A stretch of 64,000 nucleotides of DNA, taken from assembly GCF_900105135.1 (NCBI RefSeq), contig NZ_LT629741.1, forward strand, positions 1,116,001 through 1,180,000, read 5' to 3'. The translations under genes were made by a program, and so were the position numbers. Positions 1 to 64,000 of this stretch are shown in pieces (the first letter of the stretch is position 1; the number at the start of each line of letters is the position of its first letter). This DNA is from Gramella sp. MAR_2010_147. GTDB taxonomy: Bacteria > Bacteroidota > Bacteroidia > Flavobacteriales > Flavobacteriaceae. Under the pieces are notes generated by a model. The model searched no databases, had not been told where the DNA came from, and worked only from the letters and a program-made list of their open reading frames with translations.

Positions 1-2
1 CA

Positions 3-1172
3 CTAAACATTGATGATAAGGGAATCGTTACAATATCTTCTTTACAATCTTTGATAAAAGGTAAAAGAATGACAAATGAAGGATGGAATAAATTAAAAAT
101 AGTATTTGGATACATAAATAGCCATGACACTTCAAAAAGTTATTCTGTAAAACTGTATAATGTCAATCAAATTCATCAATCAGACGGTGCATTGTCTAAA
201 TTTAAATATCAATCTTCAAATTCTCTAATTTCTAAAGCTTTTGATGAAGACATAGAAAATTTAAACTTTAACTCGATAATGTTAAATTCCAATATTGTTT
301 CGCAATGGATTCCAATTACTGGTTTCAAATGGGAGCCAAATGGTTATGAAGACAAAAATTTTAAGGTCAATCAACTATATGAACAGCCTAAAAAAATTGA
401 AGTTTTTAAAAATGCAGATTATAATATCTATATTTTTTTTAGAGCATCTGCTGGATACCCAGTGAAAAGAAATTCCTATATAAGAGAAGAAGTGTTTTTT
501 ATAATCGAGACCGCAAGTTCTTTTGATCTTAAACAACTTTATAAATCAAAGGCTACAATAGAAAGACTGCTAAACATTATTCTATTTGTACCATTTTACT
601 CAACAAATGTTGAATTCAGGTCTTCTACAGGTTCAGATTATATAGATTTAGGTAAAAGTAAAGAGTTATCAATAGGTCGGAGTAATCCGCTAAAATTTAA
701 AGTATTCCAGGAACATTCTCAAGAGATATTCACTAAATGGTTTGAGAAACAAAAGGCATTCGAATTACTAATTAAAAACTTCTTTTCAGTTTTTGGACAA
801 AAAGGGGTTTTGATCGAAAATAAGTTTCTTACATATGTTTCTGTTCTTGAGAATTACCATAAGAATAATGTGAAGAAATCAGCCATTTTAAAAAATAGAT
901 TATTTAATATACTTAAAAATTCCAGTTTTAATGAGAAGATAATTGATATCGATAAGTATGCAGAGAAATTAAAAGTTACAAGAAATTATCATGCACATTT
1001 GGAAGAGAAACATGAAAAGAATTCATTGGATTCAAAGGGAATTTTATATTCAAATAGAATATTGGAAGTAATAATTCACGAAATAATGTTACAAGAATTA
1101 GGCGTTTCGGAATTTAAGATCCCGCAATCAGAAGATAAGATTATTGGTGAATTAAATAAAATTTTGGAGTAA
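3..1172 (+). CDS. ApeA-like HEPN-domain protein (5' end outside window)
   Basis: The reading frame is open to the left edge of the window, so the N-terminus is missing; about 389 residues are visible. The first two thirds resemble the N-terminal domain of ApeA-type proteins (a sugar-binding-like beta region with the WEPNGYEDKNF stretch). The C-terminal third is alpha-helical and holds RNYHAH, an R-x4-H motif as in HEPN ribonucleases. ApeA-type HEPN proteins are known abortive-infection anti-phage effectors, so an RNA-cleaving defence role is inferred. It is the first visible cargo gene of the palindrome-separated array, followed 13 bp later by the first palindrome. The internal TTG and ATG codons near 51-69 lie inside the domain and are not the true start. 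Confidence 0.6.
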   Translation, partial: LNIDDKGIVTISSLQSLIKGKRMTNEGWNKLKIVFGYINSHDTSKSYSVKLYNVNQIHQSDGALSKFKYQSSNSLISKAFDEDIENLNFNSIMLNSNIVSQWIPITGFKWEPNGYEDKNFKVNQLYEQPKKIEVFKNADYNIYIFFRASAGYPVKRNSYIREEVFFIIETASSFDLKQLYKSKATIERLLNIILFVPFYSTNVEFRSSTGSDYIDLGKSKELSIGRSNPLKFKVFQEHSQEIFTKWFEKQKAFELLIKNFFSVFGQKGVLIENKFLTYVSVLENYHKNNVKKSAILKNRLFNILKNSSFNEKIIDIDKYAEKLKVTRNYHAHLEEKHEKNSLDSKGILYSNRILEVIIHEIMLQELGVSEFKIPQSEDKIIGELNKILE

Positions 1173-1185
1173 GACGCCAGCTCCC

Positions 1186-1309
1186 AACATCGGTTATAGC
1201 AAATAGCGGGTATTGCAGAAAAAGTGTAATTTAGAAAACCAGGAAACAAAAGGTTAAGCCGACAAATCCGCGTCCCTATTCCCGCTACTTGTCCATAACC
1301 GTAACCGTT
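1186..1309 (+). repeat. Array palindrome 1 (attC-like, 124 bp)
   Basis: It begins AACATCGGTTATAGCAAATA and ends CATAACCGTAACCGTT. The two ends pair imperfectly (AAC/GTT, CGGTTAT/ATAACCG, TAGCGGG/CCCGCTA) around a central region of about 65 nt that is shared with the other copies. The bases just before it (GCCAGCTCCC) should pair with the start of the first unit, which lies outside the window. The bases just after it (GTTGCCACCA) pair with the end of the next unit. Confidence 0.85.
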
Positions 1310-1323
1310 GCCACCAATTTTAA

Positions 1324-2205
1324 ATGAAGGAAATCACAGAAATTTTTAGAAAATATTCCAATCTCGATTTGTCTGAACATTCAAGATCGGAAATGGAATT
1401 AAATAATTTGATAATTAAATTTTCCAAAGATTTAGGAGAATTAATTGACATTCTATCAAGAGTAATTAATCACGAAAAGCATCCAAATTATTACAATTTA
1501 AACGAATCAACTATTGTAGGTTCGATTACCAGAATTGTCAAATTTTATCAAGAGTATATAAAGTATCAAGAATTGAACAAACTTGAAATTCAGTCATTAT
1601 TCGCAAGACCAATGTATGAATCCTTTATAATTTCAAAATATTTGATAAAAAATGGAACTCAATCTCAACGTAATTTTAGATTAGTTTCTTACAGAGCACG
1701 ATATCAGAATTATAAAAAGTTGATAGAGTTAAATGATAATGACCATCCAATAATAAAGCGTCAATTATTAAAACTAGAAACTAAACTAAAAGTTGATGAG
1801 TTTTCCATTGAGGATTTGGAACAAGAAGACAATAAGTCAAATAACAAAAAATGGAAATTAGATGGAAAATCATTTTGGAAAATACATAGCGAAGTTGATA
1901 ACGCTGACTTATATTCTTTTATTTATGGTGTAGGTTCTGATGCTGTTCACGGAAACTGGCAAGAAATATTTGATTTTCATTTGACGCGTAAAGAAAATGG
2001 ATATTTTGGATTCTTAAATTATGAAAAATGCGATTGTAGAGTGATTGTGCCAATGAACTCTATAGTTATAGAAGGTCTATTAGAATTTTTGAATTGGAAT
2101 GAATGTCTAACAAATGAAATTAAAAACGGACTAGTGAAAATGAATGAAATCAGTAACTCCTTTTATACAATTTGGGAAGAAAAATTTGGAGAAATATTAG
2201 AATAA
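1324..2205 (+). CDS. DUF5677-like protein in array unit 2
   Basis: A 293-residue, mostly alpha-helical soluble protein. The middle resembles DUF5677 (RNFRLVSYRARYQNYKKL, then FIYGVGSDAVHGNWQE near residues 198-213). The S-x-x-V-H-G-x-W pattern is typical of that family, whose function is unknown. There is no signal peptide or membrane segment. The ATG lies only 14 bp after the GTT that ends palindrome 1, so its promoter must be in or before the palindrome. The unit starts GTTGCCACCA and ends TGGTGGCAAC, its private inverted pair. The family assignment is by pattern recognition only. Confidence 0.6.
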   Translation: MKEITEIFRKYSNLDLSEHSRSEMELNNLIIKFSKDLGELIDILSRVINHEKHPNYYNLNESTIVGSITRIVKFYQEYIKYQELNKLEIQSLFARPMYESFIISKYLIKNGTQSQRNFRLVSYRARYQNYKKLIELNDNDHPIIKRQLLKLETKLKVDEFSIEDLEQEDNKSNNKKWKLDGKSFWKIHSEVDNADLYSFIYGVGSDAVHGNWQEIFDFHLTRKENGYFGFLNYEKCDCRVIVPMNSIVIEGLLEFLNWNECLTNEIKNGLVKMNEISNSFYTIWEEKFGEILE

Positions 2206-2216
2206 AAACTGGTGGC

Positions 2217-2341
2217 AACAACGATTCATCGCAAATAGACGGCACCGTTAGTAAGAAAATAATTAAATTCACCAACAAATCAGGTCAAAACCGACAATGC
2301 CGCGTCCCTTACTCCGCCAACTTGCGATAATCGAGACCGTT
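2217..2341 (+). repeat. Array palindrome 2
   Basis: 125 bp. The left arm carries CGATTCATCGC and the right arm GCGATAATCG, where copy 1 has CGGTTAT/ATAACCG: both arms changed together and still pair. The central part is more diverged than in other copies. It is followed by GTTATGCACCATATG, which pairs with the end of unit 3. Confidence 0.8.
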
Positions 2342-2350
2342 ATGCACCAT

Positions 2351-2941
2351 ATGAAAACAGCGATTTCACTTCTAATAATATTAATTTCGAGTCTCGGATT
2401 TTCACAAAATGATAAATCAGATACAATTACTATAAAAGGAATTATTTTTTCAGAAGTTGATGGAAAACCACTTGGAAACGCTTATATAAATTATACTTCA
2501 AAATATAAATATTCAATGACCAACGAAAATGGAAAATTTGAATATAAATACTTAAAAAAGAAAAAGGATTTAAACGAAAAAATAGAAATAAGTGCGCTCG
2601 GATATGAAAAATATGATACAATTATTGACTTAAATAAAGATGACATAATCGACCTATTCGTTGTACTCAAAACAAGATTCGGATTAAACAGACAAAAAGC
2701 TTTAGAAGATATAAATCAAGGCGAAATAAATATTTTACTATCTGGAGGAATTGCTCCTGTTATTTATAAAGGAGACAAAAAATTTACAAAAAAATACCAA
2801 GTCAATTTTATAGAATATGGATGTGAAGCTATCTCTGAAAGAAGTTTAATTGAATACAACCAAACAGTATTTGAATATCTTGACAAGAAATTTGGCGAAA
2901 AATGGCGAAAAGAAATTAGAGATGATGTTTCAGGATTATAA
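2351..2941 (+). CDS. Exported protein with carboxypeptidase-regulatory-like domain (array unit 3)
   Basis: The start is placed at the ATG at 2351, giving a signal peptide (TAISLLIILISSLGFSQ). An upstream extension in the same frame would translate the palindrome (PRPLLRQLA) and is rejected. Residues about 24-108 look like a CarboxypepD_reg-like beta-sandwich (IKGIIFSEVDGKPLGNAYI, then NENGKFEYKY), common in Bacteroidota envelope proteins. The C-terminus, with FEYLDKKFGEKWRKEIRDDV, is a soluble tail of unknown role. About 196 residues; probably periplasmic or surface-associated. The unit is bounded by GTTATGCACCATATG and CATACGGTGCACAAC, 13 of 15 complementary. Confidence 0.6.
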   Translation: MKTAISLLIILISSLGFSQNDKSDTITIKGIIFSEVDGKPLGNAYINYTSKYKYSMTNENGKFEYKYLKKKKDLNEKIEISALGYEKYDTIIDLNKDDIIDLFVVLKTRFGLNRQKALEDINQGEINILLSGGIAPVIYKGDKKFTKKYQVNFIEYGCEAISERSLIEYNQTVFEYLDKKFGEKWRKEIRDDVSGL

Positions 2942-2960
2942 ATACAATCATACGGTGCAC

Positions 2961-3083
2961 AACATCGGTTATAGCAAATAGCGGGTTTTATCGAAAAAGT
3001 GTAATTTAGAAAACCAAGAACAAAAGGTTAATCCGACAAATTCGCGTCCCTACTCCCGCTACTTGTCCATAACCGTAACCGTT
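2961..3083 (+). repeat. Array palindrome 3
   Basis: 123 bp, nearly identical to copy 1 (same AACATCGGTTATAGCAAATA opening and CATAACCGTAACCGTT close). It is followed by GTTGTGCACAATACT, the private start of unit 4. Confidence 0.85.
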
Positions 3084-3101
3084 GTGCACAATACTCACAG
3101 A

Positions 3102-3338
3102 ATGTCGAACAAAGAAGAAATACTGATAATTAGTGATACTGATGAAAGAGATGGGTTAGGAATGGAAGTGTGGCAAAATGATAAATTAGTTCTTGAAATA
3201 TTTAGAGATGATAAATTGAAAAAAAGAACTATAACATTCTATGAGAAAGAAATAGAACTTGGAAAAATGGAGGAATATATTGCAAGATTTAAAATAGAAA
3301 ATCTTTGGGATTTCACAGATCCACTTCCTGATTTTTAA
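3102..3338 (+). CDS. Small hypothetical protein, first gene of array unit 4
   Basis: The start is taken at the ATG at 3102 (MSNKEEILIISDTDERDGLG); an in-frame extension upstream would read through the palindrome. The 78-residue product is acidic, soluble and probably alpha/beta (MEVWQNDKLVLEIFRDD, then KMEEYIARFKIENLWDFTDP). I do not recognise a named family. It resembles the small single-domain proteins often seen in immunity or antitoxin positions, but nothing in the sequence proves this. It lies 16 bp before a second gene in the same unit, so the two probably move and are expressed together. Confidence 0.5.
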   Translation: MSNKEEILIISDTDERDGLGMEVWQNDKLVLEIFRDDKLKKRTITFYEKEIELGKMEEYIARFKIENLWDFTDPLPDF

Positions 3339-3354
3339 ATGAAACTTTCAAATA

Positions 3355-3717
3355 ATGAAAACTTCAACAGCTATAACTCTTTCAATTTTATTTCAGTTTC
3401 TTGGAATATTGATTACTGCTATTATTTTAGAAAATGGTGATATTAATACTATTGGATTAATAGTAGTAATATTCATTTTACCGATAGTTCTAGTTGGATT
3501 TTTAAATGGACTATTACTAAACTTCGCCAAAAAAAGAAAAGGAAATTATAAAAAGAGAATATGGAGTTTTATTCCAATTATAGTTTTAGCCGTTATTGCT
3601 ATTACGAACATTCATTTTCTTGATGGTGATATGGCTTATTTGGGATTAATTGGAGTATTCGCAATTGGAGCAACCAATATTATTTGGAACATAAAATTAA
3701 AACAACAAGTAATCTAA
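3355..3717 (+). CDS. Small integral membrane protein, second gene of array unit 4
   Basis: 120 residues with four hydrophobic segments (about residues 5-25, 31-55, 70-86 and 93-112) separated by short basic loops (KKRKGNYKKR), so an inner-membrane protein with four helices. No family is recognised. It starts 16 bp after the small soluble gene at 3102. The unit ends AGTACTATGCACAAC, 13 of 15 complementary to its start GTTGTGCACAATACT. The pairing of a soluble and a membrane gene in one unit suggests a functional couple; this is inferred only from co-mobilisation. Confidence 0.5.
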   Translation: MKTSTAITLSILFQFLGILITAIILENGDINTIGLIVVIFILPIVLVGFLNGLLLNFAKKRKGNYKKRIWSFIPIIVLAVIAITNIHFLDGDMAYLGLIGVFAIGATNIIWNIKLKQQVI

Positions 3718-3729
3718 AGTACTATGCAC

Positions 3730-3855
3730 AACAGCGGTTCATCTCAAATTCCGGGTATTTGATAAAAAAGAGTAATTTTAGAAACCAACAAAGAAAATGG
3801 TAATCCGACAAGTTCGCGTCCCTACTCCCGCAACTTGCGATAACCGCAAACCGTT
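3730..3855 (+). repeat. Array palindrome 4
   Basis: 126 bp. Left arm AACAGCGGTTCATC, right arm GATAACCGCAAACCGTT: the right arm has changed to CCGC to match GCGG on the left, another paired change. It is followed by GTTGTAGCCAATGCGG. Confidence 0.85.
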
Positions 3856-3968
3856 GTAGCCAATGCGGACATTGAGCATTCAGGTTAAAAACCAAATTTC
3901 TAAACAAGAAAGTTCTCAAGTATAAATTCATAATTTATCTTGCAAAAGCTAGATAAATTTAAACCTCA

Positions 3969-4763
3969 ATGAATAAGTCAATTTTCGAAATTTCAAAAAT
4001 GGATTGTCCTTCAGAAGAAAATCTGATAAGGATGAAATTAGATGAAATCCCTAGTATTAAAAATCTTGATTTCGATATTCCGAATAGAAAATTAACAGTA
4101 TTTCACGAAGGTGAAATTCAATCTATAGAAGAATCATTAAACGGACTAAAATTAGGAACCAAAAAAATTAAGACGGAACAAACCGACCAAACTGAATTCA
4201 AAGAAAATTCTCAACAAAAGAAATTACTTTGGTCTGTACTAGTAATAAATTTTGCATTTTTTATAATAGAAATGACAACTGGCTTAATCTCAAAATCTAT
4301 GGGGTTAGTTGCAGATAGTTTAGATATGCTAGCAGATTCTTTTGTTTATGGAATTAGTCTTTTTGCTGTAGGAGGTTCAATCGTAAAAAAGAAAAAAATT
4401 GCCAATTTAGCTGGTTATTTTCAAATTTTATTAGCGCTAATTGGATTTGCAGAAGTTCTAAGAAGGTTCTTTGGAAATGAAAAACTGCCTGATTTTTCAA
4501 CAATGATAATTGTTTCAATTTTAGCATTAATTGCAAATGGAATTTGTTTATACCTGCTTCAAAAATCTAAAAGTAAAAAGGAAGCTCATATGAAAGCGAG
4601 TATGATTTTCACCTCAAATGATATAATAATAAATGTAGGTGTTATAATTGCTGCTTTACTAGTCAATTGGTTAAATTCAAGTAAACCAGATTTAATTATT
4701 GGAACAATCGTATTCATTCTCGTAATTCAAGGTGCTATAAGAATTTTAAAAATTGGTAGGTAG
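3969..4763 (+). CDS. Cation-efflux (CDF) family transporter with N-terminal HMA-like domain
   Basis: 264 residues. Residues 1-70 form a heavy-metal-associated-like domain with a single-cysteine MDCPSEE motif in place of the CxxC of copper chaperones. Residues about 85-262 hold six hydrophobic helices of a cation diffusion facilitator. The second helix carries DSLDMLADS, the D-x3-D metal site, and the fifth carries SNDIIINVG. The usual CDF cytoplasmic C-terminal domain is missing. It probably exports a divalent metal across the inner membrane; which metal cannot be told. It is the only gene of array unit 5, bounded by GTTGTAGCCAATGCGG and CCGCACTGGCAACAAC, and starts 114 bp after palindrome 4. 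Confidence 0.75.
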   Translation: MNKSIFEISKMDCPSEENLIRMKLDEIPSIKNLDFDIPNRKLTVFHEGEIQSIEESLNGLKLGTKKIKTEQTDQTEFKENSQQKKLLWSVLVINFAFFIIEMTTGLISKSMGLVADSLDMLADSFVYGISLFAVGGSIVKKKKIANLAGYFQILLALIGFAEVLRRFFGNEKLPDFSTMIIVSILALIANGICLYLLQKSKSKKEAHMKASMIFTSNDIIINVGVIIAALLVNWLNSSKPDLIIGTIVFILVIQGAIRILKIGR

Positions 4764-4776
4764 CCGCACTGGCAAC

Positions 4777-4901
4777 AACAACGTATATTCGCAATTGCGG
4801 CAATTGAGCTAAAAGAAAGTTTATAGAAACCAGGAATTAAAAAACTAAATCGGACAAATACGTATCTTCACTACCACAACTGACGAATATACGAGACCGT
4901 T
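4777..4901 (+). repeat. Array palindrome 5
   Basis: 125 bp and the most diverged of the intact copies. Its arms CGTATATTC and GAATATACG still pair perfectly, so pairing rather than sequence has been kept. It is followed by GTTGGCAATAATGAAC. Confidence 0.8.
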
Positions 4902-4924
4902 GGCAATAATGAACAATAATACAA

Positions 4925-6022
4925 ATGACTTTATTCGGAACATCCTTTTATTATATAAGTAATAATCGAGAAATTAATCCATTTGAAAAAAAGATTGAAG
5001 AGTTATTGGTAAGACTTGATTTATATAAAAAGCAATTCAATTTAACTTCTAATTCTTATTTAAAAGAATGGAAAAATGAAAAAATAGAATTAGATAAAAA
5101 TATTAAAGATCAAAAAGTCAAGGCTGAAAAACTTTATAAGGAGGTATACGAATCTGTAAAAGGTGAAGAGTATGCCGAATCTTTAGCCCTTAATAATTCC
5201 GGTCTGGAGGAAATAGATTATCACGAATATGAGAGAAAAGAAGAGATAGATGGCAAGTACAAAGACTTTTTAGACTTTTATGCTAAATCAATTCTAACTT
5301 CCTTGTATTCACTTAACGAAAATAAACTGAATGAGATTTGTGAAGTTGGCTCAGACATTTTTGGAAAGAAAATCAAACCACATCATTTCAATGAAAGAGA
5401 TTACTTAAAATCTTCTTTTACTTATTTAGAACTTGTATTAGAAATATCGACGCACAATTTAGATCCATATTTCAACAAACTGAAAGAAATACAGTTTCTT
5501 AGAAACAAAATAGTTCACGAGAATTCAAAGTTTCAAGATGAAAAAATAAAGGAGATTGTATCTCAAAATCCTTCCCTTCAATTAGAGAACTCAACTGGAT
5601 ATTTGAAGATCATTAAATCTAAGTTTATAAATGATGTTTTTGATTTAATATCAGATTTTTATGAAGAGTTAATTTGGACACTGGATAAAAAACAGAATTA
5701 TAAGATCATTAAAAATGGATTGAAATACTGGTTCGGGGTATTGGATAGAGAAATAGATATAGAAAAACTTGATTGTGAAGAAATAAAGAAAGGTAAACGG
5801 ATTGATTTTGAGATTAACTCAAAAAAAGTCGGATCATTTAAAGGTAAACTAACAATTAAGAAAGCTTCAAAAGCTACCAATTCAATAATTAATCAAAGGG
5901 AAGAACAAGCTTTTAAAAATTTCGTAGAGGATCAAAAAAGTCATTTCTATCAATTATTGGAAGCTTATGCTATATTTAATTTAAAAAAAGAAAATAGAGA
6001 TTTTGAACTAATGATTTACTAG
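4925..6022 (+). CDS. HEPN-like protein with N-terminal coiled coil (array unit 6)
   Basis: 365 residues, soluble. Residues about 18-80 are charged and probably coiled-coil. The central helical region contains FLRNKIVHEN near residues 195-204, an R-x4-H motif as in HEPN ribonucleases. The C-terminal part (residues about 255-365) is mixed alpha/beta and not recognised. The first ATG after the palindrome (4909) is in another frame; the ATG at 4925 opens this frame. The unit is bounded by GTTGGCAATAATGAAC and GTTCACTATTGCCAAC, the clearest private pair of the array. An RNase-type defence or stress function is possible but rests on a single motif. Confidence 0.5.
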   Translation: MTLFGTSFYYISNNREINPFEKKIEELLVRLDLYKKQFNLTSNSYLKEWKNEKIELDKNIKDQKVKAEKLYKEVYESVKGEEYAESLALNNSGLEEIDYHEYERKEEIDGKYKDFLDFYAKSILTSLYSLNENKLNEICEVGSDIFGKKIKPHHFNERDYLKSSFTYLELVLEISTHNLDPYFNKLKEIQFLRNKIVHENSKFQDEKIKEIVSQNPSLQLENSTGYLKIIKSKFINDVFDLISDFYEELIWTLDKKQNYKIIKNGLKYWFGVLDREIDIEKLDCEEIKKGKRIDFEINSKKVGSFKGKLTIKKASKATNSIINQREEQAFKNFVEDQKSHFYQLLEAYAIFNLKKENRDFELMIY

Positions 6023-6034
6023 TTCACTATTGCC

Positions 6035-6159
6035 AACATCGGTTCATCGCAAATAACGGGTATTGTAGAAAAAGTGTAATTTTAGAAACCAGGAAAGAAA
6101 ATGGTTAAGCCGACAAGTCCGCGTCCCTACTCCCGCAACTTGCGATAACCGTAACCGTT
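6035..6159 (+). repeat. Array palindrome 6
   Basis: 125 bp. Left arm AACATCGGTTCATCGCAAATA, right arm TTGCGATAACCGTAACCGTT. It is close to copies 1, 3 and 4 and is the best reference copy for the central region. It is followed by GTTGGCAGCTATTAA. Confidence 0.85.
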
Positions 6160-6231
6160 GGCAGCTATTAAAAAATAAATCGAACTTAAAATTTTAAATT
6201 CGGACTATATTAAATAATAACTCTTTACAGA

Positions 6232-7071
6232 ATGTATGATAATTCACAAGCATATTTTATTGAAAACATCATAATTCCTTTTAAACAATATTTGAAAGAT
6301 AAAAAGAATAAAAAAAGTGGATTTAGTTCCCATTTAAGATCAACAATTAATATCGCTTCAAATCTGTATCATTTAAGAGAGCATATTCCGAATAATAGCG
6401 ATTTAAGTAGAAAGAAATTAGAGGAAATATGTAGTGATTACGCTTTATTAGGTGATGTTGTAAACGCTTCAAAACATAAAATCCTAACAAATAATAATCC
6501 TCAACTTTCAAATTCGGAAAATATATTTGAGATATTAATAGCTACTGAGTACAAAGACAAGGAAGGAAAATACATTGATACGGGAAAATCAGTTTACATA
6601 AAATTAGATAGCGGTCAGGAACGAGATCTACATGAAATTATTATCAATGTAATGAACATGTGGTTGGTAAAACTTGAAGAACTAAAATTAATTGAACATA
6701 TCAAAAGTTTCCCCTATCATAGTACAAGGTTACCTAAAAGGAATAAGAATTCCCGTAAAATGGATTTTTCTGCAATGCAAAATTTACGATTTAATCCTAG
6801 ATTTAAAATTCAAAAATACAATTATGAAACTAAATCTGTGGAACCTATGGATTTAACAGGAGCGACAATAGTTGGAAGAATTTATGAACCTAAATTTATA
6901 ATGGAAATGAAAATTTCTCTAAAGAATGGTAAAGAACATAACCTAGAAATTTCATTGAACCAAACACAAAAAAATAGATTGGATAAAATAAAGGGTGAAA
7001 TTGAAAGACATCAATTTATTCTAAAGCTAGCTGTTGAGCAAAATTTGATCAACATAGAAAAGAATAATTAA
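6232..7071 (+). CDS. Hypothetical protein of array unit 7
   Basis: 279 residues, soluble, lysine-rich. The N-terminal half is helical and contains GDVVNASKHKIL near residues 78-89, a pattern seen in several uncharacterised HEPN-like families, but a clear R-x4-H pair is not evident. The C-terminal half is mixed (YNYETKSVEPMDLTGATIVG). No named family is recognised. The unit is bounded by GTTGGCAGCTATTAA and TTAACAGCAGCCAAC, 13 of 15 complementary. The start ATG is 72 bp after palindrome 6, enough for a small promoter of its own. Confidence 0.45.
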   Translation: MYDNSQAYFIENIIIPFKQYLKDKKNKKSGFSSHLRSTINIASNLYHLREHIPNNSDLSRKKLEEICSDYALLGDVVNASKHKILTNNNPQLSNSENIFEILIATEYKDKEGKYIDTGKSVYIKLDSGQERDLHEIIINVMNMWLVKLEELKLIEHIKSFPYHSTRLPKRNKNSRKMDFSAMQNLRFNPRFKIQKYNYETKSVEPMDLTGATIVGRIYEPKFIMEMKISLKNGKEHNLEISLNQTQKNRLDKIKGEIERHQFILKLAVEQNLINIEKNN

Positions 7072-7079
7072 CAGCAGCC

Positions 7080-7205
7080 AACATCGGTTAAGCGCAAATA
7101 GCGGGCATTCTGGTGAAAAGTGCTATTTTAGTCATCAAGTAAAAAACAACTAAGCCGACAAGAACGTGTCCCTACTCCACGCTACTTGCCTTAACCAAGA
7201 CCGTT
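7080..7205 (+). repeat. Array palindrome 7
   Basis: 126 bp. The arms are CGGTTAAGCGC and GCCTTAACC. Here the AAG/CTT pairs replace the TAT/ATA pairs of copies 1 and 3, again changed on both sides. Copy 8 shares this variant. It is followed by GTTGGCAAGCATT. Confidence 0.85.
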
Positions 7206-7227
7206 GGCAAGCATTAAAAAAACAAAA

Positions 7228-7941
7228 ATGAACAAAATTCACATATTATTATTTTGCCTAATATCGATTACTTCAACTGCACAAACCGAAAATAAGTCTA
7301 AAATTCTAGAGATTGTAGGAAGTGCAGAAATATCAGTAGCTCCAGATATCGGAATCTTAAATATTAATGTTAGTGAAATCGATTTACAATTTGATAAATC
7401 TATAAACAGACTAAATAATAAGTCTAAAGAAATTAGCAACGATCTCAAAGGATTAGGATTTGAAGATTCAGCTATAAGAACTAAAAATTTTGATGTCCGT
7501 AAAAATACATTCTATAGAAATAATAAAAATATAGATAGCGGTTATATAGCCAAACAAGTAATTCAGTTGAAGTTTAAAAATGATGAAAAGAATATTGGTA
7601 AAATTTTAAAACAATTCTCAAAAAGTAACTCAGAATTTGATTTAAACTTCGATTTCCAGTTATCTGATTCTTTAAAAGATAATATTCAAAAGAAAATTAT
7701 AAAGTTAGCCACAGAAGACGCTTTCAATAAAGCAAAATTAATAAGTTCAACCGCAAAAATTATCTTGACAGAAATAAAGGAAATAAATTATGGAAGAAAT
7801 TTTGATGGAGAAATGTTATTGTTGAGAAAAAATAATTCTCTTGGTTACTCCACAAAAAGAGAAAGTTCACTTTTAGAGGGGTTTACTCCAACGGAAATTA
7901 CATATTCAGATAAAATAAGAGTTATTTGGAATATAAAATAA
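7228..7941 (+). CDS. SIMPL (DUF541) domain exported protein (array unit 8)
   Basis: The start is placed at the ATG at 7228, giving a signal peptide (NKIHILLFCLISITSTAQ) and a 237-residue protein; translation from further upstream would begin in the palindrome. The mature part matches the SIMPL/DUF541 pattern: EIVGSAEISVAPDIGILNINV at the start of the domain, a middle with alternating strands and helices, and a closing strand (DKIRVIWNIK). Such proteins are periplasmic or outer-membrane associated and form oligomeric rings in some bacteria; the role is poorly known. The unit is bounded by GTTGGCAAGCATT and AACGCTTGCCAAC, 12 of 13 complementary, which helps place the left border of the following IS element. 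Confidence 0.75.
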   Translation: MNKIHILLFCLISITSTAQTENKSKILEIVGSAEISVAPDIGILNINVSEIDLQFDKSINRLNNKSKEISNDLKGLGFEDSAIRTKNFDVRKNTFYRNNKNIDSGYIAKQVIQLKFKNDEKNIGKILKQFSKSNSEFDLNFDFQLSDSLKDNIQKKIIKLATEDAFNKAKLISSTAKIILTEIKEINYGRNFDGEMLLLRKNNSLGYSTKRESSLLEGFTPTEITYSDKIRVIWNIK

Positions 7942-7980
7942 CGCTTGCCAACAAAGAACTAAGGTAAAATCCAAGTACTT

Positions 7981-8985
7981 TTAAGCTAATTTCGACATAT
8001 AATTTTCCTGGTAATAGGTTCTTGATTTAGCAATTGCAAATGCTTGTTTTAGGAGCTTATTACACACAGCAATCAGTGCCAGTTTCTTACTCTTCCCTTT
8101 CTCTACTATTCGCTCATATAATTCCCTGCATGCCTTATTAGTCTTGCAGGCTGTAAAGCTACACATGAACAATAAATTACGCAGTTTTCGGTTTCCAACC
8201 TTGCTAATTCTGCTTCTACCTCTAACACTGGTTCCAGACTGTCTGATGGTTGGAGTGATTCCGGCATAACAACAAAGTTGTCTGGCGTTCTCAAAACCAG
8301 TAAATCCATCTGTAAGTACAATCAATAGCATCGCGGTCTTCTTCCCCATGCCTGGAATGCTAGTTAGTTGCTCCAATTGATCTTGCTGCGTTTCTTTTAC
8401 TAAGGTCTCCAGCTTGGTTTCAATCTTTGCTAATTCTTTCTCTAACTGCTTCAACATTCGATTTAAAGAACGACTGATTGTTTTCGAAGGGGTTCCCAAA
8501 GTTTTCTCTCCATGTATTTTATTCTTGACGGCAGTACGCTGTTTCAGGTAAAGATCCTGTAGACTCAAGAGTTGCAAGCATTCGGCCTGAACTGCATTTC
8601 TTGCTGTATATAATGGAACTTCATTCGCCTGGGCATACTCACATATTGCTTTCGCATCGCTCTTATCAGTCTTGATCTTAGAGAGCTTCATTTGAATAAA
8701 ACGCTTTACCGAAAGTGGATTCACAACCGATACTGTGATATCTTTCTCATAGAGATGTTGAGCTAGCCTGTAATGGTAATAACCGGTTGCTTCCATAACT
8801 ACCAAGCTATCTTTTTTAATAGCTTTTAGGAAGCTTTTAAAGCCTTTTACATCATTTGAAAATTGATCATGCTTTCCGTCCTGATCAACTACATCAAAGA
8901 AAGATTTACTAATGTCTACTCCGTAAAAATGTTTAATTTTATCCATAACAGATTGATTGGAAAGAACAGCTACTTTGGTTTTCAT
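7981..8985 (-). CDS. IS110-family DEDD transposase
   Basis: 334 residues, full length. The N-terminal RuvC-like DEDD domain shows D24 (YGVDISK), E65 (VVMEATGYY), D107 and D110 (KTDKSDAKA). The C-terminal transposase_20 domain has LTSIPGMGKKTAMLL near residue 207 and the catalytic serine region RQSGTSVRG near residues 248-256. All key residues are present, so the enzyme looks active. It is a bridge-RNA-guided recombinase by family knowledge. It lies opposite in orientation to the cassette genes. An internal ATG at codon 14 is an alternative start, but the first methionine gives the usual N-terminal length. Confidence 0.9.
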   Translation of the reverse strand: MKTKVAVLSNQSVMDKIKHFYGVDISKSFFDVVDQDGKHDQFSNDVKGFKSFLKAIKKDSLVVMEATGYYHYRLAQHLYEKDITVSVVNPLSVKRFIQMKLSKIKTDKSDAKAICEYAQANEVPLYTARNAVQAECLQLLSLQDLYLKQRTAVKNKIHGEKTLGTPSKTISRSLNRMLKQLEKELAKIETKLETLVKETQQDQLEQLTSIPGMGKKTAMLLIVLTDGFTGFENARQLCCYAGITPTIRQSGTSVRGRSRISKVGNRKLRNLLFMCSFTACKTNKACRELYERIVEKGKSKKLALIAVCNKLLKQAFAIAKSRTYYQENYMSKLA

Positions 8986-9155
8986 CGACTTAAAAACGAG
9001 ATCCAGGTCTCACAGAACTAAACGAAATTAAAGTAGAAAAGAGAGGGGATTATCAATGTTGACGGAATCTGAAGTTCCCACGGTTAATATAATCTTATTC
9101 CTCTCTTTGGTTCTTTCTGATTTAACTATCAAAATTTAGAGAAATTAAACTTAAG
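8986..9155 (-). ncRNA. Candidate IS110 bridge RNA region
   Basis: The noncoding stretch of about 170 bp upstream of the transposase start is where IS110-group elements encode their bridge RNA. It contains short complementary tracts (CCAAAGAGAGGAATAAG and CCCCTCTCTTTTC on the minus strand) that could form a stem. I cannot assign donor or target loops by eye. Confidence 0.35.
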
Positions 9156-9274
9156 ACGATTAAGCGCAAATAGCGGGCTTAGTCGAAAAAGTGTATTTTA
9201 GACACCAAGTAAAATACAACAAAGCCGACAAGAATGTGTTCCCTACTCCACGCCATTTACCTTAACCAAGACCG

Positions 9275-9969
9275 TTGGCAATAATACTTAAACAGAGAAT
9301 TGAATTGCAAAATAGATATTATCAATTATCAAAAAAGAAAAAAAGGAACTTCTATATTAAACTGACTGTAATATTTCTGGTGATTCTAATTCCTTTTTGT
9401 TATATATCTTTTTATTTCAATATTTATTTTCTTGCGCCAGTTATTTTCTGGATTCTGCTTTCAATTACTGCTCCATTTTTCGATATGCCGTCGATGATTA
9501 AAAATGGAAAATTACAGTACGAATCATCGCTGCTAATTTCAGAAAAAGAAAAAACAACAAGATTACAATTCATGGAGGATCATTATTTGACTATTACTTT
9601 GTATTGAATAGATACGATAAAGGAAGTATTAGAAGAAATTTAATTCTTTTAGAATATCTAAATGGTATCCTCAAGATAATTGAATCAAATGACGAAAACC
9701 CAAATTTGGAAATAATAGGTACTACTTATATACTAAACGAGAGAACGGCGAATAAAATTGGCTTCAAGGTGCAAAAAACGAATACAACTCAACTTATCAT
9801 CCTAATTCTAAATTATCCAAATCTAGTTTCCACGAAATCTTTTGCTCACAAAAAAGTATCCTTTCCAAACCTAAAAAATATTAAAACATATAAGTCTAGC
9901 ATCAAAGAATTAACTGAAAATAAGCAGAGAATTAATAAAATTAGAAATACAATACAAAGTACTATTTAA
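9275..9969 (+). pseudogene. Frameshifted two-helix membrane protein gene (array unit 9)
   Basis: Two overlapping frames together make one protein of about 230 residues. The first part (to about 9568) has two membrane helices (LTVIFLVILIPFCYISFYF and FLAPVIFWILLSITA) and ends its homologous stretch at KEKTTRLQ. The second frame continues as HGGSLFDYYFVLNRYDKG from 9571. One base appears to be missing near 9569-9571; restoring it gives the continuous LQ-x-HGG-x-LFDYYF segment. No in-frame ATG is found near the start; only TTG codons (9275, on the palindrome's GTT, or 9305) are available, so the start may be lost too. A sequencing error is possible. The function is unknown. Confidence 0.55.
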
Positions 9970-10063
9970 TCGAAAATGTGTGTTTTTTGAAACCAGGAAA
10001 GAAAATGATTAATCCGACAAGTCCGCGTCCCTACTCTGCGAATTTAAAATAACCGAAACCGTT
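9967..10063 (+). repeat. Array palindrome 9, left arm deleted
   Basis: It begins inside the element (AATCGAAAATGTGTG) directly after AAAGTACTATT, the remains of the closing private sequence of unit 9 (expected TTAAGTATTATTGCCAAC). The right part is intact up to AATAACCGAAACCGTT at 10063. About 30 bp, including the whole left arm, are missing, so this site could no longer fold. Confidence 0.75.
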
Positions 10064-10115
10064 ACCTCTCATTTTATGAAATAGTTTCGTATTTTTAAGC
10101 GAAAGAAACTACTAA

Positions 10116-11303
10116 ATGAACAACAATTTAAGTATTGATCTTCAGGAAGATGTACAAAACATTTCTCAAATTTCTTCCATTCCTTCAATGCTGAATGTAA
10201 TTTGTCGCACTACCGGAATGAGATTCGCAGCCGTTGCAAGGGTTACAGACAAAAAATGGGTGACATGTTTATCTCAGGATGAAATCGATTTCGGACTTAA
10301 ACCGGGAGATGAATTAGAATTACAAACAACTATTTGTAATGAAATTCGGCAACATACAGAGCCTGTCGTCATTGACAATGTTCCAGAAAATAAGAAATAT
10401 TGTAATCACCATACGCCAGCAAAATACGGGTTTAAAAGCTATATTTCTTTTCCTATTTTCCGTAAAGATGGAAGCTTCTTCGGTACTTTATGTGCAATAG
10501 ACCCAGAGCCTGCAAAACTGGAAAATCAACAAACCTATGAATTATTCCAGCTTTATACAGAATTAATATCTTTTCATTTAGAAACTATTGAGGAATTAAA
10601 GAATACAAATCAAACTCTTCTAGAAGAGAAAAAGAATGCAAAACTGAGGGAAACCTTCATTGCTATTCTTGGTCACGATCTTCGAAATCCATTAACCACT
10701 ACAAGATTATGTTCAGACATTCTTTTGAAAATGGAAATAGATGATAATGCTAAAAAATATGTTGGCACCATAAAATCAACATCTTTAAGAATGCAAGAGT
10801 TAATTGATAATGTCTTAGATTTTGCCAAAGGTGAATTAGGAGAAGGCATTTCTCTGGTTTTCACAGAAGATAATGACAAACTGAAAAAAGAACTGAAGCA
10901 GATAATTAAAGAAACTGAAACAACAGATTTATCTCATAAAATAGTTTCTTCAATAGATTTAGATCATCCAGTTAAATGCGATAGTAATAGAATAGGGCAA
11001 TTGTTTTCGAATTTGCTTAGCAATGCGGTTAAACATGGACACGATTCCACACCAATTTATATTAATTCTACTACAACCAAAGAGCAGTTCATTCTAGAAG
11101 TGATTAATTCTTCAGATACTATTCCATCGGATATTTTGAATGATATTTTTAAGCCATTTACATCAATTAGTTCCGTAAATAATGTAAATGGACTTGGTTT
11201 AGGTTTGTATATAGCTTCAGAAATCGCTAAAGCACACAATGGTAAGATAGATGTTATTTCAGATAATAATAAAACTACTTTTAAATTTAGGATGCCTATA
11301 TAA
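10116..11303 (+). CDS. GAF-domain sensor histidine kinase
   Basis: 395 residues, no membrane segments, so cytoplasmic. Residues about 18-160 form a GAF domain (TGMRFAAVARVTDKKWVTCL, then KSYISFPIFRKDGSFFGTLC). It is followed by a short linker helix, a HisKA H-box with H187 (ILGHDLRNPL), the N-box of the HATPase (NRIGQLFSNLLSNAVKHG) and the G2-box (GLGLGLYIASEIAKAH). All catalytic boxes are intact. There is no response regulator next to it, so the partner is elsewhere. It starts 53 bp after palindrome 9 and may have been an array unit once, since a decayed palindrome-like stretch follows it near 11.35 kb; this is uncertain. Confidence 0.9.
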   Translation: MNNNLSIDLQEDVQNISQISSIPSMLNVICRTTGMRFAAVARVTDKKWVTCLSQDEIDFGLKPGDELELQTTICNEIRQHTEPVVIDNVPENKKYCNHHTPAKYGFKSYISFPIFRKDGSFFGTLCAIDPEPAKLENQQTYELFQLYTELISFHLETIEELKNTNQTLLEEKKNAKLRETFIAILGHDLRNPLTTTRLCSDILLKMEIDDNAKKYVGTIKSTSLRMQELIDNVLDFAKGELGEGISLVFTEDNDKLKKELKQIIKETETTDLSHKIVSSIDLDHPVKCDSNRIGQLFSNLLSNAVKHGHDSTPIYINSTTTKEQFILEVINSSDTIPSDILNDIFKPFTSISSVNNVNGLGLGLYIASEIAKAHNGKIDVISDNNKTTFKFRMPI

Positions 11304-11347
11304 GCCTATCGGTAAAATTAATTGCTTAGAGAAAGCAGCAATTGCCG

Positions 11348-11440
11348 GAATAGACTGAATATCTAACGGGAATACTATAAACTTTCAATGAATTCTGTAA
11401 TGCTTACTCCGTCGACAAGTCTTGAATAAAACTTAAGACA
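11348..11440 (+). repeat. Possible decayed array palindrome
   Basis: The stretch contains TCTAACGGGAATACTATAAA, then CCGTCGACAAGTCTTG. These match in order and spacing the palindrome segments AATAACGGGTATTGTAGAAA and CCGACAAGTCCGC. The arms are not recognisable. The match is short and could be chance. Confidence 0.3.
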
Positions 11441-11452
11441 AGGAATGTATGA

Positions 11453-11809
11453 TCAGTCAGAATAATTTACAGCCACAAAATCCCCCCAATCGGCAATAGA
11501 TTGAATCAAAGGAATTAAGGTTCCACCAAAGTCTGTTAAGGAATATTCTACTTTTAGAGGTGGCTTTGAAGTATAGACCTTGCGTTTAATCAATCCGTCT
11601 TCCTCCAGTGCCTTTAATTGCAAGCTTAAAGTTCTTTCGGTAACAGTAGGCATTTCTTTTCTTAACTCATTATATCGAAGCGTTTTATTAATTAAATGAT
11701 ATAAAATTACCGTTTTCCATTTGCCACCAATAATTCCCATGGTCAGGCTTGCACAACAAGGGTACTCACTACCTTTAAACTTCAATTTTTTAGGCTCTTT
11801 TGCTTCCAT
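11453..11809 (-). CDS. HxlR-family winged-helix regulator
   Basis: 118 residues of the usual HxlR size. It shows the family pattern: C-C near the N-terminus (YPCCASLTMGIIGGKWK), then the winged helix (ILYHLINKTLRYNELRKEM, TERTLSLQLKALEEDGLI) and the wing and closing helix (PLKVEYSLTDFGGTLIPLIQ). The Cys pair may sense thiol-reactive electrophiles or quinones, as in several HxlR/YodB-type proteins. It is divergent from the quinone-reductase operon starting at 11906, and the shared intergenic region carries three ACTATAC half-sites, so it probably represses both itself and that operon. Confidence 0.9.
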   Translation of the reverse strand: MEAKEPKKLKFKGSEYPCCASLTMGIIGGKWKTVILYHLINKTLRYNELRKEMPTVTERTLSLQLKALEEDGLIKRKVYTSKPPLKVEYSLTDFGGTLIPLIQSIADWGDFVAVNYSD

Positions 11810-11812
11810 AAA

Positions 11813-11887
11813 ACTATACTATCCTTTTTGACCGTTATTGCAAAGATAGATAACTATACATAAGTTTGCAACTATAAAAAGTATAGT
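11813..11887. promoter_or_regulatory. HxlR operator region with three ACTATAC half-sites
   Basis: ACTATAC occurs at 11813-11819 and 11853-11859, and its reverse complement GTATAGT at 11881-11887. A partial copy (AACTATAA) sits at 11870. The 11853/11881 pair forms an inverted repeat just upstream of the operon start, and the 11813 copy lies right at the regulator start codon. The layout fits repression of both divergent promoters by the HxlR protein. Confidence 0.6.
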
Positions 11888-11905
11888 AATTAAAATAAGT
11901 ATATT

Positions 11906-12892
11906 ATGAAAGCAATGTTATTGAAAAAGTATGGGGAAAATTCAAAATTTGAACCAGGACAGGTTGAAAAACCATCTTTAGATGAGAATCAGGTTTTAAT
12001 TAAAATTTCAGCATCCAGTGTTAACACTGTAGATACAATGATAAAAAATATGGGAGAAGATCTTCCCTTTTCACCTGAACCTCCGGCTATTCTGGGAATG
12101 GACTTTGCCGGTACTGTTGAGTCAGTTGGCAAAAATGTATCCAACTTTTCTATTGGAGATGAAGTTTATGGGTGTGCAGGTGGTCTGGGAGATTTACAGG
12201 GAACTTTAGCTGAATATATTGCGGCTGACAGCAGATTGATTGCTCATAAACCTAAGAATATTACAATGCGTGAAGCAGCCGCCATACCTTTAGTAGGTAT
12301 TACAGCTTACGAAGGTCTAACTCGTGCAAATGTTCAAAAAGGAAATAGTGTATTGGTGCATGGCGGTGCTGGAGGTGTTGGTCACTTAGCAGTTCAATTA
12401 GCCAGACATTTTGGAGCAAAAGTTTCAGCAACAGGTAGTGGCGAAAAGCAGATGAAAATTATTCAGGGCTATGGTGCGACCTCCATTGATTATACCACAG
12501 AAGATGTTGAATCCTACGTGAAAAAACATACAGATGGAAATGGTTTTGATGTTGTGTTTGATACTGTTGGCGGTGAAAACCTGAAAAATTCATTCGAAGC
12601 AGCGGCCTTGAACGCACAAATTTCTACAACAGTTTCATTACTGGAACTTGATCTATCACCGGTTCATTTTAAAGGTTTAACGCTTCATGTGGTGTTTATG
12701 CTCATTCCAATGATACATAATTTTAAAAGAGAGAATCACGGTAAAATCTTAAGCGAATTGACTAAAATCATAGAAGCTGGAGCAGTAAAGCCTTTACTTG
12801 ATGAACAAAAATTTTCAATGGAAGAGGTTGGAGAAGCTTACGCACATCTTACAAGCGGAAAAGCTACAGGAAAAGTGGTGGTGGAAAACTAA
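11906..12892 (+). CDS. NADPH:quinone reductase-like medium-chain dehydrogenase
   Basis: 328 residues of the zinc-independent MDR/quinone oxidoreductase group. The N-terminal GroES-like domain has GMDFAGTVESVGKNV (about residues 70-84). The Rossmann domain carries the AxxGxxG-type motif HGGAGGVGHLAVQLA near residues 151-165. The zinc-binding cysteines of alcohol dehydrogenases are absent. It probably reduces quinones or enones with NADPH. It is the first gene of a three-gene operon (10-bp and 2-bp gaps to the next genes) divergent from an HxlR regulator, which fits an electrophile-response operon. Confidence 0.9.
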   Translation: MKAMLLKKYGENSKFEPGQVEKPSLDENQVLIKISASSVNTVDTMIKNMGEDLPFSPEPPAILGMDFAGTVESVGKNVSNFSIGDEVYGCAGGLGDLQGTLAEYIAADSRLIAHKPKNITMREAAAIPLVGITAYEGLTRANVQKGNSVLVHGGAGGVGHLAVQLARHFGAKVSATGSGEKQMKIIQGYGATSIDYTTEDVESYVKKHTDGNGFDVVFDTVGGENLKNSFEAAALNAQISTTVSLLELDLSPVHFKGLTLHVVFMLIPMIHNFKRENHGKILSELTKIIEAGAVKPLLDEQKFSMEEVGEAYAHLTSGKATGKVVVEN

Positions 12893-12902
12893 ATAATTAG
12901 AT

Positions 12903-13748
12903 ATGAACTTAAGACTAGTACGAATCCCTATTATCTTTTCATTATTGTTGTTGGGTTCCTGCAACCAAACTGAAAACGATACCCTTGGAAAGTTAGAAAA
13001 CCCTACAAACAAGGTCGTATTAAGTTCAGAAATTGAGTGGGAAAAACTTAACCCGGCGAGAGGAGATGATAGTCCGCAGGCTGGTACCATTTGGGGTAAC
13101 AGGAATGGTACCGAACCTACCGGGTTTTTGGCAAAGTTTGCAGATGGTTTCTCCTCACCTCCACATATTCATAATGTAACTTACAGGGCAGTAGTCATCA
13201 AAGGATCTATCCATAATGACGATCCAAATGCTTCAACTATGTGGATGAAACCGGGAAGTTTCTGGACCCAACCCGTTGGTGAATCCCATATCACCTCAGC
13301 AAAAGGGGAAGAAAATATAGCACTTGTTGAAATTGATCATGGGCCTTATTTAGTAAAACCTATTGAAGAAGCATATGACAATGGTGAACGCCCGGTTAAT
13401 ATAGATGCTACCAATATTGTTTGGCTGGGAAGCGACAAATCAACCTGGATCGATTCCAAAAGTGACACGCAATTAAGTTTTCTATGGGAAAGTAAGGAGA
13501 ATCAGGGTATTTTTATAAAATTTCCAACTTCTTACACTGGTAAATTGGAAAGTAACGGAAGTGTTCTGCATGCTGTAATTATACAAGGAGAATTAAATTA
13601 TGAAATGCCCCAAAGTCAGGAACAAAAACTTCTGGACGCAGGTAGTTATTTCAGCTCGACTGATAAGGCAATTCATAGAATTTCGAATTTAACTAAAGAA
13701 GATGTCGTTGTATACATAAGAACCAATGGACAGATTAAAATTCAGTAA
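12903..13748 (+). CDS. DUF4437 double-cupin lipoprotein
   Basis: 281 residues with a lipoprotein signal (LLLGSC, Cys near residue 20), so probably anchored in the envelope. The mature part matches DUF4437, a cupin-type domain: [25 protein letters not shown] carries the HxH metal-binding pattern, followed by [20 protein letters not shown] second, weaker cupin half follows ([19 protein letters not shown], then [12 protein letters not shown]). The substrate is unknown. It lies between the quinone reductase and an SDR, 10 bp and 2 bp away, so it is translated in the same operon. Confidence 0.8.
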
Positions 13749-13750
13749 AG

Positions 13751-14551
13751 ATGAAAACAATATTTATTACAGGAAGCACAGACGGCATTGGTAAAATGAC
13801 TGCGATTAAACTGGCAAAAGATGGACATGAAATATTACTTCACGGAAGAAATGAAGAAAAGTTACAAAAGTCTGTTTCTGAAGTAAAAGAACTTTCCAGT
13901 AATGACAACATACGGGGTTTTATGGCAGACTTTTCAAATTTCAGAAGTATTGAAAGTTTAATTGCTGAAATTTCCGAGGAGATTGCATCAATTGATGTAC
14001 TCATCAATAACGCAGGCATCTATAAAAGCCCTGTTGAAACCACTCAGGATAGTTTAGATATACGTTTTGCCGTCAATTATTTTGCTCCGTATCTTTTAAC
14101 TAATGGACTTGTACCTATACTGAATAAAGGCGACTTTCCTCGCGTGATCAATCTGAGTTCAGCGGCACAGGCTACAGTTTCCCTGAAAGCACTTGAGGGA
14201 AATGAAACCTTATCTATGCAGGAAGCCTATGCTCAAAGTAAATTAGCCCTGACCATGTGGAGTTTCAATTTTGCCGAAACCCATCCGGAAATAACGACTA
14301 TTGCAGTAAATCCTGGTTCTCTGTTAAATACGAAAATGGTCAAAGAAACCTTTGGTCATCACTGGTCCCCGGCAGATAAGGGGGCTTCTATCCTATATGA
14401 AATTGCTTTATCTGAAATGTATAGAACAAGCAGCGGCAAGTATTACGATAACGACCAGGGTGCTTTTAATGAGGCTCATAAGGATGCGTATGACCGGAAA
14501 AAGATTGCAATCTTATTAGCTACAACAAAAAACAAACTAGATAATAATTGA
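13751..14551 (+). CDS. SDR-family oxidoreductase
   Basis: 266 residues of a classical short-chain dehydrogenase. It has a TGSTDGIGK coenzyme-binding motif (residues 7-15), a GRNEEKLQ stretch suggesting NADP preference, NNAGIY at about 86-91, and the catalytic S (VINLSSAAQ) and YAQSK pair near residues 136 and 158. The substrate is not deducible. It is the last gene of the HxlR-linked operon, only 2 bp after the DUF4437 gene. Confidence 0.9.
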   Translation: MKTIFITGSTDGIGKMTAIKLAKDGHEILLHGRNEEKLQKSVSEVKELSSNDNIRGFMADFSNFRSIESLIAEISEEIASIDVLINNAGIYKSPVETTQDSLDIRFAVNYFAPYLLTNGLVPILNKGDFPRVINLSSAAQATVSLKALEGNETLSMQEAYAQSKLALTMWSFNFAETHPEITTIAVNPGSLLNTKMVKETFGHHWSPADKGASILYEIALSEMYRTSSGKYYDNDQGAFNEAHKDAYDRKKIAILLATTKNKLDNN

Positions 14552-14722
14552 AGTTAATCATACTATGTTTGCTTCACTATCTAATTTTGGAATATGATTG
14601 CAACTATAAGTAATTATTCAGTTTTTAAACAGGAGTAAATAAATAAAGCCGGCAACTGAAACTTAGAAAATTTTGAATTTGCTTAATTGAATTAAAACTT
14701 AAACTATTAGATCTTTAATAAA

Positions 14723-14825
14723 ATAATGAGTTGCCAGTAAACTATCGCAGCTTAAAATTAAATAGAAAAGTACTAATTTTAGCTAGAGGATAATCTAAAA
14801 TACTTAAGCCGAGAGAACTGCAATT
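14723..14825 (+). repeat. Decayed array palindrome
   Basis: In the 292-bp gap before the esterase gene, GAAAAGTACTAATTTTAG followed by AAAATACTTAAGCCGAGAGA aligns in order and spacing with the central part of the palindromes (GAAAAAGTGTAATTTTAG, then AAAATGGTTAAGCCGACAAG). The arms are lost. The rest of the gap shows nothing I can name. Confidence 0.5.
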
Positions 14826-14843
14826 ATATAAAACTTCAAGTAT

Positions 14844-15773
14844 ATGATTTTAAAAATTAATCTATTTCTATTTATAGCTTTCACTTCAACCATAATTGCA
14901 CAAAATTCTTTGCCTCAGGTTAGCAAAGGCAAAATTGAAAGAATTGAGAATTTTCAATCTAAATACGTCACAGCAAGAAATGTCGATGTTTGGTTGCCGG
15001 AAAAATACAACCCTGACACCAAATATGCTGTTCTATATATGCATGATGGACAAATGTTATATGATGCTGAAAATTCCTGGAACAAACAAGCCTGGAACGT
15101 TGAGGAAGCAGCTTCAAAATTACTTGAATCAGATTCTATAATGCAATTTATAATAGTTGGGATCTGGAATGGTGGAAGTACAAGACACGCCGACTACTTT
15201 CCGCAGAAACCTTTCGAATCTCTTTCTAAGGTGGAAAAAGATACCGTTTCAAATCAGTTGAAAAATTCACATGTTAATATTGATAATGGATTCAAACCCG
15301 AATCTGACAATTATTTAAGATTTATTGTTGAAGAATTAAAACCTCATATAGATCAAAACTTTTCAGTTCATTCCGATATGCAACATACTTTTATTGCTGG
15401 AAGTAGTATGGGAGGGCTGATATCTATGTATACCATATGTGAATATCCAAACATTTTCGGAGGAGCAGCCTGTCTATCTACACATTGGACTGGTACTTTT
15501 ACACCAAATAACAACCCGGTTCCGCAATCATTTTTGAGGTATTTAGAGCAGAATTTGCCGAATCCCCAAAATCACAAAATTTATTTTGATACCGGAGATC
15601 AAACTCTGGATAGTTTATACCCAGCTATTCAAAGACGAGTAGATAACATTTTAATTAAAAATGGATTTGACTCTGGTAATTGGAAGACCGAATATTTTCC
15701 AGGAGAAGATCATAGTGAGAATGCCTGGTCAAAACGAATTCACCTGCCGTTGGAATTTTTACTGAAAAAATAA
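14844..15773 (+). CDS. Exported esterase (putative esterase/enterochelin-esterase fold)
   Basis: 309 residues with a signal peptide (NLFLFIAFTSTIIAQ), so periplasmic or secreted. It is an alpha/beta hydrolase of the esterase-D/Fes type: VWLPEKYNP then AVLYMHDGQML at the first strands, the nucleophile elbow GSSMGG near residues 191-196, and a late histidine in PGEDHSENAW near residue 292. Such enzymes cleave ester bonds of siderophores, acyl sugars or similar; the substrate is not deducible. Stretches on both sides look like decayed array palindromes, so the gene may be an old array unit. Confidence 0.85.
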   Translation: MILKINLFLFIAFTSTIIAQNSLPQVSKGKIERIENFQSKYVTARNVDVWLPEKYNPDTKYAVLYMHDGQMLYDAENSWNKQAWNVEEAASKLLESDSIMQFIIVGIWNGGSTRHADYFPQKPFESLSKVEKDTVSNQLKNSHVNIDNGFKPESDNYLRFIVEELKPHIDQNFSVHSDMQHTFIAGSSMGGLISMYTICEYPNIFGGAACLSTHWTGTFTPNNNPVPQSFLRYLEQNLPNPQNHKIYFDTGDQTLDSLYPAIQRRVDNILIKNGFDSGNWKTEYFPGEDHSENAWSKRIHLPLEFLLKK

Positions 15774-15775
15774 CT

Positions 15776-15910
15776 TTTAGCAAAAGAGTTCACCCCTAAA
15801 TATCAGAGTTAATCGGAATGGTGTAATTGTGAAACTCAGCACAAATTATAAATTCCCTCAAATCGACAACCTCGCTCCAGCAACTAAAGATTACAGAACA
15901 TAACAGTTAT
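15776..15910 (+). repeat. Possible decayed array palindrome
   Basis: It contains GGTGTAATTGTGAAACTCAG, then TCGACAACCTCGCTCCAGCAACT and GATTACAGAACATAACAGTT. These match in order the palindrome segments GTGTAATTTTAGAAACCAGG, CCGACAAGTCCGC, CCGCAACTTGCGATAACCG and GTT. Together with the relic at 14.75 kb it would bracket the esterase gene. Confidence 0.4.
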
Positions 15911-15989
15911 ATAGAGTGATGAGCAACTAAATATATAATTCAATTTAAAGAATTTCAAACTGTATTAATCTTATCACTAATTGTAAATT

Positions 15990-16493
15990 TTATCTAGATT
16001 CATTTATAGATTTCAATTCGTTATGGTAGGCCTCAATTCTTGCATGTGCAGTTCCATCGACTAATAAGATTACTATTAACATTGCAATGGTAGTTATACC
16101 AATTGCCCGCCAGGTTGGAGTATCAATAAATAGAATTACCAAAGCTGCAATAATAATTAGAATGGGAATTACCTTAAATACAACCGTGTATTCCTTTAAA
16201 GTACTTTCGGAACGTTCAATTTCAGACTGGTAAAAGGCAGGTGTGTCCTTATTGAATGCTTTTTCAAATTGAACAATTCTTGATTTGTTGGTGTAGAATA
16301 ATCCCAGGCCTATTGTCATAAGTAATAAACCTGCAACCAGGGTGGGTATGATATAGGCTTTTGCCAGATCTGATTTTCCCAACTGCCAGAACCCAATACT
16401 TGCGATTAAAAATAAAATGGCAAAAAGTATAAAAAATCGTGTTGAAAAAACTTCAGCTTTTGCCCATTCTGTGGCTAATTTTAAAAGTTCCAT
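15990..16493 (-). CDS. Four-helix inner-membrane protein of unknown function
   Basis: 167 residues with hydrophobic helices at about 20-40, 48-67, 107-124 and 131-147, plus a charged loop of about 35 residues between helices 2 and 3 (SRIVQFEKAFNKDTPAFYQ). The family is common beside AraC regulators in Bacteroidota but is unnamed to my knowledge. It starts 3 bp after the AraC gene and is the last gene of a four-gene minus-strand operon (SDR, MBL hydrolase, AraC, this gene). Confidence 0.7.
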   Translation of the reverse strand: MELLKLATEWAKAEVFSTRFFILFAILFLIASIGFWQLGKSDLAKAYIIPTLVAGLLLMTIGLGLFYTNKSRIVQFEKAFNKDTPAFYQSEIERSESTLKEYTVVFKVIPILIIIAALVILFIDTPTWRAIGITTIAMLIVILLVDGTAHARIEAYHNELKSINESR

Positions 16494-16496
16494 ATT

Positions 16497-17408
16497 TTAA
16501 TTTAGATTATATTTTTCTCTGTATTCGGTGGGGCTGATTCCCTCTTTTTTCTTGAACAACCTCGAAAAATAAGGTGGATATTCAAAGCCTAATTCATAAG
16601 CAACTTCTGAAATACTTTTATCTGGTTGCAATAATATATGCTTGGCTTCTTCGATGATATATAAGTGTAAATGCTCGGTGGTAGTCTTACCCGTTTCTTT
16701 TTTCAGTGTATCACTTAAGTATCGTTGTGAAACCATCATCTTACCTGCGATTTGCTCTATACTGGGAATGCCCTTTTCCTGGAGTTGCCTTGATTCGAAG
16801 AATTTGGATACATGTGTTTTGAACTTTTCTAACAAATCGTTTGATAGTTCTTTTCTGTTCAAAAACTGTCTTTCATAGAAACGGTTGGCATATTTAAGCA
16901 ACGTGTCTAATTGAGAAATTATGATTTCCTTGCTAAATTCATCCTGGTTATTTTGGTATTCGATGTCGATATTTTCTACAATCGATTCTACCTGCTTTTC
17001 CTCTTTGGGAGAAAGGTGCAACGCCTCATTAACCGAATACGAAAAAAAACTATATTTTTTTATTTGCTGAGCTAACTCTGTTCCTTTCAAAAAGTCTTCG
17101 TGGAAGTTTATTGAAAATCCTTTTCGCTCAAAAACCACACTATCATCCCATTGTAAGACTTGCCCTGGTGCGATGAAAATTAATGCGCCATTCGTGAAAT
17201 CATATTTAGTTCGACCATAATTTAAATTACCATCTACATATTTCTTAAAACTAATAGAATAGCAATCGTTGGTTATTGGTGGTGAGCTTTCTCGCGGACA
17301 GGGTAAGTAGCCATCACCTTTAGAGTTGAATACACTCAGCATTGGATGCTCCGGGCGTGGCAATCCTAAATAATCCAGATACGAGGATAAGGTTTTAAAA
17401 TGCTTCAT
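16497..17408 (-). CDS. AraC-family transcriptional regulator
   Basis: The start is chosen at the ATG at 17408 (MKHFKTLSSYLDYLGLPRPE), the usual N-terminus of this Bacteroidota group; an earlier in-frame ATG would overlap the upstream gene. 303 residues. The N-terminal part is a cupin-like sensor (FTNGALIFIAPGQVLQWDD). The C-terminal part has two helix-turn-helix motifs (IEQIAGKMMVSQRYLSDTLKK, then ISEVAYELGFEYPPYFSRLFKK) closing with GISPTEYREKYN. It probably controls its own operon of SDR and MBL genes; the ligand is unknown. It follows the MBL gene by 16 bp. Confidence 0.9.
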   Translation of the reverse strand: MKHFKTLSSYLDYLGLPRPEHPMLSVFNSKGDGYLPCPRESSPPITNDCYSISFKKYVDGNLNYGRTKYDFTNGALIFIAPGQVLQWDDSVVFERKGFSINFHEDFLKGTELAQQIKKYSFFSYSVNEALHLSPKEEKQVESIVENIDIEYQNNQDEFSKEIIISQLDTLLKYANRFYERQFLNRKELSNDLLEKFKTHVSKFFESRQLQEKGIPSIEQIAGKMMVSQRYLSDTLKKETGKTTTEHLHLYIIEEAKHILLQPDKSISEVAYELGFEYPPYFSRLFKKKEGISPTEYREKYNLN

Positions 17409-17424
17409 TTTCTCTAATAATTTA

Positions 17425-18534
17425 TTAATTCCACCAATGTCTAAATTGCTGTATACTATCATTTAAATTGACCTGTTCGCCAATCATTGGTGTTATTATT
17501 CTTATATTTTTCTGATTCTTTTTTTCTGTTATTTTTTTTAATGGCTCATCCCAATCGTGATTGGCTAATGTGAATTTTCCCGAATGCACAGGTAGAACAG
17601 CTTTGGCTTTTAAATCTATTGCCGCCTTTAATTGTTCTCCCGGTAACATATGAATGTATTTCCATTTCTCATCATATTGTCCATTTTCTAATACTGCCAA
17701 ATCAAAAGGCCCGAATTTATTACCAATTTCACTGAAATGAGTGTCGTATCCACTGTCTCCTCCAAGGTATATAGTAGTGTTTGGTGTTTTCAGCACAAAT
17801 GAAGCCCAAAGTGTTTTTGCACGTGTAAACCCTCTGCCAGAAAAATGTCTGGCTGGTGTTATGTATACTTCAAATCCATTTTCAAAAGAAAATTTATCAT
17901 ACCAATCTCCTTCTAAAATTATTTCTGGATCAAATCCCCAATGTTCCAAGTGAGCTCCATTGGCTAGTCCCGTGATTACATTCTTAATTTTTGGTTTTAA
18001 TTTTTTCAGCGTTTTATAGTCCATATGATCCCAATGGTCGTGCGATAAAAACAAATAATCTATTTCTGGAATATCTTCTGTTGCATAAACATCAGTTCCC
18101 TCATAGGCTTTGGTTGTAAAAAAGAGAGGCGATGCGTTACCGCTCAACACAGGGTCCACCAATATTTTTTTGCCATCTAATTGTATAAAGTATGAAGAAT
18201 GGCCCATCCAAATTAACACATTTTCATCTGGATCAAGTCTTTTTAAATCAGTCTTAATCGAAGGGATTTTTACCGAAGGTTCTTTAGGCTTTGAGGAGAA
18301 AAGGAATTCATACATTACTTTACTATAACCAACACCCTCAGTAAGCATTGGAGTTTCATTCAAGTTTTTAAAACTCCCATTGTTGTAATTAGATGACTGT
18401 TCTAATTTAATTAAACGCTCACCAGATGGGTGCTTACCAAAGCGTTCTGTGTTTAAGAATACAAATGTTCCAGCTCCAATGGTTATGATGATAATAAGTA
18501 ATCCGAGCATTATTTTTTTTATTATACGCATGGT
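17425..18534 (-). CDS. NAPE-PLD/UlaG-like MBL-fold hydrolase, membrane-anchored
   Basis: The start is set at the ATG at 18534 (MRIIKKIMLGLLIIIITIGA), which leaves a 5-bp gap to the preceding SDR gene; the longer frame would overlap it. 369 residues. A single N-terminal membrane helix is followed by a metallo-beta-lactamase fold: MGHSSYFIQLDGKKILVDPV, the zinc motif LSHDHWDHMD (HxHxDH), TPARHFSGRG, LGGDSGYD and LPVHSGKF. This set is typical of the NAPE-PLD-like group (phosphodiesterase or lactonase activity). The substrate is unknown. It is probably bound to the inner membrane facing the periplasm. Confidence 0.85.
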   Translation of the reverse strand, partial: TMRIIKKIMLGLLIIIITIGAGTFVFLNTERFGKHPSGERLIKLEQSSNYNNGSFKNLNETPMLTEGVGYSKVMYEFLFSSKPKEPSVKIPSIKTDLKRLDPDENVLIWMGHSSYFIQLDGKKILVDPVLSGNASPLFFTTKAYEGTDVYATEDIPEIDYLFLSHDHWDHMDYKTLKKLKPKIKNVITGLANGAHLEHWGFDPEIILEGDWYDKFSFENGFEVYITPARHFSGRGFTRAKTLWASFVLKTPNTTIYLGGDSGYDTHFSEIGNKFGPFDLAVLENGQYDEKWKYIHMLPGEQLKAAIDLKAKAVLPVHSGKFTLANHDWDEPLKKITEKKNQKNIRIITPMIGEQVNLNDSIQQFRHWWN

Positions 18535-18539
18535 TAAAT

Positions 18540-19490
18540 TTAAATATTCCAAACCACACCTGTTTCTTTTTCTGAAAGCTCCCAAAGTCTGTTAGCTACT
18601 GCTTTATCTTTTGCATGTGACTCTAATTTATGCTCTCCAACTGGTCCTGTCCAATTATTTCTTCCTGTTGGCCCATAAAAACCACTTTGGTCTAAATTTG
18701 CTTCTGTCGCACACATCAATTGTGGATAAGCACCTTTTTCCGCTGATTGTACCATTGGAGACAATTTCATAAGTTGCCAAACAAAACGAGTCATTAAACT
18801 ACTACTTGTTTTAATCAATGAAGTACTGGAAGCACCTGGATGACAGGCATAAGCATTTACATTAGACTTCCCTGCTTTCTTTAAGCGGTCTTGCAATTCA
18901 TAAACACACATAATTTGAGCCAATTTACTTTGGCTATATATACCATTGGGGCTGTAGTTTTTATCCCAGTTCATATCATCAAACTGTATGGTTTTAATTC
19001 CTAAGTTATAACCCATACTGCCTACCACCACTATTCGCCCTTTGGATTTTTCAATCAGCGGAAACAATAAAGCTTGAAGAGTGAAATTTCCGAAGTGATT
19101 TGTACCCATCTGACTTTCCCATCCATCTACTGTAAGCATTTGTTTAGGTACTTGAGCAATAGCAGCGTTACAGATAAGTGCATCGATTCTAGAAACTGTT
19201 TTAAGAACTTCTTCTGCTGCGTTTTTTACGGATGCCTGTTCTGCTAAATCCATTTTTATGGAAAATACCTCAATATCATTTCCGAGTTCCTGTTTTAAAG
19301 TTTTAATAGTTGTTTCTGATTTTTTTGGATTTCTATTAAGCATTACAACCTTTCCTCCTTTTGATAACAATATTTTTGCTGCTTCAAATCCTGTTCCGCT
19401 TGTAGTACCTGTTATGACGTATGTTTTACCATTCAGGTTTCCAATACTATCAGGTGTCCAACCTTTTTTACCAAATTGATTTGTTTTCAT
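18540..19490 (-). CDS. SDR oxidoreductase, protochlorophyllide-reductase-like
   Basis: The start is taken at the ATG at 19490 (MKTNQFGKKGWTPDSIGN); an upstream in-frame ATG adds 12 residues of doubtful value. 316 residues. It has a TGTTSGTGFE coenzyme motif near residue 26, LNRNPKKS suggesting NADP, CNAAIA near residue 102, a catalytic serine at VVVGSMGYN and YSQSKLAQ. The long C-terminal half with the FYGPTGRNNWTGP segment is typical of the light-dependent protochlorophyllide-reductase-like SDR group, here surely not photosynthetic. It is the first gene of the SDR-MBL-AraC-membrane operon. The substrate is unknown. Confidence 0.85.
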   Translation of the reverse strand: MKTNQFGKKGWTPDSIGNLNGKTYVITGTTSGTGFEAAKILLSKGGKVVMLNRNPKKSETTIKTLKQELGNDIEVFSIKMDLAEQASVKNAAEEVLKTVSRIDALICNAAIAQVPKQMLTVDGWESQMGTNHFGNFTLQALLFPLIEKSKGRIVVVGSMGYNLGIKTIQFDDMNWDKNYSPNGIYSQSKLAQIMCVYELQDRLKKAGKSNVNAYACHPGASSTSLIKTSSSLMTRFVWQLMKLSPMVQSAEKGAYPQLMCATEANLDQSGFYGPTGRNNWTGPVGEHKLESHAKDKAVANRLWELSEKETGVVWNI

Positions 19491-19707
19491 CCTGTCTATT
19501 TTAAAACGATTAAAATTATAGGACAAAGGTAGGGTGCAAGTAAGCTTAACTTCTTATACAAATTTTCGAATGTTATATACATTTTGGTTTATGTAGAAAG
19601 TGTCGAAATCATTAAATAGTTAATATGAATAATACATCCCCCTTCAAAATATACAATCAATTTTACTATTTGATCAAAATTTTAAAATGTGTTACTACTG
19701 TGTATAA
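19491..19707. other. Intergenic region upstream of the SDR operon
   Basis: It presumably holds the promoter of the minus-strand SDR-MBL-AraC operon. There is an AT-rich stretch around 19550-19690 but no operator or promoter that I can assign with confidence. Confidence 0.4.
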
Positions 19708-19831
19708 TATCCGTTCATCGAAAATAACGGGTTTTATATAAAAAGTGTAATTTTGGAAACCAGGAACCAAAAGAGTTAATCCTGCAAGCCGGCGGCTCTA
19801 CTCCCGCAACTTGCCTTTACTAAGTCCTGGT
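19708..19831 (+). repeat. Diverged array palindrome 10
   Basis: It carries CCGTTCATCGAAAATAACGG near the left and CTCCCGCAACTTGCCTTTAC near the right, with the conserved centre (AAAAAGTGTAATTTTGGAAA, CCAGGAACCAAAAG) between. The outer AAC/GTT are lost. It opens a unit with the cupin gene at 19884; GTACGC just right of it is mirrored by GCGTAC at 20413, a trace of the private pair. Confidence 0.75.
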
Positions 19832-19883
19832 ACGCAAGCGTTGAACCTGGAATGAACATAAAAATTAATTAAAAAAGTATAGT

Positions 19884-20360
19884 ATGAAAAATTCAATTTT
19901 GACACTGATAATTTTAGCTCCTTTATGTCTATTTGCTCAAAGTTCTGATTATAACGTTTCTTCATATCATACTGAAGGTAAAAAAGCACCAAATACTCAT
20001 TACATTGGAGAAGCCTGGTTAAATCCTATAATTCATGATGACGCCGAATTGGGCTATAACATAACAAAAGCTACTTTTAAAGCTAATTCTACCTTAGATT
20101 GGCATAAACACAGTTCTGTCCAGGTTTTAATAATTGTAGATGGCGAAGCCTATTATCAAGAAAGAGGAAAAAAACCCATTATTCTTAAAGAAGGAGAAGT
20201 AATAAGATGTGAAAAAGATACTGAGCATTGGCATTCATCAACAAAAGAAAATGACGTAACATATTTAGCTTTATATAATGGTGAACAACCAACAATCTGG
20301 ACAGAAGTACTTACGCAAGAGTACTATGACAATGTTCCTAAACTCTTAAAAAAAGATTAG
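19884..20360 (+). CDS. Exported cupin-domain protein in an isolated array unit
   Basis: 158 residues with a signal peptide (NSILTLIILAPLCLFAQ). A single cupin domain follows: STLDWHKHSSVQVLIIVDGEAYYQE has the first motif with HxH and a conserved E/Q position, and GEVIRCEKDTEHWHSS has the second motif histidine. A metal-binding periplasmic enzyme or sensor is likely; the substrate is unknown. It lies between palindromes 10 and 11, both diverged, and on the + strand like all other array cargo, so it is probably a stranded unit of the same array. Confidence 0.8.
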   Translation: MKNSILTLIILAPLCLFAQSSDYNVSSYHTEGKKAPNTHYIGEAWLNPIIHDDAELGYNITKATFKANSTLDWHKHSSVQVLIIVDGEAYYQERGKKPIILKEGEVIRCEKDTEHWHSSTKENDVTYLALYNGEQPTIWTEVLTQEYYDNVPKLLKKD

Positions 20361-20414
20361 TTAGCACTTAAATAAATAAGGAATTAAAATTAATTATTTG
20401 TGATAATACTAGCG

Positions 20415-20500
20415 TACAAGAACGCTTCGCAAATAACGGGTATGGACGACAAAGAGTAATTTTAGAAATTCAGAAAGAACAAAATGAACACTGCCAAAAA
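20415..20500 (+). repeat. Diverged array palindrome 11, right half lost
   Basis: The left arm AAGAACGCTTCGCAAATAACGG and the start of the centre (AAAGAGTAATTTTAGAAATT, CAGAAAGAACAAAATG) are clear. After about 20500 the match is lost and no right arm is found. The remaining sequence up to the next gene at 20695 shows nothing I can name. Confidence 0.65.
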
Positions 20501-20694
20501 AAATCCTGAAAAAAGGTAGTTCACGATCTCAAACTGCTCATCATTATTCAGCAACATTTCGCAAAGAATAGGTAACTTCTACTCTACCATTTAATGATTT
20601 CAAAAAATGACACTATTCGATTGACATTTTATAAATTGAACTTTCCAAAATATGCACTAACAAACCTCATCTCCGAAATTAAAATATACACTAT

Positions 20695-21045
20695 ATGGAA
20701 AATTCAAGAGTATTTAAAATGTCATTTGCGAGCGTCTATCCGCACTATATTCATAAAGCAGAAAAGAAGGGACGTACTAGGGATGAAGTAGATATGATCA
20801 TTCGATGGCTTACAGGATATAGTCAAAGCTTATTACAGCAACAAATAGATCAAAATATTGATTTTGAAACATTTTTTGAACAGGCGCCTCAAATAAACCC
20901 AAATGTTTCGAAAATTACTGGCGTAATATGTGGTTACCGTGTTGAGGAAATTCAAAATGATCTCATGCAAAAGATCAGATACCTGGACAAGTTAATCGAT
21001 GAATTAGCAAGAGGAAAATCTATGGAAAAGATCTTAAGGAAATAG
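20695..21045 (+). CDS. DUF2200 family protein
   Basis: 116 residues, soluble. The sequence follows the DUF2200 pattern from start to end: [21 protein letters not shown], then [13 protein letters not shown], the conserved [11 protein letters not shown] and [13 protein letters not shown], and the closing [16 protein letters not shown]. The function of the family is unknown. It is alone between the last array relic and a lipoprotein hydrolase gene. The ATG at 20695 matches the family start; a longer upstream frame is noise. Confidence 0.85.
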
Positions 21046-21240
21046 AAAGTTTCAAATGAATTTTATCTATTTCCGATTTTCTCTGTTTAATCTAAAAATG
21101 TTACTCTCTTAACTTTAATAAAAATTTTATCTTTCTTTATAAGATCAGGCTTAATTTACTTGCATAGACATATTAAGTTCTAAAAATTACAACTGAATTT
21201 AATTATCTTGGGCCAAAGACGACATTTAAAATCCTGCCAT

Positions 21241-22212
21241 ATGAATTTAGGCCTTAAAAGAAGTAGTTTTCATATATTATATATAGTTTCCATCTTCCTT
21301 TTATATAGTTGTGACAATAGTAAAGACAGTAAAATTGTGGAAGGAGAAGGTTATGTAGAAGTTACTGGAGGCAAAGTTTGGTATAGAATTAATGGAAAGA
21401 CAGATCATATCCCTGTTTTATTATTACACGGGGGGCCGGGATCTTCCAGTTATGGTTTTGAACCTTATAAGAAATTAAGCGATGACCGCCCTGTAATTTT
21501 TTATGATCAGCTGGGAAGTGGAAGATCAGACAGGATTAGTGATACCACGCTTATGACTGTGAAAAGATATGTAGAGGAGGTAGAAATGCTACGAAAAGAT
21601 CTAAACCTGGAAAAAGTTTATTTACACGGCCAATCATGGGGTACAGCATTAGGATTAGAATATTATCTGAAATATCCTGAGTACGTTGAAGGAATTATTT
21701 TTAGCAGTCCGTATTTCAGCACTAAACAGTGGATCAAAGATGCGAACAAACTTGTAGAAACATTACCAGATTCTATTCAGAGAATTATACGAACCAACGA
21801 AGAGAATCAAAGTTTTAGCAATCCTGAATATAAAGATGCCGTGACCTTGTTTTATAGTAATTTTTTAAGGCGAAAGGAACGTTCGCAGGCAAAAAAGGAT
21901 ACGGCGGGGATCTATTTTGGCACCAATGTATATGAATATATGTGGGGACCCAGTGAATTTACCGCAACGGGAACACTCCTGAATTATGACAGAATTGATA
22001 AACTTTCAGAAGTTAAAGTTCCTGTTCTGTTTATTACCGGAGAGTATGATGAGGCAAGACCATCTACAGTGAAATATTATCAAAGCCTTGTTCCCAACGC
22101 TAAATTTGTAGAAATAAGAAATTCCGGGCATGCTACCTTAAATGATAATCCTGAAGAGGCACTTTCAGCAATCAAAAAATTCCTTGATGCTACAGATAAA
22201 AATAAGGAATGA
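21241..22212 (+). CDS. Proline-iminopeptidase-like lipoprotein (alpha/beta hydrolase, S33)
   Basis: The start is set at the ATG at 21241 (MNLGLKRSSFHILYIVSIFL); the TTG further upstream adds nothing. 323 residues. A lipobox LLYSC suggests a lipidated envelope protein. The alpha/beta-hydrolase core has the S33 signature LLLHGGPGSSS (oxyanion HGGPG), DQLGSGRSD, the nucleophile elbow GQSWG, the acid in FITGEYDEARP and the histidine in NSGHATLND. It probably removes N-terminal proline from peptides outside the inner membrane. Its stop abuts that of the convergent aminopeptidase P gene, also a proline-specific peptidase. Confidence 0.9.
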   Translation: MNLGLKRSSFHILYIVSIFLLYSCDNSKDSKIVEGEGYVEVTGGKVWYRINGKTDHIPVLLLHGGPGSSSYGFEPYKKLSDDRPVIFYDQLGSGRSDRISDTTLMTVKRYVEEVEMLRKDLNLEKVYLHGQSWGTALGLEYYLKYPEYVEGIIFSSPYFSTKQWIKDANKLVETLPDSIQRIIRTNEENQSFSNPEYKDAVTLFYSNFLRRKERSQAKKDTAGIYFGTNVYEYMWGPSEFTATGTLLNYDRIDKLSEVKVPVLFITGEYDEARPSTVKYYQSLVPNAKFVEIRNSGHATLNDNPEEALSAIKKFLDATDKNKE

Positions 22213-23682
22213 TTAATCCAATTCAGGAAGACTTAGTTTATCAAATATTGATGATTTTTTCATCATAGCTTCAATCTCTTCTGCTCTTCTAGGTGCTTCC
22301 GAAGAAAGATTAACAGGTCCGTTTTCTGTAATAAGAATATCATCCTCTATTCTAACTGCTATTCCCCACCATTTTTCATCGCAATCACTACCTTCCGGAA
22401 TATAGATTCCCGGTTCTACAGTAATAACCATATTAGGCTGAAAACTTCCCCTGGTATTAAGATCATGCACGTCCAGGCCAATATGATGGGAAGTTCCATG
22501 AGGAAAGTATCTATGCTGCTCATCTGGAGACGAAATAATCCCTAATTCATATAGCCCTTTATTAATAATATCAAGCCCGGCCTTGTGGGTATCTGAAGAA
22601 TTATTCCCAACTACCGCGGCCGCGATCCCCGCCTCCTGGGCCTCATATACAAGATCATAAATTGCTTTCTGCTCAGCATTATATTTTCCATTTGCAGGAA
22701 TCGTTCTGGTAACATCTGCGGTATAACCGTGATATTCTGCTCCCAGGTCCATTAATACAAGATCCTGCTCCAGTTTCGTTTTATTATTTTCAATATAATG
22801 CAACACGCAGCCATTGTTTCCAGCTCCTACAATAGAAGGATAACCTTCATATTCGCTCCCATATTTTTTAAATACATATTCATGTATACCTTGCACTTCA
22901 GTTTCAGACATTCCCGGATGCATGGCCTTCATTACTTCTATCTGTCCCATTGCTGAAATTCGAACGGCCTTTTTCAAGAGTTTCATTTCCTCAGGCGATT
23001 TTATTTGTCTTAGCTCTCCCATATAAGTGTAAAGACTTTCGGTATCGACGTTCACATCTTTTTTCGCAGCTATTTCCTGTTTCACTTCCAGCCCGAGAGG
23101 ATCGTTGTTTTGTTGAATTGATTTAATATTTACCTTATTTTTAAAAGATTGCACCAAACTGGCAAGATCTGCCGGATCTCTGGAATCACGATAATCATTG
23201 GTAAAAGGTTTATGCAATACGCTCTCAAATTCAGAAAAATTAATGGCATTATTCAAGAAGTCCTTTCCGTTGAAAACTCTGTTAAAACCAAGCTCATTTA
23301 TAGCTCCTTCCACCCCCAGGCGATAGCCCGTCCACATTTCTGCCTGTGGATTCTTTTCCTGCACATATAATACCTCATCATATTTTTTAGCATCTTCACT
23401 TACTTGCTCTTCAGAAAAGATCACAAGAACGGCATGGGGTTCCTTATAACCTGTGAGATAATAAAAATCGGGATCCTGATGGTACACATAATCTACATCA
23501 TTGGCCCTGTTCCTAACCGGATTGGCGAAAAATACCGCGACAGAATTAGCCGGCATTTTAGCTCTCAAAGCCTCTCTCCTTCCCTGATGAAATTCTGAAG
23601 AAAGATAGTCTTGTGAAGTGCCATCCTGAGCAATTATACAAATACTGAATATTAAGAAACTGAAGATCAATAGATTTTTCAT
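22213..23682 (-). CDS. Exported Xaa-Pro aminopeptidase (M24B, aminopeptidase P)
   Basis: 489 residues with a signal peptide (LLIFSFLIFSICIIAQ). The N-terminal creatinase-like domain (AMP_N, about residues 25-180) carries DVDYVYHQDPDFYYLTG. The C-terminal pita-bread M24 domain has the five metal ligands in DLGAEYHGYTADVTRT (two Asp), HGTSHHIGLDVHD (His), ITVEPGIYIPEG (Glu) and VRIEDDILIT (Glu). It cleaves an N-terminal residue before proline and needs Mn or Co. It is convergent with, and immediately adjacent to, the S33 iminopeptidase-like gene, so both may serve peptide use in the periplasm. Confidence 0.92.
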   Translation of the reverse strand: MKNLLIFSFLIFSICIIAQDGTSQDYLSSEFHQGRREALRAKMPANSVAVFFANPVRNRANDVDYVYHQDPDFYYLTGYKEPHAVLVIFSEEQVSEDAKKYDEVLYVQEKNPQAEMWTGYRLGVEGAINELGFNRVFNGKDFLNNAINFSEFESVLHKPFTNDYRDSRDPADLASLVQSFKNKVNIKSIQQNNDPLGLEVKQEIAAKKDVNVDTESLYTYMGELRQIKSPEEMKLLKKAVRISAMGQIEVMKAMHPGMSETEVQGIHEYVFKKYGSEYEGYPSIVGAGNNGCVLHYIENNKTKLEQDLVLMDLGAEYHGYTADVTRTIPANGKYNAEQKAIYDLVYEAQEAGIAAAVVGNNSSDTHKAGLDIINKGLYELGIISSPDEQHRYFPHGTSHHIGLDVHDLNTRGSFQPNMVITVEPGIYIPEGSDCDEKWWGIAVRIEDDILITENGPVNLSSEAPRRAEEIEAMMKKSSIFDKLSLPELD

Positions 23683-23770
23683 GCCAGACAGATTTAGACT
23701 GCAAATTAATCAATTCTACTGTCTTAACCCGGATGAACACAATGCAAAATAGCAAGGCTTTATTCTGAAA

Positions 23771-23797
23771 AAAAAGGTGGTCGATGACCACCTTTTT
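23771..23797 (-). terminator. Rho-independent terminator of katG
   Basis: A perfect 12-bp stem AAAAAGGTGGTC / GACCACCTTTTT with a 3-nt loop, followed on the minus strand by a T-run. It lies 53 bp after the katG stop. Confidence 0.85.
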
Positions 23798-23849
23798 GAA
23801 TACAATAAGTAATTTTTAACTATAATAAATGGCGTTAAGCCTAAGGGAA

Positions 23850-26466
<2,617 letters not shown>

Positions 26467-26838
26467 ATGTCAAATTCAGATAATTTCTCTCATTCCGCAG
26501 CAATATTTCCGGTAGGAAACCTAGAGCTTTCCTTAGATTTTTATACTAAAAAATTAGGTTTTGAAAAGACTTTTGAATGGGGAGAACCCGTCTATTATGC
26601 AGTAGTAAAAAGAGGCGGTGTTGGAATTCATCTAACTAAACGTTCTGACGGTGGCCGACCTTCCCGCTACCACCGTGCACTTTACATCTTCGTAAATGAT
26701 ATTGATAAGTTAAATAAGGATTGTAAAAATAAGAACGTACGCATTGTAAATGATCTGGAGCAAAGGGATTATAAAATGAGAGATTTTGACATTGAAGATC
26801 CAGATGGCTTTATCATAACATTTGGTAAAGGAGAATAA
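26467..26838 (+). CDS. VOC-family (glyoxalase/bleomycin-resistance-like) protein
   Basis: 123 residues, the size of a bleomycin-resistance-type VOC protein built from two beta-alpha-beta-beta-beta modules. It begins with AIFPVGNLELSLDFYTKKLGFE, has GGVGIHLTKR in the middle, and ends with MRDFDIEDPDGFIITFGKGE, the usual glutamate-bearing closing strand. It probably binds a small aromatic or electrophilic compound. Ligand and enzyme activity cannot be told. Monocistronic. Confidence 0.85.
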   Translation: MSNSDNFSHSAAIFPVGNLELSLDFYTKKLGFEKTFEWGEPVYYAVVKRGGVGIHLTKRSDGGRPSRYHRALYIFVNDIDKLNKDCKNKNVRIVNDLEQRDYKMRDFDIEDPDGFIITFGKGE

Positions 26839-27217
26839 GCTTAAACTATTTTAGTCCAACCATTGTTTAGGGATTTTTAAAATTTCTAGATCATATCGTT
26901 TAGTTCTAAGACTATGTGAAGGTATGTATCTTCTCCGCATGTAGATATGGAAAGCTAATGCAATCTTCCGCTCTAAAAACAAATTCTGAAAATCATTAAT
27001 ATGGACTTCAAAACCTCCATATAAACTGAATACATTTATATTACCATAATTTTCAAAATATTATTTTGCTCCGCTGCACTATAGCATTATCGGGAAATTC
27101 ATTGCGAAAGTTCAATTTGTAAATTTTATGGACGTTGAATAAAATATGATGTAAAAACAATAAAATTCATTAGCTAAACGATACTTTTGATCTATAAATT
27201 TATTTTTCGAACCCTAA
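26839..27217. other. Intergenic region without recognisable features
   Basis: 379 bp of AT-rich DNA between the VOC and GNAT genes. No open frame of plausible coding character, no array palindrome and no strong hairpin was seen. Confidence 0.4.
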
Positions 27218-27742
27218 ATGAGTAAAAGCAATTTAAAAATAAGATTAGCAAAACCTCAGGAATTTGAAGAAATAGGAAAACTTATGGTTAAGGTCTATTC
27301 ACAATTAGACGGATTTCCTTCCCAAACTGAACAACCTGAATATTATAAGATGCTTTTAAATATTGGTGATCTCACTAAAAAACCCCATACCGATCTTATC
27401 GTTGCAATTTCAGAAGAAAATGAAGTCATGGCTGCTGTGGTATATTTTAATGACATGAGTGTATATGGCTCTGGAGGTACCGCTACAAAAGAGAAAAATT
27501 CATCAGGTTTCAGATTATTGGCTGTAGATCCAAGATTTCGAGGAAAAGGGCTCGGGAAAAAGCTTAGCCAGGTTTGTATTGATAAAGCCAGAAAAGATGG
27601 CAATGAGCAGGTTATTATTCATTCTACCAAATTTATGCAGGTTGCCTGGAAGATCTATAAAGAACTAGGTTTTAAAAGATCTGAAGATTTAGATTTCTGG
27701 CAGGGACAGTTACCTGTTTTTGGTTTTCGATTTAAACTTTAA
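27218..27742 (+). CDS. GNAT-family N-acetyltransferase
   Basis: 174 residues. The GNAT core is visible as KIRLAKPQEFEEIGKLMVKVY at the start, the beta strands around VIVAI and VAAVVYFNDM, the acetyl-CoA-binding motif A (FRLLAVDPRFRGKGLGKKL, the R-x-x-G-x-G/A pyrophosphate loop, near residues 91-109) and motif B (AWKIYKELGFKRSEDL). It transfers acetyl from acetyl-CoA to an unknown amine. Monocistronic, with 300 bp or more of noncoding DNA on each side. Confidence 0.88.
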   Translation: MSKSNLKIRLAKPQEFEEIGKLMVKVYSQLDGFPSQTEQPEYYKMLLNIGDLTKKPHTDLIVAISEENEVMAAVVYFNDMSVYGSGGTATKEKNSSGFRLLAVDPRFRGKGLGKKLSQVCIDKARKDGNEQVIIHSTKFMQVAWKIYKELGFKRSEDLDFWQGQLPVFGFRFKL

Positions 27743-28038
27743 TACTAAGTTACTAGTATGTGTTCATAACTACGAACTAATCTTTGATCTAAAAATGTAG
27801 TCTCAGGCTCATTCTGGTGTTTTTCATAAGTGCCTGAAAATAAACTTATAGCACCATGTTTATAAAAAAATAATTATTTCATTATATAAATTTCTTGAGG
27901 AAAATTCTTAACTTAAGACTGGAATTTTTTGTTTCTTAAAACTACTCATAGCGCTCTATTAACCTTTATCGGTGGTATTTACTCGATTGTCTTCAATACA
28001 ATCTCCCAAAGGCCTTATCATCATTTCAAAAGATCATC

Positions 28039-28482
28039 ATGAATACCAGAATTTCTAATGACTATGGGTGGGAGTCTCCACATTTAATGCATACGTATTC
28101 AAATGTATGGGATTCAAAACTAAATTTTATTTCTAAAGAAGTTGAATTCCTGAAAAATTTACTTCACCAGAATGTATATTCAATTGTAGGCTCTGAACTT
28201 TCTAGAGAGGCAGAAAAATTTATACAGGAATTAGGTGAATTAAAAATAGAAATGTCCAGTTTAATTGAGCTTATTCACGATCATAAAAACAAACTAAAGA
28301 TATTGTTCAGTGACTTAAAAAATACCGAACAAAGTTGGGCATATAAGCACGAGCATAGAAAACTTATGATCAAAATGCACGAGTTTGATAGTAAATATCA
28401 GAATTTAAAGAAGTCTGTCTTTCGTACGATCAAGAAAGCTTTAAAACACCACAAGCAAAAGTTTCTTCCTGAAAAAAGTTAA
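28039..28482 (+). CDS. Hypothetical coiled-coil protein
   Basis: 147 residues, soluble and almost entirely helical, with heptad-like spacing from about residue 30 to 140 (KEVEFLKNLLHQN, then ELGELKIEMSSLIELIHDH). The C-terminus is strongly basic (KKALKHHKQKFLPEKS). No family is recognised. The start ATG follows an AT-rich region. It is flanked by large noncoding stretches and is probably transcribed alone. Confidence 0.5.
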   Translation: MNTRISNDYGWESPHLMHTYSNVWDSKLNFISKEVEFLKNLLHQNVYSIVGSELSREAEKFIQELGELKIEMSSLIELIHDHKNKLKILFSDLKNTEQSWAYKHEHRKLMIKMHEFDSKYQNLKKSVFRTIKKALKHHKQKFLPEKS

Positions 28483-28616
28483 AACGTTTTGTTTGAAAAC
28501 TGGCCTGATGCTTTTATATTGGGATTGTCTTTTATTTCTCGTTTACTGTTCCCAATGAGGAAAATTAAAAAAGAGTCAAGTTTGATAATCGCTTAAAAAA
28601 AGGATTTGAATTAAGT

Positions 28617-29402
28617 TTATTGCTTCCGTACCATTTTGGTTAGCGTAGCCAGATATACCCATTTCATATCTCTTGTTTTCAAACCATCAGCCATCTTCTT
28701 TTCCATATCTGGCACCATATCGTCTTCAAAACTCATTGAGTTTATATATTGTTCCCAATTGTCAAACATATTAACCGTTATGTGAGATGCAAATACTTCT
28801 GTTCCTTGCGGCAAAAGTACTTTTAATAAGCGCCAGTCACCTTTTGTACCGTTATCTACCATCTTTTGATGCAGGGGTTTAAAAATATCTGTTTCTGCTT
28901 TTTCATAAGCTTCATAATTCCCATCCCTGGCATTCATTAAATCCAGAGTAGCAACCATACCTGGTTTCATTTGATAATCTATATTAATTCCGTCTGCAAT
29001 CTTTAAAAATAATCTTACAGCAAGGTCCCTGGATCCTCCTGCCAGATTCACCCGATTTTCTATTTCTTCATCACTAAGATCTGGATATGCCATTTTCGCA
29101 CTTTCCAAAATTCCAGCACTTGCATTCATCATTTTTAAAGGATCATCAAAAACTGTCACCGTTAAATATTGATATCCCTGATCTTCCCCTCCAGGAAGTA
29201 ACTGCCAGAGGTCCCATCCAGCGATATCCCCGCTAGCTACTCTTTGTTCATGAATTTTTTCCCAAAAATCCTCGGTTTCTACATAAAACTGCTCCTGATC
29301 GTTATCTACTTTCATAAATTCAAAGGTCATGTAGATTTCTTCCTGGGCAGAACTTAAACTGCAAAACACCAATAGTAACATTAAAATTAGTATACGTTTC
29401 AT
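28617..29402 (-). CDS. Exported protein with a tandem dimeric-barrel-like repeat
   Basis: The start is placed at the ATG at 29402 (MKRILILMLLLVFCSLSSAQ), which gives a signal peptide; an upstream in-frame ATG adds eight residues. 261 residues. The mature protein is an internal duplication: YVETEDFWEKIHEQRVASGD, WDLWQLLPGG and YLTVTVFDDP in the first half correspond to YEKAETDIFKPLHQKMVDNG, WRLLKVLLPQG and HITVNMFDNW in the second. The unit resembles dimeric alpha/beta-barrel (ferredoxin-like) proteins such as NIPSNAP or antibiotic monooxygenases. The function is unknown; periplasmic or secreted. Confidence 0.65.
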   Translation of the reverse strand: MKRILILMLLLVFCSLSSAQEEIYMTFEFMKVDNDQEQFYVETEDFWEKIHEQRVASGDIAGWDLWQLLPGGEDQGYQYLTVTVFDDPLKMMNASAGILESAKMAYPDLSDEEIENRVNLAGGSRDLAVRLFLKIADGINIDYQMKPGMVATLDLMNARDGNYEAYEKAETDIFKPLHQKMVDNGTKGDWRLLKVLLPQGTEVFASHITVNMFDNWEQYINSMSFEDDMVPDMEKKMADGLKTRDMKWVYLATLTKMVRKQ

Positions 29403-29638
29403 AATTTTTAGTTTTATATGACACATTATTTATAAAGATACCAAATAATGTATAAACATTTGATATTCAGTATTTTGATAAAATAATTTTCTTTTTAAAT
29501 ATTCTTAAAAATGCCGGCTATATCCTCGATTTTAAATTTGAATACTTTAAAATTTTAGCTAAATTTAGGTATCGCTTGTAAGAAATGTATTCAGAATTTA
29601 AAAGCCTGAAATTTAACCGAATCAAATAATTGAATATT

Positions 29639-30076
29639 ATGAGTCTCGCTCTTAATACTTATTTAACCTTCAACGGAAATTGTGATGAAGCTTTCAGTTT
29701 CTACAGATCTGTTTTTGGAGGGGAATTTAAAATGAAAAGCAGCTTTGGAGAAATGCCTCAGGATAGTGATATGCCTGAAGTAAAGGAGGAGGAAAAAGAT
29801 CTCATTATGCATATATCCCTTTTCATAGGCGAAAACAACGTTTTGATGGGTAGTGACACTGGTGGCGAATGGGGCAAACATTTTAAAGAAGGAAATAATT
29901 TTTCAATCTCTATAAGTACCGACACGAAGCAGGAAGCAGATCACATATTTAAAGAATTATCGGCTGGAGGAAAAAAAACAATGTCCATGGATCAAACTTT
30001 CTGGGGTTCTTATTTTGGGATGTTAACCGATAAATTTAATATTCAATGGATGGTAAGTTTTGATATGAAGAAATAG
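29639..30076 (+). CDS. PhnB-like VOC protein
   Basis: The start is taken at the ATG at 29639 (MSLALNTYLTFNGNCDEAF), the usual family start. 145 residues with the PhnB/DUF1338-type VOC pattern: YLTFNGNCDEAFSFYRSVFGG, a middle with LIMHISLFIGENNVLMGSD, and a C-terminal ADHIFKELSAGGKKTM, FWGSYFGMLTDKFNIQWMVS. The members are small dimeric proteins of unclear activity, despite frequent labels as demethylubiquinone methyltransferases. No partner gene is adjacent. Confidence 0.85.
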   Translation: MSLALNTYLTFNGNCDEAFSFYRSVFGGEFKMKSSFGEMPQDSDMPEVKEEEKDLIMHISLFIGENNVLMGSDTGGEWGKHFKEGNNFSISISTDTKQEADHIFKELSAGGKKTMSMDQTFWGSYFGMLTDKFNIQWMVSFDMKK

Positions 30077-30258
30077 GTTATATTCAGGATAAATTACTTT
30101 ATTGTTATTGATGAAAACAAAATTGCATCACATTCACAGCTTGAAGTAAGCATATTTAGTAGATATTAAAATGAATATTTATAAAATTATAGATTTTTGT
30201 TATTCTTTTTATATGTTTATAGTAAAAAGCTATATTATCTTTAACCCAAAAATAAGAC

Positions 30259-30465
30259 ATGGGAAGACCTTCCACTAAACCAAAAGATCTAAGGGACGGA
30301 TATTATATTGAAGTCCGGAATAAGAATAAAAAAAATGGTGTCAAAATTCGTAGAGACACTAAAGAACAGCTTTTACTTGCAATTGAAGAATATAAAGAGA
30401 GTAAGGATGTTGTTGTTTTAGGGAAATCTAAGAATGGAAAAATGACGGAGATTCCAGATCTTTAG
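30259..30465 (+). CDS. Small conserved basic protein
   Basis: 68 residues, highly charged. It starts GRPSTKPKDLRDGYYIEVRN and continues with two short strands and a helix (RRDTKEQLLLAIEEYKESKDV). It looks like a small nucleic-acid-binding or regulatory protein of Bacteroidota, but I cannot name the family. The start ATG directly follows an AT-rich promoter-like region, and the composition is plainly that of a coding frame. Confidence 0.6.
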   Translation: MGRPSTKPKDLRDGYYIEVRNKNKKNGVKIRRDTKEQLLLAIEEYKESKDVVVLGKSKNGKMTEIPDL

Positions 30466-30592
30466 TCCCAGATGCGTTCACCATTTAATCGTTTATTTTC
30501 ATAAATATTGAGTAGAGAAATCTTAATCTCTCAATATTTACGAATTGTTGTACACTTATCTCACACGACTCAAACTAAAACAACTTAGGTTT

Positions 30593-30871
30593 TCAGAGGT
30601 AGGATGCAATGCGAGGAAGACTGGTGGAGGCTCTAAATGTAAAACTTAAAGGCTCTGTATATAATACATTTTCAATTCTATCCATCATAGTATCGGCAGA
30701 AGTTTTACCCTGTTCCATACCATTTTTAGAAACAAATGTAATATTGGAAGAATTCATTTCCATTATACTTCCCTGATTTAGGCATACTACTTCAGGTAAC
30801 ACTGAAAGTGAATTTTCTTTTGATCTGATATGGTTTTCAATTTCAGTTTGTATCAAATCTTTGGGAATCAA
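30593..30871 (-). CDS. Doubtful short open frame
   Basis: 92 codons opening with TTG (IPKDLIQTEIENHIRSKENS). No family is recognised, and no strong coding signs or neighbours support it. It could be a remnant or a chance frame next to the integrative element border. Confidence 0.2.
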   Translation of the reverse strand: MIPKDLIQTEIENHIRSKENSLSVLPEVVCLNQGSIMEMNSSNITFVSKNGMEQGKTSADTMMDRIENVLYTEPLSFTFRASTSLPRIASYL

Positions 30872-30988
30872 ATTAATTTAAATTAATCTGATTCTAATTT
30901 TTTTTAATGCAAAAAGTTTAGACCGCTTCCTTCTGTAACTACTGTTGTCCTATCTTGTATATAAAAAAGCTTATTAAGTTCGTAAAAC

Positions 30989-31020
30989 AACAAAAGTGAT
31001 ACTTTCGTATCACTTTTGTT
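30989..31020 (-). terminator. Hairpin left of the integrative element (former tRNA-Pro terminator)
   Basis: A perfect 14-bp stem (AACAAAAGTGATAC / GTATCACTTTTGTT) with a TTTC loop, six bp before the left att repeat. Before integration it would have stood just downstream of the tRNA-Pro gene, so it is probably the original tRNA terminator. Confidence 0.6.
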
Positions 31021-31026
31021 ATAATT

Positions 31027-31041
31027 GTCGGGATGACAGGA
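31027..31041. repeat. Left attachment repeat of the tRNA-Pro element
   Basis: GTCGGGATGACAGGA, identical for 15 bp to 38691-38705, where it forms the 3' end of tRNA-Pro. The sequences differ outside it on both sides, as expected for att core duplicates. Confidence 0.85.
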
Positions 31042-31102
31042 CGCTTTAAAGGCTCCGGAACCGCCGGTATTTATATGGTTTCACGTAATCGTCACTTTAA
31101 AA

Positions 31103-31119
31103 ACTCACGATTAACTCAC
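31103..31119 (+). promoter_or_regulatory. Left arm-type recombinase sites
   Basis: ACTCAC at 31103 and 31114, 11 bp apart, within ACTCACGATTAACTCAC. The same ACTCACGATYAACTCA stretch occurs at 38550 inside the other end of the element. Confidence 0.55.
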
Positions 31120-31305
31120 AATATCAATAGAACGTATTGAAGTAATTTGATACTTCTGTACTCTTCAAATTTATATAAAAGTTTAATGATATAAAGAATT
31201 TTTAAACGGATTTCCGATTTTCAAATACCTTTTTCATAAAGCCACGCATAGATATTAAGTTTTTTTATATTCTAACCAAATGGTTATCTTCGAAAAAACC
31301 AGGAT

Positions 31306-31389
31306 ATGGGGCTTTTAATTTTTGCAGGGATTTGTATCGTAATAGCTGTTATTGCGTTAACAGTTTTATATCGCCAATTTAAAAATTGA
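31306..31389 (+). CDS. Possible 27-residue single-helix membrane peptide
   Basis: It starts MGLLIFAGICIVIAVIALTV and ends YRQFKN: one strongly hydrophobic helix with a short basic tail. A promoter-like TATCTTCG stretch lies about 20 bp upstream. There is no supporting homology. It lies inside the integrative element, between the left att site and the hybrid kinase gene. Confidence 0.35.
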   Translation: MGLLIFAGICIVIAVIALTVLYRQFKN

Positions 31390-31478
31390 TTCACTATTAA
31401 TTTCCTACTCCTTTAATCGGCGTACGATTCTCCTGAACAAAATTTTATTTTTTATTGTATCTAATGAAAATGAATCGT

Positions 31479-33494
31479 TTACGATTTATTTGGTTCATTA
31501 AAAATCAAAACTTTTGGGTCTATTTCCTTTAAACCTAATATTATCTTATTAAATTCCGCAATAGTTTCCTCTATTTTGGCCTTGATTTCCGGTTGAGAAA
31601 TGCTTTTATCATCGAAATAATTTTGACATTCTCTAAGCAAATATATGAGGCGATCTGATTGAATGTAATATGTGGACATGGTACTTTTATGAATTAACTC
31701 TGAAATTTTCTCACTGTCTGTTAGTTCTACAGCCTGGACAAAATCATCCAGATAATCTTCAAAAGCTTTTGAAGTATTACTAATAAACTTTTTTAAAAAC
31801 TCAGGCTTCCTATTTGCCATCTTCACCAAGCGTGTCAGGTTAAAAGGTTTTTGAGAGAACTCCAGATTATTATTGAAATTATCGCCATCATCATTGGACT
31901 CGTAATTTTTAAAATTCTTTTTCCTTTTACCTGGCGTTATAATATAATTGGAAATGACCATATGCAAGTCTCCCGGCCCAAAAGGCTTACTTATAAAATC
32001 ATCTATTCTAGCGCGATCTAGTTGAGATTGAATATTTTCTCTACTAGTAGCAGATAAAGCTAATATTATTGGCTGTTTATCTAGATCTAGATTCCGAATG
32101 GTAGATGCAGCTTCAAAACCATCAATCACAGGCATATGAATATCCATTAGAACTATATCATAACTATTTAATTTTATGGCTTCAATAGCCTGTTGTCCAT
32201 TGTTAGCGGTATCATATTTAATTTTCCAATCATTCAAATATTCCGAGATAACAAAAATATTTATGGGATTATCTTCTACTATTAAAATTTTAGCTTGACC
32301 TAGTTTCTGCTTTTTATTTTCATTTTCATCAATTTCTTTTTTTTCTTGTTTTGATCCTTTATATCGCTCATAATTGACAGTAAAAAAGAATTCCGACCCA
32401 CGACCTAGTAAGCTCTTCACCTTAATTTCACTCCCATGTAATTGTAAAATTTTCCGAGAAATGCTTAGACCAAGGCCTGTTCCCATTGGCTCACCGTTTA
32501 TCTGATTATCTGCTTGTGAAAATTCTTCAAAGATACTTTCTATCTTATTTTTTGGAATACCTGTACCCGTATCTTGTATGTTAAACTTAAGTTTGAGCTG
32601 ATTTTTATGAAAGCTTTCAAGGTCAAGAATTACTTTAACAAAACCCTCACAGGTAAATTTTATAGCATTTCCCACGAGGTTCGTTAAAACCTGATTAAGT
32701 TTAATCGGATCTCCTACAATATAATTAGGGATATTATTATCAACCTGGGTTAAGAGTTGAATACCCTTTTCTTTGCATCTTATTTCAAAAGTATGTGTAA
32801 TGCTGTTTACTAACGTACGAATAGCGAAGGGTTTCTTTTCAAGCAGGACAGATTGTGCTTCCAGTTTGCTTAGATCAAGTAAATTGTTTACAAGTCCTAG
32901 AAGATTCTGAGAAGATAACCTCAAGATATCCACATATTCTTTCTGTTTTGAATTAAGAGGAGTCTTTGCTAAAAGATTTCCAATTCCAAGTATTCCATTT
33001 AGGGGAGTTCGAATTTCATGGCTTATGGTTGCCAGGAATTGGGCTTTCTCCTTGGCACTCTTTTCCGCCCTTACTTTTGCATTGAATAATTCCTGTTCGT
33101 ATTTCGTGCGATCTGAAATGTCAAAAACTGAAGCTCTGTATCTATTTTCTTCAACCTTAGAACCCTTTATTTCTTTTACATTTATGAGAGCTGCAAAAGA
33201 AGACTTATCTTTTTTTTGAATTTCGAAATTGATTTCATTGGCAAACCCCTGCATCCTGATTAAAGGAAAAAAATGAGTTTCGAAAAATAGTCTACTCCCC
33301 ATTTTGAAAAATTCAAATATTTTCTTTTTTCCTAAAATCTCCTCTCTTTGATATCCTAGCCATTCTAACAGAGTTTGATTCATATTATATATGGTCCCAT
33401 CATTTGTAAAAGAAACATAGCCACAAGGAGCATCATGATATAACTCTTCTGCAGTTTCAAAAAATACTGTTTTATGATTTTTATTATTACTCAT
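31479..33494 (-). CDS. PAS hybrid histidine kinase with receiver and Hpt domains
   Basis: 671 residues, no membrane segments. Domains in order: PAS (about 14-135, with YHDAPCGYVSFTNDG, the form seen in RsbP-type PAS domains), HisKA with H159 (TISHEIRTPLNG), HATPase with GNAIKFT and GTGLGLSISRK, receiver (about 402-518; acidic E407/D408, phospho-acceptor D451, K503) and an Hpt-like tail with H602 (LIHKSTMST). All relay residues are present, so a full internal phosphorelay is possible. It abuts the RsbQ-like gene upstream (stop and start adjacent). In other bacteria RsbQ delivers a hydrophobic signal to such a PAS domain. Confidence 0.9.
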   Translation of the reverse strand: MSNNKNHKTVFFETAEELYHDAPCGYVSFTNDGTIYNMNQTLLEWLGYQREEILGKKKIFEFFKMGSRLFFETHFFPLIRMQGFANEINFEIQKKDKSSFAALINVKEIKGSKVEENRYRASVFDISDRTKYEQELFNAKVRAEKSAKEKAQFLATISHEIRTPLNGILGIGNLLAKTPLNSKQKEYVDILRLSSQNLLGLVNNLLDLSKLEAQSVLLEKKPFAIRTLVNSITHTFEIRCKEKGIQLLTQVDNNIPNYIVGDPIKLNQVLTNLVGNAIKFTCEGFVKVILDLESFHKNQLKLKFNIQDTGTGIPKNKIESIFEEFSQADNQINGEPMGTGLGLSISRKILQLHGSEIKVKSLLGRGSEFFFTVNYERYKGSKQEKKEIDENENKKQKLGQAKILIVEDNPINIFVISEYLNDWKIKYDTANNGQQAIEAIKLNSYDIVLMDIHMPVIDGFEAASTIRNLDLDKQPIILALSATSRENIQSQLDRARIDDFISKPFGPGDLHMVISNYIITPGKRKKNFKNYESNDDGDNFNNNLEFSQKPFNLTRLVKMANRKPEFLKKFISNTSKAFEDYLDDFVQAVELTDSEKISELIHKSTMSTYYIQSDRLIYLLRECQNYFDDKSISQPEIKAKIEETIAEFNKIILGLKEIDPKVLIFNEPNKS

Positions 33495-34313
33495 TTATTC
33501 TTCTGCTTGCAGATATTGTTTAATAGCTTTAACTGTTTGCTTAGGAGCACTTAAGTTTGGACAATGACCTGCAGCATCTATAATTTCTAAGGTACTGGTC
33601 GGGATTTGACTATAAACATATTGAGCCACCTCTAATGATGCGATAACGTCTTCTTTGCATTGAATTATTAGGGTGGGTATGTGAAGCTTTGACAAATCAT
33701 CTCGATTGTCCGATAAAAAAGTAACTCGTGCAAAGTGCTTGGCAATGTCAGGATTAGCTTGACAAAAACTATTTGTTAATTCTTCTCCTAATTCTGGTTT
33801 TTCCGGATTTCCCATTATAGCTGGAGCCATTGTCGCCGCCCAGCCTAAATAATTTTTATCTAATGTACTTAATAAATCATCTATGTCTTCCTGATTAAAC
33901 CCTCCTCGATATCCATTCTTATTGATATAACATGGAGATGGACCAATCATGATTAATTTGCTAAATAATCCTGGTTCCTTATTAGCCGCCAATAAAGCGA
34001 TCATAGCGCTCACTGAATGCCCTACGATTATCACCTCTTTTAAATTAAAAACCTTACATATTTCAAGGATATCATCCGCATAGCCCTGAAGATTGCTATA
34101 TTTTTGTTTACTATAATAGGATTCATCTGAATATCCTGCTCCTACATGATCCATTAAAATGACTTTGTAGTCCTCCAAAAAATCAGGAATTACAAATCTC
34201 CACATATTTTGGTCGCAACCATAACCGTGAACGAATAGAATAGCCTGTTCTCCATTTCCCTGAATGGTGATATTATTTCGTTTTAAAACCTTAGTTTTAT
34301 CAATTGAAGTCAT
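33495..34313 (-). CDS. RsbQ-like alpha/beta hydrolase
   Basis: 272 residues, the size of RsbQ/KAI2. Motifs: LKRNNITIQGNGEQAILFVHGYGCDQNMW, the first part of which is typical of RsbQ; DHVGAGYSDESYY; nucleophile S100 in VGHSVSAMI; the acid in QCKEDVIAS; and His in DAAGHCPNLSAP. RsbQ-type proteins hydrolyse or bind a small hydrophobic ligand and activate a partner PAS protein in energy-stress signalling. Here the partner is evidently the hybrid kinase whose gene follows directly. It is the first gene of a two-gene minus-strand operon. Confidence 0.9.
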   Translation of the reverse strand: MTSIDKTKVLKRNNITIQGNGEQAILFVHGYGCDQNMWRFVIPDFLEDYKVILMDHVGAGYSDESYYSKQKYSNLQGYADDILEICKVFNLKEVIIVGHSVSAMIALLAANKEPGLFSKLIMIGPSPCYINKNGYRGGFNQEDIDDLLSTLDKNYLGWAATMAPAIMGNPEKPELGEELTNSFCQANPDIAKHFARVTFLSDNRDDLSKLHIPTLIIQCKEDVIASLEVAQYVYSQIPTSTLEIIDAAGHCPNLSAPKQTVKAIKQYLQAEE

Positions 34314-34564
34314 AGTAGCTAAAAAATTGTTTTAGGTAATAAAGATAAGGATTTAACCTGGCTTAATTTTAATACGATAAATAGTACACCGTACTTGAAA
34401 AATTTTAAAAAAATGCTGTTGGATTAAAACTTAATTGATTGATTATTGCTAAAATAAAAAAATCATTTACTTTTTTTACCCTGAGCATTTTCCCTTTTTT
34501 CATCTAGAAAAACCTTTCTAAGTAATGGAGTCATTATAATACCATTTACTTCTTTCAGAGCCTT
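34314..34564. other. Noncoding left part of the 870-bp spacer
   Basis: AT-rich. It probably contains the promoter of the RsbQ-kinase operon. No clear site was identified, apart from a small AGAAA...TTTCT inverted repeat near 34505-34520. Confidence 0.3.
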
Positions 34565-34692
34565 CACATTCCCTTTTTTAGCCAAACATATTTATAGATT
34601 TGGCATCGGAAAAAGGGGTTATAAATAGATGCAATCGGTTTTATGCACCCCACCGATTCCAAATCTATTCCTTTGGCCAAAAAAAGAATGTG
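34565..34692. repeat. 128-bp imperfect palindrome of unknown nature
   Basis: The ends CACATTC and GAATGTG pair, then CTTTTTT-GCCAAA with TTTGGCCAAAAAAAG, then ATAGATTTGGCATCGG with CCGATTCCAAATCTAT, and near the centre GGGG with CCCC. It would fold into one long hairpin with small bulges. It has no open frame and differs in sequence from the array palindromes. It could be a MITE-like element, a structured RNA or a recombination site. Confidence 0.6.
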
Positions 34693-35182
34693 ATCTGAAC
34701 AGTTAGGCAATTTTATTCAATGGATCCAGTCGGAAAAAGCATTTATTTCTTGTATTCCTGATCACAATAATCCATAAACACAGAGTTAGTTGAATTAAGA
34801 ATTTTCATTAAAAATTTTATTTTTTAGTAAAAAAATTACTGATTTTACTGGGTTGCGAGCATTTTTTACTAAAAAAGTTTTTTCTAAAATTTTAAAAATT
34901 TAAAATTTCATATCATTTGACTTCAAAACAACCTAAAAATTAGGGGAAATCAATAATAACATCGCGTAGCGTGTTATCCTCTTGCTTTCCCTATATTCCT
35001 ATTATCTTATTTATTATCAGACCGTCTACAAATGTTTCACAAATTAATATTCAATACCTATGTATGACTAACATGGAATGTTATAATCTTTGGTTATACT
35101 TTTGAATTTTTGATTTTTTCTTAACGATATTTATTCATAATTACTTTTATTTTAGAAAGCCTAAACTTTTATTTTAAAAATC
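34693..35182. other. Noncoding right part of the 870-bp spacer
   Basis: Very AT-rich. It contains an inverted pair TTTTTTAGTAAAAAA (about 34829) and TTTTTTACTAAAAAA (about 34864), and a TACTTTTG stretch at 35097-35104 that fits the Bacteroidota -7 promoter motif TAnnTTTG upstream of the dioxygenase gene. Nothing else is recognised. Confidence 0.4.
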
Positions 35183-36598
35183 ATGGCTTTTAGATTTGAA
35201 CCAATATTAGCAGAAGGTATCGCTCAGGTTTCATATTTCATATGTGATGAAAGTGCTGGATGCGCTGCAGTTATAGATCCCCGGCCCGATGCCGATATTT
35301 ACCTTCAAAAAGCACGGCAATACGGTGTAACTATTACTCATGTATTTGAAACTCATATTCATGCAGATTTTATGAGCGGGGCTTGTGAGTTGGTATCCCG
35401 TTGCAATGGAAGCGCTAAAGTTTTTGTGAGCGTTGAAGGTGACGCAACCTATGATTTTGCTCATGAAGCGGTTCGTGAAGGAGATGAGTTTGAATTCGGT
35501 CAAGTTAAAATGATGGCTAAGCATACTCCTGGCCATACACCCGAACATTTATCCTATTTATTATATGAATCGCATAAAGAAGACCCCTGGGGCATTGTAA
35601 CTGGGGATTCACTGTTCGTTGATTCTTTAGGACGACCAGATTTATTGGGTGATGAGAAGACAGATGAATTGACCCAGGCCCTTTTTAACACCATGCGGGA
35701 AGTTTTCTGCAAACTGAGAGATGAAGTGATTGTTTATCCATGCCATGCAGCAGGCTCGGCCTGTGGTCCTGATATAGGCGACCGTATGAATACCACCATT
35801 GGATACGAGAAGAAACATAATCCATTTATGCAGATGGAGACTTTTGAGGAATTTAAAAAAGCTATTCAGGATAGTGCGCCTCCAGTACCTACTCATTATC
35901 CAAAGATGAAAAAACTGAACGCAAAGGGGCCAGAAACTTTTGGGCATACGCCCCCAGTCAGGTCTTTAAATGTAGAGGAGTTTGAAAAAGAAATGAAGAA
36001 CCCCGATACGATCATTATCGATACGAGGGATATGTTAGCTTTTGGAGGCGGCCATATAGAAGGTTCTCTTAACATAGGACAACGTCCCATTCTGTCGGTT
36101 TGGGCCGGTTGGTTAATTGAAACAGACGCTCCTCTTCTACTGGTCTTGCCTGAAGATAAAGATCTAGAGCGGGTTGTAACTTTGCTTTGGCGCACCGGAC
36201 ATACCAATTTTAAAGGCTATCTGGCTGGGAACATGCGCAGTTGGCAGGAATCGGGTAAACAAATTAAGAAATTGACCCAACTCAGTGTACATGAACTCAG
36301 CGCAAACAATGGGCAATATCAGCCATTAGATGTACGCAAGGATAAGGAATGGCAAAATGGATACATACCTGATGCCAGGCATATTTTTCTTGGCGAACTA
36401 TCTGATAAGATAAGTACCTTAAATAAAAAACAAAAATTTGCTGTGTATTGCGCTAGCGGCTATAGAGCCAGCATTGCGGCCAGTCTTTTACAAAAAAATG
36501 GCTTTCAGAATGTGAATAGCATTCCGGGAAGTTTTAAGGCATGGAAGGCTGCGGATTTATCAATTGAAAATAAAACAGAAAATCAAAAAAAGAAATAA
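35183..36598 (+). CDS. Persulfide dioxygenase-rhodanese fusion (CstB-like)
   Basis: 471 residues. Residues 1-230 are an ETHE1/persulfide-dioxygenase-type metallo-beta-lactamase fold: THIHADFMSG (H58, H60, D62), HTPGHTPEH (H118), GDSLFVDSLGRPDLLG (D142) and PCHAAGSACG (H188). Two rhodanese domains follow: the first (about 262-355) lacks a catalytic cysteine, and the second (about 365-462) has C423 in YCASGYRAS. Such enzymes oxidise glutathione or other low-molecular persulfides to sulfite and thiosulfate, detoxifying sulfide. It is cytoplasmic. A DUF442 gene follows 3 bp later, so they form one operon inside the element. Confidence 0.9.
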   Translation: MAFRFEPILAEGIAQVSYFICDESAGCAAVIDPRPDADIYLQKARQYGVTITHVFETHIHADFMSGACELVSRCNGSAKVFVSVEGDATYDFAHEAVREGDEFEFGQVKMMAKHTPGHTPEHLSYLLYESHKEDPWGIVTGDSLFVDSLGRPDLLGDEKTDELTQALFNTMREVFCKLRDEVIVYPCHAAGSACGPDIGDRMNTTIGYEKKHNPFMQMETFEEFKKAIQDSAPPVPTHYPKMKKLNAKGPETFGHTPPVRSLNVEEFEKEMKNPDTIIIDTRDMLAFGGGHIEGSLNIGQRPILSVWAGWLIETDAPLLLVLPEDKDLERVVTLLWRTGHTNFKGYLAGNMRSWQESGKQIKKLTQLSVHELSANNGQYQPLDVRKDKEWQNGYIPDARHIFLGELSDKISTLNKKQKFAVYCASGYRASIAASLLQKNGFQNVNSIPGSFKAWKAADLSIENKTENQKKK

Positions 36599-36601
36599 AC
36601 T

Positions 36602-37057
36602 ATGGAAAAGGAAATTAAGAAAGTGAATGATGAAATTTCGGTAGCGGCGTTTGACCCGGAGGAAAACAGCTTTAAAACTTTTGCTGATAAGGGGTTTAAG
36701 TCGGTTATTAATTTGCAGACTGAGGAAGAAGAACAAAACGTTTCTACGAAAAAAGAAGAAAAACTAGCTAAGGAAAATAATCTCACATACAGACATATTG
36801 GTGTATCTGAAGATAATTTATCAGAGACTATAGTCAATGATTTCCGACAGGAACTTGAAACCCTCCCCAAACCTATCGTAGTTCATTGCAAATCTGGAAA
36901 GCGCTCCGGTGCCTTTGTGATGATGCATATTGGATGCCAGAAAAACATGTCTGGAGAAGAAGTAATAGAACAGGCTGAAGAAATGGGATTTGAATGTGAT
37001 GTACCTGAACTGGAGAAGTTCCTTAAGAAATACGTAAACGAGCATTCCAATTCTTAA
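36602..37057 (+). CDS. DUF442 (Blh-type phosphatase/sulfurtransferase-like) protein
   Basis: 151 residues. The DUF442 fold, related to dual-specificity phosphatases, shows FKSVINLQTEEEEQ, a middle with YRHIGVSEDNLSE, and the active-site loop VVHCKSGKRSGAF with Cys and Arg of a CX4R type. In other bacteria this domain is fused to, or encoded beside, persulfide dioxygenases in sulfide-response operons (Blh). It probably acts in sulfane-sulfur handling, but its reaction is not settled. It starts 3 bp after the dioxygenase gene. Confidence 0.85.
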   Translation: MEKEIKKVNDEISVAAFDPEENSFKTFADKGFKSVINLQTEEEEQNVSTKKEEKLAKENNLTYRHIGVSEDNLSETIVNDFRQELETLPKPIVVHCKSGKRSGAFVMMHIGCQKNMSGEEVIEQAEEMGFECDVPELEKFLKKYVNEHSNS

Positions 37058-37233
37058 ATTTAAGTTGGACAGACTCTTAGATAATTTATATTAATAAAGA
37101 AAAATTTCTTTCATTATGCACATGTAATTTGAAAATTTTATATGCCACTTAAAATCTGATTCGGTGATCTTTCAAAAAGATTTTGCTGTTAGTAAAGCCA
37201 ACAAAAACAAGGGTGCATTTTGCCATCATTTTT

Positions 37234-38439
37234 TTAATTATTCAATTTCACCCGTAAATTATCTATATCACTGGAAATTTTAGAATCAATTACTCGAGCA
37301 TAAATCTGGGTGGTTGAAATTTTATTATGTCCCAGTAGCTTGGAAACTGTTTCAATTGGTACGCCATTGGCTAAGGTTACGGTCGTAGCAAAAGTATGTC
37401 TGGCCGCATGAAAGCTTAAGTTCTTTTTGATTTTTATTTCTTTAGCGACTTCTTTTAAATACTGATTGATTTTCTGGTTGGAATATACCGGAAGCAATGT
37501 ATTATTTTGGTCCGCCTTTGGATGATCTTTATACCGATCCAATATTTTCTCTGCTTCCTCTAATAGAGGAATTCTTACAGTAGTATTTGTCTTACTTCTA
37601 CGCGTATAGATCCATTGCTTACCATCAATCCCAAAATGCAGGTGATTTTTATTTAAAGCTTTTACATCGGCATAAGCCAGACCGGTATAGCAGGCAAAAA
37701 TGAAAATATCCCGGTTCAATCGCAAGGTTGGATTTTTTATTTCGTGATTTTTTATTTTTCCCAGTTCCCCTTTTGAGAGATAAACCATATCCACACGATT
37801 GAAACGGAGCTTGAATCTTTTAGTTGGATTTTTCTCAATCCAATCAAGGTTTTCTGCGAGTCTCATGAGCTTTTTAAAGCGCTCCATGTGTTTCATTAAA
37901 CCATTGTTACGCAATCCATCCAGATTTCTCAGATAGTTCTCAAAATCCAGAGTAAACTGATAGTCGATATGCTTTAAATAGATATCACTTGTCCGGTGTT
38001 GCAGTTTTAGATAGTCTTTTAAGTATGTACTGGTAGTTGTATAATTTTTCATAGTACCGTACTTCAATACTTTACCCATATTTGTCTCATGGTATTCAAT
38101 AAGCTGATACAGAGTTTTATTTTGCTGATCGGTCCCCAGAAATCTGGACTTAACTAAATCTACTGTAATTACTTTGTCTTCTATTTGTAAAGCATCATGG
38201 ATTTTAAATAACTGACTTCTGGTTTCGTTGATCTTCTTATTAATCTGAAAACTTTCCGGACTGTTTCCTATCATTTTGGAAGAAGCCTGATTCCATTTAT
38301 CTATAGGAATGATTCTCTTTAAACTAATTTCAAGCTTTTTACCATTGATGGTAATTCGGGCATAGAGGATAGCTGATTCAGGTTGATTTTTCTTTTTGCG
38401 GGTGAAAAAAGAAATAGAAAAGGTTTGAGTAGTACGCAT
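37234..38439 (-). CDS. IntDOT-like tyrosine recombinase (integrase of the element)
   Basis: 401 residues. An N-terminal arm-DNA-binding domain (ESAILYARITINGKKLEISL) is followed by a SAM-like core-binding domain (about 108-205) and the catalytic domain. HAAR (H344, R347), H371 in LLGHNKIST and the nucleophile Y380 (QIYARV) are present. At the position of the first catalytic arginine the sequence is TGLAYAD, with Ala instead of Arg, as in IntDOT-type integrases of Bacteroidota. It lies about 250 bp from tRNA-Pro, the target site, and probably integrates and excises the 7.7-kb element. Confidence 0.92.
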   Translation of the reverse strand: MRTTQTFSISFFTRKKKNQPESAILYARITINGKKLEISLKRIIPIDKWNQASSKMIGNSPESFQINKKINETRSQLFKIHDALQIEDKVITVDLVKSRFLGTDQQNKTLYQLIEYHETNMGKVLKYGTMKNYTTTSTYLKDYLKLQHRTSDIYLKHIDYQFTLDFENYLRNLDGLRNNGLMKHMERFKKLMRLAENLDWIEKNPTKRFKLRFNRVDMVYLSKGELGKIKNHEIKNPTLRLNRDIFIFACYTGLAYADVKALNKNHLHFGIDGKQWIYTRRSKTNTTVRIPLLEEAEKILDRYKDHPKADQNNTLLPVYSNQKINQYLKEVAKEIKIKKNLSFHAARHTFATTVTLANGVPIETVSKLLGHNKISTTQIYARVIDSKISSDIDNLRVKLNN

Positions 38440-38549
38440 AACGATTTGACTTTAATGAAACAAAAATTGCGGGTACGAAAGTCAAATCAACAATACGCGG
38501 ATGGGATCATCCAACTTCTATCAAGATACAAAAAATAAGGTCACGATTG

Positions 38550-38585
38550 ACTCACGATCAACTCATAAACTCACTAAAAACTCAC
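38550..38585 (+). promoter_or_regulatory. Right arm-type recombinase sites
   Basis: Direct repeats ACTCAC/ACTCAT at 38550, 38561, 38569 and 38580 (spacing 11, 8 and 11 bp), in the same orientation as the pair at 31103. They lie between the integrase gene and the att core, where arm sites of tyrosine recombinases are expected. Confidence 0.55.
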
Positions 38586-38621
38586 ATTTTATTTATCTAA
38601 AATTATGTTAAATTTGTCAAT

Positions 38622-38660
38622 AAAAAAAGGGTAACTACATGATTTGCATATAATTACCCT
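38622..38660 (-). terminator. Terminator downstream of tRNA-Pro, supplied by the element
   Basis: On the minus strand the stem AGGGTAA / TTACCCT, with an inner TATATG / CATGTA stem, is followed by a run of seven T. It sits about 30 bp after the tRNA 3' end, inside the element. Confidence 0.65.
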
Positions 38661-38687
38661 AATATCTGCTTCTTAATAATATGTTAA

Positions 38688-38765
<78 letters not shown>

Positions 38766-38825
38766 AATTAAGATTGCAAATTAAACAGCTTTACTTCAAT
38801 TATCAAAAGAAAATCCCATGAAGAA

Positions 38826-39668
38826 TCAAGAAAAATGTTCCATAAAGTGATCTGGATGCGCCCCGGTACGGGTATTATCTTCTAACGAATCTATAGATTT
38901 CAGCTCATCTTCAGTGAGTTCAAAATCAAAAATTGCAGCATTTTCAATAATTCTATTTTTATGCACACTCTTAGGTATTGTTGCTACTCCCTTATGCAGA
39001 TCCCAGCGAAGTACTATTTGTGCTATAGATTTCTTATACTTTTCAGCAATCTCCTTAATCAAGGCATTATCAAGGATCTCACCGCGCATTAAAGGCGACC
39101 AGGCCTGGTACTGAATATTGTTTTCCTGACAATAATTTACGACATCCTGCTGTATGAGTTTTGGATGAAATTCATTCTGAAGAACCATTGGCTGCACACC
39201 TCCTACTTTTTTAATGTCTTCTAATTGATGAATTAAACAATTACTGACTCCTATCGCTTTTAGTTTTCCTTCTTCATAAAGTTCTTGCATCACTTTCCAG
39301 CTTTCCAGATATTTTCCAGGAACAGGCCAGTGAATAAGGTATAAATCAAGATAATCCATCCCCAGATTTTTGAGACTCGTTTCAAATGCTTTTCTGGTTG
39401 ATTGAGCTCCCTGATCTTCTATCCAAATTTTGGAAGTCACAAAGATATCTTCTCTTGGGATATCACTCTCCCGAATTGCCTTTCCTACTCCTTCTTCATT
39501 AGCATAGAATGCAGCAGTATCTATAAGTCTGTATCCTGCACTTAATGCACATTTTATAGCTGAATTAATTTCTTTTCCGCTTTCCGCCTTATAAACACCC
39601 AAACCCAGGTAAGGCATTTGAAGTCCATTGGCAAGTTTTGTTTTCCCGTCTATGTTAGCTAAATTCAT
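38826..39668 (-). CDS. Aldo/keto reductase
   Basis: 280 residues with the AKR barrel signatures: GYRLIDTAAFYANEEGVGKAI (catalytic D and Y), VTSKIW (K), LYLIHWPVPG (H), IGVSN, and IPKSVHKNRIIENAAIF for NADPH binding. It is of the 2,5-diketo-gluconate-reductase/prostaglandin-synthase-like AKR5 type and probably reduces small aldehydes or ketones with NADPH. Cytoplasmic. It follows tRNA-Pro on the same strand, outside the integrative element. No operon partner is obvious. Confidence 0.92.
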   Translation of the reverse strand: MNLANIDGKTKLANGLQMPYLGLGVYKAESGKEINSAIKCALSAGYRLIDTAAFYANEEGVGKAIRESDIPREDIFVTSKIWIEDQGAQSTRKAFETSLKNLGMDYLDLYLIHWPVPGKYLESWKVMQELYEEGKLKAIGVSNCLIHQLEDIKKVGGVQPMVLQNEFHPKLIQQDVVNYCQENNIQYQAWSPLMRGEILDNALIKEIAEKYKKSIAQIVLRWDLHKGVATIPKSVHKNRIIENAAIFDFELTEDELKSIDSLEDNTRTGAHPDHFMEHFS

Positions 39669-39749
39669 ACTATTACTTTCTCATGTTCCTTAAATAACTC
39701 TTTTAGTTTACAGAAATAGCATTAGCCTTCAAAAATTCCCTAACCTCTT

Positions 39750-40610
39750 TTAAATAATTTCTGGCTGATCTAACCAACCATAATGGCCACAGTCTTCCAT
39801 CTTTATCAATTGAGAATTTGGCAAAATTTGATGTGCCTTTTCCGCAACCGCAACGGGAACCACATCCTGTAACCCATGAAGAATCAAAACCTTATTCTGA
39901 AAATTTTTCATCTCAGCAGTTTTGTCAAAATTATCTAATCTCATTTGGTCCCAGATCAACCTGTTTAGATCCCGGTTCACCTGCATTAATCTTTCTGCTA
40001 TGGCCTCTTCATGTTCATCTCCATTTAAATAAGCTTTCGCCATAAAATAAGCTCTCTTTTTCTCAAATCGAGGATTTCCCGGGGTGGTTTGCATCATCGC
40101 GAAATAATGTACCAGGCTGTCACTTTCAGCCTCGGTAAGCCTATTCATAACGTTGAAGCTACCAACATTTCTTAAACTCATTCCTCCACTATGAGACTGG
40201 ATCATAGCCTTTACCTTTGCAGGGTATTTTGCTGCATATGCGTAGGCTAACATTCCTCCAAACGAATGCCCAAGGATGATCCATTGGTCATAACCTAAAT
40301 TTTTTCTTAGAGTCTCGATATCTTCCACCATAAGATCAATGCTTATATTAGAAGCATTCAATTCTTTCAAGACAGATTTTCCAGTACCTCTTTGATCATA
40401 AATGATAGTGGTATTATTTCCAGAGATCATTTCTGCTAAAGGCGCAAATCCATTACTATTCATTCCCGGACCACCATTGATAATTAATACAGGATCTCCA
40501 CTCCCGAACTTTTGATAAGCGATTTCACCATATTCTGTGGGTACTGTACCCTTTGTTTGTGAAAATAAAAACAAGGGAAAAAGAATAATAATAATGTTTC
40601 TAAAATTCAT
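39750..40610 (-). CDS. Exported proline-iminopeptidase-like hydrolase
   Basis: 286 residues with a signal peptide (NIIIILFPLFLFSQ). It is an S33-type alpha/beta hydrolase: VLIINGGPGMNSNG at the oxyanion site, IYDQRGTGKS, nucleophile GHSFGG, the acid in LILHGLQDVVP and His in DCGHYGWLD. The HGGPG motif is changed to NGGPG, a common variant. A periplasmic peptidase or esterase is likely. It lies between the aldo/keto reductase and the glycosyltransferase operon, probably transcribed alone. Confidence 0.88.
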   Translation of the reverse strand: MNFRNIIIILFPLFLFSQTKGTVPTEYGEIAYQKFGSGDPVLIINGGPGMNSNGFAPLAEMISGNNTTIIYDQRGTGKSVLKELNASNISIDLMVEDIETLRKNLGYDQWIILGHSFGGMLAYAYAAKYPAKVKAMIQSHSGGMSLRNVGSFNVMNRLTEAESDSLVHYFAMMQTTPGNPRFEKKRAYFMAKAYLNGDEHEEAIAERLMQVNRDLNRLIWDQMRLDNFDKTAEMKNFQNKVLILHGLQDVVPVAVAEKAHQILPNSQLIKMEDCGHYGWLDQPEII

Positions 40611-40666
40611 GATATCGGGAGTATGTTCTATTCAAATTTACTTCAAAATAGAATAACAGGATTATT

Positions 40667-42127
40667 TTAAGATTGTTGCGATTTTGAGACCTTAAAGCCT
40701 TTTCTTGTCATATTTCCCCATCCGGAGGTGATATCAAATAGCTTTTTATAATATCCTTTTATTTGGCCGAACAATAATATAGGATGATATAAAAAAGGTT
40801 CCAGATAGGCCGCAAGCAGCAATTCTACTATTTGTTTTGGTCTTGTATAGTGATTAAAACTCTTTATGTACATAAAAATAGCGATCGTAGAAAACACACA
40901 ACCTACAAGATAGGCCGCAAAAAATAATAATATCGCAAAAGACCAGTTGATCCATCCAAAAAAGGTAAAGGCGATCATACAAATTACCCCCATAAACTCT
41001 ACGATTGGCGCTCCAAATTCAAAAATTAGCCAGTACGGGTAGTATAAAAAACCCATTTTCCGATATTTTTTATTGAAAAGCAGGTCTTTATGAAGGCTCA
41101 TGGTTTCCCATAAACCACGTGCCCATCGATCCCGTTGCATGACCAGTATTTTATAATCTGAAGGACCCTCTGTCCAGCAAAGAGTTTCCGGGAGGTATAC
41201 TACTTTATATGGAATTTTCTTCTCTTCCATATGCTTTCTTAGTCTGATACACAATTCAAGGTCTTCCCCAACCGTTTTTGGATTAAATCCGCCAACTTCA
41301 ATCACTCTTTTTCTTGGATACATCCCAAAAGCACCAGAAATAAGCATGAGTCCGTTGATCTCGCTCCAGGCCATCCTTCCCAGTAAAAATGCACGAATAT
41401 ATTCAACCACCTGGGTCATAGGAATCAATCTTGAGGGCAATCTCAATTCGGTTAGAATCCCATTTCTTATGATAGAATCATTTGCGATCCCAACACCTCC
41501 TCCGCAACCAATGATCTCTTTATCATCTTCTTCCAGGTAAGGGCGTACCATCTTAAGAATAGCATCCTGTTCTATAATACAGTCTACGTCTGTAAAAATT
41601 ACCAGTTCTGTATTGGCGAAATTTACACCTGCATTAATGGCATCTGCTTTTCCCCCATTATTCTTATCGATTACAGTAAGCTGAGTATATTTTCGTTTTT
41701 TACTTCGGTAGATATATTTTACTGAAGCGGTTGGAATTGGCTGCGTAATGAAGGTAGCATCCTGTTGTTCAAGCTCAAATTCATCAATGAGCTTTTTCAG
41801 GGAATCATCTTTACTTCCATCATTAACCAGAATTAGCTCATAATAAGGATATTGAATAGAAAGTAATGACTTTACATTCTCAATAATGGTGAGACCCTCA
41901 TTATACGCCGGCGCAATTACAGTGACCGAAGGAATATCTGTAGCACTTACAATATCTTCTGCTCTTAAAAATACAGATCGTTGCTTTGTTCTTTTAATTG
42001 ATCTTCGCGCCAGTAGGATTCCTGTTAAATAGAGGGTTAATAGGCTGGCTCCATAGCCAATGAATAAGAAAACACTTATCCAATAGATATAGTAGCTTCC
42101 AAAAAAGCCCTCAGCACTATCCCACAT
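40667..42127 (-). CDS. Family 2 glycosyltransferase, polysaccharide-synthase-like
   Basis: 486 residues. An N-terminal membrane helix (WISVFLFIGYGASLLTLYL) is followed by a GT2 domain with PAYNEGLTIIENVKSLL, the DxD-type VIFTDVDCI, the acceptor-site VGEDLELCIRLRK and the processive-synthase QRDRW motif. Two or three C-terminal membrane helices follow. This is the architecture of PgaC/IcaA-type exopolysaccharide synthases, which polymerise a sugar (often N-acetylglucosamine) and export it. It overlaps the HEAT-protein gene by 11 bp and belongs to a three-gene operon with it and a receiver-like gene. Confidence 0.88.
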   Translation of the reverse strand: MWDSAEGFFGSYYIYWISVFLFIGYGASLLTLYLTGILLARRSIKRTKQRSVFLRAEDIVSATDIPSVTVIAPAYNEGLTIIENVKSLLSIQYPYYELILVNDGSKDDSLKKLIDEFELEQQDATFITQPIPTASVKYIYRSKKRKYTQLTVIDKNNGGKADAINAGVNFANTELVIFTDVDCIIEQDAILKMVRPYLEEDDKEIIGCGGGVGIANDSIIRNGILTELRLPSRLIPMTQVVEYIRAFLLGRMAWSEINGLMLISGAFGMYPRKRVIEVGGFNPKTVGEDLELCIRLRKHMEEKKIPYKVVYLPETLCWTEGPSDYKILVMQRDRWARGLWETMSLHKDLLFNKKYRKMGFLYYPYWLIFEFGAPIVEFMGVICMIAFTFFGWINWSFAILLFFAAYLVGCVFSTIAIFMYIKSFNHYTRPKQIVELLLAAYLEPFLYHPILLFGQIKGYYKKLFDITSGWGNMTRKGFKVSKSQQS

Positions 42128-43166
42128 TTAAGACTGATTTTGGATACTGCTGATAATAGAATTCCTGAACCTTTTCTTTATAGCCATTGTTCCATAATAT
42201 CTCTGCGACACTAAGTTTAAGATCATCATTAGTACCATATAGTTGTTTTAGATAAAAATCAAGATCTATGTCTGAATTTTCAAAAATATAGTTTAATAAC
42301 TGCCCTTGCTGTGTAGCATTTGGAATATCTTCATATAGCTCTTTGATATAGGCCATGGTAGATGAAGTTACGGCAAAAGTTTGAATGCAATAGATTGCCG
42401 TTTCGCGTACCTCGTAATCATCATGATTTAAATTATCAATAATATAACCAATTTCCCCATGCAATAAGTACTTCCTGATAATTCGCATCAAGAGTTTTTT
42501 ACCAAACAATTTTTCAGTCTTATATGCCTTATGCAACCATTTTAATTCTGGTTTAGGATAACGATCGTAGAGTTTTTCAACAATCTTAATCTGTTGCCAT
42601 AAGGTTACATTACGCTCCAGATAAGGCAAAAATCTGAGGCTCTCCCAGCCCATAAATACAACTAAAGCGATCTGGGCTTCTCTTCTTACATAAATGTTTC
42701 TGTCATTTCTATATTTGAAAATCTCCTCGAAATACTGTGACTGATTCATTTCATAGATCTCTCGAATTCCTCTAGCCTTTTTATACCAGTTCAAGCTTGA
42801 AATTTTCTTTACAGAAACTCCGTAGGGAGGAATTTGGGCATATAATTTCTGTAGCTTCGAAAAATTACTTCCCAGAATAGTACCCTGAGTACGAATCATG
42901 AGTCGTATGAGGAACTGGATGTTATTTTTATTCTCTGGTTTAATACCTACATTTCTAAGAATCCTTGTGATTTCATGTAAGCTTAATGGATTTTCAGGAT
43001 CATTATATAAATAACGACTTACAATATCTGCAAAAGTATGTTCTATTTTGGTCAGCCTATAGGTTCTTCTGCTCCTATATATAAGGCTAATGGCAATAGA
43101 TATCCAATAAATTACCAGAACCGAAAAAACGATACCTATAAAATAAAGTAGTACTGTTTCATTCAT
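42117..43166 (-). CDS. Membrane-anchored HEAT-repeat protein
   Basis: 349 residues. One N-terminal membrane helix (FIGIVFSVLVIYWISIAISL) is followed by a cytoplasmic helical solenoid with HEAT-like repeats (YVRREAQIALVVFMGWESLRFL, YEVRETAIYCIQTFAV). No enzyme motif is seen. It is probably a scaffold for the neighbouring glycosyltransferase: the genes overlap by 11 bp downstream and by 4 bp with the receiver-like gene upstream, pointing to translational coupling and a shared complex. Confidence 0.8.
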   Translation of the reverse strand: MNETVLLYFIGIVFSVLVIYWISIAISLIYRSRRTYRLTKIEHTFADIVSRYLYNDPENPLSLHEITRILRNVGIKPENKNNIQFLIRLMIRTQGTILGSNFSKLQKLYAQIPPYGVSVKKISSLNWYKKARGIREIYEMNQSQYFEEIFKYRNDRNIYVRREAQIALVVFMGWESLRFLPYLERNVTLWQQIKIVEKLYDRYPKPELKWLHKAYKTEKLFGKKLLMRIIRKYLLHGEIGYIIDNLNHDDYEVRETAIYCIQTFAVTSSTMAYIKELYEDIPNATQQGQLLNYIFENSDIDLDFYLKQLYGTNDDLKLSVAEILWNNGYKEKVQEFYYQQYPKSVLNVG

Positions 43167-43519
43167 CGGTAGGCTTGTATAATAGCTTCGATTTCGTCAA
43201 GATCTATAGGCACTGCATAGAAGCCTGTAATACCTCGCAAAGCAAATATTTCCTGTTTAATCTTATCCTGGCCCATATTGGTCACAACTAGCAAATTTTT
43301 GTGAGGTATAACCTCCTGCACCTGAGCAACGAACTGAAGCGGGGCTATTCCTTCAAACAAAATATCTGTTATAATAAAATCGAAATTAGTCTGTTGATCT
43401 TCAATTGTAAGAGCGTCCAGCGATCTAATTGCCTTACAATGAAAGCCATTTAAGTTCACGAGTCTTTCAAGTATTTTTAGAATAACGATATCCTCTTGAA
43501 TTACCAGGACCTTCCTCAT
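43163..43519 (-). CDS. Degenerate receiver-domain protein
   Basis: 118 residues, a lone receiver (CheY-like) domain: MRKVLVIQEDIVILKILERL with the acidic pair E9/D10, FDFIITDILF with a phospho-acceptor-like Asp, and LVVTNMGQ with Thr. The conserved lysine of the KP motif is replaced (YAVPID), so normal phospho-switching is doubtful. It may be a fixed or protein-binding receiver controlling the polysaccharide synthase. First gene of the three-gene operon; it overlaps the HEAT gene by 4 bp. Confidence 0.8.
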   Translation of the reverse strand: MRKVLVIQEDIVILKILERLVNLNGFHCKAIRSLDALTIEDQQTNFDFIITDILFEGIAPLQFVAQVQEVIPHKNLLVVTNMGQDKIKQEIFALRGITGFYAVPIDLDEIEAIIQAYR

Positions 43520-43892
43520 TCGAAATTATTTACGTAGAAATATACTAAACCCATATGAAAATTAAGCACTTTATGGCTTATATTAGCGTTTTAGCCAGTT
43601 AAATATCTATTTTAGGTAAGAAAAAACTTTCGACAAGAATATGTAGAATTATTTATTTTTTGCATGATCAATTAAAACTTACGCAAGAATACTATAATTG
43701 GTTTTAATTTTTTAGAATTTATTTCCAATAAATTGGTAAGTAAAATTTATAGCTATTTTCCACACAATTTCCTTAAAGCTATTATATTGCATCCACTTTA
43801 GAACATTGAAATTTATAATTTGAAAATTACTTTAACCTACTTAATTCAAATCTTAAGTATCTAATAAATGTTCTATTGATTAAGCCCTATTT
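43520..43892. other. Divergent intergenic region of the polysaccharide locus
   Basis: 373 bp, AT-rich, between the receiver gene (minus) and the YaiO-like gene (plus). It should hold both promoters. No clear operator or hairpin was seen. Confidence 0.4.
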
Positions 43893-45143
43893 ATGAAATT
43901 GAAAATTACATCCCCTTTATTAGCCTTATTTTTCATTTTATTTTCACTATCGGCCATTGCACAGGATGAAGAACTTACTACCGATGAATTATTTGTGAAA
44001 GCCAGGACTGCCGCTTTTGATGAAGACAACTATCCTAAGGCAATAGAATTAACCCTTAAAGCTTTAGATAAAAGTCCGGGCTATGCAGATGTTAGGATCT
44101 TCCTTGGAAGACTATATACCTGGACAGATAAGGTAGATAGTGCCAGAGCAGCTTTTAAACGTGTTCTGGAAGAAAACCCCGGGTACGAAGATGCCTCCCT
44201 TGCCTACGCCAGCCTGGAATACTGGAATGATAATTCAGAAAAAGCATTGGAAATTTTAAATGGTGGTATTGCTGCAAATCCAAAATCTGAAGATCTACTT
44301 TTGTTAAAAGCGAGGGTTTTAAAAGATCTTCAGCAATATTCTGAAGCTTCCAATACCTTAAACCAGCTTTTAAAAATAAATCCAAAACTTACCGAAGCTA
44401 GATCATTGGGAGAATCTATTCGTAATGTTTCAGCTAAAAACCAGGTAGGAGTTGATTATGAATTTGTTCATTTCGAAAACCGATTCGACGATCCGTGGCA
44501 TCTCGTCAGTGTAGACTATTCCAGAAGTACAAAAATAGGGTCTATCATAGGAAGATTGAATTATGCTAACAGGTTTGCTTCTAATGGAACCCAGTTTGTT
44601 CTGGATGCTTACCCTAGCATTTCCGATACTTTTTACGCATATCTTAGTGGTGGAATTGCAAGCAGCGGTAGTATTTTCCCTAATTACAGGGTTGGTGCTT
44701 CTTTGTATGCCAACCTCCCTGCTGCCTTTGAAGGCGAAGTAGGTTTTAGAATGCTTAGTTTTGATGACCAAACCTGGATCTATACAGCCTCCGTTGGAAA
44801 ATACATCAGTAATTTCTGGCTTAATGCCAGGACTTATTTAACACCCGGAGACCAAAATATATCTCATTCTTATGCTTTAAACGTGCGCTATTATATTGCC
44901 GGGGCAGATGACTTTTTAAGTTTTGGAGTAGGTACCGGTATTTCACCTGATGATAATACCAATAACATTTTAATTCAGGATCCGTATAAATTAAAATCGA
45001 GCAATATCTCGGTAGGTTATCGTATGTCTGTAAAAAGCACCAATGTATTTTTTATAAATGCAGAGCTGGAAGATCAGGAATATGCACCGGAAACGCGAGG
45101 TAACCAATTATCTGTGGGTATAGGATATTTCAAAAAATTCTAA
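43893..45143 (+). CDS. YaiO-like outer-membrane beta-barrel with TPR domain
   Basis: 416 residues with a signal peptide (LLALFFILFSLSAIAQ). Residues about 30-170 contain TPR-like repeats (YPKAIELTLKALDKSPGYADV, VDSARAAFKRVLEENPGYED). Residues about 178-416 form a YaiO-type outer-membrane barrel of amphipathic strands ending in LSVGIGYFKKF, with a C-terminal aromatic residue. It probably exports or anchors the polysaccharide made by the divergent synthase operon. The next gene begins 1 bp after its stop. Confidence 0.88.
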   Translation: MKLKITSPLLALFFILFSLSAIAQDEELTTDELFVKARTAAFDEDNYPKAIELTLKALDKSPGYADVRIFLGRLYTWTDKVDSARAAFKRVLEENPGYEDASLAYASLEYWNDNSEKALEILNGGIAANPKSEDLLLLKARVLKDLQQYSEASNTLNQLLKINPKLTEARSLGESIRNVSAKNQVGVDYEFVHFENRFDDPWHLVSVDYSRSTKIGSIIGRLNYANRFASNGTQFVLDAYPSISDTFYAYLSGGIASSGSIFPNYRVGASLYANLPAAFEGEVGFRMLSFDDQTWIYTASVGKYISNFWLNARTYLTPGDQNISHSYALNVRYYIAGADDFLSFGVGTGISPDDNTNNILIQDPYKLKSSNISVGYRMSVKSTNVFFINAELEDQEYAPETRGNQLSVGIGYFKKF

Positions 45144-45144
45144 G

Positions 45145-46302
45145 ATGAGAAAAAATATCTTATTAGGAGTTCTACTATTACTATTAGCGACCCCACTAAT
45201 TATGTGGATGATCTGGTTAATAACGCCAAACACAAAGTTGGTTATAGCCATAGTAGACAAGACAGTTCTTACTACCAGTGGGCAGGAACATATTTCTCTT
45301 AATTGGGTTCTCAATCACGAAAAATACACTAAAACCTCTAAAAAGCCTTATAAGGTGGCTCATGATTATTTCGGTTTTTTCCCGAAAGAGAATGAAAAAT
45401 TTAGATTGCAGGGGCTGGAGCGCTTTTCGTCTTCAAAACTGGACCAGCTTAGCAATGATGCCGATATGGCCTATTTTACCGATACTTACGGCATTTATAA
45501 CAATGAATGGTTCCAACAGGGCGATGATAAAGAACGGTCTGGAATCCTTTACGGTGGTTTGAGCGATGAGGATATTGAACTACTTCAGTTAATGAAAGAA
45601 AAGGGTAAATTGATCATTTCTGAATTCAATACCATTGGTTCTCCTACTGCCTATGAAAACCGATCTCGTTTTGAAGATATGTTTCAATTAAAGTGGACTG
45701 GTTGGACCGCAAGATATTTTGATAATCTAAATCTTAAAGAAAATAAAGAGATCCCTAACTGGCTGGTAAGAAATTATAAAAACACGCATAATGGGAAATG
45801 GCCTTTTAAGAAATCTGGAATCGCTTTTGTAAATAACAGGGATGAAGTAGTAATACTTGAAAATGAAACGCATCTTAATGTTGACGTGCCATATATTCTA
45901 ACCAATCCAAAATTTCAAGAAGCGTATTCGCTTCCTGAAAGTATTAAATATCCTTTCTGGTTTGATATAGTTATACCTAATAAGAAAACAAATACTGTGG
46001 TCTCCAGTTTTAAGATCGATGCAAATTCAAGTGGACTTAAAGAATTGGAAAAATTTGGCATCCCTTCAAGTTTTCCCGCGGTAACGCAACATGTTGAGAA
46101 TGACTATACCTTTTACTATTTTTCAGGTGATTTTGCAGATAATCAGGTTAAAATGACGAGTTCTTATTTTAGTGGTATAGGCTACTTTAAAGGTTTATTC
46201 TATGATGAAAGAAACACGATGGAACGCAGTAGTTTTTTCTGGAAATATTACAGGCCGTTACTTACCAATATTTTAAACAATTATTCCGAATCTATTAATT
46301 AA
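45145..46302 (+). CDS. Membrane-anchored protein of unknown function in the polysaccharide locus
   Basis: 385 residues with an N-terminal signal-anchor (NILLGVLLLLLATPLIMWMIW). The rest is a periplasmic globular domain with WVLNHEKYTKTSKKPYKVAHDY and SNDADMAYFTDTYGIY, then KEKGKLIISEFNTIGSPT. This pattern resembles a deacetylase- or glycosidase-like alpha/beta fold (ThuA- or amidotransferase-like), but I cannot assign it. It follows the YaiO-like gene by 1 bp, so it is co-translated, and converges on the sulfatase gene with a gap of only 4 bp. Confidence 0.65.
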   Translation: MRKNILLGVLLLLLATPLIMWMIWLITPNTKLVIAIVDKTVLTTSGQEHISLNWVLNHEKYTKTSKKPYKVAHDYFGFFPKENEKFRLQGLERFSSSKLDQLSNDADMAYFTDTYGIYNNEWFQQGDDKERSGILYGGLSDEDIELLQLMKEKGKLIISEFNTIGSPTAYENRSRFEDMFQLKWTGWTARYFDNLNLKENKEIPNWLVRNYKNTHNGKWPFKKSGIAFVNNRDEVVILENETHLNVDVPYILTNPKFQEAYSLPESIKYPFWFDIVIPNKKTNTVVSSFKIDANSSGLKELEKFGIPSSFPAVTQHVENDYTFYYFSGDFADNQVKMTSSYFSGIGYFKGLFYDERNTMERSSFFWKYYRPLLTNILNNYSESIN

Positions 46303-46306
46303 CTAA

Positions 46307-48358
46307 TTAGTTGATAGAGTACTTATTAATTATTGAGTCTGGCAGAATTCTCTTTCCCTTTCCTATTTCTGAATTTCTTCTTCTAAACTGATTAAATTCG
46401 CTTTTTAATTCTTCTACTTTTGCAGGATCATTCACTGGTTGCTCTTGAAAGTCTCGTGTTAGGCGATAAAGGTCATCCCCATTTAAATGGTATTCTCCCA
46501 GCACAAAATCTACAAGATCTGTCTTGGTTTGCATTAAAGGTATCTGATGGATGTTTTGAAAGTTTCTTGTAGTATCAAGTCCGCGTCCAACAAAACTGTT
46601 TACCTCCGGTGCGGGAATATCATAGTTATTCTCCAGAAAAGCGATTAAACTTGGTGCGATATCAAAATGAGAAGAAATAGATTTAAATTTAGAAGGACGA
46701 TCTATTAATGGGGAATAAATGATCAATGGTACATGATAGCGATCAATTTTAGAAATCATGGGGATTTCAGGGATTCTGTGATCTCCGGTAATTAAAAAGA
46801 TCGTATTCTCAAAATCGTCTTTTTGTTTATAAGATTCTATTAAACTTTTTATCGCATCATCAGTAAACAAAATACTGGTATATTGTTTTGTATAATTTCT
46901 GTACTCCTGCTTTTTGTTCTCAATAAAACCTAATTGAGTCATTCTATCATTAAATCTCTGAGTATATTTCTCAGTTTCAGCAATTATAAATGGATTATGA
47001 GTACTCACAGTCAATAAAACATCTAATCTAGGATCCTTACTTTTTCCCGGTGAATTATTTTCAAGGTAGTATCTAAAAAGTTCTTTATCACCATAACCCC
47101 AGGTAAAGCCGGAGGCCAAAGCAGGTATTTTTTTATAGGAAGCAGGAAAATCATCTTCATCAATAATTTGATCAATGCGATTTTTTCTAAGGTACATCCC
47201 CATTTTATCAAATTCTGAATTTCCTCCGTAATAAAAGGAGGTTTTATAGCCATTCTTTTTTAATAGATTTAAAAGAGATATTTGATCTGGCATCTTTTCT
47301 TGCATCTCTAAATAGCCATTTTCTGAAAATGGCAAAGAACCAAGTAAAGATGGTAGAACGGCAAAAGTACGCCCCCCGTTACTTAAAAAGTTTGGCCAGT
47401 AAAGACTTTTATTAGAAAGAGAATCCAGATAGGGCGTGAAATTACCTAAATTCGCACCTCTGTTAGTAAATGCTCTGCCCAGCCCTTCTACAAGAATAAT
47501 TACGATATTAGGCTTATTCTCCTTCGTTTTAAAATATGGAGAAAGCACATCGCTTTTTATTTTTTTATGCAAAAATGGATAATTGGGATCATCCAGATAT
47601 TCTATTGGCTCTGCAGTGGCATATTTTGAAAAGAATTCTCCAATATAACTTTCAGCATAGATATCGGTCTCAAATAAATCTGGATTTAAATAATCATAAG
47701 CTTCAGAATAGAAATGCTGAGATTTATTCTTAACAATATTGTTTTCAAAATCTGAACTTAGATTTGAAGCATTTAATTTTTCAGAAGCCCCAACTACTAA
47801 AAATCCAAGGGAAAATAAGATTAATCCAAATGAGGCAATACTTCCCGTACGCATTTTTCTGGGAAGGAATATAAGTGCACTTAGCAGGCCTGCAATTACT
47901 AATACAAATGTGATAACTGGTAGTAAGCTTAGGGTACCCGATGCTCCTACCGTTTGCATGATTTCATCCAGGGAATATCCAAAAAGATCACTTCCCAGCA
48001 TTAAAAGACTGGTGTTGAAATAGAATATCAATACGAGTTGCGCCAGAAAGAAAACAATGCTAAAGACAATAAAAATAATCCTGGCAAGTCTTGGAATTAG
48101 AAAGTATAAGACAGAAAAAAGAAGATAAACAGGAAATAAGTATTTAAAAAACAATTTTAAATCTTCAAAGCAACTCCATAAATAAAGAGACAGAAAGTCA
48201 CTCTTAACAGTATGATTTGCAAAAGCTAGGCCTACTTCCACTCCACTAAGAATAAAAAGAAAAATGAGAAAAATTAACGCCAGCCCGGTAAACTGCGTGG
48301 CCGATCCTTTTAGTTTAGAAAAGAAACCAATCTTATCTGAATTTGATTTAGAGGTCAT
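46307..48358 (-). CDS. LTA-synthase-like membrane sulfatase/phosphotransferase
   Basis: 683 residues. Five N-terminal membrane helices (up to about residue 200) are followed by a periplasmic alkaline-phosphatase-superfamily domain: NIVIILVEGLGRAF (metal ligand Glu), SNGGRTFAVLPSLLGSLPFS with the nucleophile Thr, YYGGNSEFDKMG, and ITGDHRIPE (metal ligands Asp, His). The layout is that of LtaS/EptA-type enzymes, which transfer phosphoglycerol or phosphoethanolamine to envelope polymers. In a Gram-negative the target is probably the neighbouring polysaccharide or lipid; this is inference. Confidence 0.88.
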   Translation of the reverse strand: MTSKSNSDKIGFFSKLKGSATQFTGLALIFLIFLFILSGVEVGLAFANHTVKSDFLSLYLWSCFEDLKLFFKYLFPVYLLFSVLYFLIPRLARIIFIVFSIVFFLAQLVLIFYFNTSLLMLGSDLFGYSLDEIMQTVGASGTLSLLPVITFVLVIAGLLSALIFLPRKMRTGSIASFGLILFSLGFLVVGASEKLNASNLSSDFENNIVKNKSQHFYSEAYDYLNPDLFETDIYAESYIGEFFSKYATAEPIEYLDDPNYPFLHKKIKSDVLSPYFKTKENKPNIVIILVEGLGRAFTNRGANLGNFTPYLDSLSNKSLYWPNFLSNGGRTFAVLPSLLGSLPFSENGYLEMQEKMPDQISLLNLLKKNGYKTSFYYGGNSEFDKMGMYLRKNRIDQIIDEDDFPASYKKIPALASGFTWGYGDKELFRYYLENNSPGKSKDPRLDVLLTVSTHNPFIIAETEKYTQRFNDRMTQLGFIENKKQEYRNYTKQYTSILFTDDAIKSLIESYKQKDDFENTIFLITGDHRIPEIPMISKIDRYHVPLIIYSPLIDRPSKFKSISSHFDIAPSLIAFLENNYDIPAPEVNSFVGRGLDTTRNFQNIHQIPLMQTKTDLVDFVLGEYHLNGDDLYRLTRDFQEQPVNDPAKVEELKSEFNQFRRRNSEIGKGKRILPDSIINKYSIN

Positions 48359-48479
48359 GTTTGTTAGATATGAAGCTTATCTATCTTTAATTCAAGATTA
48401 GAGACCTACAAAAGAATGAAAAATAATTGATTAATTGAAAACTAGTGTACTATTAGGAACCAGAAAAGTTTTTGATATT

Positions 48480-48509
48480 AAAAAGCCGGAAATATATTTC
48501 CGGCTTTTT
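48480..48509 (-). terminator. Terminator after the XRE gene
   Basis: A symmetrical stem AAAAAGCCGGAAAT / ATTTCCGGCTTTTT, directly after the XRE stop. A/T runs on both sides mean it could also act on the other strand. Confidence 0.85.
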
Positions 48510-48510
48510 A

Positions 48511-48702
48511 TTACTCATCCTGAAATATTTCCTCAATTTTCAACTTAAATAGTTTGGAAAATCGAAACGCCAGGGGTAAACTGGGATCAAATTTACCCTT
48601 TTCAATAGCGTTGATGGTCTGTCGGGAAACTCCGGTTTCATTTGCCAGTTGTGCCTGGGTCAAATTATGTTCGGCACGTAATACTTTAAGTCTGTTCTTC
48701 AT
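48511..48702 (-). CDS. XRE-family helix-turn-helix regulator
   Basis: 63 residues, a bare HTH domain: MKNRLKVLRAEHNLTQAQLA, then ETGVSRQTINAIEKGKFDPS, then LAFRFSKLFKLKIEEIFQDE. It belongs to the small-regulator group typically paired with a four-helix membrane protein. It overlaps the membrane gene by 4 bp. Two perfect palindromes upstream of the pair are probable operators, suggesting autoregulation. Confidence 0.92.
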   Translation of the reverse strand: MKNRLKVLRAEHNLTQAQLANETGVSRQTINAIEKGKFDPSLPLAFRFSKLFKLKIEEIFQDE

Positions 48703-49109
48703 TTGTATCGCGCATTTCCAATTAAAATAGCAGCCATATAACTTAATCCAATAAGTATAATTAGATGAGATATCTCTGCATCCTGAGCAATCACATTCGA
48801 AGTATCTAGCATGGAATAACTAATCCCTCCAACTAAAGCAATACCTAGAGCGATCCCCATGGCATCCATATGTATTTTTCTTTGAAGTTCATCCAGAGCC
48901 ATTAAAAACCTGATATTAGACCATATCATTCCTCCTCCTGTAACAGTAGAAATTAAAATTGCCAGAACAGTCCAGGTATTGTTATAATCCCACAGGAATT
49001 TAGCTCCAAAAGTGGCTAAGGCAACGCTTAATGTCCAGGCAACAGTCCAGATAGCTAAATTTTTAACCTGCTTTTTCTGAGATTTACAGTGATTCATTTT
49101 TGCATCCAT
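48699..49109 (-). CDS. Four-helix membrane protein paired with XRE regulator (DUF2178-like)
   Basis: 136 residues with hydrophobic helices at about 18-36, 44-64, 84-100 and 112-130, and the conserved loop LMALDELQRKIHMDAMG between helices 2 and 3. The latter is typical of DUF2178-like membrane proteins encoded with a small XRE regulator in many bacteria. The function is unknown; perhaps it senses a membrane state and controls the regulator. It is the first gene of the pair; a second Met at codon 5 is an alternative start. Confidence 0.85.
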   Translation of the reverse strand: MDAKMNHCKSQKKQVKNLAIWTVAWTLSVALATFGAKFLWDYNNTWTVLAILISTVTGGGMIWSNIRFLMALDELQRKIHMDAMGIALGIALVGGISYSMLDTSNVIAQDAEISHLIILIGLSYMAAILIGNARYK

Positions 49110-49130
49110 AAGTAAAATTAATTTGATTAA

Positions 49131-49150
49131 TTGTAAAGTTTGTTTTACAA
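49131..49150. promoter_or_regulatory. XRE operator 1
   Basis: TTGTAAAGTTTGTTTTACAA, a palindrome with TTGTAAA and TTTACAA half-sites, 21 bp upstream of the membrane gene start. Confidence 0.7.
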
Positions 49151-49170
49151 ATATATATGTTTTTTTAAAT

Positions 49171-49190
49171 ATGTAAAGTTTTATTTACAT
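49171..49190. promoter_or_regulatory. XRE operator 2
   Basis: ATGTAAAGTTTTATTTACAT, the same TGTAAA/TTTACA half-sites, centred exactly 40 bp from operator 1, so on the same face of the helix. Confidence 0.7.
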
Positions 49191-49299
49191 ATTACTTTAA
49201 GATTATTTCGATAATTAAAATATAATCTACTATAAATTAGAGATCTACAGAATATTATTTATAATTTTTCAATGCAAATCAATCCTATCCACCCACCCG

Positions 49300-49313
49300 A
49301 AATCAGCTGATTT
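49300..49313. promoter_or_regulatory. 14-bp perfect palindrome upstream of the large lipoprotein gene
   Basis: AAATCAGCTGATTT, in the 226-bp stretch before the lipoprotein start. It could be an operator; nothing else in the stretch is recognised. Confidence 0.3.
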
Positions 49314-49416
49314 CCCTACGTGTTTAAGAGCTTTTAACCCAGATTTGTCATTTCATTCACATCCAGTGCCTTCTAAGCCCCGTAAATTTCACGAACACCT
49401 ATAAACCAATTAAATT

Positions 49417-51438
49417 ATGATTATGAAAAAATTCAATTTAAAGATTACTCATTTGGGAATGGCTTTCTTATTCGCCTTCCTGTTGCCATCATGTTCAGAT
49501 GATGACGATTTTATGCAGGAAGATGATATGCCCCAAATGGCAACCTGTGACGATGGAATGATGAACGGAGATGAAACCGGAGTAGATTGTGGAGGTTCCT
49601 GTGAGCCTTGTGAAGTTGAAGCCGGAAGAAGAGCAGAGCTTTATGTTACTAATAATGAAAATGGAAACATCAGTAAATACAGTGTCACTGGAGATTCTCT
49701 GGTAACTTTTACTACAGATGCTACTGCAGCTGAAGGTATTTATTACGATGCTGCCAACGATCTAGTGGTTCAGGCGTCCAGATCTGATCTTCGCCTGGAT
49801 GCATACTCAGATATTAGTACATTAACTGAAGATGTTTCAGTTTCTCCTGCCTACAGTAGTTCAGCAGATCTTGAAAGTCCACGTGAATTAGCCGTAAATG
49901 GTTCAACTTATGTCGTTTCAGATAATGGCTCTAATAAATTTTACGTTTACTCAAGTGATGGAAATGGATTTTCTTTAATGAATACTGTTGAAGTTCCATT
50001 CCCGGTTTGGGGAATCACTTTTAAAGGAGAAGATCTTTATGCCGTGGTAGACTCCAGTAGTGATCTGGCAGTATTCTATGATTTTGAATCTAACTTAACA
50101 GATGGAATGATGACACCATCTAAGAGAGTTACCATTGAAGGAATCGTTAGAACTCATGGACTTACCTATGACGGAACTGACGATGTAATGGTATTAACCG
50201 ATATTGGTGATGCGGGCAACGCAACTGATGACGGTGGTTTTCACGTTATTAACGATTTTGCATCAAAATTTGACGCATTGTCTGACGGTGATCTTCTAAG
50301 TCTGGATATGCAGACTCGTGTAGCCGGACCTTCTACCATGTTAGGAAATCCAATTGATGTAGCTTATGATTCTGAAGAAGATGCTGTTTATATTTCTGAG
50401 ATAGGAAACGGAAAGGTCCTTGGTTATACCTCCATAGGTGATGGTGGTGATCTTGCTCCTTCTTACACGATGGATCTTGCTGCTGCCTCTTCTATCTATT
50501 TCTCAAGTGATGAGACCGATGGAAATACTGGTATGGCTACCGCAAATACTACAACTGAACTTTACGTTACAAATAATTCAGATGGAAATATTAGTGTTTA
50601 CGATGCTAACGGGACCCTGATAAAAAATGTGATGACAGAATCTACAGCTTCTGAAGGAATTTTTTACTCCGCAATTAACGATGCGGTAATCCAGGCTTCC
50701 AGATCTGGAATGATGCTGGAATATTATGGTGATTTTTCGGGCGCTATGGATGGAGGTTCAGTAACCGCCAATTTCACCAGTGATGCTGATCTAATGAGCC
50801 CAAGAGAAATTGCAGTATTTGGTGACAAAGTAGTAGTTGCTGATAATGACATGCATATGTTCTATGTATATTCTTATGATGGTTCTTCGTTTACTTTAGA
50901 AAATACCTTAGATCCAGGATTTAATGTTTGGGGAATTACCTTTAAAGGTGGAGACCTTATAGCAGTAGTAGACGGATCTAGCGATATCGCCGTTTTTAAT
51001 GATTTTCTTGATAATGACATGGACGGTTCTATCACTGCAGACAAAAGGATCACTGTGGAAGGAATCGTAAGAACTCACGGAATTGATTACAGTGAAGCTG
51101 ATGATGTATTAGTCCTGACCGATATTGGAGATGCTGCTAATGCAACCACAGATGGCGGATTCCAGATCATCCAGGATTTCAGTGCTAAGCTGGATGCGGT
51201 ATCAGACGGAGGTAGTTTTGCAATGAGCAATCAAACAAGGGTTTCTGGTTTAGCTACACTTTTGGGTAACCCTATTGATGTTGCATACGATCACAAAACC
51301 AATACGGTATTCATTTCTGAAGTTGGAAATAGTAAAGTACTTGCATTCTCTAATGCACTTGACTTAACAGGAAATATAGTACCAGATGTAAGCAATGATC
51401 TTGCAGCTGCATCTTCTCTTTATCTTTATAATAACTAA
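49417..51438 (+). CDS. Duplicated beta-propeller-like lipoprotein
   Basis: 673 residues. A lipoprotein signal ends at LLPSC, followed by an acidic stretch (DDDDFMQEDD) and a cysteine motif (CDDGMMNGDETGVDCGGSC) found in many Bacteroidota surface proteins. Two modules of about 300 residues follow (from about 73 and 381), each starting ELYVTNN and containing ASRS, GIVRTHG, LTDIGDA and NPIDVAYD. They are built of short beta blades typical of NHL/SMP-30-like propellers. It probably sits on the cell surface and binds a ligand; no enzyme residues can be assigned. The ATG at 49423 is an equally good start. A terminator follows. Confidence 0.8.
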   Translation: MIMKKFNLKITHLGMAFLFAFLLPSCSDDDDFMQEDDMPQMATCDDGMMNGDETGVDCGGSCEPCEVEAGRRAELYVTNNENGNISKYSVTGDSLVTFTTDATAAEGIYYDAANDLVVQASRSDLRLDAYSDISTLTEDVSVSPAYSSSADLESPRELAVNGSTYVVSDNGSNKFYVYSSDGNGFSLMNTVEVPFPVWGITFKGEDLYAVVDSSSDLAVFYDFESNLTDGMMTPSKRVTIEGIVRTHGLTYDGTDDVMVLTDIGDAGNATDDGGFHVINDFASKFDALSDGDLLSLDMQTRVAGPSTMLGNPIDVAYDSEEDAVYISEIGNGKVLGYTSIGDGGDLAPSYTMDLAAASSIYFSSDETDGNTGMATANTTTELYVTNNSDGNISVYDANGTLIKNVMTESTASEGIFYSAINDAVIQASRSGMMLEYYGDFSGAMDGGSVTANFTSDADLMSPREIAVFGDKVVVADNDMHMFYVYSYDGSSFTLENTLDPGFNVWGITFKGGDLIAVVDGSSDIAVFNDFLDNDMDGSITADKRITVEGIVRTHGIDYSEADDVLVLTDIGDAANATTDGGFQIIQDFSAKLDAVSDGGSFAMSNQTRVSGLATLLGNPIDVAYDHKTNTVFISEVGNSKVLAFSNALDLTGNIVPDVSNDLAAASSLYLYNN

Positions 51439-51463
51439 AAATTTCTAATTCAATACTAACCTT

Positions 51464-51495
51464 AAGCCCTGGGAATAACCTCAGGGCTTTTTTTT
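51464..51495 (+). terminator. Terminator of the propeller lipoprotein gene
   Basis: Stem AAGCCCTGGG / CTCAGGGCTT with a short AATAAC loop, followed by a run of eight or more T. Confidence 0.85.
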
Positions 51496-51639
51496 GCAAT
51501 TTATTTTCACTGGTCACTAATCGCTGCGAAAACTAATATATCACTTGAATTCTAAAAAGCTTATAATATTACTAAGGACTTACCTCGTTAGCTTCATTTA
51601 AAATAATATTTTTGTTCTGAACTTTAGGCTATATAACTG

Positions 51640-53097
51640 ATGGATATTACGATTGAGAATATTTTACTTATTGGTTCCTTTCTTCTTTTCATTAGTATTC
51701 TAGCAGGAAAAACCTCTTACCGCTTTGGGGTTCCCACATTACTTTTATTTCTGGCGGTAGGAATGCTTGCCGGTTCTGAAGGTCTTGGAGGAATTTACTT
51801 TGATAAGCCCGATATAGCTCAATTTATTGGGATCGTAGCCCTTAACTTTATATTATTCTCGGGTGGACTGGATACAAGGTGGAAAAGTATTCAACCCGTA
51901 CTCTGGCAGGGAATAGCACTTTCAACCCTTGGAGTACTTATAACAGCTTTATGTATCGGTATTTTCGCCTGGCAGATCACCGATTTTTCTTTAATGGAAG
52001 GATTACTTCTGGGTGCGATAATTTCTTCCACAGATGCCGCTGCCGTTTTTTCTATTTTAAGATCCAAAAATCTGGCCTTACGTTCCAATCTAAGACCCAC
52101 CCTGGAACTGGAAAGTGGAAGTAACGATCCCATGGCCTATTTCTTAACCATCGCTTTCTTAAGCCTTGTGATGAATCCTCAAGATTCTGTTTGGAGTATT
52201 GTCCCGGTCTTCTTTCAACAAATATTAATTGGAGGTATTGCCGGTTTTGGATTTGGGTACCTCAGCAAGCTCGTGATCAATAAAATTAGACTTGGCTTTG
52301 AAGGTCTGTATCCCGTTTTAGTAATATCGCTTATGTTTATCACTTTTTCAGCTACAGATGCCATTGGTGGAAACGGATTTCTAGCCGTTTATCTATGTGG
52401 AGTTTATATTGGTAACCAGAATTTGATTCATAAGAATACCATAATTAAAATGTTTGACGGCCTGGCCTGGCTCATGCAAATAGTATTATTCCTTACACTT
52501 GGCTTACTCGTCTTTCCTTCCCAGGTAGTACCGGTAATTGGGATTGGAGTAGCCATAGCAGCCGTTCTTATATTCGTAGCCAGGCCCATCGCGGTCTTGC
52601 TCAGTTTGAGTTTCTTTAAAATGAAATTCAAGCGAAGACTATATATCTCCTGGGTTGGGTTAAGGGGGGCCGTTCCCATCGTTTTTGCTACCTATCCCTT
52701 AATTGCCGGAATAGAAAAAGCAAATTTGATCTTTAACATCGTTTTCTTTGTTTCCCTAACCTCTGTATTAATCCAGGGAACCAGTCTCGCAGCTGTTGCC
52801 CACTGGCTTAAAGTATCATTGCCAAGTTCAGAAAAAAAATTATCCCCGGTGGATAAAATTTTAATGGATGAGAGTAAATCCCACTTACAGGAGATTGAAA
52901 TTCCTGAAGGCAGTATCGCCATAGGAAAACGAATTGTAGATCTTAAAATTCCCACAGGAGCCATTATTGCTATGATTACCCGCAACAATAATTTTATCAC
53001 ACCAAAAGGTGAAACTGTACTCGAACGGAATGATATCCTTCTGGTTTTAACCGAAGATCGTTCTAATTTCCTACAGGTCAAACAGTATCTGGAGTAA
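51640..53097 (+). CDS. Potassium/proton antiporter (CvrA/NhaP2-like CPA1)
   Basis: 485 residues. About twelve membrane helices (residues 5-390) of the CPA1 family contain TDAAAVFSIL and the ion-site LELESGSNDPMAYF (the ND pair near residue 161). A cytoplasmic C-terminal RCK-C/TrkA-C domain follows (about 405-485; IEIPEGSIAIGKRIVDLKIPTGAIIAMI). This matches CvrA/NhaP2, which exchange K+ (or Na+) for H+ and control ion content and volume. Inner membrane. Single gene with a strong terminator upstream from the previous gene. Confidence 0.92.
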   Translation: MDITIENILLIGSFLLFISILAGKTSYRFGVPTLLLFLAVGMLAGSEGLGGIYFDKPDIAQFIGIVALNFILFSGGLDTRWKSIQPVLWQGIALSTLGVLITALCIGIFAWQITDFSLMEGLLLGAIISSTDAAAVFSILRSKNLALRSNLRPTLELESGSNDPMAYFLTIAFLSLVMNPQDSVWSIVPVFFQQILIGGIAGFGFGYLSKLVINKIRLGFEGLYPVLVISLMFITFSATDAIGGNGFLAVYLCGVYIGNQNLIHKNTIIKMFDGLAWLMQIVLFLTLGLLVFPSQVVPVIGIGVAIAAVLIFVARPIAVLLSLSFFKMKFKRRLYISWVGLRGAVPIVFATYPLIAGIEKANLIFNIVFFVSLTSVLIQGTSLAAVAHWLKVSLPSSEKKLSPVDKILMDESKSHLQEIEIPEGSIAIGKRIVDLKIPTGAIIAMITRNNNFITPKGETVLERNDILLVLTEDRSNFLQVKQYLE

Positions 53098-53165
53098 ATC
53101 CTTCCTCCTTTTAAAAAAATCAAATTCTCTGAAATATTAATTAAATCCTAAATCTTTTTTCATTT

Positions 53166-53181
53166 CAAAGCAAGTGCTTAG
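53166..53181. promoter_or_regulatory. TetR operator upstream of the regulator
   Basis: CAAAGCAAGTGCTTAG, an imperfect copy (one half-site mismatch) of the CTAAGC-N4-GCTTAG palindrome at 53786. It lies 23 bp before the regulator start. Confidence 0.6.
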
Positions 53182-53203
53182 CTTTGTATTGTATTTAAAG
53201 ATT

Positions 53204-53767
53204 ATGGCTAGAACCAAACAATATAGAGAAGAAGATGTTATCCAGAAAGCAATGGATCTTTTTTGGCGTAATGGTTATGAAGCTACCTCGGTACGTATGT
53301 TGGAAAAAGAAATGGGAATTAATCAATTTTCAATTTATTCCAGTTTTGGCAGTAAGAATGGTGTTTTTCTGGAAAGCATAAAAGTCTATAAAGCACATTT
53401 AAATAATATTAGACATAAACTCAGGGATTCTAATAACGGAGTGCAGGGTATTAAAGCGTTTTTTTATGATTTTTTAGAATTCACCAGAGAGAATGAAAAT
53501 AACAAAGGTTGCCTGGTTTGTAATACTGTAAGCGAATTAGGAAATAAAGCAAAACCAGAGCTTCAGGTGGAATTAATGAAATTCACACAAGAAATAAGAG
53601 AATTATTCTTGAATAATTTGAAACAGGAAAAGAATAAAACTATGAAATTGGTAGAAAAAGAAGCTAATTTTTTGATGACCTCTATCCTGGGTTTATCTAT
53701 AGGCTCCAGAATTCTAAATAAAAAACAACTGGAAGACTTTATAGAAACCACCTTTAAATCGATATAA
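53204..53767 (+). CDS. TetR/AcrR-family regulator
   Basis: The start is taken at the ATG at 53204 (MARTKQYREEDVIQKAMDLF), a typical TetR start; an upstream GTG in frame lies inside the operator. 187 residues. The HTH is KAMDLFWRNGYEATSVRMLEKEMGI then QFSIYSSFGSKNGVF. The C-terminal ligand-binding domain has CLVCNTVSELGNKA, whose Cys pair is typical of TetR_C_6/NemR-like electrophile sensors. It probably represses itself and the exported protein and redox genes that follow, through CTAAGC-N4-GCTTAG sites. Confidence 0.9.
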   Translation: MARTKQYREEDVIQKAMDLFWRNGYEATSVRMLEKEMGINQFSIYSSFGSKNGVFLESIKVYKAHLNNIRHKLRDSNNGVQGIKAFFYDFLEFTRENENNKGCLVCNTVSELGNKAKPELQVELMKFTQEIRELFLNNLKQEKNKTMKLVEKEANFLMTSILGLSIGSRILNKKQLEDFIETTFKSI

Positions 53768-53785
53768 CCTTTTTTTAACCATAAA

Positions 53786-53801
53786 CTAAGCGTATGCTTA
53801 G
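53786..53801. promoter_or_regulatory. TetR operator before the downstream cluster
   Basis: CTAAGCGTATGCTTAG, a perfect 16-bp palindrome 32 bp before the gene at 53834. It matches the site upstream of the TetR gene. Confidence 0.65.
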
Positions 53802-53833
53802 ATAAAAAATTATCCATTAAAATATTTTATAAC

Positions 53834-54271
53834 ATGAAAACTAAATTTATCACACTCGTATTATTTGTGATCTCCTTTTCCTTACAGGCTCAAACCTATA
53901 CCGTGGCCTATCATGCCACACCTGAAATGGATAGATCTAAGTCCTACTATAATTCTCTGTCGGATTTTACCGGAAAAATAATTGAAAAAGAAAACTTCCA
54001 CTATCGTGAGTTTTTAAGGGCGTCTAAGCGATCTGAAAAGACTTATAAAATTGGTAATGAAATCATGACAGGGAGGGAACTAACGAAATTACTGAGAAAA
54101 TCAGCCAGAAAATCTGGAAATTCAACCGATTTCAGGAAACTTCTGGAAAATGAGAACCCTTCTTTTAAGAACTATTTATCAGATAAAGATTTTCAATTAC
54201 TGTACAAAAAATTCAGAAAAGGAACCTTTAATAAATACGTCCAGAACTTAGCCGACAACTGGAAGGATTAA
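53834..54271 (+). CDS. Exported hypothetical protein of the TetR cluster
   Basis: 145 residues with a signal peptide (KFITLVLFVISFSLQAQ). The mature part is basic and helical (YREFLRASKRSEKTYKIGNE, LTKLLRKSARKSG). No family is recognised. It directly follows a TetR operator and precedes a carboxymuconolactone decarboxylase-like gene by 45 bp, so it is probably induced with the redox genes. Confidence 0.6.
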   Translation: MKTKFITLVLFVISFSLQAQTYTVAYHATPEMDRSKSYYNSLSDFTGKIIEKENFHYREFLRASKRSEKTYKIGNEIMTGRELTKLLRKSARKSGNSTDFRKLLENENPSFKNYLSDKDFQLLYKKFRKGTFNKYVQNLADNWKD

Positions 54272-54316
54272 AATAAAAAAGTTTAAAACAATTATTAATT
54301 ATAAATATTTAAAACA

Positions 54317-54883
54317 ATGAGTACATTAAAAATTCATAATATCGAAAGTGCACCAGAAGAAAGTAAAGCACTTTTAGAGAAGTCGAAGAAAGCATACGGA
54401 ATGATCCCTAATTTGCACGGGGTATTAGCTGAAGCTCCGGGAATCCTGGATGCCTATCAAAGATTGCATGAACTGTTTGAAAATTCATCTTTCAATAACG
54501 AAGAACTAACCGTGGTATGGCAAACTATAAATGTAGAACATGAATGTCATTACTGTGTTCCTGCACATACAGGAATTGCAAATATGATGAAAGTTGATTC
54601 GGCAATTACTGAGGCTTTACGCCATAGAAAGGAAATGCCTACCAATAAACTTCAAACTTTGCACGAAACCACCCTTTCTATAGTGAAAAACCGTGGAAAT
54701 ATAAATCAGGATGAATTGAAAGAATTTTTTGATGCAGGCTTTACACAACGTCAGCTCCTGGAAATCATTTTAGGACTTTCTCAAAAAGTAATTAGCAATT
54801 ATACTAATCATATTGCTGAAACCCCTGTAGATGATGCTTTCAAAAAATTTGAATGGGATAAAGAAGATGTAACAACCTCTTAA
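54317..54883 (+). CDS. Carboxymuconolactone-decarboxylase-family (AhpD-like) protein
   Basis: 188 residues. The CMD/AhpD motif is visible as VEHECHYCVPAHT with C77, C80 and H84, the redox CxxC and proton relay of peroxidase-type members. The surrounding helices (YQRLHELFENSS, VDSAITEALR, LLEIILGLSQKVISNYTNH) fit the all-helical fold. It probably acts as a thiol peroxidase or in electrophile removal. It is part of the TetR-controlled cluster, 45 bp after the exported protein gene. Confidence 0.9.
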   Translation: MSTLKIHNIESAPEESKALLEKSKKAYGMIPNLHGVLAEAPGILDAYQRLHELFENSSFNNEELTVVWQTINVEHECHYCVPAHTGIANMMKVDSAITEALRHRKEMPTNKLQTLHETTLSIVKNRGNINQDELKEFFDAGFTQRQLLEIILGLSQKVISNYTNHIAETPVDDAFKKFEWDKEDVTTS

Positions 54884-55104
54884 TACCCTATTGGCATTAT
54901 TAATAATCCTCTAACCTGCTTTCTGGCTCGGGGATTATTATTCCTCAGTATAGCAATAATAAAATGTAAAATTCCAAACAATGATTCCCAGACTAATCAA
55001 AACATTTTATGAGCTGATACTTGTATCCTGACGAAAATAAAATAGTATTGATTTCGGAGGAATATGTTTTTCAGTATTGAAATTAAATAATTTTATAAAA
55101 CAAG

Positions 55105-55746
55105 ATGAAAGAAAAATTAAAGATAGATATCATATCAGATGTGGTGTGCCCATGGTGTACCATAGGATATAAACGACTTGAAAAAGCTATAGCAGAAATG
55201 GGTATCCAGGATCAGGTTGAAATTGAATGGCAGCCTTTTGAACTGAATCCCAATATGCCTGCTGAAGGTCAGAATGTAACCGAGCATATTACAGAAAAAT
55301 ACGGCTCAACATTAGCACAGCAGGAAGAATCTCAGCAGCGCATGACCGAAATTGGAAAAGAACTTGGCTTTACCTTTGATTATTTTGATGAGATGAGAAT
55401 GGTAAATACGTTTGAAGCCCATATTTTATTAGATTATGCTAAAGAGTTTGGTAAACAAACAGAACTAAAAATGCGACTTACCACGGCTTTTTTTAGTGAG
55501 CGCAAAAATGTTTCTAACAGGGATGTCTTGAAACAAGCACTATTTGAAGTGGGTTTGAATGCAGATGAAGGTTTGATCAGACTCGATAATGAAGAAGCTC
55601 GCACAAAAGTTAGAAACGAACAGGCTTATTGGAAAAGTTTAGGGGTGAACTCGGTACCAACAATAGTTTTCAATAGAAAAAGTGCTGTTACGGGAGCCCA
55701 ACCGGTAGAAGTATTCAAACAGGTTTTAACAGAGTTGACAGAATAG
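55105..55746 (+). CDS. FrnE-like DsbA-family oxidoreductase
   Basis: 213 residues without a signal peptide, so cytoplasmic. The thioredoxin fold starts KIDIISDVVCPWCTIGYKRL with the active-site CPWC (C15, C18). A helical insert follows (NVTEHITEKYGSTL, VNTFEAHILLDYAKEFG), and the cis-proline lies in SVPTIVFN. This is the FrnE/2-hydroxychromene-isomerase-like group involved in dithiol oxidation or polyketide-like chemistry; the substrate is unknown. It is on the same strand and in the same redox neighbourhood as the CMD protein. Confidence 0.9.
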   Translation: MKEKLKIDIISDVVCPWCTIGYKRLEKAIAEMGIQDQVEIEWQPFELNPNMPAEGQNVTEHITEKYGSTLAQQEESQQRMTEIGKELGFTFDYFDEMRMVNTFEAHILLDYAKEFGKQTELKMRLTTAFFSERKNVSNRDVLKQALFEVGLNADEGLIRLDNEEARTKVRNEQAYWKSLGVNSVPTIVFNRKSAVTGAQPVEVFKQVLTELTE

Positions 55747-55871
55747 TAATTTTCGGTATGCAGAATAGTGTAAAACGATAACGAACTGTTAGCTATTTTC
55801 TAATCATAAATTTTTATCTTGAAGATAAGCCTGGAACACATTCCATGTTTAGAAATATAAAGCCGTAGCAT

Positions 55872-56888
55872 ATGAAAGCAATAGGATTCAAAAAATCACT
55901 CTCAATAGAGAAAGAAAATAGTTTTGTCGCATTTGAAACAGAAAAGCCAGATCCGTCGGGATATGACCTTTTAGTGAAAATACTGGCGAATTCTGTAAAT
56001 CCAGTTGATTTTAAAGTACGACAAAATGCTGCAAAAGATGAAGAATTAGAACATCCTAAAATTATTGGTTACGATGCTGTGGGGATTGTTGAAGAAGTTG
56101 GAGATAAAGCTTCAAAATTTAAAAAGGGAGATATAGTTTATTATGCAGGTGACATTACCAGAGACGGTAGCAATGCAGAATATCAGTTGGTAGATGAACG
56201 TATTGTTGGTCATAAACCTAAAAATCTCAGTATAGCAGAAGCTGTAGCTATTCCGTTAACCGGCTTAACGGCCTATGAAACCTTGTTTGACAGGCTTAGA
56301 ATAGATCCAGAAAAAGATAATGGCAAAACAGTTTTGATTTTAGCGGGAGCCGGTGGCGTTGGTTCCATCGCAATTCAGCTTGCAAAAAAACTTGGCAACC
56401 TTACAGTTATTGCTACCGCCTCTCGTGAAGAGACTGTGAATTGGTGCAGGAAGATGGGAGCAGATTTTGTGATTAATCATCATAAAGACCTCAAAGAAGA
56501 GCTAAAAAAGATTGGTCACCATCAGGTAAATTATGTGCTGGACTTTGTAGATTTAGAAGGATATTGGGAAACTGCTGCCGAAGTGATAAAACCTCAGGGA
56601 CATATTGTGTCTATTACGGGTAGCAGTAAACCTTTAAATCTGAACCTACTAAAAGACAAAAGCGTTACTTTTTCATGGGAATTTATGTTCACAAGGCCTA
56701 AACATAAGACCGATGATATAGAAAGGCAACACAAAATTCTAAATCATCTTTCTGAATTGCTGGATGATGGTACTTTAATGAGTACCATGACCACGCAATT
56801 AAATGGATTTACTGTAGAAAACCTTAAGGAAGCACACCGCATTCAGGAATCTGGTAAAAGTATAGGAAAGAATGTGATTGTATTTTAG
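55872..56888 (+). CDS. Zinc-independent alcohol-dehydrogenase-like quinone reductase
   Basis: 338 residues of the MDR superfamily: VKILANSVNPVDFKVRQ and IIGYDAVGIVEEVGDKASKF in the GroES-like part, then LAGAGGVGSIAIQLAKKLG in the Rossmann domain (near residues 156-174). This subgroup is often labelled zinc-binding alcohol dehydrogenase family protein, but the zinc ligands are absent. It probably uses NADPH to reduce quinones or enones. It fits the electrophile-response character of the TetR cluster, though the 125-bp gap upstream may hold its own promoter. Confidence 0.9.
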   Translation: MKAIGFKKSLSIEKENSFVAFETEKPDPSGYDLLVKILANSVNPVDFKVRQNAAKDEELEHPKIIGYDAVGIVEEVGDKASKFKKGDIVYYAGDITRDGSNAEYQLVDERIVGHKPKNLSIAEAVAIPLTGLTAYETLFDRLRIDPEKDNGKTVLILAGAGGVGSIAIQLAKKLGNLTVIATASREETVNWCRKMGADFVINHHKDLKEELKKIGHHQVNYVLDFVDLEGYWETAAEVIKPQGHIVSITGSSKPLNLNLLKDKSVTFSWEFMFTRPKHKTDDIERQHKILNHLSELLDDGTLMSTMTTQLNGFTVENLKEAHRIQESGKSIGKNVIVF

Positions 56889-56921
56889 TAAGCTTGAGCT
56901 TTACTAAAAAACTTTTTACTT

Positions 56922-57653
56922 CTAACGATATTCAGGGTTTTCAAAATTCCATCTCGTGCCATCATCCCATTCCTCACGGGAATTCCCGTAGGCAGGATAG
57001 CCTCCCTGATCTTTCAACATTTTTGCCAGATGCATTAAGTTATAGGTCATAAAAGTGGTGTTGCGATTGGTAAATTCTGAATCATAACCTACTGGTGGAT
57101 CTTTCTTTTCGCCGTTCCATTTAGTATCGCCATAACTTGGGCCGGGCCCTACTTCACCTATCCAGCCTGCATCAGCTTGCGGTGGAATACTGTATCCAAG
57201 ATGTTGTAGCGCATATAAAATACCCATGGAACAATGTTTTACTCCATCTTCGTTGCCGGTAATTATACAGCCACCAGCTTTGCCATAATAAACATATTGA
57301 CCTTTTTCATTTTGATAGGCGCTCATGGCATATAGACGTTCAATCAATTTAGAGGCTACAGAAGATCGTTCTCCCAACCAAATTGGGGTACCAATTATAA
57401 GAATATCCGCAGCAATTATTTTTTTATAAATTTCTGGCCATTCATCCTTATTATAAGCTTTCTCTGTCATATCTGGCTGTACTCCGGCAGGCACATCATG
57501 GTCTATTAATCGAATCACCTCAACCAAAACTCCTTCAGACTCCATGATGTTTTTTGAAACATCTATTAAATTACGAGTGTGACTTTTGGTAGGAGATTTT
57601 TTAAGAGTACAATTAACATATACAGCTTTAAGACCACTGAATTTATCTTTCAT
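56922..57653 (-). CDS. Flavodoxin-like NADPH-dependent FMN reductase
   Basis: 243 residues. The flavodoxin fold shows AVYVNCTLKKSPTKSHTRNL for FMN-phosphate binding, then DILIIGTPIWLGERSSVASKL, the FMN-isoalloxazine loop, and GGCIITGNEDGVKHCS. This family (flavodoxin-like, WrbA/NADPH-FMN-reductase type) reduces quinones or nitro compounds. It is convergent with the quinone reductase gene and 33 bp from it. The C-terminal tail (REEWDDGTRWNFENPEYR) is conserved in the group. Confidence 0.88.
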   Translation of the reverse strand: MKDKFSGLKAVYVNCTLKKSPTKSHTRNLIDVSKNIMESEGVLVEVIRLIDHDVPAGVQPDMTEKAYNKDEWPEIYKKIIAADILIIGTPIWLGERSSVASKLIERLYAMSAYQNEKGQYVYYGKAGGCIITGNEDGVKHCSMGILYALQHLGYSIPPQADAGWIGEVGPGPSYGDTKWNGEKKDPPVGYDSEFTNRNTTFMTYNLMHLAKMLKDQGGYPAYGNSREEWDDGTRWNFENPEYR

Positions 57654-58178
57654 AATGAATCATTTATCTCCCGTAATTTACGAATACAAGGTTTATATTT
57701 AAAATCTCATCCATTTATTTAGACAACTTTAGAAACTTCCTTTATTATTGAAAACCAAAAAACCGGGTGGAATTCTTTCAATATAAACTATCAGGCAAAT
57801 TAGGGAAGTTTAATTAAGTACCGGAGCTATAGCTTAGATAAACAGATGTTTACAACATCTATTGATAGGAGTATCAAGACAAAAGCAATAATACTGTAAG
57901 TTATTTCCCGGGGAATTTTGAGTTTAATGAAGCCATATCCCGTATATGGTTATTAAGAAACAATTTTGGATAAGACCCGAATAAGAGACTCTTGTAATTC
58001 ATTACTAATAAGAATGTCCGGTTAACCAAATGATTAACCGGGCATTCTATGTCGGGATGGCAGAACGCACACCTTCCTTGTTTTACCTTGTTCTCAGCAG
58101 TTTTCTGAGATTTTGATTTATAAAGGTCACCAATTTGGACATTAAACTTTCAAATTTATGGTATAAAATAGATTCGCT
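57654..58178. other. 525-bp noncoding region with a tRNA-end-like scar
   Basis: It contains a hairpin (58013-58046, arms AATGTCCGGTTAA and TTAACCGGGCATT) followed directly by GTCGGGATGGCAGA at 58051. This is the same order as the terminator and att core at 30989-31041. Otherwise the region is AT-rich and shows no gene. Confidence 0.45.
58051..58064. repeat. tRNA 3'-end-like fragment
   Basis: GTCGGGATGGCAGA, similar to the tRNA-Pro att core GTCGGGATGACAGGA (one substitution and a one-base shift). It has no tRNA body beside it. It may be the scar or distant border of another integrative element. Confidence 0.35.
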
Positions 58179-58480
58179 TCACGTTTTTGATTCAATTAGA
58201 ATTATATGGCATTTCTCTTCAGAGGGAATCATGTGGTTTACTCCTTTTTTACAACATAAAAATCACCTTTATTCATGGTAAAGGCTTCTTTATTCTCTAT
58301 CTCTATTAACAACGAACCTTTGATAATGTAGAACAGTTCGTTTTCACCTGCGTGGTTATGCCAAGATACTTTCTGGCCTAAAATATTAGCAATTTTCATA
58401 TTTTGATCATTAACCTCTCCTAAGATCTTAGGAGAAAAATGTTCACTTTATGCAAGAAAAGCTTTGGATATACTTGCCAT
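58179..58480 (-). pseudogene. Broken cupin-domain gene
   Basis: The minus-strand frame starts MASISKAFLA, hits TAA at codon 11, resumes as SEHFSPKILGEVNDQNMKIA and the cupin core KVSWHNHAGENELFYIIKGS, then loses frame in an A-run after GDFYVVKK and continues one frame over as GVNHMIPSEEKCHIILIESK before a stop. Both lesions must be repaired to restore one cupin protein of about 100 residues. Its intact relatives bind a metal through the HNH and later His. It sits directly after the LytTR regulator gene. Confidence 0.85.
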
Positions 58481-58481
58481 T

Positions 58482-59183
58482 TTAATCATTGAATAATCTA
58501 ATCACATTTTCCTTGTAAAACTTCCCGACCGGAATCTTATGATCTGCAATAATTATTTGATTTCCTTCAATACTTCTGATATGATTTAATGCAACTATAA
58601 AGGAACGATGTACCTGCATAAAATCGCTTTCAGGTAATTGATATATTAAATTAGCGATAGTTTCTCTGATCGTGATCGTCTCTTCTTTTAAAACTACTTT
58701 AGTATAGTTTCCGGAAGCTTCGAAATATAAAATATCATCAACTGCCACCTGAATATGTTTTTTATCGGATCGTAAAAACATACGCTGAATTTTTCCTTTT
58801 TTCTGCTGAATGGTCGATTTTTCAGGAGGCTGTGGAAATGCTTTATTCACTGCTTTCAATAGTCTTTCAAATGAAAATGGCTTCAGTAAATAATCCACTA
58901 TATCCAATTCGTAACCTTCTAATGCGAATTCCTGGTAAGCAGTAGTGACAATAACTTTCGGTTTCTTAGGAAGGGTCCTTAAAAACTGGAATCCTTTCAG
59001 CTTGGGCATGTTCAGATCCAGGAAAATTAGGTCAACCTCTGCCGATGTATTCAAAAAATCGAGTGCTTCAATAGCATCATAACAATCTTTCAATAAATTC
59101 ATATTGGGAAGCATATCGCAATACTTCTTAATGATATCATGCGCTATATGCTCATCATCAACGATGATATAGTTAATTGTCAT
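58482..59183 (-). CDS. LytTR-family response regulator
   Basis: 233 residues. The N-terminal receiver has D9/D10, phospho-acceptor D56 (LIFLDLNMP), a Thr in VVTTAYQ and K102 (DYLLKPFSF). The C-terminal LytTR DNA-binding domain (about 135-232) has KHIQVAVDDILYFEASGNYT and FMQVHRSFIVALNHI. It overlaps the sensor kinase gene by 4 bp, so they form one two-component system. It probably controls the divergent ABC transporter operon or its own neighbourhood; no binding sites were identified. Confidence 0.93.
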   Translation of the reverse strand: MTINYIIVDDEHIAHDIIKKYCDMLPNMNLLKDCYDAIEALDFLNTSAEVDLIFLDLNMPKLKGFQFLRTLPKKPKVIVTTAYQEFALEGYELDIVDYLLKPFSFERLLKAVNKAFPQPPEKSTIQQKKGKIQRMFLRSDKKHIQVAVDDILYFEASGNYTKVVLKEETITIRETIANLIYQLPESDFMQVHRSFIVALNHIRSIEGNQIIIADHKIPVGKFYKENVIRLFND

Positions 59184-59971
59184 ATTTCTAGAGTTAATTG
59201 AGCTTCATGAATGCTTTTTGTAACACCTATTTCCAATCTATGCGTTCTTGGATAAACCAGTTCTAAACGGCGCTTCAGGTTTTTAAGTCCTATCCCAGGC
59301 TTTTCAGTAATTTCTTCTGTATCAAAGTTATTTTCTACCTCAAAATTAATTTCAGAATCATTTGCTTCTAATTTAATATGAACAAAGGCATCCTTTCTCA
59401 GATTTTCCACACCGTGTTTGAAAGCATTTTCCAGTAAAATTATAAAAAGTAATGGCATAACCTTTTTACTCCTGTCAGTCACATGGATACTAAACCGGAT
59501 ATCAATGCTTTTATGGTAACGCATTTTATGAAGTTCAAGATAATTTTCCAAATAAGTTATTTCTTCATCAAGTGTCACCCAATCATTGCCACCTTCATAT
59601 ATGCTATAGCGCATCATTTCGGAAAGCTTTAATATTAACTTCTGTGCTTTTACAGTATCCTGCTCAACCAGGCCGTATAAATTATTCAAGGTATTGAAAA
59701 AAAAATGTGGGTTTACCTGACTTTTCAGGTGCAGCAGCTCCACCTCTTTCTTCTCTTTCTTTAGTGTAATAATAGATTTTGTCTGAATAAACAACCAGCG
59801 AATAACCTCAACGCCCATTAGTAAAAAGAAAAACAGGCTAAAAATAATTAATGAGTCGGTTTCTCCAAACGCATCATTAAAAATCAAGATTAGAATAGTT
59901 GTACCAATGTAAAAGGTAGGTTTTATCCAACGGGGAATTTGAATTTTAAACAGTCTTTGGATAAGGCTCAT
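59180..59971 (-). CDS. LytS/YehU-type sensor histidine kinase
   Basis: 263 residues. Two membrane helices (about 18-32 and 40-62) are followed by a coiled stretch and the His_kinase domain with H89 in LKSQVNPHFFFNTLNNLYGL. The HATPase part has PLLFIILLENAFKHGVENLR and GIGLKNLKRRLELVYP. The short sensor with almost no periplasmic part suggests it senses a membrane signal or a partner such as a transporter. First gene of the pair with the LytTR regulator, divergent from the ABC ATPase gene 200 bp away. Confidence 0.92.
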   Translation of the reverse strand: MSLIQRLFKIQIPRWIKPTFYIGTTILILIFNDAFGETDSLIIFSLFFFLLMGVEVIRWLFIQTKSIITLKKEKKEVELLHLKSQVNPHFFFNTLNNLYGLVEQDTVKAQKLILKLSEMMRYSIYEGGNDWVTLDEEITYLENYLELHKMRYHKSIDIRFSIHVTDRSKKVMPLLFIILLENAFKHGVENLRKDAFVHIKLEANDSEINFEVENNFDTEEITEKPGIGLKNLKRRLELVYPRTHRLEIGVTKSIHEAQLTLEI

Positions 59972-60171
59972 CCCGCGAAAATAGATAATGCCTAAAATTT
60001 TCTACACTTTTTGGGATAGAAATATCATTTTTCGGGGTGGAATGACCTGACACATAGCCAAATTCTCTGATTTCTGTGAAATTTGATGTTTATCACATTT
60101 CTCAATGTGTCTATACCAAAAATTTAATTTATGGTTTTTCCCTCTATAGTTTTAAGCAAAATTGACAAAAC

Positions 60172-61071
60172 ATGGATAAATTAATCATCACAGATCTTTC
60201 AAAAACATATGATAATGGCGTTAAAGCCCTTGTGAATGTATCCTTGACCATCCCCAAAGGAATGTTTGGGTTACTAGGACCAAACGGTGCAGGAAAATCT
60301 ACATTCATGCGTACGATAGCCACCCTTCAGGATCCAGATACCGGGAGTATTTCTCTTGGAGAAATAGACATTCTTCAGAATAAAAATGAGCTTAGAAAAG
60401 TGTTAGGCTATTTGCCACAGGAGTTTGGTCTATACCCTCGACTGTCACCCGTGATGTTATTAAACCATTTGGCAATTCTTAAAGGTATTACCAATTCAAA
60501 AGAACGAAAAGCTATCGTAGATTCTTTACTACAGAAGGTAAATCTTTATGACGTGCGAGAACAAAAACTCGGAAGCTTTTCCGGAGGTATGAAACAAAGA
60601 TTTGGGATCGCACAGGCGCTTTTAAACAAACCGAAACTTTTAATTGTGGACGAACCAACTGCAGGGTTAGATCCAGTAGAGCGCAACCGATTTTATAATC
60701 TCCTTAGCGAAATCGCCGAAAATACCATTGTGATTCTATCCACACACATAGTAGATGATATAAAAAACCTTTGTGCTAATATGGCAATTATAGATCAAGG
60801 GCAGGTGCTTTTAAAAGCAAAACCTCTTGAAGCCATAGAAACTGTAAAAGGAAAGGTTTGGGAAAAGTATGTCAATAAGGATGAGATAGAAAAATACAAA
60901 AAGCACTTTAATGTCATTTCCGAAAGGTTCGTAACTGGTAAACCTGTAATACGAGTGTTTAGTGAAAATCTTCCCGGTGCTAACTTTCACATGATCGAAG
61001 CAGATCTGGAAGACGTGTATTTTTCTCAACTATCCAAAAATGCCACAACTACTGAAGCTGCTCTGGCTTAA
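60172..61071 (+). CDS. ABC transporter ATP-binding protein
   Basis: 299 residues. Walker A GPNGAGKST (36-44), Q-loop LPQEFGLYP (near 81), signature SFSGGMKQR (135-143), Walker B LLIVDEP (156-162) and switch His (LSTHIVDDI). The C-terminal extension of about 80 residues is typical of ABC-2-type exporters. It is cytoplasmic and pairs with the permease-peptidase gene 37 bp downstream. The system may serve peptide or bacteriocin export or resistance, and the neighbouring LytS/LytTR system is the likely regulator; both are inferences from context. Confidence 0.93.
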   Translation: MDKLIITDLSKTYDNGVKALVNVSLTIPKGMFGLLGPNGAGKSTFMRTIATLQDPDTGSISLGEIDILQNKNELRKVLGYLPQEFGLYPRLSPVMLLNHLAILKGITNSKERKAIVDSLLQKVNLYDVREQKLGSFSGGMKQRFGIAQALLNKPKLLIVDEPTAGLDPVERNRFYNLLSEIAENTIVILSTHIVDDIKNLCANMAIIDQGQVLLKAKPLEAIETVKGKVWEKYVNKDEIEKYKKHFNVISERFVTGKPVIRVFSENLPGANFHMIEADLEDVYFSQLSKNATTTEAALA

Positions 61072-61108
61072 TGAGTTATCAAATTTAACTAACACTAAAT
61101 AAAATTCA

Positions 61109-64000
61109 ATGTGGTACGAAATATTCAAATTTGAAATTAATTACAGGTTAAACCGATGGGATACTTACCTGTTCTTCATATTTCTATTCTTGTTTTCTCT
61201 CTTTGGAGTTGAATTTATTTTTCAGGGAATAGATCTGGGTCTGGTTAAAAAAAATTCTCCTATTGTAATAGCAAAAACTATGGGAGCAGTAACTGGATTA
61301 TCTATGCTCTTTGTTTCCATGATTATGGGTGTGCCGGTTTTACGTGACTTTCAGTATAATATTGCCTCTCTAATCTACGTGAATCCAATTTCAAAAAAAG
61401 ACTATTTCCTTGGTCGCTACCTGGGTTCGATGGTCGTTTTACTATTTATATTTAGTGCTGTTCTTTTGGGGATGGTTTTAAGTGAGTTCATGCCCTGGGT
61501 GAGTGCAAACGAAAATTTAGCGTTCCAGTTTGCCAATTATCTGCAACCATTTCTCTGGATTGCCATACCTATCCTTTTATTTGGAGCTTCTCTGTTCTTT
61601 GTTTCGGGAGCCCTGACTAAAAAATTATTAGTGGTTTACACGCAGGGAATATTTGTATTTGTAATATTCCTGCTAACAAAAGCTGTTACTAACGATCAAC
61701 TTCAGGCTTTACTGGATCCTTTTTCTTTGACTACACTAAGTCTGAGTACAGAAAAATGGACTGCTATTCAAAGAAACACCAATCTTATTCCCTTTACTGG
61801 TGCAATACTTTATAACAAATTATTCTGGGGCTTTTTAAGCCTTGCCATTCTTTTTTATGGGTATTGGAAATTCAAGTTAACAACGTTTTCATCTGGAAAG
61901 AGAAAGTCTGAAATTAAAAAGGACACCATTCACGATTCTATTAAAAAAGTCTTAATCGAAGAGTGGCCCGCTGTGCATCCAAATTATGGGATAAAAGGCC
62001 AGCTCATTCAGTTTTTACAAAGTGCCTGGTTTCATGCCAGGTTCATATTCAAGGAAATATCTTTTTGGGCTATTGTGTTCTGTAGTTTAATTATTATCAT
62101 AATAAATTCAGTAAATCTTGGAACCACTCATGGTGTCGACAGTTTTCCAACCACTTATCTTATCATTGAAGAGTTACAGGGTATGTCCATTTACTTTTTC
62201 GCACTCATTCTTCTGTTTTACACAGGCGAGTTGATCTGGAAAGAAAAAGAAGTCAAAATAGATCTGATATACGGTGCTACTTCAGTAAGCAATTTTATAG
62301 ATCTCGGCAGTAAATTTCTTGGACTTATATTGATCTATATTACGCTGATTTTAGCATTGATTGTAGGCGGAATAGGTTTCCAAACCTTCAGTGGATATTA
62401 TCATTATGAATTAGATCTTTATTTTAATGGCTTTTTTCTGGAAATTCTCCCGTTTCTTATACTCTATACATTCATATCTTTTTTCTTACACATAGTTACA
62501 GGAAAAAAGTTTTTAGGAATTTTAGTGACACTTGTTTTCTTTATCATAAATATTGCCATTGGTATTTTTGGCATTGAGCATGTTTTAGTCAATTTTGGAG
62601 GAAATGCATTAGCGAGCTATTCAGATATGAATAGATATGGACATTTTCTATTTCCATTTCTTATAGTAAAAGCCTACTGGTTTTTCTTCGGAATTTTATT
62701 GTTTCTAATAACGGTAATTTTAATGGAAAGAGGTTCAGAAACCAGTTTGAGTCAAAGATTAAAAAGATTTAATTTCAGAATTGCTAGCAAAAATCTCATT
62801 ACCGCAACAAGTGTTTTCCTTATACTTTTTATAGCAACGGGGATATTTATTTTTTATAATACTAATATTCTGAATCAGTTTCTAACAAGAAACGAGAAAA
62901 ATGATTTCAGAGCAGCTTATGAAACCAATCTTCGACAGTTTGAATATCTTCCGCAGCCGAAGATTACAGATGCGAAATTAAAAGTTGAATTATATCCTTC
63001 AGAAAGATCTTATAACGCAGAAGGTTATTTTATTCTGAAAAATAAAAATGACAAACCCATTCAACAAATTCATATACAAAACCATCCTGATAATTCTTTA
63101 AGATTATCTGAAGTTAAATTTGATCGTAATGCAAGTCTGAACGATCACTTTATGGAGTTTGGCTATCACATTTTTGAGTTGGATAAGCCCTTGCTAAAAG
63201 GAGATTCAATTAAAATGAACTTCAAGCAAACTTTAAAACCAAATGGTTTTGAAATAGGTGGTGCAGACTTTAATGTCCTGCATAATGGAACTTTTTTCGA
63301 AAACTCTATGCTTCCAACATTGAGCTATAATCGAGATTACGAAATAGATGAAGATGACTTAAGAGCTGAATATAACCTCCCAAAAAGAATGAATAAAGCG
63401 AATCGAAATCATTTTCGGGAACTTAAGAATGCAAGAACAGGCAGTGATTCAGACGGTCTTACATTAGAAATGATAATCGGAACAGAAGGAAATCAGACCG
63501 CTATCACTTCCGGAGATCTAATTTCAGAGTGGAAAACTGATGATCGTAATTATTTCCATTATAAGACGAATCAGCCTATCATCAATTTTTATCCGATTGT
63601 TTCAGCAAATTATCAGACTTTAAAAGCAAAATATCAGCCTGCAGGAAATAATAAGCCGGTTGATCTGGAAATTTATCATCACAAATCACACAAGTATAAT
63701 CTGGAAAGCATGATGCAAGGCATGAAAAAATCTCTGGATTACTACAGTGTTCATTTTAGCCCTTATCAATACAATCAATTACGAATAGTTGAATTTCCTC
63801 GATACCGGCAGTTCGCTCAATCATTCCCCAGTACAATCCCGTTTTCCGAGGCACTTGGATTCATTTTGGATATTCAGGAAGAGAATATAGATATGGTTTT
63901 TTATATCACAGCACATGAAGTTGCACATCAATGGTGGGGGCTGCAATTGGAAGCTGCAAATGTAAAAGGTCGAAATATGATTTTAGAAACTTTGTCTCAA
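61109..64000 (+). CDS. ABC-2-type permease fused to M1-family metallopeptidase (cut by right edge)
   Basis: The frame is open to the end of the window (964 codons visible). It starts MWYEIFKFEINYRLNRWDTY and has about a dozen membrane helices up to residue about 590, in two sets of six, as in an ABC-2 permease of two halves. From about residue 600 a periplasmic M1 aminopeptidase-like region begins, with the zinc motif HEVAHQWWG at residues 936-944. The rest of the peptidase lies outside the window. Such ABC-permease/M1 fusions are common in Bacteroidota; the transported substrate is unknown. Confidence 0.88.
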   Translation, partial: MWYEIFKFEINYRLNRWDTYLFFIFLFLFSLFGVEFIFQGIDLGLVKKNSPIVIAKTMGAVTGLSMLFVSMIMGVPVLRDFQYNIASLIYVNPISKKDYFLGRYLGSMVVLLFIFSAVLLGMVLSEFMPWVSANENLAFQFANYLQPFLWIAIPILLFGASLFFVSGALTKKLLVVYTQGIFVFVIFLLTKAVTNDQLQALLDPFSLTTLSLSTEKWTAIQRNTNLIPFTGAILYNKLFWGFLSLAILFYGYWKFKLTTFSSGKRKSEIKKDTIHDSIKKVLIEEWPAVHPNYGIKGQLIQFLQSAWFHARFIFKEISFWAIVFCSLIIIIINSVNLGTTHGVDSFPTTYLIIEELQGMSIYFFALILLFYTGELIWKEKEVKIDLIYGATSVSNFIDLGSKFLGLILIYITLILALIVGGIGFQTFSGYYHYELDLYFNGFFLEILPFLILYTFISFFLHIVTGKKFLGILVTLVFFIINIAIGIFGIEHVLVNFGGNALASYSDMNRYGHFLFPFLIVKAYWFFFGILLFLITVILMERGSETSLSQRLKRFNFRIASKNLITATSVFLILFIATGIFIFYNTNILNQFLTRNEKNDFRAAYETNLRQFEYLPQPKITDAKLKVELYPSERSYNAEGYFILKNKNDKPIQQIHIQNHPDNSLRLSEVKFDRNASLNDHFMEFGYHIFELDKPLLKGDSIKMNFKQTLKPNGFEIGGADFNVLHNGTFFENSMLPTLSYNRDYEIDEDDLRAEYNLPKRMNKANRNHFRELKNARTGSDSDGLTLEMIIGTEGNQTAITSGDLISEWKTDDRNYFHYKTNQPIINFYPIVSANYQTLKAKYQPAGNNKPVDLEIYHHKSHKYNLESMMQGMKKSLDYYSVHFSPYQYNQLRIVEFPRYRQFAQSFPSTIPFSEALGFILDIQEENIDMVFYITAHEVAHQWWGLQLEAANVKGRNMILETLSQ

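What the first reader, a model, noticed from the sequence alone, without database searches (positions are those of the whole stretch)
1186..10063. Integron-like cassette array with unusually long private inverted termini
Seven consecutive units between the AAC...GTT palindromes (2 to 8) each start with a 12-18 nt sequence that is the reverse complement of their own end, for example GTTGGCAATAATGAAC / GTTCACTATTGCCAAC and GTTGCCACCA / TGGTGGCAAC. The sequences differ from unit to unit but match within a unit. Complementarity that belongs to the unit rather than to the repeat is what excision as a circle predicts: the two ends meet across the palindrome and lengthen its stem. Classical integron cassettes show this only over about 6-7 bp. 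The array is in a Bacteroidota genome and no integron integrase is seen, so either the integrase lies off the left edge or a different enzyme is used.
Basis: partly seen in the sequence, partly recalled or inferred. Interest (0 to 1): 0.9.

Follow-up and report, generated by a model that had tools for sequence, protein, structure and literature searches.

The report
Integron-like cassette arrays without IntI
Some Bacteroidota carry long arrays of swappable single-gene cassettes laid out like integrons, but the neighbouring enzyme is not the usual integron integrase, and each cassette carries its own long matching ends with a fixed mispair that may tell the enzyme which DNA strand to use.

Summary
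The window holds the tail of a 23 kb cassette array that starts beside a tyrosine recombinase gene ending 13.5 kb left of the window. Each of the 20 intact units between repeats of this array, and 512 of 549 units in 15 related genomes, has ends complementary over about 16 nt; position 11 is an A.C mispair (a G.T wobble on the bottom strand) in 524 of 549. In a small control (44 units of classical IntI arrays) pairing fades after 9-10 nt. In 60 of 60 usable pairs of near-identical cassettes the neighbours differ on both sides, and the core after the gene travels with it, so the mobile unit is gene plus attC-like site with exchange at GTT, as in integrons. An attI-like GTT stands 27 nt behind the recombinase stop codon in 12 of 12 genomes tested. 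The recombinase lacks the IntI-specific insert, lies outside the IntI clade, is nearest to XerA-type enzymes and has an extra N-terminal domain. I call it a new, IntI-independent variant of the integron. Activity and strand folding are inferred, not shown.

The parts
1..1188 (+). end of unit 0 (begins at genome 1115888, left of the window); gene 51-1172 with a HEPN_Apea domain
1186..1309 (+). attC-like site R1 (AAC...GTT)
1307..2219 (+). unit 1, DUF5677 gene; private ends GTTGCCACCA / TGGTGGCAAC
2217..2341 (+). attC-like site R2
2339..2963 (+). unit 2, CarbopepD_reg_2 protein
2961..3083 (+). attC-like site R3
3081..3732 (+). unit 3, two small ORFs without Pfam match
3730..3855 (+). attC-like site R4
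3853..4779 (+). unit 4, cation efflux protein
4777..4901 (+). attC-like site R5 (lowest score among the intact sites of the window)
4899..6037 (+). unit 5, 365-aa protein without Pfam match; ends GTTGGCAATAATGAAC / GTTCACTATTGCCAAC
6035..6159 (+). attC-like site R6
6157..7082 (+). unit 6, 279-aa protein without Pfam match
7080..7205 (+). attC-like site R7
7203..7952 (+). unit 7, SIMPL (DUF541) protein
7953..9154 (-). IS110-family element (transposase ORF 7981-8985) inserted in the left arm of site R8; ends approximate
9153..9276 (+). remainder of attC-like site R8
9274..9945 (+). unit 8; no matching end found, the left arm of R9 is missing
9946..10063 (+). degenerate attC-like site R9, right end of the array

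Best explanation
This is the distal part of a chromosomal integron-type platform run by a recombinase that is not IntI. Anatomy (shown): tyrosine recombinase gene; an attI-like GATATAAC-NN-GTT with 27 nt between stop codon and GTT; then cassettes, each a body (usually one gene) plus a site of about 125 nt, nearly all read in one direction. Mechanism (inferred): the recombinase recognises the bottom strand of the site folded as a hairpin. Private ends and AAC/GTT form an R arm of about 16 bp; an unpaired spacer, an L arm with an extrahelical base and a large loop follow. It exchanges one strand at GTT with attI (insertion) or another site (excision as a circle). Since the R arm is made of the unit's own two ends, it forms locally only in the free circle (or by looping out the whole cassette), which favours circles as substrates. 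The A.C on top is a G.T wobble on the bottom strand, so the bottom strand folds better; this may set strand choice and hence cassette orientation, a task in which IntI's insert takes part (recalled) and which this enzyme lacks.
For: Polarity: 627 of 627 sites lie on one strand within their stretch, and of 549 units 487 have the longest ORF that way, 18 the other way, 44 no ORF of 60 aa. Recombinase: 23 of 24 genus genomes carry sites (E <= 0.01) and the same 23 carry one ortholog (E <= 1e-60); the one with neither is 67% complete. attI: GATATAAC-NN-GTT at the same distance in 12 of 12 genus stretches that hold the recombinase; in 9 of 12 that GTT was found blind as the start matching the end of the first intact core; AAC-NN-GTT within 70 nt of the stop in 12 of 20 other genera. 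Mobile unit: 60 usable pairs of cassettes at 93% identity or more (37 within, 23 between genomes; 88 distinct units) all have unlike neighbours; right core 0.926, left core 0.773, random cores 0.780; right above left in 55 of 60. Pairing is under selection: 118 double changes kept pairing, 57 did not; control positions 10 against 162. Core structure: 89.2% of cells paired, covariation score reached by 0 of 500 shuffles. In 120 of 549 units sampled, the circle-form bottom strand folds at -27.9 kcal/mol, top -23.3, linear -19.7; bottom better than top in 118 of 120.
Against: No reads, no circles, no biochemistry: activity and single-strand use are not shown. The recombinase is nearest to XerA-type enzymes, whose known dif-type sites are double-stranded (recalled), so a double-strand mode stays open. 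In 5 of 60 pairs the left core is more alike than the right. Pairs and units are not independent; 158 of 549 units come from one genome. In 3 of 12 genomes matching the first intact core points to a start 482, 631 or 3581 nt downstream instead. 37 of 549 units pair at under 9 of 12 positions. For the core, two covariation measures are weak: 7 pairs with double changes (20 of 500 shuffles reach this) and further pair types (211 of 500). That no site lies upstream of the recombinase rests on only 0.2-1.4 kb in 11 of 12 stretches, 21 kb in the own genome. AAC/GTT was part of how I defined sites.
Confidence: 0.84

Rival explanations
1. Ordinary integron: the sites are attC and a normal IntI elsewhere in the genome, or a degenerate IntI next door, works them.
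For: Sites have the attC plan (AAC/GTT ends, unpaired spacer, extrahelical base in the L'' arm, 123-127 nt). IntI genes are common elsewhere in Bacteroidota (105 of 394 genomes over cut-off). IntI is the second-best NCBIfam profile.
Against: G000 has no TIGR02249 match at E <= 1e-70, and none of the 106 genomes with one is of the window's family or order (how many of that family were sampled is not given). The neighbour scores 181 bits against a cut-off of 265, lacks 42-43 columns that IntI shares and lies outside the IntI clade (100/100).
Confidence: 0.06
2. Units are shuffled only by homologous recombination between the similar cores; the private ends are fossils or serve something else.
For: Cores are on average 0.78 identical over about 120 nt, so such exchange is expected; 5 of 60 pairs have a better left core.
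Against: The right core moves with the unit and the left does not in 55 of 60 pairs; private pairing is kept by double changes; recombinase and attI-like site stand at one end in each of 12 stretches tested.
Confidence: 0.06
3. Units are small transposons and the private ends are terminal inverted repeats that pair with the whole unit as the loop.
For: In the linear array start and end of a unit are inverted repeats; pairing in the circle and pairing across the unit cannot be told apart by sequence.
Against: End sequences differ from unit to unit, which a sequence-reading transposase could not use; units stack head to tail with the core between them and behind one attI-like site; the core travels with one side.
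Confidence: 0.04

Closest known systems
Chromosomal (super)integron with IntI
   Same: Recombinase at one end, attI next to it, polar array of varied cassettes, site bounded by AAC and GTT with spacer, L arm with extrahelical base and long loop, exchange at GTT, pairing of a cassette's own ends
   Different: Recombinase without the IntI insert and outside the IntI clade, with an extra N-terminal domain of about 80 aa; private pairing of about 16 nt with an A.C at position 11 instead of 7-11 nt; attI-like site 3' of the recombinase gene in 12 of 12 genus stretches
Integrons with intI reading towards the cassettes (layout recalled as a known variant)
   Same: Recombinase gene and array on one strand, array downstream of the gene; most candidate sites in the 80 IntI loci fetched here also lie on that side
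   Different: Those carry true IntI and the short private pairing
XerA / XerCD recombinases with dif
   Same: Best profile, sequence and fold matches of the catalytic half (NF040815 214.5 bits; 4a8e and 5hxy)
   Different: dif is one double-stranded site per chromosome (recalled); here up to 172 hairpin-forming sites and an extra N-terminal domain; the genome has its own XerD (L001, over cut-off) and a XerC-like gene (L003, under cut-off)
IS1111-attC insertion sequences
   Same: IS110/IS1111-type elements that insert at a fixed place in the recombination site (PMC11187229, passages seen)
   Different: Here two lineages, each at one arm of a non-IntI site: 9 of 9 at the left end, 25 of 25 at the right end

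Membership tests
Integron (IntI type) | IntI integrase with the IntI-specific additional domain (called defining in PMC9668308, passage seen) | tested here: not met
   TIGR02249 181.3 bits, cut-off 265; 43 alignment columns present in all 12 IntI and in none of 14 members of the window enzyme's group, 42 in the wider set
Integron (IntI type) | recombinase belongs to the IntI clade | tested here: not met
   16 IntI form a clan (100/100), 23 members of the window enzyme's group another (99.8/100); their relation is unresolved (46.8/29); the IntI come from two searches with one profile and one alignment
Integron (IntI type) | attC plan: AAC/GTT ends, unpaired spacer, L arm with extrahelical base on the L'' side, 57-142 nt | tested here: met
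   plan taken from PMC2727003
Integron (IntI type) | attI beside the recombinase where the first cassette begins | tested here: met
   same place in 12 of 12, blind recovery 9 of 12; function not tested
Integron (IntI type) | cassette = gene plus its attC, mobile as one unit, one orientation | tested here: met
Integron (IntI type) | recombination of the folded bottom strand only | not testable with these tools
   folding energies favour it, no assay
Integron (IntI type) | sites recognised by IntegronFinder's attC model | not tested
   program not available; Rfam search of window 1-12000 gave no attC match
XerA recombinase | score over the curated NF040815 cut-off | tested here: not met
   214.5 bits, cut-off 220; the model is not specific, the genome's own XerD scores 230
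XerA recombinase | catalytic residues R, K, H-x-x-R, H, Y | tested here: met
   R219, K244, H308, R311, H334, Y343 invariant in 36 sequences (roles recalled)
XerA recombinase | resolves dimers at a single dif | not tested
   the genome has separate XerD and XerC-like genes

The most novel reading that the evidence does not exclude
A second, IntI-independent kind of integron, possibly an independent invention of cassette capture by folded DNA from a Xer-type recombinase. It occurs in several Bacteroidota families, with at least two attI types. Lacking IntI's insert, it reads strand polarity from a longer, cassette-private arm with a fixed wobble, perhaps through a new N-terminal domain.
Probability: 0.48. 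Interest if true: 0.95.

Novelty: new variant of a known kind. Interest (0 to 1): 0.87.

Why it matters
Integrons are defined by IntI and searched for by IntI and attC models; one survey names a single complete integron in Bacteroidetes proper, in Salinibacter ruber, besides In0 elements (PMC9024848, passage seen). If this holds, a large cassette reservoir (up to 172 sites over 187 kb in one genome) has been overlooked or filed as integrase-less. The fixed wobble and private arms make an open question testable: how a recombinase chooses strand and site without IntI's insert. Two recombinase lineages on one site plan would also test whether folded-DNA recombination arose once or twice.

Tried and rejected
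IntI as the enzyme: rejected. A known RNA family in Rfam over window 1-12000: none (one chance-level hit at 2747-2785).

Unit 8 looked like an exception; it was a missed repeat. Classical control: Bacteroidota IntI neighbourhoods (9 of 14 stretches searched for repeats) gave no usable arrays, so I used 80 IntI loci from genome contigs. Counting repeats was insensitive; a first stem finder mishandled bulges and was replaced. The control stays small: 44 units from 19 of 80 loci at the loosest threshold, 10 of 44 pairing over GTT only, so false sites are probably among them.

N-terminal domain (residues 1-80): its single-sequence model (pLDDT 72.9) gave no Foldseek match at E <= 0.001; five archaeal XPB chains are among the first eight (E 0.19-0.37), and the full model had one weak hit of that kind (2fz4, E 0.31). 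Pfam HARP hit 1 of 36 relatives at E 0.033. A lead only. VIA-align rows lie almost wholly in residues 70-373, which excludes nothing.

'Nearest to XerA' is weaker than it first looked: the XerA profile also takes the genome's XerD (230 bits). The distant relatives at 35-40% identity are not shown to be one clade.

Literature: ten searches of open-licence PMC listed no paper that I recognised as describing this system; apart from the nine opened I judged by listings. Subscription papers and preprints are not covered. Nine papers were seen as passages; none was read whole. PMC8138268 says the insert is 'not fully conserved' in its integron-like recombinase subgroup, so relatives of this enzyme may have been grouped there before.
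Full report
WHERE. The window is G000:C1:1116001-1180000 of a 3,158,483-bp single-contig genome. The named proteins nearest to its recombinase are from Christiangramia/Gramella. G007 has the contig length, 3,798,465, given for the C. forsetii protein P0001, so I take it to be that species.

OBSERVATION. Confirmed and extended. The repeats run from genome 1103453 to 1126063, that is from 12.5 kb left of the window to window 10063. A covariance model of 19 cores (R1) finds 30 copies in the genome: 22 in this array, one degenerate copy 9.6 kb beyond it (window 19706-19828), six at 2973795-2978530 and one at 2248785. The core folds with 22 pairs, 89.2% of cells paired, 20-42% when slid; the covariation score is reached by 0 of 500 shuffles, the number of pairs with double changes (7) by 20, further pair types by 211.

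PRIVATE ENDS. Own array. Genus: 627 sites (nhmmer) in 849 kb from 15 genomes gave 549 units, 158 of them from G018; 78 sites open no unit because the next is missing, broken, too far or off the stretch. Own match against re-dealt ends: positions 4-9, 0.86-0.98 against 0.27-0.55; 10, 0.61 against 0.38; 11, 0.01; 12-15, 0.85-0.96 against 0.33-0.66; 16, 0.69 against 0.34; 17, 0.50 against 0.31; background from 19. Position 11 is A at the start and C at the end in 524 of 549. Mean 10.56 of 12 matches against 4.70; 512 of 549 reach 9, 37 do not. Control on classical IntI loci: 44 units from 19 of 80 loci, own match 0.64, 0.52, 0.32 at positions 8, 9, 10, then background.

SELECTION ON PAIRING. Among 186 pairs of related, non-identical cassettes, 118 paired positions changed on both sides and stayed paired, 24 changed at the start only, 28 at the end only, 5 on both sides without pairing; at control positions 19-28 the numbers are 10 against 162. 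Pairs are not independent; one change can be counted several times.

MOBILITY. 192 unit pairs align over at least 85% of the longer unit. Of 62 at 93% identity or more, 2 were dropped because a flank ran off the stretch. The other 60 (37 within, 23 between genomes; 88 distinct units) all have neighbours under 75% alike on both sides, for example own unit 1105819-1106667 and one in G014, 98.4%. Right core 0.926, left core 0.773, random cores 0.780. So the unit is body plus the core after it, and the exchange lies at or near the GTT. Five pairs go the other way.

attI. GATATAAC-NN-GTT stands behind the stop codon with 27 nt before the GTT in 12 of 12 genus stretches that hold the recombinase. 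In 9 of 12, looking only for the start that matches the end of the first intact core points to this GTT; the others give 482, 631 and 3581 nt. In the own genome this makes a further cassette, between attI and the first repeat. In 20 other genera AAC-NN-GTT (TATAAC in each, by eye) lies within 70 nt of the stop in 12; of the 8 without, 5 have recombinases at 35-37% identity. Those have another sequence there, with a short inverted repeat before the first GTT in several (by eye).

BREADTH. A search for private ends alone, ignoring cores, in 20 other genera found 91 candidates, 68 with A/C at position 11; base-shuffled sequence gave 25, 1 of them so. Genera differ: G120 gave none, and G042, G130 and G142 none with the A/C sign. 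In 11 further stretches, nine of them from other families, 36 candidates, 24 with the sign (7 of 7 in G227); three shuffles gave 15 candidates, 0 with it.

IS ELEMENTS. Of 34 IS110-family transposase hits of at least 200 aa in the genus arrays (one shorter hit dropped), 9 of the window's lineage (85-100% identical) adjoin a site whose left end is not intact (4 of these also lack the right end), and 25 of a second lineage (30-33%) adjoin a site whose right end is not intact. Two IS110-type lineages thus target these sites, as IS1111-attC elements target attC.

CONTENT. Many cassette genes have no Pfam match; others carry HEPN, SIR2-like, SIMPL, cation efflux, DUF5677, DUF5694, beta-lactamase-family (PF00144), ArsR-type, short-chain dehydrogenase and beta-propeller domains.

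JUDGEMENT. It works like an integron. I do not file it as an IntI-type integron, because the IntI features were tested and not met. I rate it a new variant of a known kind; two independent origins of the same trick remain possible and untested. On checking I lowered confidence slightly (0.85 to 0.84, novel case 0.50 to 0.48) because of the loose XerA profile and the uneven sampling.

Noticed in passing
window 7953-9154; G007, G018, G006, G017, G023, G019, G015 arrays: Two IS110-family lineages insert at opposite ends of the attC-like sites, 9 of 9 on the left and 25 of 25 on the right.
   Followed up: partly
L010:3352-3591 (recombinase residues 1-80): Extra N-terminal domain without Pfam match in the own protein; weak likeness to the XPB N-terminal domain and, in one relative, to HARP.
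   Followed up: partly
G000:C1:2973795-2978530 and 2248785; window 19706-19828: Further copies of the site away from the main array; the single one at 2248785 lies 3.4 kb from another tyrosine recombinase.
   Followed up: no
L164, L165, L172-L174, L180-L189: More distant recombinases (35-40% identity), several outside the family, most with private ends of the same design nearby and another sequence behind the stop codon.
   Followed up: partly
G018:C1:2188001-2388000: 172 sites over 187 kb in one genome, with near-identical cassettes repeated at distant places.
   Followed up: yes
L079-L158: In these IntI loci most candidate attC sites lie downstream of intI (0.30 per kb against 0.03 upstream at the loosest threshold), the reverse of the clinical integron layout as I recall it.
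   Followed up: no
window 51-1172; L010:13681-15054: Cassettes with defence-like genes: HEPN_Apea (PADLOC PDC-S58, Cas13-ApeA) and SIR2-like (PDC-S25, ThsA).
   Followed up: no
G000:C1:2456-2959 and 3153377-3153880 (L003, L004): XerC-like proteins of the same length (296 aa) are encoded near both ends of the contig; the 3504-bp surroundings agree at 2904 positions. Duplication or assembly overlap.
   Followed up: no
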